NCBI GenBank assembly: GCA_022786605.1
Contig: JALFWW010000019.1
Location: 78,779 to 142,778 of the forward strand
Direction: 5' to 3'
Length of the DNA stretch: 64,000 bases
DNA from: Clostridia bacterium
Lineage (GTDB): Bacteria; Bacillota; Clostridia; Lachnospirales; Anaerotignaceae
The position numbers were made by a program, and so were the translations under genes. Shown piece after piece: positions 1 to 64,000 of the stretch (its first letter is position 1; each line of letters starts with the position of its first letter). Under the pieces are notes generated by a model. The model searched no databases and was not told the origin of the DNA. It worked only from the letters and a program-made list of their open reading frames with translations.

Positions 1-8920: not shown

Positions 8921-9784
8921 ATGACAGAAGAACTACGGGCGCAGCTTATGGGCGTAAAGCTGACAAAAAAAGAAAAACTCATCGCGGAGTTTATTCTGGA
9001 TAATTTCGCGGAAGCATGTTTCATCACATCGACGGAAATCGCAAGACGCCTGCAGGTCAGCGACTCCTCTGTCATTCGCTTCACCCGCACACTGGGGTAT
9101 ACAGGCTTCATGGATTTCCAGCGGAGCATCCGCAAAACCTATACAGAACGCATCAACAGCGTTTCCGACAACATCACCATTCCGTCAGAAAGACTGAAAC
9201 TGAGTATTGGTAAGCTGGATCAGAGCGACATCATGGAAAGTTATTTTTCCAATGTGCTGCAAAATCTGAAATCCTGTGTCAACCAGAACGATTCCCTGTC
9301 CTTTGAACGGGCGGCGGGACTCATCACAGGCAGCAAACGGAAATTCATCGTCACATCCCGTGCAAACTCCTGCGTAGGGGATATGCTGCTTCTGCTGTTG
9401 AAGCATCTGCTGCCGGATGTTTACGAAACATCCCACCCTGCCCTCAACGTCATCGACCATCTTTGCGACATTACGGAAAATGACTGTATCGTTGCCGTCA
9501 GCTTCCCCCGTTATTCGGAAATGGACTTGTTGGCAGCCCAGATGGCTTATGAAGCCGGCGCAAAGATCGTCCTCATTACAGACAAAGCAAGTTCCCCTTT
9601 GGCAAAGTATGCCACACAGCTGCTCACTGTCAGCGTAGACAGCAATACCTTCTTCAACTCCTATGTTGCGGTGCTGTTCACCATGGAACTGCTGTGCTCC
9701 TTCATCAGTAAAAAAATGGGGTATTCCACAGAAGCAAAATTGCAGCTCATCGACAAATATCTGTCTAAAGTGGGGCTGTTCTAA
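8921..9784 (+). CDS. MurR/RpiR-family transcriptional regulator
   Basis: HTH_6 N-terminus (LTKKEKLIAEFILDN...TSTEIARRLQVSDSSVIRFTRTLGYTGF) and SIS domain. Confidence 0.9.
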   Translation: MTEELRAQLMGVKLTKKEKLIAEFILDNFAEACFITSTEIARRLQVSDSSVIRFTRTLGYTGFMDFQRSIRKTYTERINSVSDNITIPSERLKLSIGKLDQSDIMESYFSNVLQNLKSCVNQNDSLSFERAAGLITGSKRKFIVTSRANSCVGDMLLLLLKHLLPDVYETSHPALNVIDHLCDITENDCIVAVSFPRYSEMDLLAAQMAYEAGAKIVLITDKASSPLAKYATQLLTVSVDSNTFFNSYVAVLFTMELLCSFISKKMGYSTEAKLQLIDKYLSKVGLF

Positions 9785-9936
9785 TCATCTTTGACAAACA
9801 AACAACAGAAATAGAAAGCCGGAATTCCATGGACCAAATGTCCTGAAACGCCGGCTTTTTTCTTTGCGGGAAATCCAATGGGATAAACCACTTTCTTTGC
9901 GGTTTGTATCGCTTTCTTTCAGAGAGCGGCTTCTTT

Positions 9937-10221
9937 TTATGCGTTTTTCAAGGCATCCAAAGACGCGAAAAACAGATCATAGGCATCTTCCCAGCCATCC
10001 AGGGGATAACTCGCGCCCCCATTGCAGCTTTTGAGCAGATTGGAGGTGTACTCCTCCCCTTCTCCGAACAATTCTCCTACGGTAATGGGAAAGCCTTTTT
10101 CCGTTGCCAATGTGCACAGGGCAAGTGCCGGGTCCGCTTCCATTCTGGTCCCTTCCAGAGCAGCCAGCAAAGCAGGGTCCGCTTTTGCCATCTCCAGTAA
10201 TTTCCATAAATTTTCGTTCAT
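9937..10221 (-). CDS. Nif11-like small protein
   Basis: MNENLWKLLEMAKADPALLAALEG...LCTLATEKGFPITVGELFGEGEEY resembles Nif11/NHLP leader domain; follows feoB. Confidence 0.55.
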   Translation of the reverse strand: MNENLWKLLEMAKADPALLAALEGTRMEADPALALCTLATEKGFPITVGELFGEGEEYTSNLLKSCNGGASYPLDGWEDAYDLFFASLDALKNA

Positions 10222-10288
10222 TTCTGCCACCGCCTTCTTTTGTTCCTTTTCAAATACTTTTTCAGTATAGCACATTTTTTCCGAAAAA

Positions 10289-12313
10289 TTAAGTCAAACC
10301 AAACAAACAGAAGATACCATGGACTGCGGCGCACAAACAAATGCCAATGACTGTTGGCAGTAAGAAGGAAACTGCTGTCCATCTCCAGCTGTCTGTTTCC
10401 TTGCGGATGGTCAGAAGCGTAGTGGCGCAGGGAAAATGATTCAGGGAAAACAGAATAGCACAGACAGCCGTTGTCCAAGTCCAGCCATTTGCCATAAGCA
10501 TTGCCCCTGTCTGACTGCCTCCCTCCATCAACATGCCGCTTTGACTGTAAAACATGAGCAGAATGGGCAGCACAATCTCATTGGCAGGCAGTCCCAGCAG
10601 AAATGCCAGCAAAATAGGACCGGAAAGCCCCATAAGCCCACCCAAAGGCTCCAGAAACATGGCAATCTGTGTCAGCAGTGTGCCATCTCCTACAGGGATC
10701 CGCTGGAGCAGCCAAATGACTGCCCCTGCCGGCGCCGCCGCTGTGATGGCGCGCCCTAGCACAAAAATGGTTCTATCCAGCAAACTCCTTACAAGGACCT
10801 GACCGATCTGGGGACGGCGAAAAGGCGGCAATTCCAGCACAAAAGCAGAGGGCATCCCCCGCAGCAATGTTCGACTCAGGAAAAAAGAAACCAACAGTGT
10901 CATGCCCACCGAAATCCCAATGACCACAAAAAGAGTAAAACCAGACATCCAAGCCTTTCCTCCCGACAAAAACACTGCCGTTAGCAGCAGAATCGTCGGA
11001 AACCGTCCATTGCAAGGCACAAAGTTATTGGTCAATATGGCAATGAGCCGTTCTCTGGGGGAATCAATGATGCGGCATGCCGTGACCCCTGCGGCATTGC
11101 AGCCAAAGCCCATACAAAGTGTCAATGCCTGTTTGCCGTGAGCCCCTGCCCGCCGGAACAGCCCATCTAACTGAAATGCAATTCGCGGCAGCAGACCACA
11201 GTCCTCCAACAGGGTAAACATGGGAAAAAAGATAGCCATAGGCGGCAGCATGACAGAAACCACCCAGCTTACCGTCAAAAATACCCCATCCATGAGCAGA
11301 CTTTCCAGCCAGACAGGGCTTGACACCAGCACACTGCGGCATTCTGTCCCCAACTGGGTAAAGGCGGACATGAGCCATTGAGAAGGCGCATTTGCTCCCA
11401 CTGCCGTGATCCAGAACACTAGCGCCAGCAAAAGCAGCATCACCGGTACTCCTGTCCGTTTCCGCAGAAACAGTTTATCCATCTGTGCTGTTGTATCTGC
11501 CTGTATTTCATCCTTTTTGCAGACAGCAGAAGCCAGTGTTTCTGCCCGTTTCTGAAAACAAAGAGAGCGTTCTTTTCGATAAAGGGCAAAAACTTCCTCC
11601 TCCCCCGCAAAATACGCCCTGCATCTGCTTTGCCAATTCCGCAATTCTGCATCCGGCAAAACATCCTCCTCTTTTTGCCAAAGAAAATCCAGCAGAAGGG
11701 GTCTGTTTCTGCTTTCCGGCAGCAGGTCTTCTCCCTCTGCCAGCAGTTCTTCAAATGCCGCTGGCAAAGCCTTATGAAAAGGCGTATGGCGCACATGGGG
11801 CTCCTGCTCCATGACCTGTTCCAAAGCCGCTGTCAAATCTGACAACCCTCTTCCCGTTCTGGCGGCTGTTTTCACCACGGGAACACCTGTCAAAGCTGAC
11901 AGCTTTTTTTCATCAATGTGAATTCCTTTTTTCTCCGCCTCGTCTGACAGATTCAGACACAGCACACACCGGGGCATCAATTCCATGACCTGCAAAGCCA
12001 AAGGCAGGTGACGTTCCAAACAAGAAGCATCCACCACCACTGCCACAGCATCAGCACCGCCAAAAGCCAGAAAATCCCGGGCGCAGGCTTCTTCGGCTCC
12101 AGCGGAAAAGAGGGAATAAATCCCCGGCAGGTCTACCAGAACCGCCTCTTTTTTCCCAAGCCAAAACCGTCCCTCTGCCCTGCCAACGGTTTTCCCAGAC
12201 CAGTTGCCTGTATGCTGCTTCAGCCCAGTCAAGGCATTGAACAGGGTGCTCTTTCCCGTATTGGGATTGCCTGCCAAAGCGATACATGGTCTTTTTTCCT
12301 CACCCATCCTCAT
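10289..12313 (-). CDS. feoB: ferrous iron transporter FeoB
   Basis: GNPNTGKSTLFNALTG G1 motif, DLPGIYSL, Gate/nucleoside-recognition TM domains; ATGA overlap with feoA. Confidence 0.95.
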   Translation of the reverse strand: MRMGEEKRPCIALAGNPNTGKSTLFNALTGLKQHTGNWSGKTVGRAEGRFWLGKKEAVLVDLPGIYSLFSAGAEEACARDFLAFGGADAVAVVVDASCLERHLPLALQVMELMPRCVLCLNLSDEAEKKGIHIDEKKLSALTGVPVVKTAARTGRGLSDLTAALEQVMEQEPHVRHTPFHKALPAAFEELLAEGEDLLPESRNRPLLLDFLWQKEEDVLPDAELRNWQSRCRAYFAGEEEVFALYRKERSLCFQKRAETLASAVCKKDEIQADTTAQMDKLFLRKRTGVPVMLLLLALVFWITAVGANAPSQWLMSAFTQLGTECRSVLVSSPVWLESLLMDGVFLTVSWVVSVMLPPMAIFFPMFTLLEDCGLLPRIAFQLDGLFRRAGAHGKQALTLCMGFGCNAAGVTACRIIDSPRERLIAILTNNFVPCNGRFPTILLLTAVFLSGGKAWMSGFTLFVVIGISVGMTLLVSFFLSRTLLRGMPSAFVLELPPFRRPQIGQVLVRSLLDRTIFVLGRAITAAAPAGAVIWLLQRIPVGDGTLLTQIAMFLEPLGGLMGLSGPILLAFLLGLPANEIVLPILLMFYSQSGMLMEGGSQTGAMLMANGWTWTTAVCAILFSLNHFPCATTLLTIRKETDSWRWTAVSFLLPTVIGICLCAAVHGIFCLFGLT

Positions 12314-12534
12314 TCCACCGCCTTCACTTGGATTTGTGCCGCATCGCTGTCCCGAAGGGCAATGCGGGTCTGTTTTACATGATACAGGCGTGTGCCGCCC
12401 CAAGGGCATGTATACAAAGGCATCACCTGACTTTCCTCACAAAACCCCAAATCCAGCAGCCGCAGCAGGCGGCTTTCCACCACCTGGCAGCTCTGCCCCA
12501 GAGGAACTTCCGACAAAAGCATATTTCCATCCAT
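12310..12534 (-). CDS. feoA: FeoA-family iron transport protein
   Basis: LLSEVPLGQSCQVVESRLLRLLDLGFCEESQVMPLYTCPWGGTRLYHVKQTRIALRDSDAAQIQV; RBS ggaggtggg. Confidence 0.88.
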   Translation of the reverse strand: MDGNMLLSEVPLGQSCQVVESRLLRLLDLGFCEESQVMPLYTCPWGGTRLYHVKQTRIALRDSDAAQIQVKAVE

Positions 12535-12619
12535 ATTCCCACCTCCCTGGAAAAATCCTGTTATGCACAATATATGCTGTCAAACAAGGGGTGTGCCTGG
12601 ACAAAAAATCAGACCGGCT

Positions 12620-12643
12620 TTAGAGGCATCTTCATAAGAAAAA
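12620..12643. repeat. dispersed repeat copy D, left fragment (interrupted by IS200)
   Basis: tttagaggcatcttcataagaaaa matches the 5' end of copies A/B/C. Confidence 0.7.
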
Positions 12644-12787
12644 TCAAAACCACCCGTTGAACGGGTGGTTTGACCAGACCCTATAAGGGTCTATCTCTTG
12701 TGGTAGCCCCCTGAAGGGGGCACTGAATAGTCTGACAACCACATTTTTAACTCTGGCTGCCCCCTACTCGGGGACACTTTTTATGCC

Positions 12788-13252
12788 TTATTTCACTGGC
12801 TCACCCGTAAACGGGTCTGTAAATTCCTTTAAACTTATTTGGTCATTCATAATATCGTCTTCTAGCTGATTTTTAATATATTCCTTTATTGCCGTTTTAT
12901 ATCTGCCTACTGTATCTACAAAATATCCTCTACACCAAAAATGACGATTTCCATACTTGTACTTTAAATTTGCATGTCTATCAAATATCATTAAACTACT
13001 TTTACTCTTAAGATATCCCATAAAACCAGATACACTCAAATGCGGCGGAATCTCAACCAACATATGTATATGATTTGAACAACATTCTGCCTCTACAATA
13101 TTTACACCTTTTCTTTCACAGAGTTCTCTTAATATTCTTCCAATATCTGCTTTTAATTTTTTATAAATTACTTGTCTACGATATTTAGGCGCGAACACAA
13201 TATGATATTTGCATATCCATTTGGAATGTGATAAACTTCTTATGTCATTCAT
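12788..13252 (-). CDS. tnpA: IS200/IS605 family transposase TnpA (HUH/Y1)
   Basis: HIHMLVEIPP (HUH), GRYKTAIKEYIKNQ catalytic Tyr; ATG at 13252 has better RBS spacing than the TTG at 13258. Confidence 0.95.
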   Translation of the reverse strand: MNDIRSLSHSKWICKYHIVFAPKYRRQVIYKKLKADIGRILRELCERKGVNIVEAECCSNHIHMLVEIPPHLSVSGFMGYLKSKSSLMIFDRHANLKYKYGNRHFWCRGYFVDTVGRYKTAIKEYIKNQLEDDIMNDQISLKEFTDPFTGEPVK

Positions 13253-13257
13253 TGACA

Positions 13258-13316
13258 AAACCTCCTGCTTCTATATTTTGGTTGCCAGACCAATTTCATT
13301 ATAGCGCAGGAGGTTT
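13258..13316 (-). promoter_or_regulatory. 5' UTR stem sequestering the tnpA Shine-Dalgarno
   Basis: aaacctcctgc (13258-13268) pairs with gcaggaggttt (13306-13316); on the minus strand the aggagg RBS is inside the stem. Confidence 0.6.
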
Positions 13317-13389
13317 CTTTCTTATACTAAAGTATTTTTACCTACCCCCAGTTGAACTGGGGGTTTTGTCATACCTATTCGGCGTACAA

Positions 13390-13506
13390 CAAAGAAAGCC
13401 GAAATCCTTCTCATGACAAAGGATTCCGGCTTTCTTATGATATTGAGATTTTATTTGATCTGTTTTCTTCTGAAGACAGCCATCACAATTCCCTTTGAGA
13501 AATCAA
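13390..13506. repeat. dispersed repeat copy D, right fragment
   Basis: caaagaaagccgaaatccttctcatgacaaaggattccggctttctt...gagattttatttgatctgttttctt. Confidence 0.7.
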
Positions 13507-13543
13507 AGAAAACCAATGTTTCCTGAAAAAGCGCCTGTCTTTT

Positions 13544-14404
13544 TTATTCCTGATTGATGAGTTTGCATGTATAGGCATTGATGATATAAGGCTCTGTCTG
13601 TTCCATCAGATAAATTCGATAACAGGGCACCGCGTACAGCATACCTTCCGATGTCTGGCTTTCTTTATCCGGTAAATCGTATCCAAGTTCCATACGATTC
13701 ACAGTCACAGCGCCTTCCGGCTGGTTTTTCCGTAATTCCCGCATAAATGTGAGCAAAGCTTCATCCCCATAGAAAATATCTTTTTTCTCACCGTTATAGC
13801 CCACCACTGGGCAGTATACAAGCTGCACCTGATAAATGCCCGCCTGAGACACAAAAACCCGGAAATGATTAGAAAATACAATGGTATCATCGTACTTTTC
13901 GTAAAATACCACACAATATCCTTCCTCTGTTTCCAATATATCGTAGGAAACGAAATCACCGAAGTTTTTCTCCATATGATCCATATATTCCTCAGCCTTT
14001 TTCAGAGCATCTCCTCGGCTCAAATCGCCCTTTCCCTTTTCCACCTGCGGAAATACCAGATTGCCCTGAGCGCCTTCTATGGTCAGTTCCGCTGTGGAAG
14101 TGCGATATACGGTACTGGTCTGACTGGGGACCACCGTGGTTTTCTCTCCGTCAAAAAACACCCTTTCCAGGTCTTCTTTTGTATATGTGGGCACCATACA
14201 AGCCAGACGGCTCATGGGTTCCATATCCGTAATCAAATCCGTATACATGGTGATGCCGTTTTTGGAAAGCACTTCAAAAATCGCCTTTTCCTGAGAAGCA
14301 GTCATGGCATTCTCACGATTTTGCTGGAAATTCAGCAGCGCCAAACAGGCGTTCAAAATCACCAGCAGCACAATGACGAACTTTTTTGCGTTTTGCCACT
14401 CCAT
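13544..14404 (-). CDS. YycI-like two-component system regulatory protein
   Basis: N-terminal TM anchor (EWQNAKKFVIVLLVILNACLALLNF), position in walR-walK-yycH-like operon. Confidence 0.75.
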   Translation of the reverse strand: MEWQNAKKFVIVLLVILNACLALLNFQQNRENAMTASQEKAIFEVLSKNGITMYTDLITDMEPMSRLACMVPTYTKEDLERVFFDGEKTTVVPSQTSTVYRTSTAELTIEGAQGNLVFPQVEKGKGDLSRGDALKKAEEYMDHMEKNFGDFVSYDILETEEGYCVVFYEKYDDTIVFSNHFRVFVSQAGIYQVQLVYCPVVGYNGEKKDIFYGDEALLTFMRELRKNQPEGAVTVNRMELGYDLPDKESQTSEGMLYAVPCYRIYLMEQTEPYIINAYTCKLINQE

Positions 14405-14430
14405 AGACTGCCTCCTTTCTGCTCAGGGTT

Positions 14431-15885
14431 TTAGGAATTCGTGGTTGCGTTGACCACTGTTTCCGGTTCTGTTTCTGTCACTGCTGTCTGTTCCGGCAGG
14501 GTACTGTCTGTTTCAATGAGGAATATTCGATCATAGAGGTTCACGAACCACTGCAGGCGGATACCCTCTGTTCTGTCCGCAAAATATCCCAGCGCAATAT
14601 TCTTGACATCGGCGATCTCCCGCTGCTCTACTGTTTCCTGATACAGACGGTTGGCTGCGTCCAGCGCGTCAATGAACTGCACATCCAGTTTGGCGTCCTT
14701 TGCCCCTGACGCTTCATAATTCACCGCATAGCGCCGATATTTCTTAACGGAATTGTTGCTGACAGTCACTTCTATGGCATGTTTCATGCCGATCTCCTGC
14801 TGAATGCTTTCTGACAGATACACAGGCAGTCCATTGACGGCGTAATCAAAGTAATACACCGTTTCATTGCCGCTGCCGCCAATATCCGCCAAATACACAT
14901 CCGTCTGCAAAGACGCGTCATTGGTCATAAAATTACAGCTGACCTGATAGCCGTCCAAAAGGGCTGTTTTGGGACCATCACTGCCGTAGTTTTCATAGTT
15001 ATAATATTCCAGCATACGGCTGCCGGGATGATACCGCAGCACAACAGAACTGTCACTGAATACAAAATTCCCGTTTTCATCCCGCTGGCTCCAGTCCACA
15101 GAGAAATTACGGAAAAACCGTTCCGCCGTATTTTCCAGCAGTACCCGGCTGACTGCCCCCTCCTGCTCAAAGGCAGGCACCTGCCGTACTGTATCGTAAT
15201 GATACGGCAGTTCCGCCCATTGGGGCAGGAACAAATTCCGTCTGAGGACAGCAGAACTGGTTTTTTGTCCCGTAGAGATATAAACCATCTCTCCCTTTGG
15301 TTCCGTCTGAAGCGCCTCAAAAAGTATGGGCGCAGATTTGCTTTTAAAAGCGCGATAAACCACACAGTCATTGGTCTGAGAATTGACAAAATACGCCTTG
15401 CTTTCCTCACCTGTTCTTCTTGCCGGAACGATGGTGATATAATCAAAGGTTTCCAATTCCTGCCCATTTTTCAGACTGCGCATGCCTTCCAGATAATCGT
15501 CCATATCAATCATAAAATCATACTGCATGACCATACATTTATTCTGCAGCATTTCCTTCCAGTCGGCTTGTTCCAAATCCATACTCTCGCCAATATTTTC
15601 CGCCAGAATCTCCTGCAATACATCATTGGCTTTCTTCAGCATTTCACTGCTGCCCACCTGATCGGGATAATACACGGAAAAATTAGAGGCTCCGTCCCCC
15701 ACAGCGTATCTGGTGGCCAACAGGGCGTTTGTTTCCGATGTTTCCTCCGTTGTGGAAATGGATTCTTTTACCGCACGAAAAAAGTTATGACCTGCTGTTC
15801 CTTCAAGCCATAACTCTCCTGTCTGATACACAGCGGCTATGACCAGAACAACAATGATAACATTTGTAATCCTGTTTCTTTTCAT
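14431..15885 (-). CDS. YycH-like two-component system regulatory protein
   Basis: Single N-terminal TM, large extracellular domain, downstream of walK. Confidence 0.7.
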   Translation of the reverse strand: MKRNRITNVIIVVLVIAAVYQTGELWLEGTAGHNFFRAVKESISTTEETSETNALLATRYAVGDGASNFSVYYPDQVGSSEMLKKANDVLQEILAENIGESMDLEQADWKEMLQNKCMVMQYDFMIDMDDYLEGMRSLKNGQELETFDYITIVPARRTGEESKAYFVNSQTNDCVVYRAFKSKSAPILFEALQTEPKGEMVYISTGQKTSSAVLRRNLFLPQWAELPYHYDTVRQVPAFEQEGAVSRVLLENTAERFFRNFSVDWSQRDENGNFVFSDSSVVLRYHPGSRMLEYYNYENYGSDGPKTALLDGYQVSCNFMTNDASLQTDVYLADIGGSGNETVYYFDYAVNGLPVYLSESIQQEIGMKHAIEVTVSNNSVKKYRRYAVNYEASGAKDAKLDVQFIDALDAANRLYQETVEQREIADVKNIALGYFADRTEGIRLQWFVNLYDRIFLIETDSTLPEQTAVTETEPETVVNATTNS

Positions 15886-15927
15886 TCGATCTCACCGCTT
15901 CTTTATGAATTTATGTTTTCGCGCGCC

Positions 15928-16359
15928 TTAGTACAGACCAGGCAGCGCAATCATGGTTTGCAGATCTTTTTTCAGCTGTTTGGGCAGACGTTTGATCACG
16001 ACTGTGTAAGACGCTTCCTCATAACCAGCTTTGTCTGCTGTCAATGTCACATAGTTATACCCCATTTCCAGTCCAACGGTGGCTGCGAAGATTCCCATGG
16101 AACCTACGGTCACATCCTGTGTGCTCATAACGCTCATATCCCCGTTGGCATCTTTGCAGCTGACAGACACGGAAACCTTTGTATTGGGTTTCGCTTCGCC
16201 GTAAATGGTACGGCTGCTGTCAAAGGTAGACTCTGTTTCTTCCTGATCCAGATCGATACCGCTGCTGACAGTGATGGGGGTTATCTCTGCGGCAAATGCA
16301 CTGACGGGAGAAAAGCACAAAAGTCCTGCCAAAACCAAGCCAAACAATCTTTTTTTCAT
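15928..16359 (-). CDS. small secreted protein of unknown function
   Basis: MKKRLFGLVLAGLLCFSPVSAFAAEI signal peptide; RBS aaggaggtgacgg; within wal operon. Confidence 0.8.
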   Translation of the reverse strand: MKKRLFGLVLAGLLCFSPVSAFAAEITPITVSSGIDLDQEETESTFDSSRTIYGEAKPNTKVSVSVSCKDANGDMSVMSTQDVTVGSMGIFAATVGLEMGYNYVTLTADKAGYEEASYTVVIKRLPKQLKKDLQTMIALPGLY

Positions 16360-16505
16360 CTCCGTCACCTCCTTACCGTCAATCTTGTATTTTTTCACTG
16401 CCATTATTATACAGCAAGAATATTACAGTTTTGTTACAGTGCCCTTACAGTTTCTTAACACCTGATTTTTCCAGTCACTGCGGTGTCGTTTCGGGAAAAA
16501 TCCTG

Positions 16506-18317
16506 TCATTCTGTAGGTCCTCCTGCTTTGAATTCGTGTTCATATTCCAGCTCTGGACGTTCTTTGGGGAACCACATGGTCATGGTGGTGCCTTTGCCAT
16601 ATTCGCTTTCTGCCGTCAGGCGTCCCTTATGGCTTTCCATGATTTCTTTGGCAATGGCAAGCCCCAGACCGGTACCGCCCATGGCACGGCTTCTGGCTTT
16701 GTCCACGCGATAGAAACGCTCGAAAATACGGGGCAGGTCTTCTCTGGTGATGCCCATACCTGTATCTTTGACGGAAATTTTGTAATATTTCTCGTCCTCC
16801 GTGATGAAGATACGGATTTTCGCCTGCTCCAGACTGTATTTGATGGCGTTTGTCACAATGTTGTTGACGACCTGACCCACACGATCTCTGTCGCCGTAAA
16901 TGATGACAGGATGTTCGCAAGGCTCAAAGGTCAGTTCCTGATGTTTCGCCTCGGCATGAATCTTGCTCTGGCGAACGGTAGTCATAAGGAATTCGTTCAT
17001 TTCGATTTCCGTGATATTCAGGCGCACCTGCTTGTTGTCAAAACGGGAAAGCTGCAGCAAATCCCGTACCAAAAACGCCATACGGTCGGATTCGCTGTCG
17101 ATGATAGACAAAAATTCCATAGCTGTTTCCCTGTCGTCCAGCGCCCCTTCCATAAGGGTTTCCGTGTAGCTTTTGACCGTAGTCAAAGGCGTACGCAGTT
17201 CGTGGGAAACATTTGCCACAAATTCTTTCCGCATGTCGTCCAGCTTTTTCTGTTCTGTAACGTCCTGCAATACCACCACAACACCTTCCATTTCGTTTTT
17301 GGGGTTGTAGTGGGGGGAGAATGTGGCGTGGATAAACTGCTTATCCACTGGGAATGTGACTGCCTTGGAAGGCTCATCCCCCATATCCAGATAAACGCCA
17401 GTGCTGATATCGAAGGCACGGATAAAATGGGAAAAATCCATATCCATTTTTTCCACCTTCAGCATTTCCTCCGCCGCTGTATTGGCAAGCATCAGTTCGC
17501 CATCCTTGGCAAAGGAGATCACACCGTCACTCATGTTATGCAATATGATTTCCATTCGGTTTTTCTCTTTGGAGATTTCCGATAATGTTTTTCTCAGTTC
17601 CGCCGCCATGTAGTTGAAACTGCTGGTAAGCTGCCCGATTTCGTCGCTGCTGCGGACTTTCAGGCTCTGGTTCAGCTTCCCTTCCGCCATGTTCTTCGCC
17701 CCTCTGGTCAGTGCCAGAATAGGTCCTGTCAGAGTCTGGGCAAAAACATAGCCCATGATAGCCGCTAAAAACAGGGCAATGGATACTGCCACAATGATGA
17801 TCTTTGTGGTTTCGTTGAGGCTGCTCTGCATATCGCTGGCATCCAGACGAGTATACACAATATATTCCACATTGCCGTTCTCATCCGTCACAGGCAGGGC
17901 ATAACTCATCCATTCCTTCAGCAGACCAAAGGAGTCCGTGCTTTTCTTGCCGGAGGAGAATGTGGCTGTGCCGTTCATACCGGCAATGACCGCCTGATCT
18001 GTGTACTGAGTAAAAGGCGCTTTGGGCGAAGTGGTAGACGCGATGGTTTCCCCTTCGGCGCTCAGCACATTTCCCTGGATACCCATGGCATTGGTCACCG
18101 TTGCCTGCAGGTCTTCCTGGAAGCTGTCCGCGTCCCCTGCGTCAATGACCTGTTCCACGATCTTTTCCGCGTAAATCTCCAGCTGCTGTCTTGATTTATT
18201 TATTTCGATATTCCTGAGGCTCAGCAGGATGTATGTCCCGCTGACGATCATCACAATGAGCACCAGCCCCAGATACATCGCGATCAATTTCCATTTTATG
18301 CTGCGCAATGGTCCCAC
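16506..18317 (-). CDS. walK: WalK/VicK-type sensor histidine kinase
   Basis: 2 TM, HAMP, PAS, SHELRTPLTTVKSYTE, GTGLGLAI. Confidence 0.93.
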   Translation of the reverse strand: MGPLRSIKWKLIAMYLGLVLIVMIVSGTYILLSLRNIEINKSRQQLEIYAEKIVEQVIDAGDADSFQEDLQATVTNAMGIQGNVLSAEGETIASTTSPKAPFTQYTDQAVIAGMNGTATFSSGKKSTDSFGLLKEWMSYALPVTDENGNVEYIVYTRLDASDMQSSLNETTKIIIVAVSIALFLAAIMGYVFAQTLTGPILALTRGAKNMAEGKLNQSLKVRSSDEIGQLTSSFNYMAAELRKTLSEISKEKNRMEIILHNMSDGVISFAKDGELMLANTAAEEMLKVEKMDMDFSHFIRAFDISTGVYLDMGDEPSKAVTFPVDKQFIHATFSPHYNPKNEMEGVVVVLQDVTEQKKLDDMRKEFVANVSHELRTPLTTVKSYTETLMEGALDDRETAMEFLSIIDSESDRMAFLVRDLLQLSRFDNKQVRLNITEIEMNEFLMTTVRQSKIHAEAKHQELTFEPCEHPVIIYGDRDRVGQVVNNIVTNAIKYSLEQAKIRIFITEDEKYYKISVKDTGMGITREDLPRIFERFYRVDKARSRAMGGTGLGLAIAKEIMESHKGRLTAESEYGKGTTMTMWFPKERPELEYEHEFKAGGPTE

Positions 18318-18323
18318 TCCGTT

Positions 18324-19028
18324 TTAATCACAATCAAAATAATAGCCAACACCCCGTTTGGTCAGGATATAAGTGGGTTTACCGGGATCGTCCTCGATTT
18401 TTTCCCGCAGACGGCGCACCGTCACGTCAACGGTACGAACATCCCCGAAATACTCATAACCCCATACCTTCTCCAGCAGGGTTTCTCTGGAAAATACCTG
18501 TCCTTTCTGCTGCGCCAAAAACTTCAAAAGTTCAAATTCCCGCAGTGTCAGGTCGATGGTCTTGCCATCTTTTTTCACTTCGTAGCGGTCAAGGTTCAAA
18601 GACAGCTTTCCGTAAGGAGATGCGTTCTCGTCGGATACCGCCATACCTGCCGCTTCCTGAAGGGCTGCCACTTTCCGCAGGTTTGCTTTCACTCTTGCCA
18701 TGAGCTCCCGCACACCAAAAGGCTTTGTTACATAGTCGTCCGCGCCCATTTCCAGCCCCAGCACCTTATCCACTTCTTCGGCTCTGGCTGTGAGCATGAT
18801 GATGGGCGTATGTTTTTTCTCTCTGATTTTGCGGCAAGCCTCATACCCGTCCATTTTGGGCATCATAATATCCAGCAGAATCAGATCGGGATTTTCCTCA
18901 AAGGTCTTTCTGACCCCTTCTTCCCCGTCCGATGCCGTAATAACCTGATACCCCTCTTTTTTCAGGTTGAAGGCAATGATATCTACAATATTTTTTTCAT
19001 CGTCTACAATCAAAACTTTTCTGTCCAT
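18324..19028 (-). CDS. walR: WalR/VicR-type OmpR-family response regulator
   Basis: VLIVDDEKNIVDIIAFNLKKEGYQV ... winged helix VRTVDVTVRRLREKIE. Confidence 0.95.
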   Translation of the reverse strand: MDRKVLIVDDEKNIVDIIAFNLKKEGYQVITASDGEEGVRKTFEENPDLILLDIMMPKMDGYEACRKIREKKHTPIIMLTARAEEVDKVLGLEMGADDYVTKPFGVRELMARVKANLRKVAALQEAAGMAVSDENASPYGKLSLNLDRYEVKKDGKTIDLTLREFELLKFLAQQKGQVFSRETLLEKVWGYEYFGDVRTVDVTVRRLREKIEDDPGKPTYILTKRGVGYYFDCD

Positions 19029-19235
19029 AGCTTCGATTCCCCCTTAGAATCAAAATTTTCCCTTTCCAAAAATTATACTAAATTTTGAACAAAATGTAAA
19101 CCAATCCTCTTTTTTGAACGAAAGATATGGCAGTTTTGTTCCAGATTGCCCCGTTATCAGACAAGTATACATGGCATTCTGCAATTTTCTATGATAAACT
19201 GGAAAAAAGGGCATTTTTTTAAAGGGGGAATTGAT

Positions 19236-20216
19236 ATGAAAAGATTGATTACATTGTTACTGTTTGGTCTGCTGGCACTTTCCGGCTGTGGACGGGAAAT
19301 GTGGCTCAAAGGAGAGGTCATCGGACGGGAAACCAATGAAAACGGGAACCTGACAGCCATTGTCACAGAAACAGAATCCCACGGAATCGTCCGTTTTCTC
19401 CTTACGGAAGATACCACCGTGGATCAGCTCAATGGAGAGATCACCGTGGAGGATTTTCTCACAAACGATGCAGTATATCCTGCTGTTTCCATCTACGCCG
19501 ATGCCAATACCAAGACTTTCGGCTCTTATGAAGGGGAGGAAATCCCTGCCTACACCGCCATTCTAATCCATTTGGAAGGCGGTTACAAAACAAATACCAA
19601 AGTCCTTGCTGACGGCACCACATTGCATATTGTGGAAAAAGAAGGGGAAAACCGGTATGAACTGGAAGATGGTACACTGCTTCTTACAGAATCTGTATCC
19701 ATAGATTCTGCACTGAAAAATGTGGAATTGGAGCCTTTGTATGACCTTTCCGAACTGTTGGAAACGGCGTATGCCGCATACAAAGAAACAGAAAACCCCA
19801 GTGATTTTTATCCATATTCTGTTTCGCAGACAATCTCTCTGACAGCCTCCAGTGAGAAACTTCAGTATTACGAAATAGAAGTCCAGCTTTCTACGGACAG
19901 AAACAGCACCACTTCCAACTCCATTGGGCTGGCAGTGGACAGAGAAACAACGATCCCTATTCCCACAACGAAACTGTTCACCTGTCCGGCAGAGGAAATC
20001 GGCACACGACTGCTGGCACTGGCAAACCTGTCTGACGCTGACAGAGCTGATATGGAATCCGCTTTCCAACTGGAAAACCTGATATTCTTCGGCGATTCCA
20101 TCCGCATCAAATTTCCGGAAAACAGCCTTTCTTCCTATCCCGAAGGCCGCATTGTTGACATCGAAGATACAGAAGGCATCCACGCCCTTCTCCATGACTG
20201 GGCAATTCCCGAATAA
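19236..20216 (+). CDS. lipoprotein of unknown function (paralog 1)
   Basis: MKRLITLLLFGLLALSGCG lipobox. Confidence 0.85.
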   Translation: MKRLITLLLFGLLALSGCGREMWLKGEVIGRETNENGNLTAIVTETESHGIVRFLLTEDTTVDQLNGEITVEDFLTNDAVYPAVSIYADANTKTFGSYEGEEIPAYTAILIHLEGGYKTNTKVLADGTTLHIVEKEGENRYELEDGTLLLTESVSIDSALKNVELEPLYDLSELLETAYAAYKETENPSDFYPYSVSQTISLTASSEKLQYYEIEVQLSTDRNSTTSNSIGLAVDRETTIPIPTTKLFTCPAEEIGTRLLALANLSDADRADMESAFQLENLIFFGDSIRIKFPENSLSSYPEGRIVDIEDTEGIHALLHDWAIPE

Positions 20217-20251
20217 GAGAAGCGCATTTTCCGACAAAGGGGGAACATAAC

Positions 20252-21310
20252 ATGAAAAAAACTGTAATATTACTGCTCCTTTGCCTGCTGGTGCTGACTT
20301 CCTGCGGAGCACGCACCGTAAATGCTCACGGAAAAATCATTGCCAGAGAAACAGACGAAAATGGCAGGCTTGTTTCTGTTGTAGCGGATACGGAAACCAA
20401 CGGCACCATCCGTCTCATCCTCACGGAAAACACCCATCTGGATGTTCCCGCTTCTTTTTCCGAAGAAGGCTTCCTGATGGATGACAGCCTGTATCCCTTT
20501 ATCTCCACAGTCTATGACGCACGTACGGGCAAAAACGATACTTACGAAAACGAAAAAATCCGCTGTTATGAAGCGGATTTGATTGATATGGATATTGAGA
20601 AAAACAGCGTTCCCGCCTCCACTGTCACCCTCTCTGACGGCACAGAACTGCGGGTATATGCTGACAGCGACCACACACTTTACTCCTTGGCAGATGGCAC
20701 AGACCTTTTGCGGGAAAATCATCCCCAGACACCGGAAAATGTCATGGCAGTGGGAAAGAAAAACATCGACAATTTGGAAGAAAACGCAAAAGCTGCTATC
20801 CTTTCCTACTACGAAGAACGGGGACGCCTTTATGACATTACGGAAGAACTAGAAAAAGCTTATGCCATCTATCAGCAAAGTCAGAACAAGGAAACCTTTC
20901 CCATGATGCTCATAGAGCAGAATGTTTCTCCAGCGGCAGCCAATGACAGGCTCCTATTTTTCCAGACTTCTCTGCTCCTTCCTTTGACAGAGAAAACCTA
21001 CACCGAGCATAATCAGTGCGAAGTCTTTGACCGCCAGACAGGAGCCTATCTTCCCATAGAAGAACTGTTTACCTGTCCTCCTGAGGAATTGGGCAGCCAG
21101 CTTTTAAAACTGGGAAATGTGTCCGAGGCTGACAGAGCAGATATGGAAGATGCTTTCCAAAAGGAATATCTCTTTTTCACAGAAGATGCCTTATGTATCG
21201 ACTTTCCCGCAGGCAGTCTGAAGAATCATCCAGATCAGTACATTCTTTCCATTGGAAAGGCGGAAACACTGGGCTTGCTCCACGACTGGGCAATTCCCGA
21301 CGAAAGATAG
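20252..21310 (+). CDS. lipoprotein of unknown function (paralog 2)
   Basis: MKKTVILLLLCLLVLTSCG lipobox; co-linear similarity with 19236-20216. Confidence 0.85.
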   Translation: MKKTVILLLLCLLVLTSCGARTVNAHGKIIARETDENGRLVSVVADTETNGTIRLILTENTHLDVPASFSEEGFLMDDSLYPFISTVYDARTGKNDTYENEKIRCYEADLIDMDIEKNSVPASTVTLSDGTELRVYADSDHTLYSLADGTDLLRENHPQTPENVMAVGKKNIDNLEENAKAAILSYYEERGRLYDITEELEKAYAIYQQSQNKETFPMMLIEQNVSPAAANDRLLFFQTSLLLPLTEKTYTEHNQCEVFDRQTGAYLPIEELFTCPPEELGSQLLKLGNVSEADRADMEDAFQKEYLFFTEDALCIDFPAGSLKNHPDQYILSIGKAETLGLLHDWAIPDER

Positions 21311-21468
21311 CAAAAACCATAAAACGCAAGCAGCTTTCCCTTCAAAACACATTAAATTCACCTGCTTTCTAAAAGGGAGCTAAAAAACATATCGAATCAA
21401 ACCAAATAAAAAAAGCTGAAATCTTTTTTCAAAGATTTCAGTTTTTTTATTTCCTTACTGAAAAAACA

Positions 21469-22806
21469 TCAGCCATTCAGACGTTTTTCCAGTTCTTCTT
21501 TCATATCTTCGTATCCGGGTTTGCCCAGCAGTGCGAACATATTCTTTTTGTATGCTTCTACACCGGGCTGGTTGAAGGGGTTCACATCCAGCATATAGCC
21601 GCTGATGCCCACTGCTTTTTCAAAGAAGTAAACCAGTGCGCCGAAATGCCAAGCATCCATACGATCCATTTCGATGACCATGTTGGGTACGCCGCCGTCC
21701 ATGTGTGCCAGCATGGTGCCTGCGAAAGCTTTGCTGTTTACAAACTGCATGTCTTTTGCCTTCAGGAAGTTCAGACCATCCAGGTCTTCTTTGTCGAAGG
21801 GCACCAGCACTGTGCTCTTTGGTTCTTTGCACCACATAACGGTTTCAAAGAAATAACGGCTACCTTCCTGAATGAACTGACCGATGGAGTGCAGGTCTGT
21901 GGAGAAGTTTGCGGCCACAGGGAAGATACCTTTGCCGTCTTTGCCTTCGCTTTCTGCGTAAAGCTGTTTATACCATTCGCCGAAAGAAACCATGTGCGGT
22001 TCATAGTTTGCCAAAATTTCCACTGTTTTGCCGCCCCGGTAGAAGAAGTTTCTTGCTGCCGCATACTGATAGCAGGGGTTTTCCATAATGTCAGGGTTGC
22101 TGTAAGCTTCTCTTGCCCACTGAGCCCCTTCCATGACTTTGTCGATGTCTACGCCTGCCACTGCCATAGCCAGCATGCCTACGGCTGTCAGAACTGTGAA
22201 TCTGCCGCCGATATCATCGGGGATGACAAATGTTTCATAGCCTTCTGTGTTGCACATGGTTTTCAGTGCGCCTCTGGCTCTGTCTGTTGTTGCATAAATA
22301 CGTTCCGCAGCGCCTTCCTTGCCGTATTTATTTTCCAACAGCTGTTTGAAGATACGGAAAGCGATGGCAGGTTCTGTGGTGGTACCAGACTTGGAAATCA
22401 CGTTTACAGAGAAATCTCTGTCACCCAGAATCCCCAGAATATCTGTCAGATAAGCGGAACTGATATTGTTGCCCACAAAATAGATGTCGGGGGTGGATTT
22501 TCTCTTATTTTCGTTGTAAAAAGGTGTTTTGATGAAGTCCAGAGCGGTTCTGGTGCCCAGATAAGAGCCGCCGATCCCAATGACGATCAGCACTTCGCTC
22601 TGTTTCTGGATTTTTTCTGCCGCTTTTTTGATGCGGTCAAATTCTTCTTTGTCATAATCTACAGGCCAATCTACCCAGCCTACAAAATCGTTGCCTTTGC
22701 CTGTTTTGTCATGGAGCGCTGTGTGACAGGCCTTCACTTCTTCCGCCATTGCGGCAAAGTCCTGTTTTGTCACAGCATCACCTTTGACTGAAAATGTAAT
22801 ACTCAT
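21469..22806 (-). CDS. pgi: glucose-6-phosphate isomerase
   Basis: [54 protein letters not shown]. Confidence 0.97.
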
Positions 22807-22855
22807 CTTTGGTTCCTCCTCTTTGTCCTAATATTTCCCCATATTTTCATTTATA

Positions 22856-23965
22856 TTACTGCGTACCTTTCAAAATGATCTCGTTGACAGGTTCCTGAAT
22901 GACTTCCTTAGAAACTTCTTTTTTCTCTGTTTCGAAACCATTGACGCGTGTAATCTGGATGGTGCTTTTTTTCTGACCGTCCTTGCCCTGCTGGATCACC
23001 CGCTGATAGCTGGCAGGCTTGGTGTCATCATACTGTGTTTCATACTGTTTCGGTTCCACACTGGTCAGGACCTGAGTTTCCACGGATTTGACAGAAACCA
23101 TGGGTTTCTGGACTGTCACATTCAACGTGCTGCCAATGACAACCGCTTTTTTGGCGTCTGGATTCATTTCATACAATTCTTCCAGTGTCATATCATATTT
23201 TGCCGCGATCTTCCCTGCGTTATCCCCCGTTTCCACGGTATAAGTGGTGGTGACAGGGGTAGTGCTGGTGAGCTTCGCCACGGCGTCATTCACAGACAAA
23301 ATTTCCGCGGAATCCACAAACTGACTTTCTACAGTTACATTTTCCACAAAGGAAATTTCCGCATTGGAATTTTCGTCCTGAGGCAGATAAGGTTCTTTCA
23401 GTTTATCCAATACCTGCTGGGCTTCCTCTGCCGTTGCCAGAGGCGCCACAGCACCGCCGTCTACAAAAATCACAGAGGCTTCCACTTTATAAGTCACCGC
23501 ATTGCGCAGCTTTGGCATCAAGTATTCCATGGTGCAGATTTCTTTTTTCCGGTCACCTGCCACATGCAGTTTGTCCGCCCGAATCTCCTCATTGACCTGC
23601 ACCTTCGTGCCGATACTGGAAGAAAGCTGCGCTTCCAGATTCGTTTTGATTTCTTCCGCCGAAATAGATGTGGTATTCAAAATACCCATACTTTCTTCGC
23701 CTACAAACACTTCTGTACCATTTTTATGGAAAAACACAAAAAATAAAATCAATACAAGAATCACTGCAGCGCCGATACCGGCTTTTTTCGGTGTAAGCTG
23801 CATATTTTTACGGACTTTATTTCCCTTCTGTCCGTTAGATTTCCGATTACGCTGCGTTTTTTGCCTGCCTTTTGCGCCACGTTTTCTGTCAACATCGGCA
23901 CCGGCTTTTCCGCTGTAAGCAACCCGTTCTTCACGCTTTGGGAACAGCTCTGTTTTTTTCGCCAT
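22856..23965 (-). CDS. LysM + G5 domain cell-wall-associated protein
   Basis: TYTVETGDNAGKIAAKYDMTLEELYEMNPD (LysM); C-terminal G5-type domain; TM anchor. Confidence 0.8.
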   Translation of the reverse strand: MAKKTELFPKREERVAYSGKAGADVDRKRGAKGRQKTQRNRKSNGQKGNKVRKNMQLTPKKAGIGAAVILVLILFFVFFHKNGTEVFVGEESMGILNTTSISAEEIKTNLEAQLSSSIGTKVQVNEEIRADKLHVAGDRKKEICTMEYLMPKLRNAVTYKVEASVIFVDGGAVAPLATAEEAQQVLDKLKEPYLPQDENSNAEISFVENVTVESQFVDSAEILSVNDAVAKLTSTTPVTTTYTVETGDNAGKIAAKYDMTLEELYEMNPDAKKAVVIGSTLNVTVQKPMVSVKSVETQVLTSVEPKQYETQYDDTKPASYQRVIQQGKDGQKKSTIQITRVNGFETEKKEVSKEVIQEPVNEIILKGTQ

Positions 23966-24089
23966 TGGGCTTACGCCTCCCTTCGGTATGCAAAAAATAT
24001 GTCGATACATCTTTTATTTTATGTCATCGGCAAACGGATTGCAAGAAAAAAACAGCAGAGTTGTTTACAAAGAACGGATTCCATACACA

Positions 24090-24135
24090 AAAAAGCCGAA
24101 AATTTCCATAAACGGCAATTTTCGGCTTTGATGTT
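24090..24135. terminator. terminator hairpin between LysM/G5 gene and activase gene
   Basis: aaaaaagccgaaaatt...aattttcggctttgatgttttt. Confidence 0.7.
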
Positions 24136-24151
24136 TTTCTTTTATGTGGTC

Positions 24152-27100
24152 TTAATCTTCTTTGACGGAGAAGGCTGCTTTTGTGACGGAGTGACGTTCT
24201 TTCAGCGCGTCTGTTCTGCCTGCCGCCAGATTCTTTTCGGCGGAAGAGAGCATCAGTTTGATACGGTTGAGCTGGTTGACTTCACTTGCGCCCGGATCGT
24301 AGTCAATGGCTACGATATTGGAGATGGGATACTGTTTGCGCAGTTCCTTGATAACGCCTTTGCCCACAACGTGGTTAGGCAGACAGCCGAAGGGCTGTGT
24401 GCAGACGATATTGGGCACGCCGCTGTGGATCAGTTCGATCATTTCCGCTGTCAGGAACCAGCCTTCACCAGTCTGGTTGCACAGGGAAACTACTTTTTTC
24501 GCGTATTCGCCCAATGTGCGGATATCTTCAGGACGATCGAAGCGTTTGCTCTTTTCCAGTGCTTTCATCATAGGTTTCTGATACCATTCGATGACTTTTG
24601 CCACCGCGTTAGCAATGATTCTGCCCTTTCTGGTACCGCCCAGGTATTTTTCTTTCTGGGTGGCGTTGTAACAGCAGTACAGACCGAATGTCAAAAGGTC
24701 AGGCACAACGGCTTCCGCCCCTTCTCTTTCCAACAGATTTACCAGATCGTTGTTGGCTGTGGGATGGAATTTAACCAGGATTTCCCCTACAACGCCAACA
24801 CGAGGTTTTTTCATATCTTCGTGGATTTCCAGATTTTCGAAATCACGGATGATGCCTGCGATATTCTGGCTGAATGTCTTTCTGTCGGCACGCAGGATAT
24901 CTTTTTTAACTTTTTCATTCCATTTTTCATACAACGCGTTTGCGGAGCCTTTCACCTTTTCATAAGGACGAGTACGGTAGAGCACACGCATGAAGGTATC
25001 ACCGTAAACCATTGCCTGCATAGCTCTGTGAAGGAGTGCCGGTTCATATTTGAAGCCGGGGTTCTTTTCCAGACCCGCAGGGTTGATGGAGATAACAGGG
25101 ATGTTGGGCATACCTGCGTTTTCCAGTGCTTTGCGGATGAAAGCGATGTAGTTTGTGGCACGGCAGCCGCCGCCAGTCTGAGAAATCAGCAGAGCGGTAC
25201 GGTTCAGGTCGTAATTGCCGGACAGCAGACCGTTCATCAGCTGACCAATGGTGATCAGCGCAGGATAGCATGCGTCGTTGTTGACGTATTTCAGACCTGC
25301 GTCGATGGCGTTTTTATCCATAGCCGCCATAACTTCCAGATTGTAGCCGCATTTGCGGAAAGCAGGTTCCAGAATGTCAAAATGGATAGGAGACATCTGA
25401 GGACACAGGATGGTGTAATCCTTCCGCATTTCTTTTGTAAAGAGCACACGTTTCAAAGAAGCGTCGCCTTTTCTCAGTTTCACGTTCTTCTCTTTTCTGT
25501 CCTCGATGGCAGCGATCAAAGAACGGATACGGATTCTGGCTGCACCCAGGTTGTTTACTTCGTCGATCTTCAGTGCTGTGTAAATCTTGCCTGCCGCTGT
25601 CAAAATGGCTTTGACTTCGTCAGTGGTTACAGCGTCCAGACCGCAGCCAAAGGAGTTCAGCTGTACATATTCGATGTTTTCCTGTTTCTTGACGAAAGCC
25701 GCAGCTTCGTACAGACGGGAGTGGTAAGTCCACTGGTCACGCACAACCGTAGGACGTTCCAGATGACCCATATGTGCCACGCTGTCTTCTGTGAGAACAG
25801 CGATATTGTAGCCCGCGATCAGTTCGGGGATACCGTGGTTGATTTCCGGGTCCGCGTGGTAAGGACGACCGCCCAGCACAATACCTGTCATGTTGTTTTC
25901 TTTCAGGTATTTCACGGTTTCTTCGCCTTTTTTGTGCATATCATGACGGAAGGCTTCCCATTCTGCCCAACCGGCTTCTACAGCAGCTTTGATTTCTTTG
26001 GCATCGCAGCCCATGGGAACGAATTCCTCTGTCATACGTTTGATAATGGTTTCAATCTTATCCAAAGAGAGGAAAGGATTCATGAACTTGATGTTCTTTT
26101 CTTTCAGATCCTCTACGTTGTTTTTGATATTTTCGTTATAAGATGCCACGATGGGGCAGTTATAGTTGTTGTCGGCCGCGCCGCTGTCCCGTCTTTCGTA
26201 AACGATACCGGGATAGAAGATGAAGTCTACGCCCTGTTCGATGAGGTACATAATATGACCGTGTACCAGTTTCGCAGGATAGCAAACAGATTCACTGGGG
26301 ATGGATTCCATACCCTTTTCAAAGATCGCCTTTGTGGAATAAGGGGACAGTACCACACGATAGCCCAGTTTTGTGAAGAATGTGAACCAGAAAGGATAAT
26401 CTTCCCACATATTCAGCACACGAGGGATACCAACGGTGCCTTTTGTTGCCTGCTCTGCGGTCAGGGGTTCATAGTCGAACAGTCTGTGACGTTTGTATTC
26501 ATAAAGGTTAGGTGCGGGATTTTCGTTCTTTTCTTTGCCCAGACCTCTTTCACAGCGGTTGCCTGTGATGAATCTTCTGCCGCCGCTGAACTGGTTGATG
26601 GTCAGCAGACAGTGGTTTGTGCAGCCCTGGCATCTAGCCATGGTGGACTTGATTTCCAGTGCGTTCATTTCTTCACGGCTCACCAGTGTTGTCTGGTAGC
26701 CTTCTGTATATTTATCTCTCGCAATCAGACCTGCGCCGAAAGCACCCATGATGCCGGCGATGTCAGGACGAATGGCTTCTCTGCCGCTGATGAGTTCAAA
26801 GCTTTTCAGTACAGCGTCGTTATAGAATGTACCGCCCTGTACAACCATGGATTTGCCCATAGCCTTAGGGTCAGCGATTTTGATAACTTTCAGCAGTGCG
26901 TTTTTGATAACGGAATATGCCAGACCTGCGGAAATATCTGCAACGTCTGCCCCTTCTTTCTGTGCCTGTTTTACACGGGAGTTCATGAAAACGGTACATC
27001 TGGAACCCAGGTCGATGGGCGCTTTTGCGAAAAGGGCAATCTTCGCGAAGTCCCCAACGGTATAGTTCAGGGATTTTGCGAAAGTTTCGATGAAGGAACC

Positions 27101-28459
27101 GCAGCCGGAGGAGCATGCTTCATTCAGCAGTACGCTGTCGATAACGCCGTCCTTGATACGGATACATTTCATATCCTGACCACCGATGTCCAGAATGAAG
27201 TCTACATCGGGTTTGAAGAACTGTGCTGCTTTATAGTGGGCAACAGTTTCAATGTAGCCCAAGTCCATCATCAGAGCTTCTTTCAGCAGACCTTCGCCGT
27301 AACCAGTTACGCAGGAATTGCGGATGGTGACGCCTTCAGGCATCAGGTCATACATTTCATTCAAACTCTGCATAACCACTTTCAAAGGGTTGCCTTCGTT
27401 GCCTGCGTAGAAGGAATAGAGCAGGTCGCCCTGTTCGCTGACCAGAGCCACTTTTGTGGTGGTGGAACCAGCGTCGATACCTAAGAAAGCATCGCCTTTG
27501 TATGTAGAAAGAGGTACCCGTTTTACTTTATCTTTATCATGGCGTTCTTTGAACACCGCGTATTCATCCTCATTTTTGAACAGAGGATCCAAACGGCTTA
27601 CTTCTGCGGAAAGTTCTGCGCCTTTTTCCAAACGGTTCAGCAAGGTATCAAAATCCAGATTTGCTTCGCCTTTATTGGAAACGGCTGTACCATAAGCTGC
27701 GAAAAGGTGAGAGTTTTCAGGCAGCAGTGCTGTTTCTTCTGTCAGATGCAGTGTTTCGATGAAACGCTGACGCAGTTCAGAAAGGAAATGCAGAGGACCG
27801 CCCAAAAATGCCACATGACCACGGATAGGTTTACCGCATGCCAGACCGGCAATGGTCTGGTTCACAACTGCCTGGAAAATGGAAGCCGCCAGGTCCTCTT
27901 TTCTTGCCCCGTCGTTGATGAGGGGCTGGATATCTGTTTTTGCGAATACACCACAGCGGGAAGCGATGGGATAAATCACTTCATGACCTTTTGCGTATTC
28001 GTTCAGACCTGTTGCGTCTGTGTGCAGCAGGCTTGCCATCTGGTCGATGAAGGAACCAGTACCGCCGGCACATACGCCGTTCATACGCTGTTCCACGTTA
28101 CCGCCGGAGAAATAAATGATCTTCGCATCTTCGCCGCCCAGTTCGATGGCAACATCTGTCTGGGGCACAACGGTTTCGATGGCATTGGCAGTAGCAACCA
28201 CTTCCTGAATGAATTCTACGCCAACAGCCTTTGCCAGTGCAACGCCGCCGGAGCCGGTGATCATGGTTGCGAATGCACAATAACCCAATTCTTCCTTGGC
28301 TTCTTTGAGGATTTCTTTTACGGTTTTCTTGATTTCGGAAAAATGTCTGCGATAGCGACTGAAAACAATTTCATTTGCAGAATCTGTCAGCACGACTTTG
28401 ACTGTGGTAGAGCCGATGTCGATCCCCATTTTGTATGTCTGTTCATTATGATACTGCAC
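24152..28459 (-). CDS. acyl-CoA dehydratase activase-like protein (BcrAD/BadFG ATPase repeats + DUF2229/HgdB-like C-terminal region)
   Basis: Two activase modules [17 protein letters not shown]... and [18 protein letters not shown]..., [13 protein letters not shown] and [14 protein letters not shown]; 1435 aa. Confidence 0.9.
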
Positions 28460-29108
28460 TGTTCACACCCCCATGTAAATACTTCAGATAAATGTCCTGA
28501 GCGGCAATGTCCCGCCAGAGCTGCTGCTCCATATATCTGTACTTCTCTTCGTCATCTATGTTTTCATCCAGCACTTTCAGTGCTAAGATGCCGTCCTGCA
28601 TGGCAAGGGTCATCATCACACAGCTTTCGATGTCCACATCTGCGGCGATCTCCTTGCGCTCTTTCCCCCGCTCCAATATGCGGCACAGGACTCTTTTTCT
28701 TTCTTCTGTATTCTGTGCGAAATAACTTTGCACTTCCTTGTATTTTTTCATGCCTTCATAAAGCAGGAAGTAAAAATCCCGAAAGGCAATGTCCATACCA
28801 ATATATTCCTGAAATCTGCGGAAACGCTGAGGCGCAAAAAAAGCGTCCCACAACAGTGTTTTTGTGGAAACGTCTGCCCGTTTGTCTTCCCAAGCCTGCC
28901 GCATTTCTTCCAGCGGCTGTAAATAATAAGGGCGCAGGTACGTTTCGATGACCTTTCCCACCAGTTCTTCACGGCTTTTGAAGCAATAATAAAAGCCGCC
29001 TTTTGTGGCGCCTGCTTCCCGAATGATTTCGTTGGTGGAGATATCCGAAAACCCTTTGCCTAAAAACAGCCGAAACGCTGTCTGCAAAATATGCTGTTCT
29101 GTTTTCAT
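28446..29108 (-). CDS. TetR-family transcriptional regulator
   Basis: [43 protein letters not shown]. Confidence 0.93.
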
Positions 29109-29133
29109 GGTGCTCCTCCTTTTTTGTATACAT

Positions 29134-29151
29134 ACAGACCGGTCGGTCTGT
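29134..29151. promoter_or_regulatory. TetR-family operator
   Basis: acagacc-ggtc-ggtctgt dyad 26 bp upstream of the tetR-like start. Confidence 0.75.
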
Positions 29152-29351
29152 TTTCGGTAACATTATATGCCCATAGGGCGTTAAAATGCAATTAAGAAAC
29201 CGCTAAGATGTCGTTAAGAATCGCGGTATATCAACATTTTCTCCAATTTTTCCTTGTCGATTTCGACGTGGATGCGCATTTTTCCCAAAGAAAAAACATG
29301 GTTCCGACGGCAAAATCTATCTTTCCTGTACACAAAAAAAGATTCCTCCTG

Positions 29352-29467
29352 TTAGGGGCATCTTCATAAGAAAACAAAGAAAGCCAAAATCCTTATCATA
29401 ACAAAGGATTTTGGCTTTCTTATTTTGTTAAGGTTTTATGTTTTCTTAAGGGGAATTTGCTTTCGAG
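29352..29467. repeat. dispersed nested-palindrome repeat, copy B
   Basis: ttaggggcatcttcataagaaaacaaagaaagccaaaatccttatcataacaaaggattttggctttctt...atgttttcttaaggggaatttgctttcg. Confidence 0.7.
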
Positions 29468-29476
29468 AAATCTTTT

Positions 29477-30232
29477 TTACATCACCAAACAATATACCCC
29501 TGCCAAACACAGCAGATGGACAGGATAGAACAGGTAAAAAGCATATTTGCCGCCTTTCTGCCCCACTTCCCCCTGATACTGCCCTAACAGCGACCATGTA
29601 CCCAAAGCCACTGCCAGATATAAAAAGGACTCAAAAACAGCCAGAAACGTGATGCCCCAAGAGAGTAGCGCAAGAGGTATCCAAAGCCCATAATAAAAAA
29701 GTATCATCCAGAACATGGCACGCTGCCGCTGGGGTGAATGCCAAGTATACCAGAGCACAAAAACAAACACCACGCCAAAACCGCCGTAATCCGTCCCCAT
29801 AATCTCCGCCAGCAAAGCAATGAGAAATACGGCAAATTTTCCCATGTCCCGTCTGTCCTTCTGGACAGAATAAGCATAGGTGACACAGGAGAGCACTCCC
29901 AGAAACAAAGTCATCATCACATTGGTAAGCCCAAAGGAAAGGGTGATTTTCCCCGTTAAAATCAGGCTTTTCACCATCTGAAAGGGGATCTCCGCCAATA
30001 GGGCAAAGGCAAACAGCCGTTTCAAATAGGCTTTCACGTTATGGGTATGCCATACGCCTTCTGCCAACTGGAAAGCAAAAATCAGAAAAGCCATCCGTCC
30101 CAAAGACAGGACAGCCGTATAGAAAGTCTGCCCCATGGCAGGCACCAGCACATCCTCAAAAATCTTCATGGCATGATCCAGAAACATGGAACAGATGGCA
30201 AGTATCTTCAGTTGAAATCTCGTCAATGTCAT
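29477..30232 (-). CDS. TraX-family membrane protein
   Basis: LTRFQLKILAICSMFLDHAMKIF...LGRMAFLIFAFQLAEGVWHT. Confidence 0.82.
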   Translation of the reverse strand: MTLTRFQLKILAICSMFLDHAMKIFEDVLVPAMGQTFYTAVLSLGRMAFLIFAFQLAEGVWHTHNVKAYLKRLFAFALLAEIPFQMVKSLILTGKITLSFGLTNVMMTLFLGVLSCVTYAYSVQKDRRDMGKFAVFLIALLAEIMGTDYGGFGVVFVFVLWYTWHSPQRQRAMFWMILFYYGLWIPLALLSWGITFLAVFESFLYLAVALGTWSLLGQYQGEVGQKGGKYAFYLFYPVHLLCLAGVYCLVM

Positions 30233-30292
30233 ATGGATTTCCTTTCCCGTAAAAAAAGCGGCTGCAAAAGCATTCTGCACGCCGCCCTTTTC

Positions 30293-30664
30293 TCATATTT
30301 TTGTCATTTCCTGAATTTTATCCAGCTGATGGGCAATGATCTGATTTTTGGTACGGATGCAGATCATCTGAATCTTGTTCATACCGATCAATTCCCCTTC
30401 AATGATGGTTTTCTGTGTGGTAGTGATGCGGATACGCATGCCCCGCTGGAACTCTGCCCCACGGAACAAGATGGTTTCAATGGGGAACAGTTCATGGCAC
30501 CGATCCATGACCCGTGCCATATCCACCTCCCCGAAGGTCTTTTTCACCACTTTCACATTCCTGCGAATACTTCTGATAAATTCAATGATTGCCCAGATCA
30601 CAAAGGCAATGATTGCCGCAAGAATGACCTGAGAACCGCTCAATGATTGAAATCGTTCCAACAT
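30293..30664 (-). CDS. conserved hypothetical single-TM protein
   Basis: Complete ORF with N-terminal TM; hydrophilic C-terminal domain. Confidence 0.65.
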   Translation of the reverse strand: MLERFQSLSGSQVILAAIIAFVIWAIIEFIRSIRRNVKVVKKTFGEVDMARVMDRCHELFPIETILFRGAEFQRGMRIRITTTQKTIIEGELIGMNKIQMICIRTKNQIIAHQLDKIQEMTKI

Positions 30665-30685
30665 ATCCCATCACCCTCCTTTATT

Positions 30686-31531
30686 TCAGTCTTTATGCAG
30701 ATAGCTGTAAATTTCCCGTTTGGATACGCCGCGATCCTTTGCCACCTGCTTCATGGCGTCTTTTTCGCTATAGTTTTGGCGGAGATAATGCTCCATGTGT
30801 TCCTCGATGGAAATGCTTTCCCAGCTTTCCTGTGCCGCCTGCCGCTGCTGCTCCAAAGTATAGCCGGCAAACACCAGCACAAATTCCCCTTTGGGCGGCT
30901 GAGCCGTAAAGTGGGCTTTGATTTCCGCCACAGTACCACGGCGCACTTCCTCGAATTTCTTTGTCAGCTCCCGAATGGCTGCCATTTCCCTGTCGGAGCC
31001 AAAAATCTTTTCCAGTTCCTCCAAAGTATCCAGCAGACGGTGGGGCGCTTCATAAAAAATCATGGTGCGGTGTTCCTTTTCCAGTGTGGAAAGGACTGCC
31101 CGCCGTTCTTTTTTCTCCATGGGCAAAAAGCCCTCGAACACAAACCGTCTGGTATCCAGCCCGGAAAGCACCAATGCCACCACTGCGGCAGATGCGCCCG
31201 GTGCCACGGTCACAGGCACCCCTGCTTCGTAGCACAGCTTCACCAAGTCCGCACCGGGGTCAGAAATCCCCGGCATGCCGGCGTCTGTCACCAATGCGAT
31301 ATTTTCTCCCGCCAAGAGCCGTTCCACCAGCTTGGGACCTTTTTCCGCCTTGTTATGCTCGTGGTAGCTGGTCATGGGGGTTTTGATTTCAAAATGATTC
31401 AGCAGTTTCAGGGTATTGCGGGTATCTTCCGCCGCAATGATGTCTGCCGTTTCCAGCAGTTTCAGCACCCGCAGCGTCATATCATCCAGATTGCCGATGG
31501 GGGTGGCGCATAAATAAAGTGTTCCTGCCAT
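30686..31531 (-). CDS. rsmI: 16S rRNA (cytidine1402-2'-O)-methyltransferase
   Basis: GTLYLCATPIGNLDDMTLRVL, DAGMPGISDPG. Confidence 0.95.
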   Translation of the reverse strand: MAGTLYLCATPIGNLDDMTLRVLKLLETADIIAAEDTRNTLKLLNHFEIKTPMTSYHEHNKAEKGPKLVERLLAGENIALVTDAGMPGISDPGADLVKLCYEAGVPVTVAPGASAAVVALVLSGLDTRRFVFEGFLPMEKKERRAVLSTLEKEHRTMIFYEAPHRLLDTLEELEKIFGSDREMAAIRELTKKFEEVRRGTVAEIKAHFTAQPPKGEFVLVFAGYTLEQQRQAAQESWESISIEEHMEHYLRQNYSEKDAMKQVAKDRGVSKREIYSYLHKD

Positions 31532-31533
31532 AC

Positions 31534-32289
31534 TCACGCCTGCCCTTCTCCGTAATAAATGTCATAGATTTCGTCGGTGTATTCTCCCGGCGCTTTGTAA
31601 ATCACCAGGGGCGGCTCTACTTTGATCATGGGCTTGCCGCCTCGTCCCGCTTCCACCAGCACCATAGAAGGCGCTTTCTCCACATAGGAATGAACGAACC
31701 GCAGCCTTTTGGGCTCCAGTCCATACTGCCGCAGGGTACAGATAATATCCGTCAATCTATGGGGACGATGTACCATATAGAACCGTCCGCCGGGGCGGAG
31801 CACCTTTGCGGCACCTTTCACCACATCCTCCAATGTACAGAGGACTTCGTGGCGGGCAATGGCTTTGGGACCTGAGGGATTTTGCAGACCGCCGCCCTCA
31901 TTCATATAAGGGGGATTGGAAGTGACCACATCGAACACGGAACCGCCGAAAATGGCAGCCGTTTCCTTGATATCCCCTTCCACAATATCCACTTTTTCCT
32001 CCAGTTCATTGAGTGCCACACTGCGTCTTGCCATTTCCACGCTTTCCGGCTGTATTTCCAGCCCAGTGAAATGGCTGCCCAGTGTTCTGCCTTCCAGCAA
32101 AATGGGCAAAATGCCGGTACCTGTCCCCAAGTCCAGCACTTTTTCTCCTTTTTTCACCCGTGCGAAGCCGCTGAGGATGACGGCATCCACACCAAAACAG
32201 AACCGTTTGGGGTCTTGGATGATGACATAGCCCTTTCGGTGCAGGTCATCCACCCTCTCACCCTCTTTGATCAACACATCAGTCCTCAT
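31534..32289 (-). CDS. tRNA1(Val) (adenine37-N6)-methyltransferase-like
   Basis: VLDLGTGTGILPILL, VTSNPPYMNEG. Confidence 0.9.
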   Translation of the reverse strand: MRTDVLIKEGERVDDLHRKGYVIIQDPKRFCFGVDAVILSGFARVKKGEKVLDLGTGTGILPILLEGRTLGSHFTGLEIQPESVEMARRSVALNELEEKVDIVEGDIKETAAIFGGSVFDVVTSNPPYMNEGGGLQNPSGPKAIARHEVLCTLEDVVKGAAKVLRPGGRFYMVHRPHRLTDIICTLRQYGLEPKRLRFVHSYVEKAPSMVLVEAGRGGKPMIKVEPPLVIYKAPGEYTDEIYDIYYGEGQA

Positions 32290-33151
32290 ACTGCTTCAAT
32301 TCCTCCGCTACAGGCTGCTGTTTCCGTTTTTTCTTGGACTTGATGACTTTGATCTCGTCCACGTGATAGAAAGCAATGGTAGGTGGATCGTTTTCTGTTT
32401 TCCGCACTGCCGCTTTCACCTGCTGCATCAATACGTTTGTGGAAAGGATTTCCCCAGTACCGTCGGGCGTAGAGATGATATCCCCCACAAAAGGCAGTTT
32501 CTTGTTCAGTTCTTCGTATACGTCTTCTTCGTACTTCAGGCAACACATCAATCTGCCGCAGATACCGCTGATTTTCGTAGGATTCAGCGCCAGATTCTGG
32601 TCTTTTGCCATTTTGATGGATACAGGCTGGAAATCACCCAGAAATGTAGCGCAGCACAAAGCTCTGCCGCAGATGCCGATGCCGCTGAGCATTTTCGCTT
32701 CATCACGAACACCGATCTGCCGCAGTTCGATACGCATACGGAACACTGCCGCCAGTTCCTTTACCAGTTCACGGAAGTCTACACGACCGTCAGAGGTAAA
32801 GTAAAAGATCAGTTTATTCTTATCGAATGTCATTTCCACATCCACCAGTTTCATGTCCAGTTCCAGACGGGCAATCTTCTGTAAGCAGATACGGAAGGCT
32901 TCTTCTTCCTTCTTGGCATTGGCTTCCACCACTTTGGCGTCTTCCTCTGTGGCAGGACGCAGTACCTTTTTCAGAGGAGGTACGATGGTTTCTTCCGGCA
33001 CGAAGGTGTTTTCTTTGATAACCGCGCCATATTCAATGCCTCTTGCTGTTTCCACAATGGCAAAACCGCCTTTTTCCAGTTTCTGACCATCGGGATCGAA
33101 ATAATACATTTTACCGGCTTTTTTGAACCGGATTCCTACAACTTCTATCAT
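32279..33151 (-). CDS. ricT: PSP1-domain stage 0 sporulation protein YaaT/RicT
   Basis: VVGIRFKKAGKMYYFDP ... CGRALCCATFLGDF ... KISGICGRLMCCLKYEEDVY. Confidence 0.95.
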   Translation of the reverse strand: MIEVVGIRFKKAGKMYYFDPDGQKLEKGGFAIVETARGIEYGAVIKENTFVPEETIVPPLKKVLRPATEEDAKVVEANAKKEEEAFRICLQKIARLELDMKLVDVEMTFDKNKLIFYFTSDGRVDFRELVKELAAVFRMRIELRQIGVRDEAKMLSGIGICGRALCCATFLGDFQPVSIKMAKDQNLALNPTKISGICGRLMCCLKYEEDVYEELNKKLPFVGDIISTPDGTGEILSTNVLMQQVKAAVRKTENDPPTIAFYHVDEIKVIKSKKKRKQQPVAEELKQYED

Positions 33152-34137
33152 ACAGTCTGATTCTCCTTTAATTGTAACAGCATCACTTCCATAGTGAGCC
33201 GAAAATTCGCGTTGCGGGCCAGTTGTACACGGGCACGCTGTATGAGAGCGGCTTTTCGTGCCAGTTCCCCTTCGGATTCCACGGCACTTCTGAAAATCTC
33301 CGCCTTTTTGTCTTTTTGAATGAGGTCTTTTTCACTGCGCAGCCGTTTGGCATAGAGCAGATCCCGATACCAAAGCTGCATCATGTCCAGAAAACGCAGA
33401 TCGTCTTTATATTTTTCCAAATCCTTTGCCCACAGAAAGACCTCTCCTTTTTTCGCCTGGGGCAAAGCCATGAGTTTTTCCAAAATTTCCTGCCGCATCT
33501 GCTGAAAACTTTCGTCCTCCAGCAAATCCAGCGCCTGTCCGATACTTCCCTGGGCATAAGCGGCATAAACGGCGCTGTCTGCCGGGGAAAGTCCTTTTTT
33601 CTTTTCCAGATAATCTGCCACCATGGTATCCGGCAAAGGTCGGATATGGAGCAAAACCGTACGGGACAATATGGTGGGCAAAAACGCCGTCTGATTTTCC
33701 GCCAGAAGGAGAAAAACGGCATAAGCAGGCGGTTCCTCCAATGTTTTCAAAAGAGCATTCTGCGCCTGTACGGTCATGGTGTCCGCCTGTTCCACAATAT
33801 AAATCTTATAGCGGTAGCGATACTGTTTCAGACTCACGTCCTCCAATATCTGCTCTCGCACATCGTCCACGCCCAATGTTTTTTTGGTGGGGCGGACATA
33901 CACAATATCCGGGTGGTTTCCCGAATCGAATGCCGAGCAGCTTTTGCAATGCCCGCAAGGCTCTGTGCCGCCTGCTTCACACTGCAATGTTTTGGCAAAG
34001 GTATCCGCAATGAGCCGTTTGCCGCTGCCTGAACTGCCCGTCAGCAGATAGGCGTGGGAAACCCGTCCCGCCGCCACTGCCTGCTGCAAATGGCGCAGCA
34101 AAAGGGCATTGCCGTAAATATCCGAAAAACTGTGCAA
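33148..34137 (-). CDS. holB: DNA polymerase III delta' subunit
   Basis: AYLLTGSSGSGKRLIADTFAKTLQCE, LLKTLEEPPAYAVFLL. Confidence 0.93.
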   Translation of the reverse strand: MHSFSDIYGNALLLRHLQQAVAAGRVSHAYLLTGSSGSGKRLIADTFAKTLQCEAGGTEPCGHCKSCSAFDSGNHPDIVYVRPTKKTLGVDDVREQILEDVSLKQYRYRYKIYIVEQADTMTVQAQNALLKTLEEPPAYAVFLLLAENQTAFLPTILSRTVLLHIRPLPDTMVADYLEKKKGLSPADSAVYAAYAQGSIGQALDLLEDESFQQMRQEILEKLMALPQAKKGEVFLWAKDLEKYKDDLRFLDMMQLWYRDLLYAKRLRSEKDLIQKDKKAEIFRSAVESEGELARKAALIQRARVQLARNANFRLTMEVMLLQLKENQTV

Positions 34138-34166
34138 CGCCCTTCACTCCTTTCCTTTTTGTGCCA

Positions 34167-34493
34167 TCAGAATTTATGGAACTGATCCACATCCAGCACA
34201 AATACTGTTGCGCCGCCTACCTTCACTTCAATGGGCGCAAGGATAAATCCGTGCATGGCACCGCAGGAAGAAGGCAGTGTTGCGTACTGTGTTCTTGACT
34301 TGCTGTTTTCTTCAATGATTTTCAGGGCTTCATCAACTTTCTCATCGTCCACACCGGTCATGATGGTGGTATTGCCGCTGCGCAGGAAACCGCCTTTTGT
34401 AGCCAGTCTGGTTACCTGAATTTCCGCTTCGTTCAGATGGGAGATCACTTCGCCCGCATCTTCATCCTGGATAATGGCAATGATCAATTTCAT
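34167..34493 (-). CDS. darA: cyclic-di-AMP receptor (YaaQ/DarA/PstA)
   Basis: MKLIIAIIQDEDAGEVISHLNEAEIQVTRLATKGGFLRSGNTT. Confidence 0.95.
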   Translation of the reverse strand: MKLIIAIIQDEDAGEVISHLNEAEIQVTRLATKGGFLRSGNTTIMTGVDDEKVDEALKIIEENSKSRTQYATLPSSCGAMHGFILAPIEVKVGGATVFVLDVDQFHKF

Positions 34494-34517
34494 ATAAATC
34501 CCTCCTTATGGATTGGC

Positions 34518-35147
34518 TTACGCTCTGTCCAAAAGTTTGTCCAGCGCTTCTTTGAGCTGCCCAAATACTTCTTCTATGGTACCGGAAGCATCAATGCGGC
34601 AGATTCGCTCCGGCTCTCTTTTGCAGAGCGCGTCATAGCCTTCATATACCTTTTGGTGAAATTCCAGCTTTTCCTGTTCCAGCCGATCCAGCTCATGGTT
34701 TTCCTCCTGCTGTTTGCGGGCCATGCCCACTGCGGGAGGCAAATCCAGAAAAATCGTCAAATCCGGCACAAGACCACCGGTGGCAATGGCATTCACCTGC
34801 GCCACCATATCGCCCAATCCTCTGCCGTAAGCCTGATAGGCAATGCTGGAATCCACATAACGGTCGGAAAGCACCACTTTTCCCGCCTGAAGTGCAGGCA
34901 AGACTTTTTCCTCCACATGCTGGGCACGTGCCGCCGCATAAAGAAGCATTTCCGTTTTTGCAGTCATTTGAGGATATGCCGGGTCAAGAATCAATTCCCG
35001 AATGGCTTCCGCCACAGGGGTTCCGCCGGGTTCTCTCGTCACCACCAGATCTACCTGTTTTTCCTCCAGATAAGAAATGATTTTTTTCAGCTGGGTAGAC
35101 TTTCCGCTGCCGTCGCTGCCCTCTATGGTGATAAAATACCCTTTCAT
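34518..35147 (-). CDS. tmk: thymidylate kinase
   Basis: FITIEGSDGSGKSTQL, TREPGGTPVAEAIR, DRYVDSSIAYQ. Confidence 0.96.
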   Translation of the reverse strand: MKGYFITIEGSDGSGKSTQLKKIISYLEEKQVDLVVTREPGGTPVAEAIRELILDPAYPQMTAKTEMLLYAAARAQHVEEKVLPALQAGKVVLSDRYVDSSIAYQAYGRGLGDMVAQVNAIATGGLVPDLTIFLDLPPAVGMARKQQEENHELDRLEQEKLEFHQKVYEGYDALCKREPERICRIDASGTIEEVFGQLKEALDKLLDRA

Positions 35148-35305
35148 GCCGCACCTCAAACTCTCTTTCCATCCATTATTGTCAATTGCATAGAAAAATT
35201 ATAACACACTAGCGAAGAATACGCAAAATAAAACGGTGTCAAATTCCTGCGTGCCTCAACAGAAAAAGCCGGACTCCCTTTGGGCATCCGGCTTTATTGC
35301 GCTGT

Positions 35306-36865
35306 TTACTTTCTGCCGCCTCGTAAAATCAGCAGTTTCTGTCCCGAAAAGAGCCGTTCGGGATTTTCAATATCATTGACCATAAGGATACGTTCCGGTG
35401 TGGTGCGGTATTTTTTGGCAATATCCCACAGGCTTTCTCCATCCTGTACCACACAAATGACAGCGGAGGGACGTTTTTCCGGTGTTTCTTCGGGCATTTC
35501 CAGAAGGTCTGTGACCACTTCCGTTTCTTCCATGGCTGTTACCAGAATTTCCAGCAGAATCTGCGCCCGCAGCTCCCCTTCTGTTTCCGTCATCAGGCGG
35601 AAGTCCACCTGTTCCGCTGTGCTTCGTACACAGGCAGTATCTCCTGCTTTGGCACCTCTTACTTCTACTGTTTGGTGGAAAGGAATCCCCCGTTTCAGCA
35701 CACATACTGCCGCATCATCGTCAGCAGAAAGATAGAGGATTTCCGCCTGCAATACCCCTTCCACAGTGACGGCGTCTGTTTCCACAGTCATTTCTTCCGT
35801 ATGTACCTGCCCCCATGCCGCTACTGCCTGCATCATGGGCATTTCTCCATTTTCCAGAGATACGCCTTCTTTCAGGCTGAAACGGCTTCGTGTCATACCC
35901 ACGCATACAGGAAAGGTAACTGTTTCCCGTTTGGGCTGCAAACAGCTTTCCAGACCGTAGGCATCTGTGACCATTTCCTGTTCCGTATGGTCTACGGCTT
36001 TCAGTTCCGCGCCAATGACTGCTGTCACATCCAGATTCCGTGTTTCTCCGTCGTCATTCACTGCCGGACGGACTTCACTTTCATTGACGGTCAGTTTCAC
36101 ATCCGTCCATGTCTGAGGAGTGATGCCGCCGCCTTCAATGAATCCATGGAAAGGGATTTCCGCTTCCACTGCCACAGGCATGCCGTTTTCCTCTGTGCCG
36201 TAAATGGCTGTCAGCCGCAGATTCCCCCGCACTGCCACTTTTCCATCCATGGCACGGATGTCTGTATCAGAAAGGGTCAACACCTGATGGAGCATTTCCC
36301 CAATGTTAGGCTGATCTGCACCCAGTGACACCGTATGCTTCACTGTAAACCTGTCCTTTTTCTCCGCAACGGGGCGTTCTGTGAACACCTTTTTCCGCAG
36401 CAGTTCCACCGCTTCTCCCTGGGCGCCGCTGACAGTCTGAAGGCTCTTGCTGCCTTCCGCTTCTGCCCATACTTCCACAATGGCGCGCAGTCCCACTTTC
36501 CGGTCATTGATGAGCTGACATTCCAGATGTTCCGTTTCCGCCATCACATTCACAGCATCCTCTGCCGTCATGCCTTCCACATAGAGCACTTCCTGTATAG
36601 GCAGAGAAGATGTCATGGCATACACAGGCTTTTCACCGCCTGCCGCCCGATACAGCACACGCACCATCAGTTCCCCGGTGAGATTGATTTTTTCCTCGCC
36701 GCTTTTCACCTCGTCCAGCCGTACCGTACCGCTGCAATGGAGCACCTGCGCCACATCCGGGCGGTGATCGGGCACGATCATATCACCTTCCAGCAAAATA
36801 CGGGAATGGTGGGTTCCCTTCCGCTGTTTCCAAGTCATGGTATCCTTTGTCATTTCCAAGGCCAT
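35306..36865 (-). CDS. SipL-like protein: DUF3794/SPOCS domains + C-terminal LysM
   Basis: Repeated DUF3794 modules; VVQDGESLWDIAKKYRTTPERILMVNDIEN LysM; RBS aaggaggt. Confidence 0.88.
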   Translation of the reverse strand: MALEMTKDTMTWKQRKGTHHSRILLEGDMIVPDHRPDVAQVLHCSGTVRLDEVKSGEEKINLTGELMVRVLYRAAGGEKPVYAMTSSLPIQEVLYVEGMTAEDAVNVMAETEHLECQLINDRKVGLRAIVEVWAEAEGSKSLQTVSGAQGEAVELLRKKVFTERPVAEKKDRFTVKHTVSLGADQPNIGEMLHQVLTLSDTDIRAMDGKVAVRGNLRLTAIYGTEENGMPVAVEAEIPFHGFIEGGGITPQTWTDVKLTVNESEVRPAVNDDGETRNLDVTAVIGAELKAVDHTEQEMVTDAYGLESCLQPKRETVTFPVCVGMTRSRFSLKEGVSLENGEMPMMQAVAAWGQVHTEEMTVETDAVTVEGVLQAEILYLSADDDAAVCVLKRGIPFHQTVEVRGAKAGDTACVRSTAEQVDFRLMTETEGELRAQILLEILVTAMEETEVVTDLLEMPEETPEKRPSAVICVVQDGESLWDIAKKYRTTPERILMVNDIENPERLFSGQKLLILRGGRK

Positions 36866-37002
36866 ATTTCCTACCTCCTTCATCATATCAGGCACCTGCA
36901 TCCCGTCTTTTGCGGATTGCCTTTCTGTAAAATATATGACGAAAGGGAAAAAATATGATTCCATATAAAAAGGGCTGTGTTTTCACACAGCCGCTTCTTC
37001 CA

Positions 37003-37536
37003 TTATCCAAAGAAAGGAAAGAGCCGAAACAGTACTTTGCCTTTCAAATCTTTTTCCCCAATGACGCCCATATTCCGGCTGTCAAAGCTTTCTGTCCGGT
37101 GATCTCCCAGCACGAATACCGTATCCGGCGGGATCACCAAATCTGCCACGCCCTCCGTAGGCCCCATGGTGTAAGGCTCATCCAGCAGGACACCATTGAC
37201 CATGACCCCTTCGGGCACAATTTCCAATCGGTCGCCTTCCACTGCAATGACGCGTTTGATGACTTGCCGTTTTCCGCCTTCGTCTGTATAATCAAAGACC
37301 ACCACATCTCCCCGGTCATAGCCTCCAAAAAAGCCTGCCAAACGGCTGACACAAACCACATTGCCGTTCTCATAGGTAGGCTCCATGGACCCGCCGGAAA
37401 TGCGCAGGGGCCAGCAGGCGTAAAAGAGCACCAAAAGGATGATGGCAGCACGCAATATATCATTTCCCCAATTTCTTATGTTTCGCCGCAAGGTTTCTCT
37501 CCTCTTTATTTCCGTTTTTCGGACAAAATACCGCAT
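37003..37536 (-). CDS. lepB: signal peptidase I
   Basis: GGSMEPTYENGNVV ... GDVVVFDY ... KRVIAVEGDRLEI ... VFVLGDHRTESFDSR. Confidence 0.94.
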   Translation of the reverse strand: MRYFVRKTEIKRRETLRRNIRNWGNDILRAAIILLVLFYACWPLRISGGSMEPTYENGNVVCVSRLAGFFGGYDRGDVVVFDYTDEGGKRQVIKRVIAVEGDRLEIVPEGVMVNGVLLDEPYTMGPTEGVADLVIPPDTVFVLGDHRTESFDSRNMGVIGEKDLKGKVLFRLFPFFG

Positions 37537-37626
37537 TTTTCCGTAATTTCAAGTATACGGTTTTTCCTGTCATCAGGCAAGAGGGATTTCTGTAGAAAAT
37601 TGCGCCAATTTTGGTAAATTTTTGTA

Positions 37627-37797
37627 TTACATCTGTTTACGCACGGTGCGGTACTCATCATCCAGACGATAATAGGGGCAATTGCGGAAGCCGTCACGCA
37701 AAAAACGCTCCATTTCGTCCTCATCCAGATTTATGTCGCAAAAATATTCTTCGTATTCTTCGTCGTACTGATAATACATACAGCTTTCACATTGCAT
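37627..37797 (-). CDS. small Cys-containing protein (DUF6472-like)
   Basis: MQCESCMYYQYDEEYEEYFCDINLDEDEMERFLRDGFRNCPYYRLDDEYRTVRKQM; RBS ggagaga. Confidence 0.75.
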   Translation of the reverse strand: MQCESCMYYQYDEEYEEYFCDINLDEDEMERFLRDGFRNCPYYRLDDEYRTVRKQM

Positions 37798-37813
37798 GGC
37801 ACTCTCTCCTTTT

Positions 37814-39091
37814 TTAGAACAACTGTCTGCCTGCCACAAATTTATGAAGGACTTGGCTGTCCTCTGTCAGATAAATGACACGTTCCAAACGCTGGGCAAT
37901 GTCATATTCCCCGGGGTTATCATAACGGCTGTCATCCAGCACAAAAGCGTCGAATTCATAGCCCGCTTCAAAGGAACCCACTTTTCCGAAGAAGGCACCG
38001 CCGCCCAGTGTTGCCAGATAGAACACTTCGGGGATGGTGAGGGGCGCCAGAGATTCATCCACCAAACGCCAGCGCAGTTTGGAAACGCGGATAGCTTCCG
38101 CCATGGCAAAGAAAATGGAGCATCTTGTGCCACCTGCGATGTCACTGCCCAGACCCATGTGGATGCCTTCTGTGAGATAACGGCGGGCAGGGGCAATGCC
38201 GGAAGCCAGATTGGTGTTGGATTCGGGGCAATGGGCAATGAACACGCCTCTTTCTTTCATCAGACGGATTTCGTCATCACTGCTCAGGACACAATGCGCC
38301 ATGATGGTAGGGCAGTTTTCTCCGCCAAACAGACCGAAGCTGTCGTAAGCATCGCCATAGTGTTTGGATTTGGGGAACAGTTCCTGTACCCAAGCCACTT
38401 CCCCTCTATTTTCAGACAGATGGGACTGTACAGGCAGGTGATGCTGTTTCTGGATATCACCCAGTTTTTCCAGCAATTCGTCTGTGCAGGAAGGCAGGAA
38501 ACGAGGTGTCAGGATGGGTTTGACATGAGGATATTTTCCTGCCACATCAGCCAGCCACTGGATGGTTTCCGCAGCGGATTCTTCTGTGGTTTCCCGCAGG
38601 ATGTCAGGGCTGTGGCGATCCATATTGACTTTCCCAACCATAGCGCACAGATCCGCTTCTTCCAGCAGTTCCATGAGCACTTCTGTGGACTGGCGATGGA
38701 TGGTGCCGAAAATACAGCCTCTGGTGTTGGGTCCTTTTCTCATTTCTTCCACAAAACGGGCGTAATTCTTTCTGGCAAAATCTGTATCCACATACTTCGC
38801 TTCCTGAGGGAATGTATGGGTGTCCAGCCATTCCAGCAGTTCCAAGTCCATGCCTAACGCACGGAAACGATACTGGGGCGCGTGAACATGCAGGTCTGTA
38901 AAGCCGGGCAGGATCAGCTTTCCTGTGTAATCCAGCAGGGGAAAATCCTGATATTTTTCGGGCAGTTCAGCGAATACACCGGCAGAAACGCCGTTTTCGC
39001 AGACCAGATACCCGTCTTTGCAGGTTTCCAGTGTTTTTGTATCTTTACTATAGCAAACATCGCCTTTGCATACAAAGTTTTTCTGTACCAT
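37814..39091 (-). CDS. guaD: guanine deaminase (amidohydrolase)
   Basis: LPGFTDLHVHAPQYRFRALGMD, CPESNTNLASGIAP; adjacent guanine-type riboswitch supports the substrate. Confidence 0.9.
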   Translation of the reverse strand: MVQKNFVCKGDVCYSKDTKTLETCKDGYLVCENGVSAGVFAELPEKYQDFPLLDYTGKLILPGFTDLHVHAPQYRFRALGMDLELLEWLDTHTFPQEAKYVDTDFARKNYARFVEEMRKGPNTRGCIFGTIHRQSTEVLMELLEEADLCAMVGKVNMDRHSPDILRETTEESAAETIQWLADVAGKYPHVKPILTPRFLPSCTDELLEKLGDIQKQHHLPVQSHLSENRGEVAWVQELFPKSKHYGDAYDSFGLFGGENCPTIMAHCVLSSDDEIRLMKERGVFIAHCPESNTNLASGIAPARRYLTEGIHMGLGSDIAGGTRCSIFFAMAEAIRVSKLRWRLVDESLAPLTIPEVFYLATLGGGAFFGKVGSFEAGYEFDAFVLDDSRYDNPGEYDIAQRLERVIYLTEDSQVLHKFVAGRQLF

Positions 39092-39164
39092 TTGAAATCC
39101 TCCTTAAAATTTCCATAAAAAAATACCGTCTACATCTGCGGATACAAATTCCCCCAGATGCGGG

Positions 39165-39233
39165 AAACTCATAGCGCGGTTGTTTACGGTAACCGGTAGA
39201 AACATCCAACCTATTATGGACCTATATGGGTTT
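39165..39233 (-). ncRNA. purine riboswitch aptamer, guanine-type (C at the specificity position)
   Basis: Minus strand AAACCCAUAUAGGUCCAUAAUAGGUUGGAUGUUUCUACCGGUUACCGUAAACAACCGCGCUAUGAGUUU: P1, P2, invariant GUUUCUACC, P3 with CCGUAAA loop, J3/1 ..CUAUG. Confidence 0.9.
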
Positions 39234-39247
39234 CATTTCCGTTAAGG

Positions 39248-39277
39248 AGTATACGCCGAAAGGACTGGTGTTGTCAA
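39248..39277 (-). promoter_or_regulatory. promoter of the riboswitch-guaD transcript
   Basis: TTGACA (39272-39277) - 18 bp - TATACT (39248-39253), about 15 bp before P1. Confidence 0.75.
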
Positions 39278-39302
39278 TGTTTTTCGGCGGTAAAAATCAG
39301 AC

Positions 39303-39449
39303 AAAAAAAGAAGTCCCGTAATTTAAGCGGAAGGGCTTGGGAAACAAAGAGTTTTCCAACTGGAATCCGCAGTCGGAATTTACTTCCGACGAGGAAAACA
39401 GGGAGTTTCAAGGCATTTATGCCGATGGAACGAGCTGTTTATACTTCTG
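39303..39449 (-). ncRNA. candidate rod-like structured small RNA (6S-like architecture, unassigned)
   Basis: Closing stem agaagt/acttct followed by U7 tract on the minus strand; internal stems gtcggaa/ttccgac, gttttcc/ggaaaac, cttgggaaac/gtttcaag, ggcat/atgcc; no ORF. Confidence 0.4.
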
Positions 39450-39457
39450 TCTACTCG

Positions 39458-39490
39458 TGAAAGGCCCCCATGAAATGAGCCTTTCACGAA
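39458..39490. other. 10-bp-stem hairpin upstream of the ncRNA candidate
   Basis: cgtgaaaggc ... gcctttcacg. Confidence 0.7.
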
Positions 39491-39491
39491 A

Positions 39492-39524
39492 CAAAGGGTG
39501 TCGATAATATCGACACCCTTTGTT
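39492..39524 (-). terminator. terminator of tRNA-Arg
   Basis: caaagggtgtcgat/atcgacaccctttg with T-rich tail. Confidence 0.75.
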
Positions 39525-39527
39525 TTC

Positions 39528-39600
39528 TGCACTCTACAGGATTCGAACCTGCGGCCTTTCGGTCCGGAGCCGAACGCTCTATCCCCTGAGCTAAGAGTGC
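39528..39600 (-). tRNA. tRNA-Arg(CCG)
   Basis: Cloverleaf GCACTCTTAGCTCAGGGGATAGAGCGTTCGGCTCCGGACCGAAAGGCCGCAGGTTCGAATCCTGTAGAGTGCA, anticodon loop CTCCGGA. Confidence 0.95.
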
Positions 39601-39639
39601 AAACCGTAATCCTTATTTTACAAGAAAATAGGCGGTCTG

Positions 39640-39975
39640 TCAAATTTTCTTTTCGTCTTTTTCCAAAAAAATCCGACATGACTGAAGGAAGGATTCCGCT
39701 TGCTGCAGGAGACACAGAAGCTCCGCCGTCATGGCATTTTCACTGGGCTGACAGGCAGACGGACAGGGTTTTTCCGACCGTCCCAAAAGAAAATCCGTGG
39801 AAACGTCGAAATAATCCGCCAGTTTCAATAAATCTTCAAAAGAGGGCTGATTTCTGCCGGACTCATAATTGGCTACGGCTGTATGCTTGTAATGAAGATA
39901 ACGCCCCAATGCCGTCTGTGTGATGCCCCGTTCTTTGCGAAGCTGCCGCAGACGCTGTGGAAATTTGTTTTGCAT
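39640..39975 (-). CDS. XRE-family HTH regulator
   Basis: RLRQLRKERGITQTALGRYLHYKHTAVANYESGRNQPSFEDLLKLADYF. Confidence 0.92.
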   Translation of the reverse strand: MQNKFPQRLRQLRKERGITQTALGRYLHYKHTAVANYESGRNQPSFEDLLKLADYFDVSTDFLLGRSEKPCPSACQPSENAMTAELLCLLQQAESFLQSCRIFLEKDEKKI

Positions 39976-40123
39976 GGACAATGCCCCCTTTTTTTAGGAA
40001 AAATTTTCTGGTATCGTTTCACCTCATTATACTTATTTTAAATAAGAATTTCAACACAATATGTTATTTTAAAGTCTAATCCTATTTTTCTGGTACAACC
40101 TATAATGTTATCAGGTGATGAAT

Positions 40124-40447
40124 ATGCATGCGAAAGACTTTGAAAACTTCCTTTCTCTGAGAATCTCACAGTTGCGGCATCAAAAAGGAGTTTCTGCCAG
40201 AGAAATGAGTCTTGCCATAGGACAAAGTGAAAATTATATCAGCCGAATCGAAAGCAAGCGGATGTTGCCTTCCATGCTTGTCTTTTTCTATATTTGCGAA
40301 TATTTTGGCATCCATCCAAAGGAATTCTTTGACGAACAGCTGGAAAACCCCAGCCTCTCCAAAGAGCTCATGGAGAAATTCCAGAAACTGACGCCGGAGC
40401 AATCCCAGCACATCCTTGCCATCATGGACGACATTCTGGAGCGTTGA
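40124..40447 (+). CDS. XRE-family HTH regulator
   Basis: RISQLRHQKGVSAREMSLAIGQSENYISRIESKRMLPSMLVFFYICEYF. Confidence 0.9.
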   Translation: MHAKDFENFLSLRISQLRHQKGVSAREMSLAIGQSENYISRIESKRMLPSMLVFFYICEYFGIHPKEFFDEQLENPSLSKELMEKFQKLTPEQSQHILAIMDDILER

Positions 40448-40466
40448 TCTGCTTTTTCGGAAAACA

Positions 40467-40506
40467 AAAAGTCGGAACTTTATCATAAAAGTTCCGACTT
40501 TTTTAT
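40467..40506. terminator. bidirectional terminator
   Basis: aaaaagtcggaacttt...aaagttccgactttttt. Confidence 0.85.
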
Positions 40507-40529
40507 TTGCCATGAAATCAATTTTTCAA

Positions 40530-42977
40530 TCAATCTTCAATATACAGCGGTTTCAAATCCCAGATTTCCTCCGCGTACTGGCGAATGGTTCTGTCACTGG
40601 AGAACTTACCGCTCTTCGCCACGTTGACGATTGCCATTTTCGCCCATTTTGTCTGGTCACGATATGCTCTGTCAATATCCCACTGGGCTCTTGCGTAATC
40701 CGCATAGTCTTCCAGCACGAAATATTCATCGGCTCTGCCGCCGCAGCCGTTAAGCAGTGCGTCATAGAGTTCACGGAACAGGTCTGTGTTCTGGTGGAAT
40801 GTACCGTCGATGAGGCTGGTCAGCGCCATACGCACTTCCTGATTCATGTTGTAAATGAACCAAGGGTCATAGTGGTCATGATATTTTGCCTGTACTTCTT
40901 CGGCGGACATCCCAAAGATAAAGATATTGTCTTTGCCCACTTCTTCGTAAATTTCCACGTTCGCGCCGTCCATGGTACCAACGGTCAAAGCGCCGTTGAG
41001 CATGAATTTCATGTTACCGGTACCGGATGCTTCTTTCCCGGCTGTGGAAATCTGTTCACTGACATCAGCGGCAGGAATCAGGCGTTCTGCCAGAGATACC
41101 CGGTAGTTTTCCATGAATACCACTTTGATTTTGCCTTCGATGGTAGGGTCGTTGTTGACTACATCGGCAACAGCGTTGATGAGCTTGATGATCAGTTTCG
41201 CACGGCGATAGCCTGCCGCCGCTTTCGCGCCGAAAATGAATGTACGAGGCACCATATCCATGCCGGGGTTCATTTTCAGCTGGTTATACAGCCCAATGAT
41301 ATGCAGCACGTTCAGCAACTGGCGTTTGTATTCGTGGAGACGTTTTACCTGAATATCAAAGATGGAATCGGGGTTGATGTCGATGCCTTTTGTTTCTTTG
41401 ATATACTTCGCCAGCGCCACTTTGTTTGCTTTCTTGATTTCCATGAAACGACGGCGGAAGTTTTCATCTTCTGCGTAAGGCAGGAGTTTTTCCAACTCTT
41501 TCAGTTCTGTGATCCAGCCATGACCAATGGTTTCAGAGATGAGCCCTGCCAGACCATGGTTGGCATGGAGGAGCCATCTTCTCTGGGTGATGCCGTTTGT
41601 TTTATTATTAAATTTTTCAGGATAAAGTTCATAGAAGTCCTTCAATTCCTGATTTTTCAGAATTTCTGTATGGAGCGCCGCAACACCGTTTACGGAATGA
41701 CTGCCCACGATGGCAAGGTATGCCATACGAATCTGACCGTCGGCAATGATTGCCATGTGACGGAGTTTTTCAGGGTCCATACCGTATCTCGCCTGCAATT
41801 CCAGACAGTAGCGGCGGTTGATTTCTTCCACGATCTGATAGATACGAGGCAGCAGACGGCTGAACAGTTCCATGGGCCATTTTTCCAAAGCTTCCGCCAT
41901 AATGGTATGGTTGGTGTAAGCGCATACCTTTCTGGTGATTTCCCAAGCGTCATCCCAAGGCACATCATTTTCGTCCACCAGCACACGCATCAATTCCGCA
42001 ACTGCTACGGTAGGGTGTGTGTCGTTCAGCTGGAACGCCACTTTATCAGGCAGTTTGTGGAAATCGGTGTGGTTCTTTTTGAATCGTTCCACCACACGCT
42101 GTACAGTGGCGGAAATGAAGAAATACTGCTGACGCAGACGCAGTTCTTTCCCCTGGATATGTTCATCGGCAGGGTAAAGCACGTCTGTCATGGTGCTTGC
42201 CAGCAATTCTTCTTCGGCTGCTTTCTGGTAATTGCCTTCATTGAAGAATTTCAAGTCCAATTTATTCTTCGCCCGTGCTTCCCACAGACGCAGTGTATTG
42301 ACGGTGTTATTGCCATAACCGATGACGGGATAGTCATAAGGCACAGCGATAACAGACTGATAATTTTCCTGTACGAAACGGTATTCTCCGTTGCCTTTGG
42401 GCACAGCACGGACATTGCCGCCGAATTTGACTTCTACAGCATATTCGTTACGTTTGATGCCCCAAGGGTCACCGTTTTCCAGCCAGTTATCGGGCGCTTC
42501 CACCTGATAACCGTTTTCGATTTTCTGTTCAAAAATACCGTAGTGGTAGCGGATACCGCAGCCATAAGCAGGCAGCTGCAATGTGGACAGGGAATCCAGG
42601 AAACATGCAGCCAGACGCCCCAGACCGCCGTTGCCCAGACCCGGATCGGGTTCCGCGTCCTCTACCATATTGTAATCAATGCCAAGTTCTTCCAGAACTT
42701 CTTTGACCTCATCATACATTTCCAGATTGATGAGGCTGTTGCCGAAAAAGCGGCCCATCAAAAATTCCATGGACAGGTAGTAAACCACCTTCACGTCTTT
42801 TTCGTAATATTCATCATGTGTTTTCATCCATTTGTCGGTGATGACGTCGCGAACAGCAAACACGGCAGCCTGGTAAACTTCCTCGGCAGTGGCTGTTTCC
42901 AGTGTCTTGCGGTACAATGTTTTGACGTTTTCCCGAATCATTCTTTTCAGTGTTTCTTTATCCAATAACTGACTCAT
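40530..42977 (-). CDS. glgP: glycogen/maltodextrin phosphorylase
   Basis: YLSMEFLMGRFFGNSLINL, GNGGLGRLAACFLDSL, EASGTGNMKFMLNGALTVGTMDGANVEI. Confidence 0.97.
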   Translation of the reverse strand: MSQLLDKETLKRMIRENVKTLYRKTLETATAEEVYQAAVFAVRDVITDKWMKTHDEYYEKDVKVVYYLSMEFLMGRFFGNSLINLEMYDEVKEVLEELGIDYNMVEDAEPDPGLGNGGLGRLAACFLDSLSTLQLPAYGCGIRYHYGIFEQKIENGYQVEAPDNWLENGDPWGIKRNEYAVEVKFGGNVRAVPKGNGEYRFVQENYQSVIAVPYDYPVIGYGNNTVNTLRLWEARAKNKLDLKFFNEGNYQKAAEEELLASTMTDVLYPADEHIQGKELRLRQQYFFISATVQRVVERFKKNHTDFHKLPDKVAFQLNDTHPTVAVAELMRVLVDENDVPWDDAWEITRKVCAYTNHTIMAEALEKWPMELFSRLLPRIYQIVEEINRRYCLELQARYGMDPEKLRHMAIIADGQIRMAYLAIVGSHSVNGVAALHTEILKNQELKDFYELYPEKFNNKTNGITQRRWLLHANHGLAGLISETIGHGWITELKELEKLLPYAEDENFRRRFMEIKKANKVALAKYIKETKGIDINPDSIFDIQVKRLHEYKRQLLNVLHIIGLYNQLKMNPGMDMVPRTFIFGAKAAAGYRRAKLIIKLINAVADVVNNDPTIEGKIKVVFMENYRVSLAERLIPAADVSEQISTAGKEASGTGNMKFMLNGALTVGTMDGANVEIYEEVGKDNIFIFGMSAEEVQAKYHDHYDPWFIYNMNQEVRMALTSLIDGTFHQNTDLFRELYDALLNGCGGRADEYFVLEDYADYARAQWDIDRAYRDQTKWAKMAIVNVAKSGKFSSDRTIRQYAEEIWDLKPLYIED

Positions 42978-43117
42978 AAAAAACCCCCAATATTGTGTAC
43001 TGAGAACCGCACGGGCTTTTCACCCACAGATTGTATTTTTTGCAGTCCCGTATTTCACTATACCACAAAAATGCCAGAAAATGCAAATCTTCCCCTATTT
43101 TTCCCGTAAAATCCCGG

Positions 43118-43582
43118 TCAGATATGCCAAAAATCCAGCCATACCCCCAGCCAGAAACCCAAAAGCCCTCCGACAGCACGCAGCAGGAACTGTTTTTCCC
43201 CCACTTCCTCCGGCAAAACAGCACCGCAGACCAGATACAGACAGGCGCCGCCGGTGATGGCCGCCAACAGTGCCGTCAGCACATCCATGGAAGCCAGACC
43301 ACCGCTGCTGCCCCAGAGCAATGCCCCCAGCCAGAAAAAGACCGTTCCCGGCAGTCTGCGTTTTTCCGCCACCGTACCTAATGCTACACCGCAGAGGACG
43401 CCTGCCGCCACAGCGTAAAAAGCCTGAGATGTAAAGACCCCCGGCAGATACCGCAGGCAGAAGAAGGCTACACCCAAGCCGGACAAAAACCCCAGTACCA
43501 AGGCAAAAGCACCTCGTTTCAATGACAAAAACAGCACACTGCCATACACCACACAAAACATGGTCCAGAAGGAAACAGACAT
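43118..43582 (-). CDS. hypothetical multi-pass membrane protein
   Basis: Hydrophobic ORF downstream-terminated, GC-consistent with neighbours. Confidence 0.6.
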   Translation of the reverse strand: MSVSFWTMFCVVYGSVLFLSLKRGAFALVLGFLSGLGVAFFCLRYLPGVFTSQAFYAVAAGVLCGVALGTVAEKRRLPGTVFFWLGALLWGSSGGLASMDVLTALLAAITGGACLYLVCGAVLPEEVGEKQFLLRAVGGLLGFWLGVWLDFWHI

Positions 43583-43698
43583 GTTCCCCCTCCTCCCGAT
43601 TTTTCTCCTGTTATTCAGCTTATGAAAAAACAGGGGAAACAGAAGCAGACGGGCACAAAAAAAGCCGAAATCTCTTTTCAGAGATTCAGCTTTTTATC

Positions 43699-44271
43699 TT
43701 ACGCCATTTGGAACACAATCCCAACCGCCGCGCCAATGAGGATCAGCACAATGGGATGGACTTTTTTCCATTTTCTTGCGGCAAAGAGGATCACAAGGAA
43801 CAGTATCCACTCTCGCCACTGGAACAGGCTGCCCCACTGGGTAGCGGCACCGTTCCATGCTTCTTTATTGAACAGGGAAAGAACGATAACGCCAAAGCCT
43901 GCGGAGGCAATGAGCCCTACCACGATGGGACGCAGACCATAAAAAGCGTTTTCCACCAATGTGCTCTGACGGAAGCGTTCCAGAAATTTATAAACAATGA
44001 TGATGACGATGACAGAAGGTGTTACCAGACCGGCTGTAGCAATAATGCCGCCCAATACACCGCCGCACTGGAAGCCCACATAAGTTGCCATATTGACGCC
44101 CAGAGGACCCGGTGTGGACTCGGAAATAGCGATCATATCGGGAATCTGTGACACGCTGAGCCAAGGGTATTTATCCGCCAAGTCGTAGAGAAATGGCAGT
44201 GTCGCCAGACCGCCGCCTACAGAAAACAGCCCGATCTTGAAAAATTCCAGAAATAATATCAACAGCTGCAT
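43699..44271 (-). CDS. chromate transporter half-protein (ChrA family)
   Basis: FFKIGLFSVGGGLATLPFL ... ESTPGPLGVNMATYVG. Confidence 0.92.
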   Translation of the reverse strand: MQLLILFLEFFKIGLFSVGGGLATLPFLYDLADKYPWLSVSQIPDMIAISESTPGPLGVNMATYVGFQCGGVLGGIIATAGLVTPSVIVIIIVYKFLERFRQSTLVENAFYGLRPIVVGLIASAGFGVIVLSLFNKEAWNGAATQWGSLFQWREWILFLVILFAARKWKKVHPIVLILIGAAVGIVFQMA

Positions 44272-44826
44272 TTATTTGGCGCCTCCTTTCTCTTTTGCCT
44301 GAAAGGATTTGACCACAATGCCAATGACTGCACCCACCAGCACCAGCCATACGGGGGAGATATCCACAAAGGTTGCCACCACAAAAGAGATGATAGCAAG
44401 AACAATCCCCAATTTATCCACAACGGATTTCTTCCACATACCGGAAACGGCATTGATGATCAGAACGCCCACCACTACACGGATGCCGCCGAATGCGTTC
44501 TGCACAACAGGTAAATCCGCAAAATTGGTCAGCACTGCCGCAATGACCATGATGATGCAAAGAGAGGGGAACACGCCGCCGGCTGTGGCGAAAATGGCCC
44601 CAGGGATGCCTTTTCTTTTATAGCCGATAAATGTTGCCGTATTGACGAAAATAACGCCGGGGGTACACTGCCCAATGGCGAAGTAATCCAGCACTTCATC
44701 CTCTGTTGCCCATTTCCGGCTCTGCACCACTTCTCTTTGGAGCATGGGCAGCATGGCATAGCCGCCACCAAAGGTAAATGCCCCAATCCGCGCAAAAGTC
44801 AGAAACAATGATATGAGTTCTTTCAT
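44272..44826 (-). CDS. chromate transporter half-protein (ChrA family)
   Basis: FARIGAFTFGGGYAMLPML ... QCTPGVIFVNTATFIGYK. Confidence 0.92.
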   Translation of the reverse strand: MKELISLFLTFARIGAFTFGGGYAMLPMLQREVVQSRKWATEDEVLDYFAIGQCTPGVIFVNTATFIGYKRKGIPGAIFATAGGVFPSLCIIMVIAAVLTNFADLPVVQNAFGGIRVVVGVLIINAVSGMWKKSVVDKLGIVLAIISFVVATFVDISPVWLVLVGAVIGIVVKSFQAKEKGGAK

Positions 44827-44860
44827 CTTTTGTCACCTGATTTCTTTTCTTTAGATTTTT

Positions 44861-45937
44861 TTACGCATCGGGATTCTGCGCTTTGAGTTTTTCCATCTGG
44901 TCTGTTGTCACCAGTGTATCCATGATCTCATCCAAATCCCCGTCCAGTATGGCATCAATCCGATGGAGTGTCAACCCCACACGATGGTCTGTCACACGCC
45001 CCTGGGGGAAGTTATAGGTACGGATACGTTCGCTTCTGTCGCCGGTACCCACCTGAGAACGGCGGTCCGCGGAGATGGCCGCGTCATGCGCCTGACGTTC
45101 CCGTTCATACACACGGGCATAAAGTACCTTTAGTGCCTGTTCCTTATTCTTCAGCTGAGATTTTTCATTCTGACAGGATACCACGATACCTGTGGGGATA
45201 TGGGTCATACGAACAGCGGAGTCTGTGGTGTTGACGCACTGACCGCCGTTACCGGATGCACGGAACACATCCACACGGACATCGTTCATGTCGATATGCA
45301 CGTCCACTTCTTCCGCTTCGGGCAGCACTGCCACAGTAACGGTGGAGGTATGGATTCTGCCGCCGCTTTCTGTTGCGGGGATACGTTGGACACGATGGAC
45401 GCCGCTTTCGTATTTCAAACGGGAATATGCCCCCTGACCTGTGATCATAAAGGAAATTTCCTTATAACCGCCCAAATCGCTTTCGCTGGCGTTCATGACT
45501 TCGATTTTCCATTTCCTCCGTTCCGCATAACGGGTATACATGCGGAACAGGTCTGCCGCAAAGAGTGCCGCTTCGTCACCACCTGCGCCGCCGCGGATTT
45601 CCACAATAACGTTTTTCTCATCATTGGGGTCTTTGGGGATCAGCAAAATGGTGATTTCCTTTTGCAGTTCCTCCAGACGTTCTTTGTTTTCCGCCAGTTC
45701 TTCCTTCACCAGTTCCCGGAAATCGTCATCCAGTTTATCTTCCAAAAGCTCCAGTTCTTCCGCAATGGATGCTTTCACTTTTTCGTATTCCCGATATGCT
45801 TCCACAATGGGTGTCATATCGCTGTATTCCTTCATCAGTTTCCGCCACTGGCTCTGATTGGCAATGATTTCAGGGTCGTTGACCTGATCTGCCAAATCCA
45901 TATACTTCTGTTCAATTTCCGCCAATCGGTCAAACAT
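44861..45937 (-). CDS. prfA: peptide chain release factor 1
   Basis: [31 protein letters not shown] variant GGQ motif region. Confidence 0.96.
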
Positions 45938-46799
45938 GAGGCTCCTCCTTCTTCTGTCCAAAAACCACGCGATCCAGCCCTGCCAAGTCCTGACGGCAAG
46001 CTACGGACGTAAAACCTGCTTCCTCCATCAGGGCAAAGAGCGCTTCCCGCTGGTCATATCCAATTTCAAAAAACAGCCAGCCCCCATCCCGCAAACGCGC
46101 AGGGGCTTCCGCTATGATTTTTCTGTAAAAATCCAGACCGTCTTTTCCACCGTCTAAGGCGTTTCTGGGCTCAAAATCCCGAACTTCTGTCATGAGTTCC
46201 TCGCAGTCCGCCGCCGGAATATAAGGCGGGTTGGACACAATGAAGTCCAAGGGAAACAGACTGTCCGGCAAAGCTGAAAATAAATCGCTTTCCACAAAGT
46301 TCACATGAGTCTGGTTTTTCTCGTTGTTTTCTCTGGCAAAAGCCAAGGCTTTGGGGCTGATATCCACAGCAGTCATGTCCATATGTCCCAGTTTTTCCAG
46401 ACAAATGGGGATGCATCCCGTTCCGGTGCCAATATCCAGCCCACGGCGGAGGGATTCTTTTGCCCCTGTTTCCAATATGGTTTCCACCAAAATTTCCGTA
46501 TCCGCCCGGGGAATGAGCACCCCTTCGCCCACAGAAAAAGGCAGTCCCATGAACTCCCATTCCCCCAGAATGTACTGGAGGGGGCGTCCTTTTGCTCTTT
46601 CATCCAGAAAAGCGGCGTATCCCTCCGCCGCTTTTTCATCCAATATGGTTTGTCCTTCTGTCATACGCTGGATTTTGTTCATACCTGTGACTTTTTCCAG
46701 CAGCAGTTCCGCGTCCATGCGGGGATTTTCTCTCCCTGCCGCCGCCAGCATTTCTTTTCCTGTTCGCAGCCACTGGCTGACTGTCTTATTCTGGTTCAT
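45930..46799 (-). CDS. prmC: release factor glutamine methyltransferase
   Basis: [24 protein letters not shown]. Confidence 0.95.
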
Positions 46800-47697
46800 C
46801 TTCCAGAACCCCTTTCATGGCAGCGATTGCCGTTTCGATCTGATCCGGGTCAGGCTCTGCCGTGGTGATTTTTTGCAGGCACAGACCGGGATAGCTGATG
46901 AGCGCCACCAACTTGCTGTTGGAATTGCCTGCCCAGCGGATGACTTCATAGGAAATGCCCGCAATGACAGGCACCAGCACGATTCTGGTCACCAGACGCA
47001 GCAGGAAATCATCTGTCCGCACAAAGAAAAATACCACCATACTGATGATCATAACGAACAGCAGGAAACTGGTGCCGCACCGTTTATGAAGTCTGGTGCA
47101 GGGAATGACGTTTTCCACTGTCAGTTCTTTTTCGCTTTCAAAGCAGTTAATGGTCTTATGTTCCGCACCGTGATACTGGAATACCCGATGAATCTCCTTC
47201 ATTCTGGAGATGCCAAACAGATACAGCAGGAAAATGGCAATACGGATGAGCCCTTCAATAACACCCAGCGCCCAGGTAGGCACCATGGTTTTGAAAAAGT
47301 TTCCCAGCCACACAGGCAGCAGGAAAAACAGCAGCATGCCCAAAATCAGGGAAAAGCCCACACTGCAATAAATGATGATGTCATTCATGCGGTCGCCCAG
47401 CTTCTCCTGCAAAAATTTCTCAAACTTGGAAGGCTCCGCCTCCTCTGTCCAATCTTCTCCAGCGATTTCCGCTGAGCGCATCAAAATGCGGGTACCTGTC
47501 ACCAATGAATCCACAAAAGCCGCTACACCGCGGAAAATAGGCAGGCGAAAAATCCCTTTTCTGCCCAGACCGCCCCATTCTTTTTTCTCTATGGTAATCC
47601 CGCCCTCGGGATTGCGTACAGCCATGGCATACATCTTCTTGCCGCGCATCATCACGCCTTCGATGACAGCCTGACCGCCGATATTCGTTCGTTTCAT
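46786..47697 (-). CDS. DUF1385 (YqhQ-like) membrane protein
   Basis: NIGGQAVIEGVMMRGKKMYAMAVRNPEGGI; YHGAEHKTINCFE. Confidence 0.92.
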   Translation of the reverse strand: MKRTNIGGQAVIEGVMMRGKKMYAMAVRNPEGGITIEKKEWGGLGRKGIFRLPIFRGVAAFVDSLVTGTRILMRSAEIAGEDWTEEAEPSKFEKFLQEKLGDRMNDIIIYCSVGFSLILGMLLFFLLPVWLGNFFKTMVPTWALGVIEGLIRIAIFLLYLFGISRMKEIHRVFQYHGAEHKTINCFESEKELTVENVIPCTRLHKRCGTSFLLFVMIISMVVFFFVRTDDFLLRLVTRIVLVPVIAGISYEVIRWAGNSNSKLVALISYPGLCLQKITTAEPDPDQIETAIAAMKGVLEDEPE

Positions 47698-47830
47698 GGT
47701 TTTTCCTCCTTTCTGTCAAAAAGACACGCAAAAAACCCCTTCCTTTCGCAGCAGGGCAAACCACAAAAATTTGCCATGTTGCGAAAAAAAGGGCGGACAA
47801 ATTTGCCCAGCCCTTTTACGTGTTTCTTGA

Positions 47831-48034
47831 TTATTTTCTGCCGTATTTTTTGTTGAATTTTTCTACGCGACCGCCTGCTTCCAGCAGCATTTTCTGGCTG
47901 CCTGTGTAGAAAGGATGACATTTGGAGCAAACTTCGACTCTGATTTCATCTTTTGTGGAGCCTGTTACGAATTCGTTGCCACAGTTGCATTTTACTGTCA
48001 CCTGTTTGTAATCGGGATGGATTCCTTCTCTCAT
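47831..48034 (-). CDS. rpmE: 50S ribosomal protein L31
   Basis: [27 protein letters not shown]...[16 protein letters not shown]. Confidence 0.96.
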
Positions 48035-48166
48035 TTTTTTCACCTCATTCTCTAATTTGTTGATCAATAATCCGAAATTATTTAAAGACAACGTGGGTAT
48101 TATAGCATAGTTTTTCCGGGATTGCAACAGCTTTTCCTGAAAATACCGCCATTTTTCGCTGTTTTT

Positions 48167-49558
48167 TTAAGCGTCCCCTCTGCCCAGCTGTTTTTCCCAT
48201 ATGGGCAGACGTTCCACAAATTCCGCATTTGTTTTTGTTTTATGCATCAGGTCATAAAAACCCTGTGTCATTTCCACTGCCGTCATGGTTGCCGCCATCC
48301 GCCGCAGGGTGTAGTTGCATTCCATTTCCGCTGGGCTAAGCAGCTTATCTTCCCGTCTGGTGCCGGACTTGATAATGTCCACCGCCGGGAAAATCCGCCG
48401 TTCCGCCAGTTTTTTATCCAGCACCAGTTCCATATTGCCGGTGCCTTTGAATTCCTCGAAAACCACTTCATCCATTTTGCTGCCTGTATCCACCAATGCC
48501 GTTGCCAGTATAGTAAGGCTGCCGCCGCCTTCAATGTTTCTGGCCGCGCCGAAGAACCGCTTGGGCATATACAGTGCCGCCGGATCAAGACCGCCGGACA
48601 GGGTTCTGCCGCTGGGGGGAATGGCGAGGTTATAGGCTCTGGCAAGTCTTGTTAAACTGTCCAAGAGAATCACAAGGTCTTTCCCCTGTTCCACCATGCG
48701 TTTTGCCCGCTCCAATACCATTTCCGTCACCCGTTTATGGTGTTCCGGCTGCTGGTCGAAGGTAGAATAGACGATTTCCACGTTTTCTCCCTCAATGGAA
48801 CGCTGGATGTCCGTCACTTCTTCTGGACGCTCGTCGATGAGCAGTACAATGAGGTGGACTTCCTTATGATTCTGGGTGATGGCATTTGCCACCTGTGTCA
48901 AAAGCATAGTTTTCCCCACTTTGGGCGGCGCAACGATCATACCTCTCTGACCTTTGCCAATGGGTGCGATAAGGTCGATGATGCGTCCTGTCAATTCTTC
49001 CGCGCCTGTTTCCAAATGGAGTTTTTCCTCTGGATAAATGGGTGTCAGTTCCTCAAAATTGGGGCGTCTGGCTGCCACATCGGGGCGATCGCCATTGACG
49101 GTTTTCACAAAAATGAGGGCACCGAATTTCTCCCCTTCTCTTGCAGGACGGAGAATACCTTTGATGGCATCCCCTGTTTTCAGCCGAAAACGGCGAATCT
49201 GGGAGGGAGAAACATAAATATCCCCTGTTCCCGGCAGAAAGTTTTCTGTTCTCAAAAAACCAAAGCCATCCGCCATGACTTCCAAAATCCCTTCGCCCTG
49301 TTCCTGTGTTTCCCGCTGGGGGCGTTCGTTGTGTTCCGGCTGCGCCATTTCTTCCTTTGGCATCTGCGCTCTTTCTTCAGAAAAACCACAAACAGCCACA
49401 TCTTCGGCATTTTTCGCCAAGGATTGTGACTGCTTTTCTTGGATTCTTGCGATAAGTTCGCCTTTTTTTAAGGCGGAAATGGGACCAAGTCCCATTTCCT
49501 TTGCCATTTTTCTCAGTTCCATCAGGGTTTTCTGTTCCAGTGTTTCCTTTTCCATCAT
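48167..49558 (-). CDS. rho: transcription termination factor Rho
   Basis: [13 protein letters not shown]...[43 protein letters not shown]. Confidence 0.97.
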
Positions 49559-49602
49559 TACCTGACTCCTTTTTTCCGCAAGCAAGCTACATGATCACGT
49601 CA

Positions 49603-50703
49603 TTACGCCGCGGGGATTTTCAGTACATCGCCGGGCTTGATATTTTGACCTTCCTTCAAGCCGTTTGCTTCCAGAATTTTTGTATATTCAGAACCATTGC
49701 CATAGAATTTCTGTGCCATGCTCCAAGGGGTTTCGCCATCCTGTACGGTGTATTCTTTCATACCGCTGCTGGATGTTGTGCCTGTTGTTGTACCGGATGT
49801 TTCTTTCTTATCATCTGTTGTTGTGCCTTCTGTTTTTTCACCGTCAGCAGTTTCTTCTTTTTTCGCGCCATCAGGGTTTTTCAGCGCGTCCAGTTCTTCC
49901 TGGAGCTGCATTTTTTCCAGCTGTACCTGTTCATATTTTTCGTTCAGGCTCTGGCTGTCTGTCACTTTCTGCTGGGCTTCTTCCAGCTGGCTGGACAGTG
50001 TCACGGTTTTAAAGATCAGGAAAACAATGAGCACCAGACCAACAATGCCCAGGATCATAGGCAGTTTGCTCTTTCTGCCGCCTCTGTAATCATCATCATA
50101 ATCATCATAGAGGCTGTCCAGATGTTCCTGTTTTGCACGTTCCTCAAAGTCGATGTCTTCATAACGGGGACGGTCACCTGCACGTTCCATATCAGAAAAA
50201 GGCATTTCTTCCCGTTCTTTTTTCTGTTTTTTCTTCTTTGTCATACCGGATTTCTGAGGCACGGATGTCTGAATGGTCACTTCTTCCATGATTCTGGATT
50301 TTTTCCGCGCGGGCATCACGCTGACATACTGGATGTCTTCGTTATAGCTGTCATCCATTCCATAACCGTCCTGTTCACTTTCGGCGCTTCTTGCACGACG
50401 GGACACATAGCGTGTGGGGTCACCTTCCTGCTGGGGCGCCCGTCTGATTTCATTGATCTCAGAGCTTACCTGCTGCATTCTGGCTTCTTTGACTTCTTCC
50501 ACATCTTCCCGCTGGGGACGTCTTGTGCGGTATGCCGCCGCTTCCGCGTCCTCACTGGCACGACCCATGAGGGGATGTGTCTGCATCAAAATATCCTGCA
50601 CTTCTTTGGGCAGGTCGTTATACAAATCTGCGTAATACTCTTTATCCGCATCACTCATACTGCGGCCCTGGCTGCCATTTTCCAGTTTATCTTTCTCTTC
50701 CAT
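49603..50703 (-). CDS. LysM-domain single-TM protein
   Basis: C-terminal KEYTVQDGETPWSMAQKFYGNGSEYTKILEANGLKEGQNIKPGDVLKIPAA. Confidence 0.85.
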   Translation of the reverse strand: MEEKDKLENGSQGRSMSDADKEYYADLYNDLPKEVQDILMQTHPLMGRASEDAEAAAYRTRRPQREDVEEVKEARMQQVSSEINEIRRAPQQEGDPTRYVSRRARSAESEQDGYGMDDSYNEDIQYVSVMPARKKSRIMEEVTIQTSVPQKSGMTKKKKQKKEREEMPFSDMERAGDRPRYEDIDFEERAKQEHLDSLYDDYDDDYRGGRKSKLPMILGIVGLVLIVFLIFKTVTLSSQLEEAQQKVTDSQSLNEKYEQVQLEKMQLQEELDALKNPDGAKKEETADGEKTEGTTTDDKKETSGTTTGTTSSSGMKEYTVQDGETPWSMAQKFYGNGSEYTKILEANGLKEGQNIKPGDVLKIPAA

Positions 50704-50924
50704 ATGATACCTCCAAAGACAGTTTTTTCCTGTTTTTTTGCATACGAGTTTTCTAAATTTTGCTTTTACATCTTATTTATTTTACATTCTTCCGGTGAAA
50801 GTGTCAACCAAAGGGTTGAATTTTCAATGATTTGTAAGGATTTCTTTTGCCAAAGAAACCTTTGTCCGCGCCATAAAAAACAGGAGGTGACTGTTTTTAT
50901 CAGCCCCTCCCATTTTTCCCGTTG

Positions 50925-52535
50925 TTATTGCAGACTTGTTACAGTACAAGTGCCGTCCGCTTCTGTCACATATTCCAGTTTCACGGTACTGCCCACCTGT
51001 TTTTTCAAAACTTCCAGATGGTCAGCGGCTTTGACGGCAAAGAGTTCCTCTCTGCCCTCCAGCATCAAATAGTAATAGGTATTGCCGTCAGCAACGATAT
51101 CCTTCAGCAGCGTGATTTTTCCCTCTGCTGTTGTGCCGTCTCCTGAAGGCGTCACATTGATGCCGCTGTTTGCCATAAGATTGCGGTAAACCTTTTCACA
51201 CTCTGCCACCGTATCCCCAATGGCCACAATATGATATTTCTCGATATTGACCATGGCATATTTCTTCACCAGACCTGCCGCATCCTTCAAAGAAAGGAAG
51301 TAGGTAGGTTCATCGGCGATATTCAGCAAAATGGGGAATGTTGCCGTATAGCCCAAATGCTGCACTTCCCCTTCAGCGGAAGCCATGGCGGAAATTTCTT
51401 TGGCGCCGGAAATCTGATAATAATTGGTTTCCTTGGTGCGGCTGTTCATCAGCACAAACCCAACGATGGATTCATCACCGCCGATGGATGTGACACCGGT
51501 ATATACCCATACGTCATCGTCCAAAGCTACATAGTTATAGCCTTCTGTGGTCTGCAAACAGCCTTTCTGCCCAAACTTGCTGTTGATAAAGCCATTTTGC
51601 AGTGTGCCGTAATAATCATACTGATCCACTAGCAGTTCTGCGTCATAAACCTTATCCACCCACTGGGGCACGTCTGCCACATCGTAATAAGCATGTTCCC
51701 CTGTGGAAGCGTTCACCAGAATGACACCTGTGATATCCGTACCGCCGAAAAGCCCGATGGTCCTTGTTTCCACGGAGCATACCCAGTAAGGCACACCATT
51801 GTCATCCACCTCAAAATTGCTGCTGCGGATCATGGCTGTGGGATAACGGAACCGTACATATCGATACAGATTCCGTCCGAAATGTTCAAAGGGAGAATAT
51901 TTGATGCCCTGTCCTTCCGGCAGCTTCACCAGTTCCACATCCTGTGTGGTCATGTCGATGTTCATGTATGCGGGAATGCCTGTATCCCGGTTGGTGAGCC
52001 ATTTGATCAAGTCACCGTATTCCAGCGGTGTCACACGGACAGGCTTACTGTTCAGGTTGATCTGGTTATAGTAACTGCTGACTTCATACTGGGAAACCAT
52101 ATCCACCATGGAACCCATTTCACGTTCTGCCAGTTTCGCGGCGGAATCGCTGTCCAGAATAGGAATCTGGCTGTAATTGACTTCGTGGATGTCCTCCGCA
52201 AAGTCCCCTGTCTGCACTGTCAGCAAAGAACTGTAGGCAGATGCCCGCAGAATGGGAGAGGACAGCAGCACCCCTACTCCATAAATGACCACCAGCGCCA
52301 AAGGGATATACAGCAGTTTTTTCAGCACCGGGTTGCTTTCCCACTGACTTTCTTTATGGAAAAACAATGTTTTGGCGATTGTCCAGAAATTGATGACCAG
52401 CGCCACAACGATCATTGCCACAAAGAACATCCAGCTTTCATTGCTGTGGATATTCAGCGGCGGCAAATAGTAATAATACATCCCCGCCCAAATGACCAGC
52501 GTCAAGAGCAAGGGAATCCACTTGCTTTTTTTCAA
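50925..52535 (-). CDS. conserved hypothetical membrane-anchored protein (536 aa)
   Basis: 3 N-terminal TM segments and a large extracytoplasmic domain. Confidence 0.7.
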   Translation of the reverse strand: MKKSKWIPLLLTLVIWAGMYYYYLPPLNIHSNESWMFFVAMIVVALVINFWTIAKTLFFHKESQWESNPVLKKLLYIPLALVVIYGVGVLLSSPILRASAYSSLLTVQTGDFAEDIHEVNYSQIPILDSDSAAKLAEREMGSMVDMVSQYEVSSYYNQINLNSKPVRVTPLEYGDLIKWLTNRDTGIPAYMNIDMTTQDVELVKLPEGQGIKYSPFEHFGRNLYRYVRFRYPTAMIRSSNFEVDDNGVPYWVCSVETRTIGLFGGTDITGVILVNASTGEHAYYDVADVPQWVDKVYDAELLVDQYDYYGTLQNGFINSKFGQKGCLQTTEGYNYVALDDDVWVYTGVTSIGGDESIVGFVLMNSRTKETNYYQISGAKEISAMASAEGEVQHLGYTATFPILLNIADEPTYFLSLKDAAGLVKKYAMVNIEKYHIVAIGDTVAECEKVYRNLMANSGINVTPSGDGTTAEGKITLLKDIVADGNTYYYLMLEGREELFAVKAADHLEVLKKQVGSTVKLEYVTEADGTCTVTSLQ

Positions 52536-52653
52536 TTCATGTCACTCCTCTCGGATTTTTGCAGTGTTTTCAGCGAAAAAACCCTGTTTTTTTCAGTTTT
52601 TTGTGATTTTTCTCAGGATTCTCCTCTTTACATATTCTCTGCAATTCATTATA

Positions 52654-52687
52654 CTATACTATATTTCCAGAGAATTGTATAGTATAG
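52654..52687. promoter_or_regulatory. long perfect dyad in divergent promoter region upstream of mecA
   Basis: ctatactata ... tatagtatag, 10-bp arms. Confidence 0.5.
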
Positions 52688-52742
52688 ACCAGATACAAAA
52701 TCGCGTGCAGAAAGCACATCATTGTTAAAGGACGTGATATAT

Positions 52743-53396
52743 ATGAAAATAGAACGTGTAAGCGACACACAGCTGAAACTGACGCTGACAAAAGCCGATC
52801 TGGCAGAGCGGGACATCCAGCTGGAAGACCTCATCCGCCCCGGCGAAAAAACACAGCAGCTGTTCCGCGACATCATGGAACAGGCCATGGAAGAATGCGA
52901 TTTCATCACAGAAAACACACCTTTGATGGTGGAAGCCGTACCAGTGGGTCTGGACGGCATCATGATCATCGTCACAAAGGTAGAGAACAAAGACAAAAAC
53001 AGCAATCCTACGGAGCTGTTCAATCAGGTAAAGGATCTGCACCGATTCAAGAAAAAACCACTGGCTACAGAAGAAGCGGAAGCCAAAGAGGACGACGACC
53101 TTTTGGTTTACTCCTTCAGCAAACTGGATGACGTCATCGACCTGTCCATCCGACTGGAACCTCTGTTCCACGGGGCTTCTTCTCTGTACAAAAACGAAGG
53201 CAGATATTTCCTGGTGATGCAGGGCAATACATACACCACCGAGGAAACCATCGACGATCTGGAAACCATTCTGGATGAATACGGGCAGAAACACATTTCC
53301 ACACTGCTTTCCAAGTATTATCTGGCAGAGCATGGGGAAACCATCATCGGCGAAAAAGCCATCAAGGCGTTGGCGCTGAGTTTTGGGAAAGCTTAA
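52743..53396 (+). CDS. mecA: adaptor protein MecA
   Basis: MKIERVSDTQLKLTLTKADLAERDIQLEDL. Confidence 0.92.
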   Translation: MKIERVSDTQLKLTLTKADLAERDIQLEDLIRPGEKTQQLFRDIMEQAMEECDFITENTPLMVEAVPVGLDGIMIIVTKVENKDKNSNPTELFNQVKDLHRFKKKPLATEEAEAKEDDDLLVYSFSKLDDVIDLSIRLEPLFHGASSLYKNEGRYFLVMQGNTYTTEETIDDLETILDEYGQKHISTLLSKYYLAEHGETIIGEKAIKALALSFGKA

Positions 53397-53437
53397 AAAA
53401 AAGCTGACATTTCTTACGAAATGTCAGCTTTTTTATG
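53397..53437. terminator. bidirectional terminator (mecA / DUF2461)
   Basis: aaaaaaaagctgacattt...aaatgtcagctttttt. Confidence 0.85.
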
Positions 53438-54121
53438 TTACTCCTCCACATGAATTTCCCTGAGGAATCCATACATAGGCAGCAATTTTTCCCAGCCTTC
53501 CACAACGAAATCCACCAGTTCGGAAGAGAACAGCAAATCGTCAATTTCTCTGGAGGCAGTCAGTCCCAGGCTTTTCCGCTGATACCACTCCATGACGGCA
53601 GGGCTATAATTCCCTTTTCCCATGGGGCGTTTATAGGAATCCCCATAGAGGACAAATTCCTTCATTTTTGCCGTATCTTTCACCAGACGTTCAAAGGCGT
53701 CAGGGGCAGCATCTACTTTTTTCCGAAAAGCCTGCATATAAGCAGGTCTGCCTTCATAAAATCCCATGCCATATTCATAGCCTTCGGGCATCACTTCAAA
53801 GTAAAACACCGGACGGAATTTCCACTGTTCCGCTTTTGTCATAGGCTCTTTCAGTACCATCCATTTTCTTGCCTTATAAGGGCTTTTATCCTTGGAAAAG
53901 CGCACATCCCGATTAATACGGGAAATGGAAAAATCCATCTGGGGCACATTCTTCTTTTCCAGAAATTTTTTCGTCAATGCCGCCGAAAGAGCGTCAAAAG
54001 GTTCCTTCAGTACCCTGCGGTACCGTTCCCGATTCTCCTCCATCCACGCTTTATTGTTATTCATTCGCAGTTCCCAAAGAAAATCTATGGTTTCGGGGGT
54101 AAAACCCGTAAAGTCTGTCAT
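53438..54121 (-). CDS. DUF2461 (TIGR02453) family protein
   Basis: FTPETIDFLWELRMNNNKAWMEENRERY ... FSKDKSPYKARKWMVL. Confidence 0.88.
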   Translation of the reverse strand: MTDFTGFTPETIDFLWELRMNNNKAWMEENRERYRRVLKEPFDALSAALTKKFLEKKNVPQMDFSISRINRDVRFSKDKSPYKARKWMVLKEPMTKAEQWKFRPVFYFEVMPEGYEYGMGFYEGRPAYMQAFRKKVDAAPDAFERLVKDTAKMKEFVLYGDSYKRPMGKGNYSPAVMEWYQRKSLGLTASREIDDLLFSSELVDFVVEGWEKLLPMYGFLREIHVEE

Positions 54122-54249
54122 AATACCACTTCCTTTCGCCTATGATCATACCGTAAAACTGGGAAAAAGAAAAGACAAAAAAACACGGAATCCGTGCCAT
54201 GATGTCATGGAGAATTCCGTGTTTGTGTTTGTATCAAATGCCGTAAAGA

Positions 54250-56229
54250 TTACAGCAGGCTGCCGATGGACATGAACAGAGGTGCGAATACCAGAGATAC
54301 AACTGTCATCAGCTTGATCAGGATGTTGATGGAAGGACCGGAAGTATCTTTGAAGGGGTCACCTACGGTGTCACCAACAACGGCTGCTTTATGAGCTTCG
54401 CTGCCTTTGCCGCCATGGTTGCCTTCTTCGATGTACTTCTTCGCATTGTCCCAAGCGCCGCCGGCGTTGGACATGAAGATCGCCATCAGAACACCTGTTA
54501 CCAGAGAGCCAGCCAGCAGACCGCCCAGAGCGGAAGTACCCAGCAGGATACCTACAACCAGAGGAGCTGCTACTGCCATGATACCGGGAACCAGCATTTC
54601 TTTCAGAGCTGCTGTGGTAGAGATTTCTACGCATTTTTTGTAGTCAGGTTTTGCAGTACCTTCCATGATGCCAGGGATGCTGCGGAACTGACGTCTTACT
54701 TCTTCGATCATCTGGAACGCTGCTTTACCTACAGACTGCATGGTGAATGCGGAGAACAGGAAAGGCAGCATACCGCCGATGAGCATACCAATGATAACTC
54801 TGGGTTCCAGAATGGAGATTTCTGTCAGTTTTACAGCTTCTGCGTAAGATACGAACAGAGCCAGTGCTGTCAGGGCAGCGGAACCGATGGCGAAACCTTT
54901 ACCCATAGCTGCTGTTGTGTTACCAACGGCGTCCAGTTTATCTGTGATGTTACGAACGGAGTGATCCAGACCACTCATTTCAGCGATACCGCCGGCGTTG
55001 TCGGCGATGGGGCCGTATGCGTCAACGGCTACAGTGATACCTGTTGTGGACAGCATACCTACAGCTGCCAGAGCAATGCCGTACAGACCGCATACTGCGT
55101 AAGCCACGAAAATACCTACACAGATCAGCACGATAGGGATAGCTGTGGATTCCATACCAACAGCCAGACCGCTGATGATGGTAGTTGCGGGACCTGTTTC
55201 AGACTGGTCCGCGATTTTCTTAACGGATTTGTAATCACCGGAAGTATAAACTTCTGTGATGATACCGATGATCAGACCAACGATCAGACCAGCGATGATA
55301 GCGATGGCAGCGTTCATGTTGCCAAAGAATACCCAGCTCAGAGCCAGAGATGCGATGATCACCAGCACTGCGGAGGAGTAAGAACCCGCTTTCAGGGCTT
55401 TATGCGGATTGGAGTTTTCGTCGCCTTTTACAAAGAATGTACCGATGATGGAAGCCAGAATACCTACAGCTGCCAGAACCAGAGGGAATACAGCGCCTTC
55501 TACAGAGTAGTAAACGAGACCCAGTGTGATGGCAGAGATGATGGAACCAACATAGGATTCGAACAGGTCGGCACCCATACCAGCAACGTCACCTACGTTG
55601 TCACCTACGTTATCGGCGATAACGGCAGGGTTACGAGGGTCGTCTTCAGGGATACCTGCTTCTACTTTACCTACCAGGTCAGCGCCTACGTCAGCAGCTT
55701 TTGTATAGATACCGCCGCCCACACGACCAAACAGCGCGATGGAGGAAGCACCCAGACCAAAACCGAAGAGAATGTTGGCGTCTTTTGTGATCACATACAC
55801 CAGACCAACACCCAACAGACCCAGACCTACTACGGACATACCCATAACCGCGCCGCCGCTGAAAGCGATGGACAGGGCTCTGTTCATGCCGCCAACTCTC
55901 GCTGCGTTCGCAGTTCTTACGTTTGCCTTGGTTGCCACATTCATGCCAAAGTAACCAGCCAGTGTGGAGAAAACCGCGCCGATGAGGAAACATACAGCGG
56001 TCTTCCAGTCTACACCGAAGCCGATCAATACAAACAGTACAGCCGCGAAAATAACCAGAATCTTATATTCTGCTTTCAGGAAAGCGTTTGCGCCTTCACG
56101 AATGGCAGTAGAGATTTCATGCATACGGTCTGTACCTTCTTCCTCTCTGCCTACCTTAGAAGCCAGGACAAAGGCAAAGAGCAGCGCAACGATGCCCAGC
56201 ACCGGCGCCAAATACATCAAATTTTCCAT
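54250..56229 (-). CDS. hppA: membrane-bound ion-pumping pyrophosphatase
   Basis: [44 protein letters not shown]. Confidence 0.97.
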
Positions 56230-56339
56230 AATAATCCCCCTGTTTCATAATTTTGGTGATAATACAGATAATCAGAATATGATTGCTGTTTTTTTGCAGA
56301 ACAAAAAACCAACAGGCTGTCTTTTTCTGGAGAAAAAAC

Positions 56340-56407
56340 AAATACACCCCCTGCGCCGCACCGCAAAAAGCCCTGTTTTTCTGCTTTGGCGCCGGTAGCG
56401 TGTATTT
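56340..56407 (-). promoter_or_regulatory. structured leader/attenuator candidate upstream of hppA
   Basis: AAAUACAC/GUGUAUUU 8-bp closing stem, inner GCGCC/GGCGC and GC..AAAAA/UUUUUGC helices, followed by UUUGUUUUUU on the minus strand. Confidence 0.5.
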
Positions 56408-56451
56408 TGTATATTCCCAAAATGAGATAGCCATATTCCGTCCCACTTCAT

Positions 56452-56480
56452 AGTATATACGAAACTGCTCCAAGAAACAA
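56452..56480 (-). promoter_or_regulatory. putative promoter for the hppA leader
   Basis: TTGTTT (56475-56480) - 17 bp - TATACT (56452-56457). Confidence 0.4.
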
Positions 56481-56698
56481 GAGTTTCCCCCTACCTGCCT
56501 GCACTAAATTTCACAAAGATTTTTGGTATCTTTCTACAAAACCGACCTCATTTCCGCAGAAAGTTTTTTTCGATTGTCAAACAAATCTGTTTTTTCCACA
56601 GGGAATATCCGCCGTTTTCTCCTGCCTCACTGTTCCTTTTTTCACAATCTTCACCAAAAAAAGACCTGCGGGAAAATGCCGCAGGGAAAAAATTTCTT

Positions 56699-57634
56699 TT
56701 ATGCAGGTATACACAAAAACTGTGCCACCAGTGGCAATGTGATGACAGAAAAAATGGTGGAAACAAAAACGTATTCCGATGCCCGTTTTTCATCATTGCC
56801 GTAGATTTCCGCAAAGGAAGGCAGGGCTGCCGCCGCGGGAGTGCCCATGAGCACCACCAGCACACTCAGGGCGATACCATCCAAAAACAGGCCTGCCACC
56901 GCTTTTGTGAACAAAGGCATGATAATCAGTGTCACAAAACTGAACACATACACCTTTTTGTCTTTGAATATTTCTTTGATGTTCGCCACCGCCAACAACG
57001 AACCGATATAGATCATGGACAGACAGACCGTTGTGTTGGCAGAGAACTGCAATGCGTCATAAATAGGTGTCGGCAGAGAAATGGAATTCACAAAACAGAA
57101 CACGCCAATGACTGCCGAAATACAGATCAGGTTCAAAAACGCTTCCTTCAGCATTTTGCCTGCGGATTTTCGTCTGTCACTGCCAATGGCAAAGAGCACA
57201 GAGCAGACTGTGAACAGAAATACATTACAGGTAAACATGACCGCCACACAGAAAATCAGCCCATCCTCGCCGTACATTGCCATGATGAGGGGCTGTCCCA
57301 TGAATATGACGTTGCTGTAAACCCCGCCGCCGGAGAAGAGCCCCAGCTCTGGAAACTGCATTTTCATGGCTTTCCCAATGAGAAAGAACAGGAAAGCCCC
57401 CAGAGAGCACATCAAAAATGTGCCGCCGCAGGTCTTTAAAAATCCTATCAAAATCTCATGGGAAAAGGGTCTTTGCATCAAAACGATCATATTGGCAGGC
57501 ACTGCCACACGCGTCAGCACGATGGAAAGCCCTTTCGCGTTTTTCTCTGTCAAAAAATTCTTTTTATTCAAAATCACACCGACCACCATCAAAATGACCA
57601 TGGTCAGCAACTGGTATATTACCGGTATCGCCAC
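56699..57634 (-). CDS. AEC-family (auxin efflux carrier-like) transporter
   Basis: 10-TM AEC-type sequence, MVVGVILNKKNFLTEKNAKGLS, MGTPAAAALPSFAEIYG. Confidence 0.9.
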   Translation of the reverse strand: MAIPVIYQLLTMVILMVVGVILNKKNFLTEKNAKGLSIVLTRVAVPANMIVLMQRPFSHEILIGFLKTCGGTFLMCSLGAFLFFLIGKAMKMQFPELGLFSGGGVYSNVIFMGQPLIMAMYGEDGLIFCVAVMFTCNVFLFTVCSVLFAIGSDRRKSAGKMLKEAFLNLICISAVIGVFCFVNSISLPTPIYDALQFSANTTVCLSMIYIGSLLAVANIKEIFKDKKVYVFSFVTLIIMPLFTKAVAGLFLDGIALSVLVVLMGTPAAAALPSFAEIYGNDEKRASEYVFVSTIFSVITLPLVAQFLCIPA

Positions 57635-57734
57635 TTATGTCCCCTTCTTCCTCTCAACTTTCTTCTTCTGTGTCATTCATACCGTATATATTTTAGCACC
57701 ATTTGCAAAATATGGAACCTCTTTCTCAAAGAAA

Positions 57735-58292
57735 TCATTCATTGAGAAATTGAAAACCGACATTGATTTTGCCCAGCGCCCATAGCGTCAATTTTGCCAT
57801 GACAAAACCGATGATGCCGCCTGCCAGCACATCTGTAGGGAAATGGACGCCCAGATACAAGCGGGAAACACCCATAAGCACCGCGAACATATAGGCGGCA
57901 ATCCCCCATTTCCGATTCATGGCATAAATGGCTGTTGCCGCCGCAAAAGACGCGGACGTATGCCCCGAAGGGAATGAAAAATCCGCCAAAGGCGGCACCA
58001 GAATGGAAAATCCCAACAGGTCATAAGGTCGTATTCTACCCACCATAGGCTTTAAAATCACATTGCACACCAAAGCTGTGGTGCCCAGGCATAACAGCAG
58101 CGCCAGACCATATCGGGCAAATTGCCTGTTTTTGATGCCCCACAGGAGCAGCAAAATCCCCAGCAGTATCCAAAACCAGCCAGCGTTGCCCAGTTTTGAA
58201 ACAAACATCATGGGTCCATTGAGCCATTGCCGCACCGCATGCTCCTGTACCCACCATACGATCTGCTCGTCTAAATGTTGTATCATTTCCAA
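57735..58292 (-). CDS. PAP2-family phosphatase
   Basis: KPMVGRIRPYD, FSFPSGHTSASFA, SRLYLGVHFPTDVLAG. Confidence 0.94.
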   Translation of the reverse strand: MEMIQHLDEQIVWWVQEHAVRQWLNGPMMFVSKLGNAGWFWILLGILLLLWGIKNRQFARYGLALLLCLGTTALVCNVILKPMVGRIRPYDLLGFSILVPPLADFSFPSGHTSASFAAATAIYAMNRKWGIAAYMFAVLMGVSRLYLGVHFPTDVLAGGIIGFVMAKLTLWALGKINVGFQFLNE

Positions 58293-58310
58293 AGGCTTAC
58301 CTCCTTTTGA

Positions 58311-58877
58311 TCAGCCCCCCAGAAAAATATGCTCTATCAGTATTTTCACGCCGATGAGAATCAGCACGGCGCCGCCGGCAAACTCCGCCTTTGCCTGCAA
58401 AAAGTTCCCCAAACCTTTGCCCAGCATGCCGCCGCAAAAAGAGATCACAAAAGACACCACACCGATGATGCCGGCAGCCCACCAGATATTCACATCCAAA
58501 ATGGCGAAACTAATGCCCACCGCCAGAGCGTCAATGCTGGTAGCCACTGCCTGCAAAAGCAGAACCTTTGCCGTCAAAGTGGACTGACCGCTTTCTTCCT
58601 CGTCATCACTAAAACTTTCCCGGATCATGTTTCCGCCAATGACTGCCAGCAGCACAAAGGCGATCCAATGATCTACCGATTCGATATATGTTTTGACGCT
58701 GCTGCCCAAAAACCAGCCAATGACAGGCATCAGAAACTGAAATCCCCCGAAATACAGCCCCTGCATGGCAGCCTCTTTTTTGCCGAAACCCTTAACGGAA
58801 ACGCCGTTGGAAATGGAAACGGCAAAAGCATCCATGGCTAAGCTCACCGCGATCAAAAATATGGTTACAAATTCCAA
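58311..58877 (-). CDS. manganese efflux pump MntP/YtaF-like
   Basis: SLAMDAFAVSISNGV ... ATSIDALAVGISFAIL. Confidence 0.88.
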   Translation of the reverse strand: MEFVTIFLIAVSLAMDAFAVSISNGVSVKGFGKKEAAMQGLYFGGFQFLMPVIGWFLGSSVKTYIESVDHWIAFVLLAVIGGNMIRESFSDDEEESGQSTLTAKVLLLQAVATSIDALAVGISFAILDVNIWWAAGIIGVVSFVISFCGGMLGKGLGNFLQAKAEFAGGAVLILIGVKILIEHIFLGG

Positions 58878-59036
58878 ATAAACTCCTCCTGTTCCTTCTC
58901 GTCCCCTCTATCAGTATAGTCCCATAACTTTTATACTATACCACGCAATGAGAAAAGGAGCAATGCAAAAACAAGTTTTTTCCCAGAAAAAAAAGAAGAC
59001 GGGGCATTTTTTCCCGCCTTCCGAAAACATCTTTTT

Positions 59037-59561
59037 TTATTTTGCGGATACATATTTATAAATCTTTGCCTTATAAAACGCATATCCTACAACAAGGAAA
59101 ATCACAATGCCGGCACCACCCTGGACCATATTTTCAGGAATGGAAGTCAGCGCCACAGTGAAGCTTTTCTGCAGGACAGCACCGCCGAAATAATATCCGA
59201 TGATCATCCATACAATACCTGCCACAGCCCCTGCCAGGTTTCGCAGACCGAAAAAGTGTTTTTCTTCCGGTGTATAGTGGGCGATTTTCCCCACAACAAA
59301 GCCCATAAGCCCTTTGATGATCAACGAAAAAGGCGCCCAATGGGCATATCCGCTAAGCAGATCAGCCAAAGCGGACCCAACGCCGCCAGCTACCATACCA
59401 TAACGCCAGCCAAAAAACACACTGATGAGCAGAATCATGCTGTCTCCTAAATGGATATAGCCATTTGTAGCAGATACAGGAACCTGCAGCACCATGGTAG
59501 AAACTGTAACCAAGGCGATCATCAGCCCTTTTAAACATATTTCCTTCGTCTTCATATTCAT
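59037..59561 (-). CDS. ECF transporter S component
   Basis: GYIHLGDSMILLISVFFGWRYGMVAGGVGSALADLLSGYAHWAPFSLIIKGLMGFVVGKIA. Confidence 0.88.
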   Translation of the reverse strand: MNMKTKEICLKGLMIALVTVSTMVLQVPVSATNGYIHLGDSMILLISVFFGWRYGMVAGGVGSALADLLSGYAHWAPFSLIIKGLMGFVVGKIAHYTPEEKHFFGLRNLAGAVAGIVWMIIGYYFGGAVLQKSFTVALTSIPENMVQGGAGIVIFLVVGYAFYKAKIYKYVSAK

Positions 59562-59786
59562 ACCCCCGTTTCACAACTTCCTTTGTGAAACAGCATATCA
59601 TATTTTCTTTGCCGCTTCCATTGGCACCGCAACATCGTTTTAAATTGTACCCATACATTTTTTTGATGTCAGCCATTCTTTTGTGCCATAAATATAGGTA
59701 GAAATTCCATTAAAATTGATATTTTTTTGAAAAATCATTTCTCTGGTTTATCAATTCTTCCAAAAAGGAGAAAAACAAAAACTCCA

Positions 59787-59877
59787 TTAAGGGCATCTTC
59801 CTAAGAAAACAAAGAAAGCCGAAATCCTGATCATAACAAAAAATTCCAGCTTTCTTATTTTTACTGAGATTTTAGCA
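59787..59877. repeat. dispersed nested-palindrome repeat, copy C
   Basis: ttaagggcatcttcctaagaaaacaaagaaagccgaaatcctgatcataacaaaaaattccagctttcttatttttactgagatttta. Confidence 0.65.
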
Positions 59878-60078
59878 CAAAAAAGAAGCTAGATGTACAT
59901 ATCTTCTCATCACGCTGTGTATCAGACCACATTCGCCGTCTTATGTTTGTTTCTCTCCCCTTGAAACATCAGAATGGAACTTCCCTCAGCCTCCCTTTTA
60001 TATTCCCGCAGGACTCTCCTCTGCTGTGCCTTTCTCCCGGATTTCTCTCTCGCTTTTCTGTTTTTAGGCATAAAAAAA

Positions 60079-60157
60079 TGGGAGTTACAGGGCTCAACTG
60101 CTTCCTGTGTCCTCTTGCACGTTCGTGCATGACTCTCTCCAGCTGGACCTTTCTCCC
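60079..60157 (-). pseudogene. tRNA-Val-like sequence (unit 1)
   Basis: GGGAGAAAGGTCCAGCTGGAGAGAGTCATGCACGAACGTGCAAGAGGACACAGGAAGCAGTTGAGCCCTGTAACTCCCA vs tRNA-Val. Confidence 0.7.
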
Positions 60158-60193
60158 TTGTTTTGTTTCTTTCTGTTTTTGGACATAAAAAAA

Positions 60194-60267
60194 TGGGAGT
60201 TACTGCGCTCAACCTTGTGTCCTCTTGCACGTTCGTGCATGACTCTCCACAGCTGGGTCTTTCTCCC
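60194..60267 (-). pseudogene. tRNA-Val-like sequence (unit 2, diverged, 74 nt)
   Basis: GGGAGAAAGACCCAGCTGTGGAGAGTCATGCACGAACGTGCAAGAGGACACAAGGTTGAGCGCAGTAACTCCCA. Confidence 0.65.
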
Positions 60268-60307
60268 GGTTTTCTCTCTCGCTTTTCTGTTTTTGGACAT
60301 AAAAAAA

Positions 60308-60386
60308 TGGGAGTTACAGGGCTCAACTGCTTCCTGTGTCCTCTTGCACGTTCGTGCATGACTCTCTCCAGCTGGACCTTTCTCCC
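60308..60386 (-). pseudogene. tRNA-Val-like sequence (unit 3, identical to unit 1)
   Basis: Same 79 nt as unit 1; the full 115-bp units 60079-60193 and 60308-60422 are identical by eye. Confidence 0.7.
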
Positions 60387-60422
60387 TTGTTTTGTTTCTT
60401 TCTGTTTTTGGACATAAAAAAA

Positions 60423-60495
60423 TGGGAGTTACAGGGCTCGAACCTGTGACCCTCTGCTTGTAAGGCAGATGCTCTCCCAGCTGAGCTAAACTCCC
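60423..60495 (-). tRNA. tRNA-Val(TAC)
   Basis: GGGAGTTTAGCTCAGCTGGGAGAGCATCTGCCTTACAAGCAGAGGGTCACAGGTTCGAGCCCTGTAACTCCCA. Confidence 0.96.
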
Positions 60496-60527
60496 ATGTT
60501 TTAACTATAAAATTTTCTCTCAAAACC

Positions 60528-64000: not shown

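Follow-up and report, generated by a model that had tools for sequence, protein, structure and literature searches.

The genome from which the sequence analysed here was taken, G000, is by inference that of an Anaerotignum species, a gut bacterium, and it probably carries a lineage-specific tRNA-linked repeat array, consisting of tandem, degenerate, non-coding copies of tRNA-Val that are located inside the tRNA-Met-Glu-Val transcription unit and have no trans-acting job.

Organization of the array

The whole stretch of DNA that was analysed (64,000 nucleotides, hereafter the window) contains the array on its minus strand at positions 60071-60415, where three full units (115, 114 and 115 bp) precede a decayed fourth. 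The array lies directly downstream of tRNA-Val(TAC), the last of three tRNA genes (Met, Glu, Val). The features of the locus, in minus-strand order, are as follows.

60701..60729, minus strand: promoter of the tRNA operon, TTGACA-17-TATAAT (12 of 12 consensus matches)
60611..60684, minus strand: tRNA-Met(CAT), found by ARAGORN and Rfam
60527..60600, minus strand: tRNA-Glu(CTC), found by ARAGORN and Rfam
60423..60495, minus strand: tRNA-Val(TAC), apparent parent of the units, found by ARAGORN and Rfam; CCA is not encoded, and T7 is next
60301..60415, minus strand: unit 1, 115 bp; pseudo-tRNA part 60386-60308, with 17 nt of the tRNA 3' end and an apparently tRNA-derived 5' part
60187..60300, minus strand: unit 2, 114 bp; pseudo-tRNA part 60267-60194, with 10 nt of the tRNA 3' end
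60072..60186, minus strand: unit 3, 115 bp, the same as unit 1; pseudo-tRNA part 60157-60079, with 17 nt of the tRNA 3' end
59975..60071, minus strand: unit 4, decayed; retains GGGAGAAAGGCACAGC and GGAGAGTC, tRNA 3' end lost
59879..59908, minus strand: weak hairpin and T run, at the same place as the strong array-ending terminator of G001 and G004

Tandem Repeats Finder delimits the repeat at 60008-60439 (period 115, 3.7 copies) and also reports a super-period of 229 bp at 94%; this output and a unit-by-unit reading both confirm the tandem array of ~115-bp tRNA-Val-like units proposed in a preliminary description of this DNA. Units 1 and 3 are identical over all 115 bp. The copies of the tRNA-Val 3' end terminate at 60308, 60194 and 60079, and identity to the trailer extends past them for 24, 125 and 10 nt in units 1, 2 and 3, respectively. 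The identical 17-nt 3' end that had been ascribed to the units is a property of units 1 and 3 but not of unit 2, in which 10 nt are identical, or of unit 4, in which it is lost; similarly, ATTTTTTTATG, said to follow every unit, does not follow the last one. Elsewhere in the window, a purine riboswitch aptamer was identified above the Rfam gathering score (39152-39249, minus strand).

Derivation of the units from tRNA-Val

The resemblance of the units to tRNA-Val extends beyond the shared 3' end. With the 3' end removed, the 5' parts of the window units have 34-37 identities to tRNA-Val (z = 5.8-5.9), a result as good as which was obtained with none of 500 dinucleotide shuffles, so that the whole-length alignment claimed in the preliminary description is upheld. 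Every unit tested from four species likewise aligns through its 5' part with tRNA-Val (p <= 0.016 for each in the shuffle test). Because their 5' parts match tRNA-Val far above shuffles, the units are, judged by their sequence, degenerate copies of the entire tRNA-Val and not of its 3' end alone. The D-stem is absent from the units and a short hairpin replaces the anticodon arm, with TGCACGAACGTGCA in that position, as had been described. No unit was recognised by ARAGORN or by the Rfam tRNA models, even with E values as high as 10 allowed. The acceptor strands of the units are GGGAG..CTCCC or CTCTC in G000, G001 and G004, and GGAAG..CTTCC in G002, the same as in G002's own tRNA; these differences could be due either to compensatory change or to copying from the host tRNA.

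Distribution, age and turnover

Arrays are found at the same Met-Glu-Val locus in four congeners: G001 (four units), G004 (three units), G002 (three units) and G006 (one unit). A second tRNA-Val also has an array behind it in G002 (seven units) and G006 (two to three units), and no array is present at tRNA-Val in G003 or G005. The sister genus (G015) has a single diverged unit behind tRNA-Val (L009), which ends in CATTCCATTTTTTATGTTCAAA and is followed by a terminator-like hairpin. A pattern-based scan covering 85,488 species placed Val arrays in Anaerotignum only, and a scan of the family was concordant, although the exact pattern missed the array of G001, so that further diverged arrays could also go undetected. 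The matches of the genome-wide pattern scan outside Anaerotignum were rejected as chance, there being no tRNAs at those places. Copy-number dynamics, the absence of which would have counted against the preliminary description, are apparent between species, which vary in copy number, in unit length and in the presence of the array.

In a tree of six neighbouring proteins (supports 80-100), the array-less G003 and G005 group with G000, G001 and G004, and G002 and G006 fall outside, so that the array-less species are placed between two array clades. The units of both array clades have in common several features that are not those of the tRNA (GAAAG for GTTTAG, AGAGT and AGGACAC). Given this placement and these common changes, the array most likely arose before the genus did, with later loss from G003 and G005.

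Units are more similar to each other within a species than between species, and the tRNA 3' end is best preserved in the units proximal to the tRNA (seven arrays; permutation p = 0.001, the compared segments being hand-chosen). This gradient from proximal to distal units, taken with the similarity within species, suggests that units are born beside the tRNA and decay outwards. Unequal recombination or slippage, acting between the 3' end of the tRNA and the first unit, would generate each new copy, and the existing copies would decay while being displaced outward. A decaying tandem duplication, one of the explanations offered in the preliminary description, is thus favoured by the homology of whole units to the tRNA as well as by the similarity within species and the decay gradient.

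Transcription, constraint and possible function

The promoter of the tRNA operon is a perfect sigma-70-type consensus, as are those located upstream in G001, G004 and G002. The sole strong terminator of G001 and of G004 is placed past the array (-13.5 and -11.8 kcal/mol, respectively), and the hairpin at the corresponding place in the window is weak (-3.7 kcal/mol). G002 has a strong terminator after its second array, and no strong terminator was called at its Met-Glu-Val locus. With a consensus promoter upstream and terminators after the array in relatives, the array is likely to be co-transcribed with tRNA-Met-Glu-Val, as the preliminary description had supposed. The operon would be read through the array to the terminator, and each unit, with the tRNA 3' strand and U run, may be cut from the precursor in the manner of a trailer.

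Up to GGACAC, the core of the unit shows 87-89% identity among clade-A species and 72-74% between clades, compared with 77-83% and 56-59%, respectively, at four-fold sites of neighbouring genes. This mild excess of conservation may be a sign that selection, and not tolerance alone, acts on the core. In folding, clade-A units surpass their shuffles (z -1.8 to -3.4), but clade-C units do no better than theirs.

The conservation of the core and the folding of clade-A units would be in keeping with functional small RNAs released from the precursor transcript, consisting of an acceptor-like stem and an inner hairpin, and acting in trans as sponges or decoys whose supply tracks tRNA synthesis. The stem of the inner hairpin is preserved and its loop is variable, and a precedent exists in the tRNA 3' spacer that acts as a sponge in E. 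coli (PMC8166272). Such a role, akin to the tRNA-like small RNAs suggested in the preliminary description, is nevertheless judged unlikely: pair counting gave no covariation support for the Val units (in a MAFFT alignment that shifted the acceptor columns of the G002 units), the clade-C units fold like shuffles, Hfq was undetected in eight genomes and CsrA in the array-bearing Anaerotignum genomes, and two congeners live without the array. Most likely, the array does nothing in trans and is retained since maturation of tRNA-Val is undisturbed by it; folding or processing would then account for the mild constraint seen in the core.

Repeats and a structured element behind tRNA-fMet and tRNA-Ser genes

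Five genomes, G000 (on another contig), G002, G003, G005 and G006, also have units behind tRNA-fMet in which the tRNA 3' end is repeated, and such units follow tRNA-Ser(GCT) in further genomes. Most of these units have terminator hairpins, with structured sequence in between. A structured element of ~120 nt at G000:C18:66478-66596 (L080, L150) was observed also at L121, L149, L151, L153, L155, L156 and L171; many of its copies adjoin tRNA-fMet or tRNA-Ser(GCT), and often a copy of the 3' end of that tRNA and a terminator are next to it. The element covaries strongly: pairing holds in 93.5% of the cells of its 31 pairs, 20 of which are changed on both sides, and none of 500 shuffles attained this. 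No match to the element was obtained in Rfam (E up to 1), and among the genomes searched it is almost wholly restricted to this family; G066 has up to 16 matches to it, mostly weak. It looks like an undescribed family of RNAs or mobile elements. The model of the element (R1) has no match in the window or in the Val arrays, and its kinship with the Val units is thus unsupported.

A second type of unit was observed behind tRNA-fMet (L120, L089, L112, L080) in G000, G002, G003 and G006. It is closed by the fMet 3' end, includes an inner hairpin in some species (for example, CCCCATGCACATGTGCATGGGG in G003), and is followed by a terminator at some loci. A search for a tandem fMet pattern with a spacing of 65-95 nt returned no matches, probably because the spacing of these units is different.

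A more general proposition, that tRNA genes of this family have given rise time and again to tandem units at the 3' end and that the Val units and the fMet/Ser units, the latter with the covarying element, are a class of Hfq/CsrA-independent small RNAs produced by the tRNA processing machinery, is considered rather improbable.

Other interpretations of the array

If the units were tandem weak intrinsic terminators, each with a stem closed by the tRNA 3' strand and followed by a U run, they would provide graded termination behind the tRNA operon. T runs of 6-7 are indeed present after nearly all units and a few distal units of G002 are terminator-like by score, but no minus-strand terminator was called within the window array, and the arrays of G001 and G004 are almost devoid of called terminators, the real terminator lying past the array, which makes this interpretation very unlikely. 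Even less can be said for recurrent site-specific integration that left scars at the 3' end of the tRNA, an origin that the preliminary description had raised in view of the 17-nt identical 3' ends that resemble att cores: the units are apparently tRNA-derived along their length, a genome search located the tRNA-Val 3' end elsewhere in other tRNA genes only, with no stray copies, and no integrase gene was recognised when the nearby ORFs were read by eye, so that such an origin is highly improbable. The possibility that the units code for a small basic protein, as tpr does in the E. coli tyrT repeat, can practically be dismissed, for although Lys/Arg-rich frames open from an ATG behind the T run, indels between units and between species are not divisible by three, the frame shifts from unit to unit, and the ATG is missing in units 3 and 4 of G001 and in other species.

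Comparison with tRNA-linked repeats of Escherichia coli

The array, interpreted as degenerate tRNA-Val copies with no trans-acting job, has its nearest known counterpart, by anatomy only, in the tRNA-linked repeat (TLR) of E. coli (tyrT/rttR, RtT RNA). TLRs have been known since 1978, and their origin and function are unsettled (PMC8144298). Like the Val array, the TLRs of E. coli tyrT and tyrV are tandem repeats in a tRNA operon, in each of which the 3' end of the preceding tRNA recurs (PMC8144298); the tyrV locus has three perfect 19-nt copies with a 178-bp period (computed here). The location of TLRs immediately downstream of a tRNA or rRNA gene in an operon is also that of the Val array. 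An identical 3' end of 18-19 bp is characteristic of TLRs, compared with 17 nt (plus an identical T-run trailer), 10 nt and 17 nt in the first three Val units, and none in the fourth, which has lost it. TLRs number one to five copies per locus, within which range the window falls (three units plus one decayed), whereas G002 reaches seven. That the copy number of TLRs can vary is indicated by a 122-bp VNTR in rtT RNA, listed in a paper that compares Salmonella Paratyphi A and Typhi (PMC2658671).

There are also differences. No match to RtT or any other Rfam family was found within the Val array, and no sequence homology to the E. coli TLRs was detected. The Val units are shorter than E. coli TLR units, and their 5' parts resemble their own tRNA much more strongly (z 5.8-5.9) than does that of the E. 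coli TLR unit (z 2.7). The E. coli tyrT repeat has a 10-nt segment antisense to the tRNA 3' end (p = 0.003); closure of the units by such an antisense copy was dropped as a candidate for the window units (p = 0.95). At the settings used, no 3'-end copy was seen for E. coli rrfB or proL.

Two further systems of E. coli bear comparison. RrA, RrB and RrF, the TLRs of rRNA operons, resemble the Val units in repeating the 3' end of the stable RNA gene that precedes them (PMC8144298), but a terminator lies on either side of them, and in vitro they bind Hfq and CsrA, neither of which was detected in the array-bearing Anaerotignum genomes. Hfq was found in none of eight genomes (G000-G006 and G015), all array carriers included, and CsrA was found only in G003, which has no Val array, and G015, which has a single unit. 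The genome of the window is 89% complete, and those of G004 (about 100%), G006 (97%) and G001 (95%) agree with it in having no match to either protein. Since neither was found in the array-bearing Anaerotignum genomes, Hfq/CsrA binding, the sole activity reported for TLRs, evidently cannot apply to the Val arrays. The 3'ETS-leuZ sponge, like the Val array, is a non-tRNA portion of a tRNA precursor transcript (PMC8166272), but it is one spacer, whereas the Val array consists of tandem tRNA copies, for which any target is putative.

Thus, the TLR phenomenon now appears in a lineage of Clostridia without detected Hfq or CsrA, the two RNA-binding proteins linked to the TLRs of E. coli, and the full-length tRNA copies of related species, ranging from fresh to decayed, make the origin of such repeats testable.
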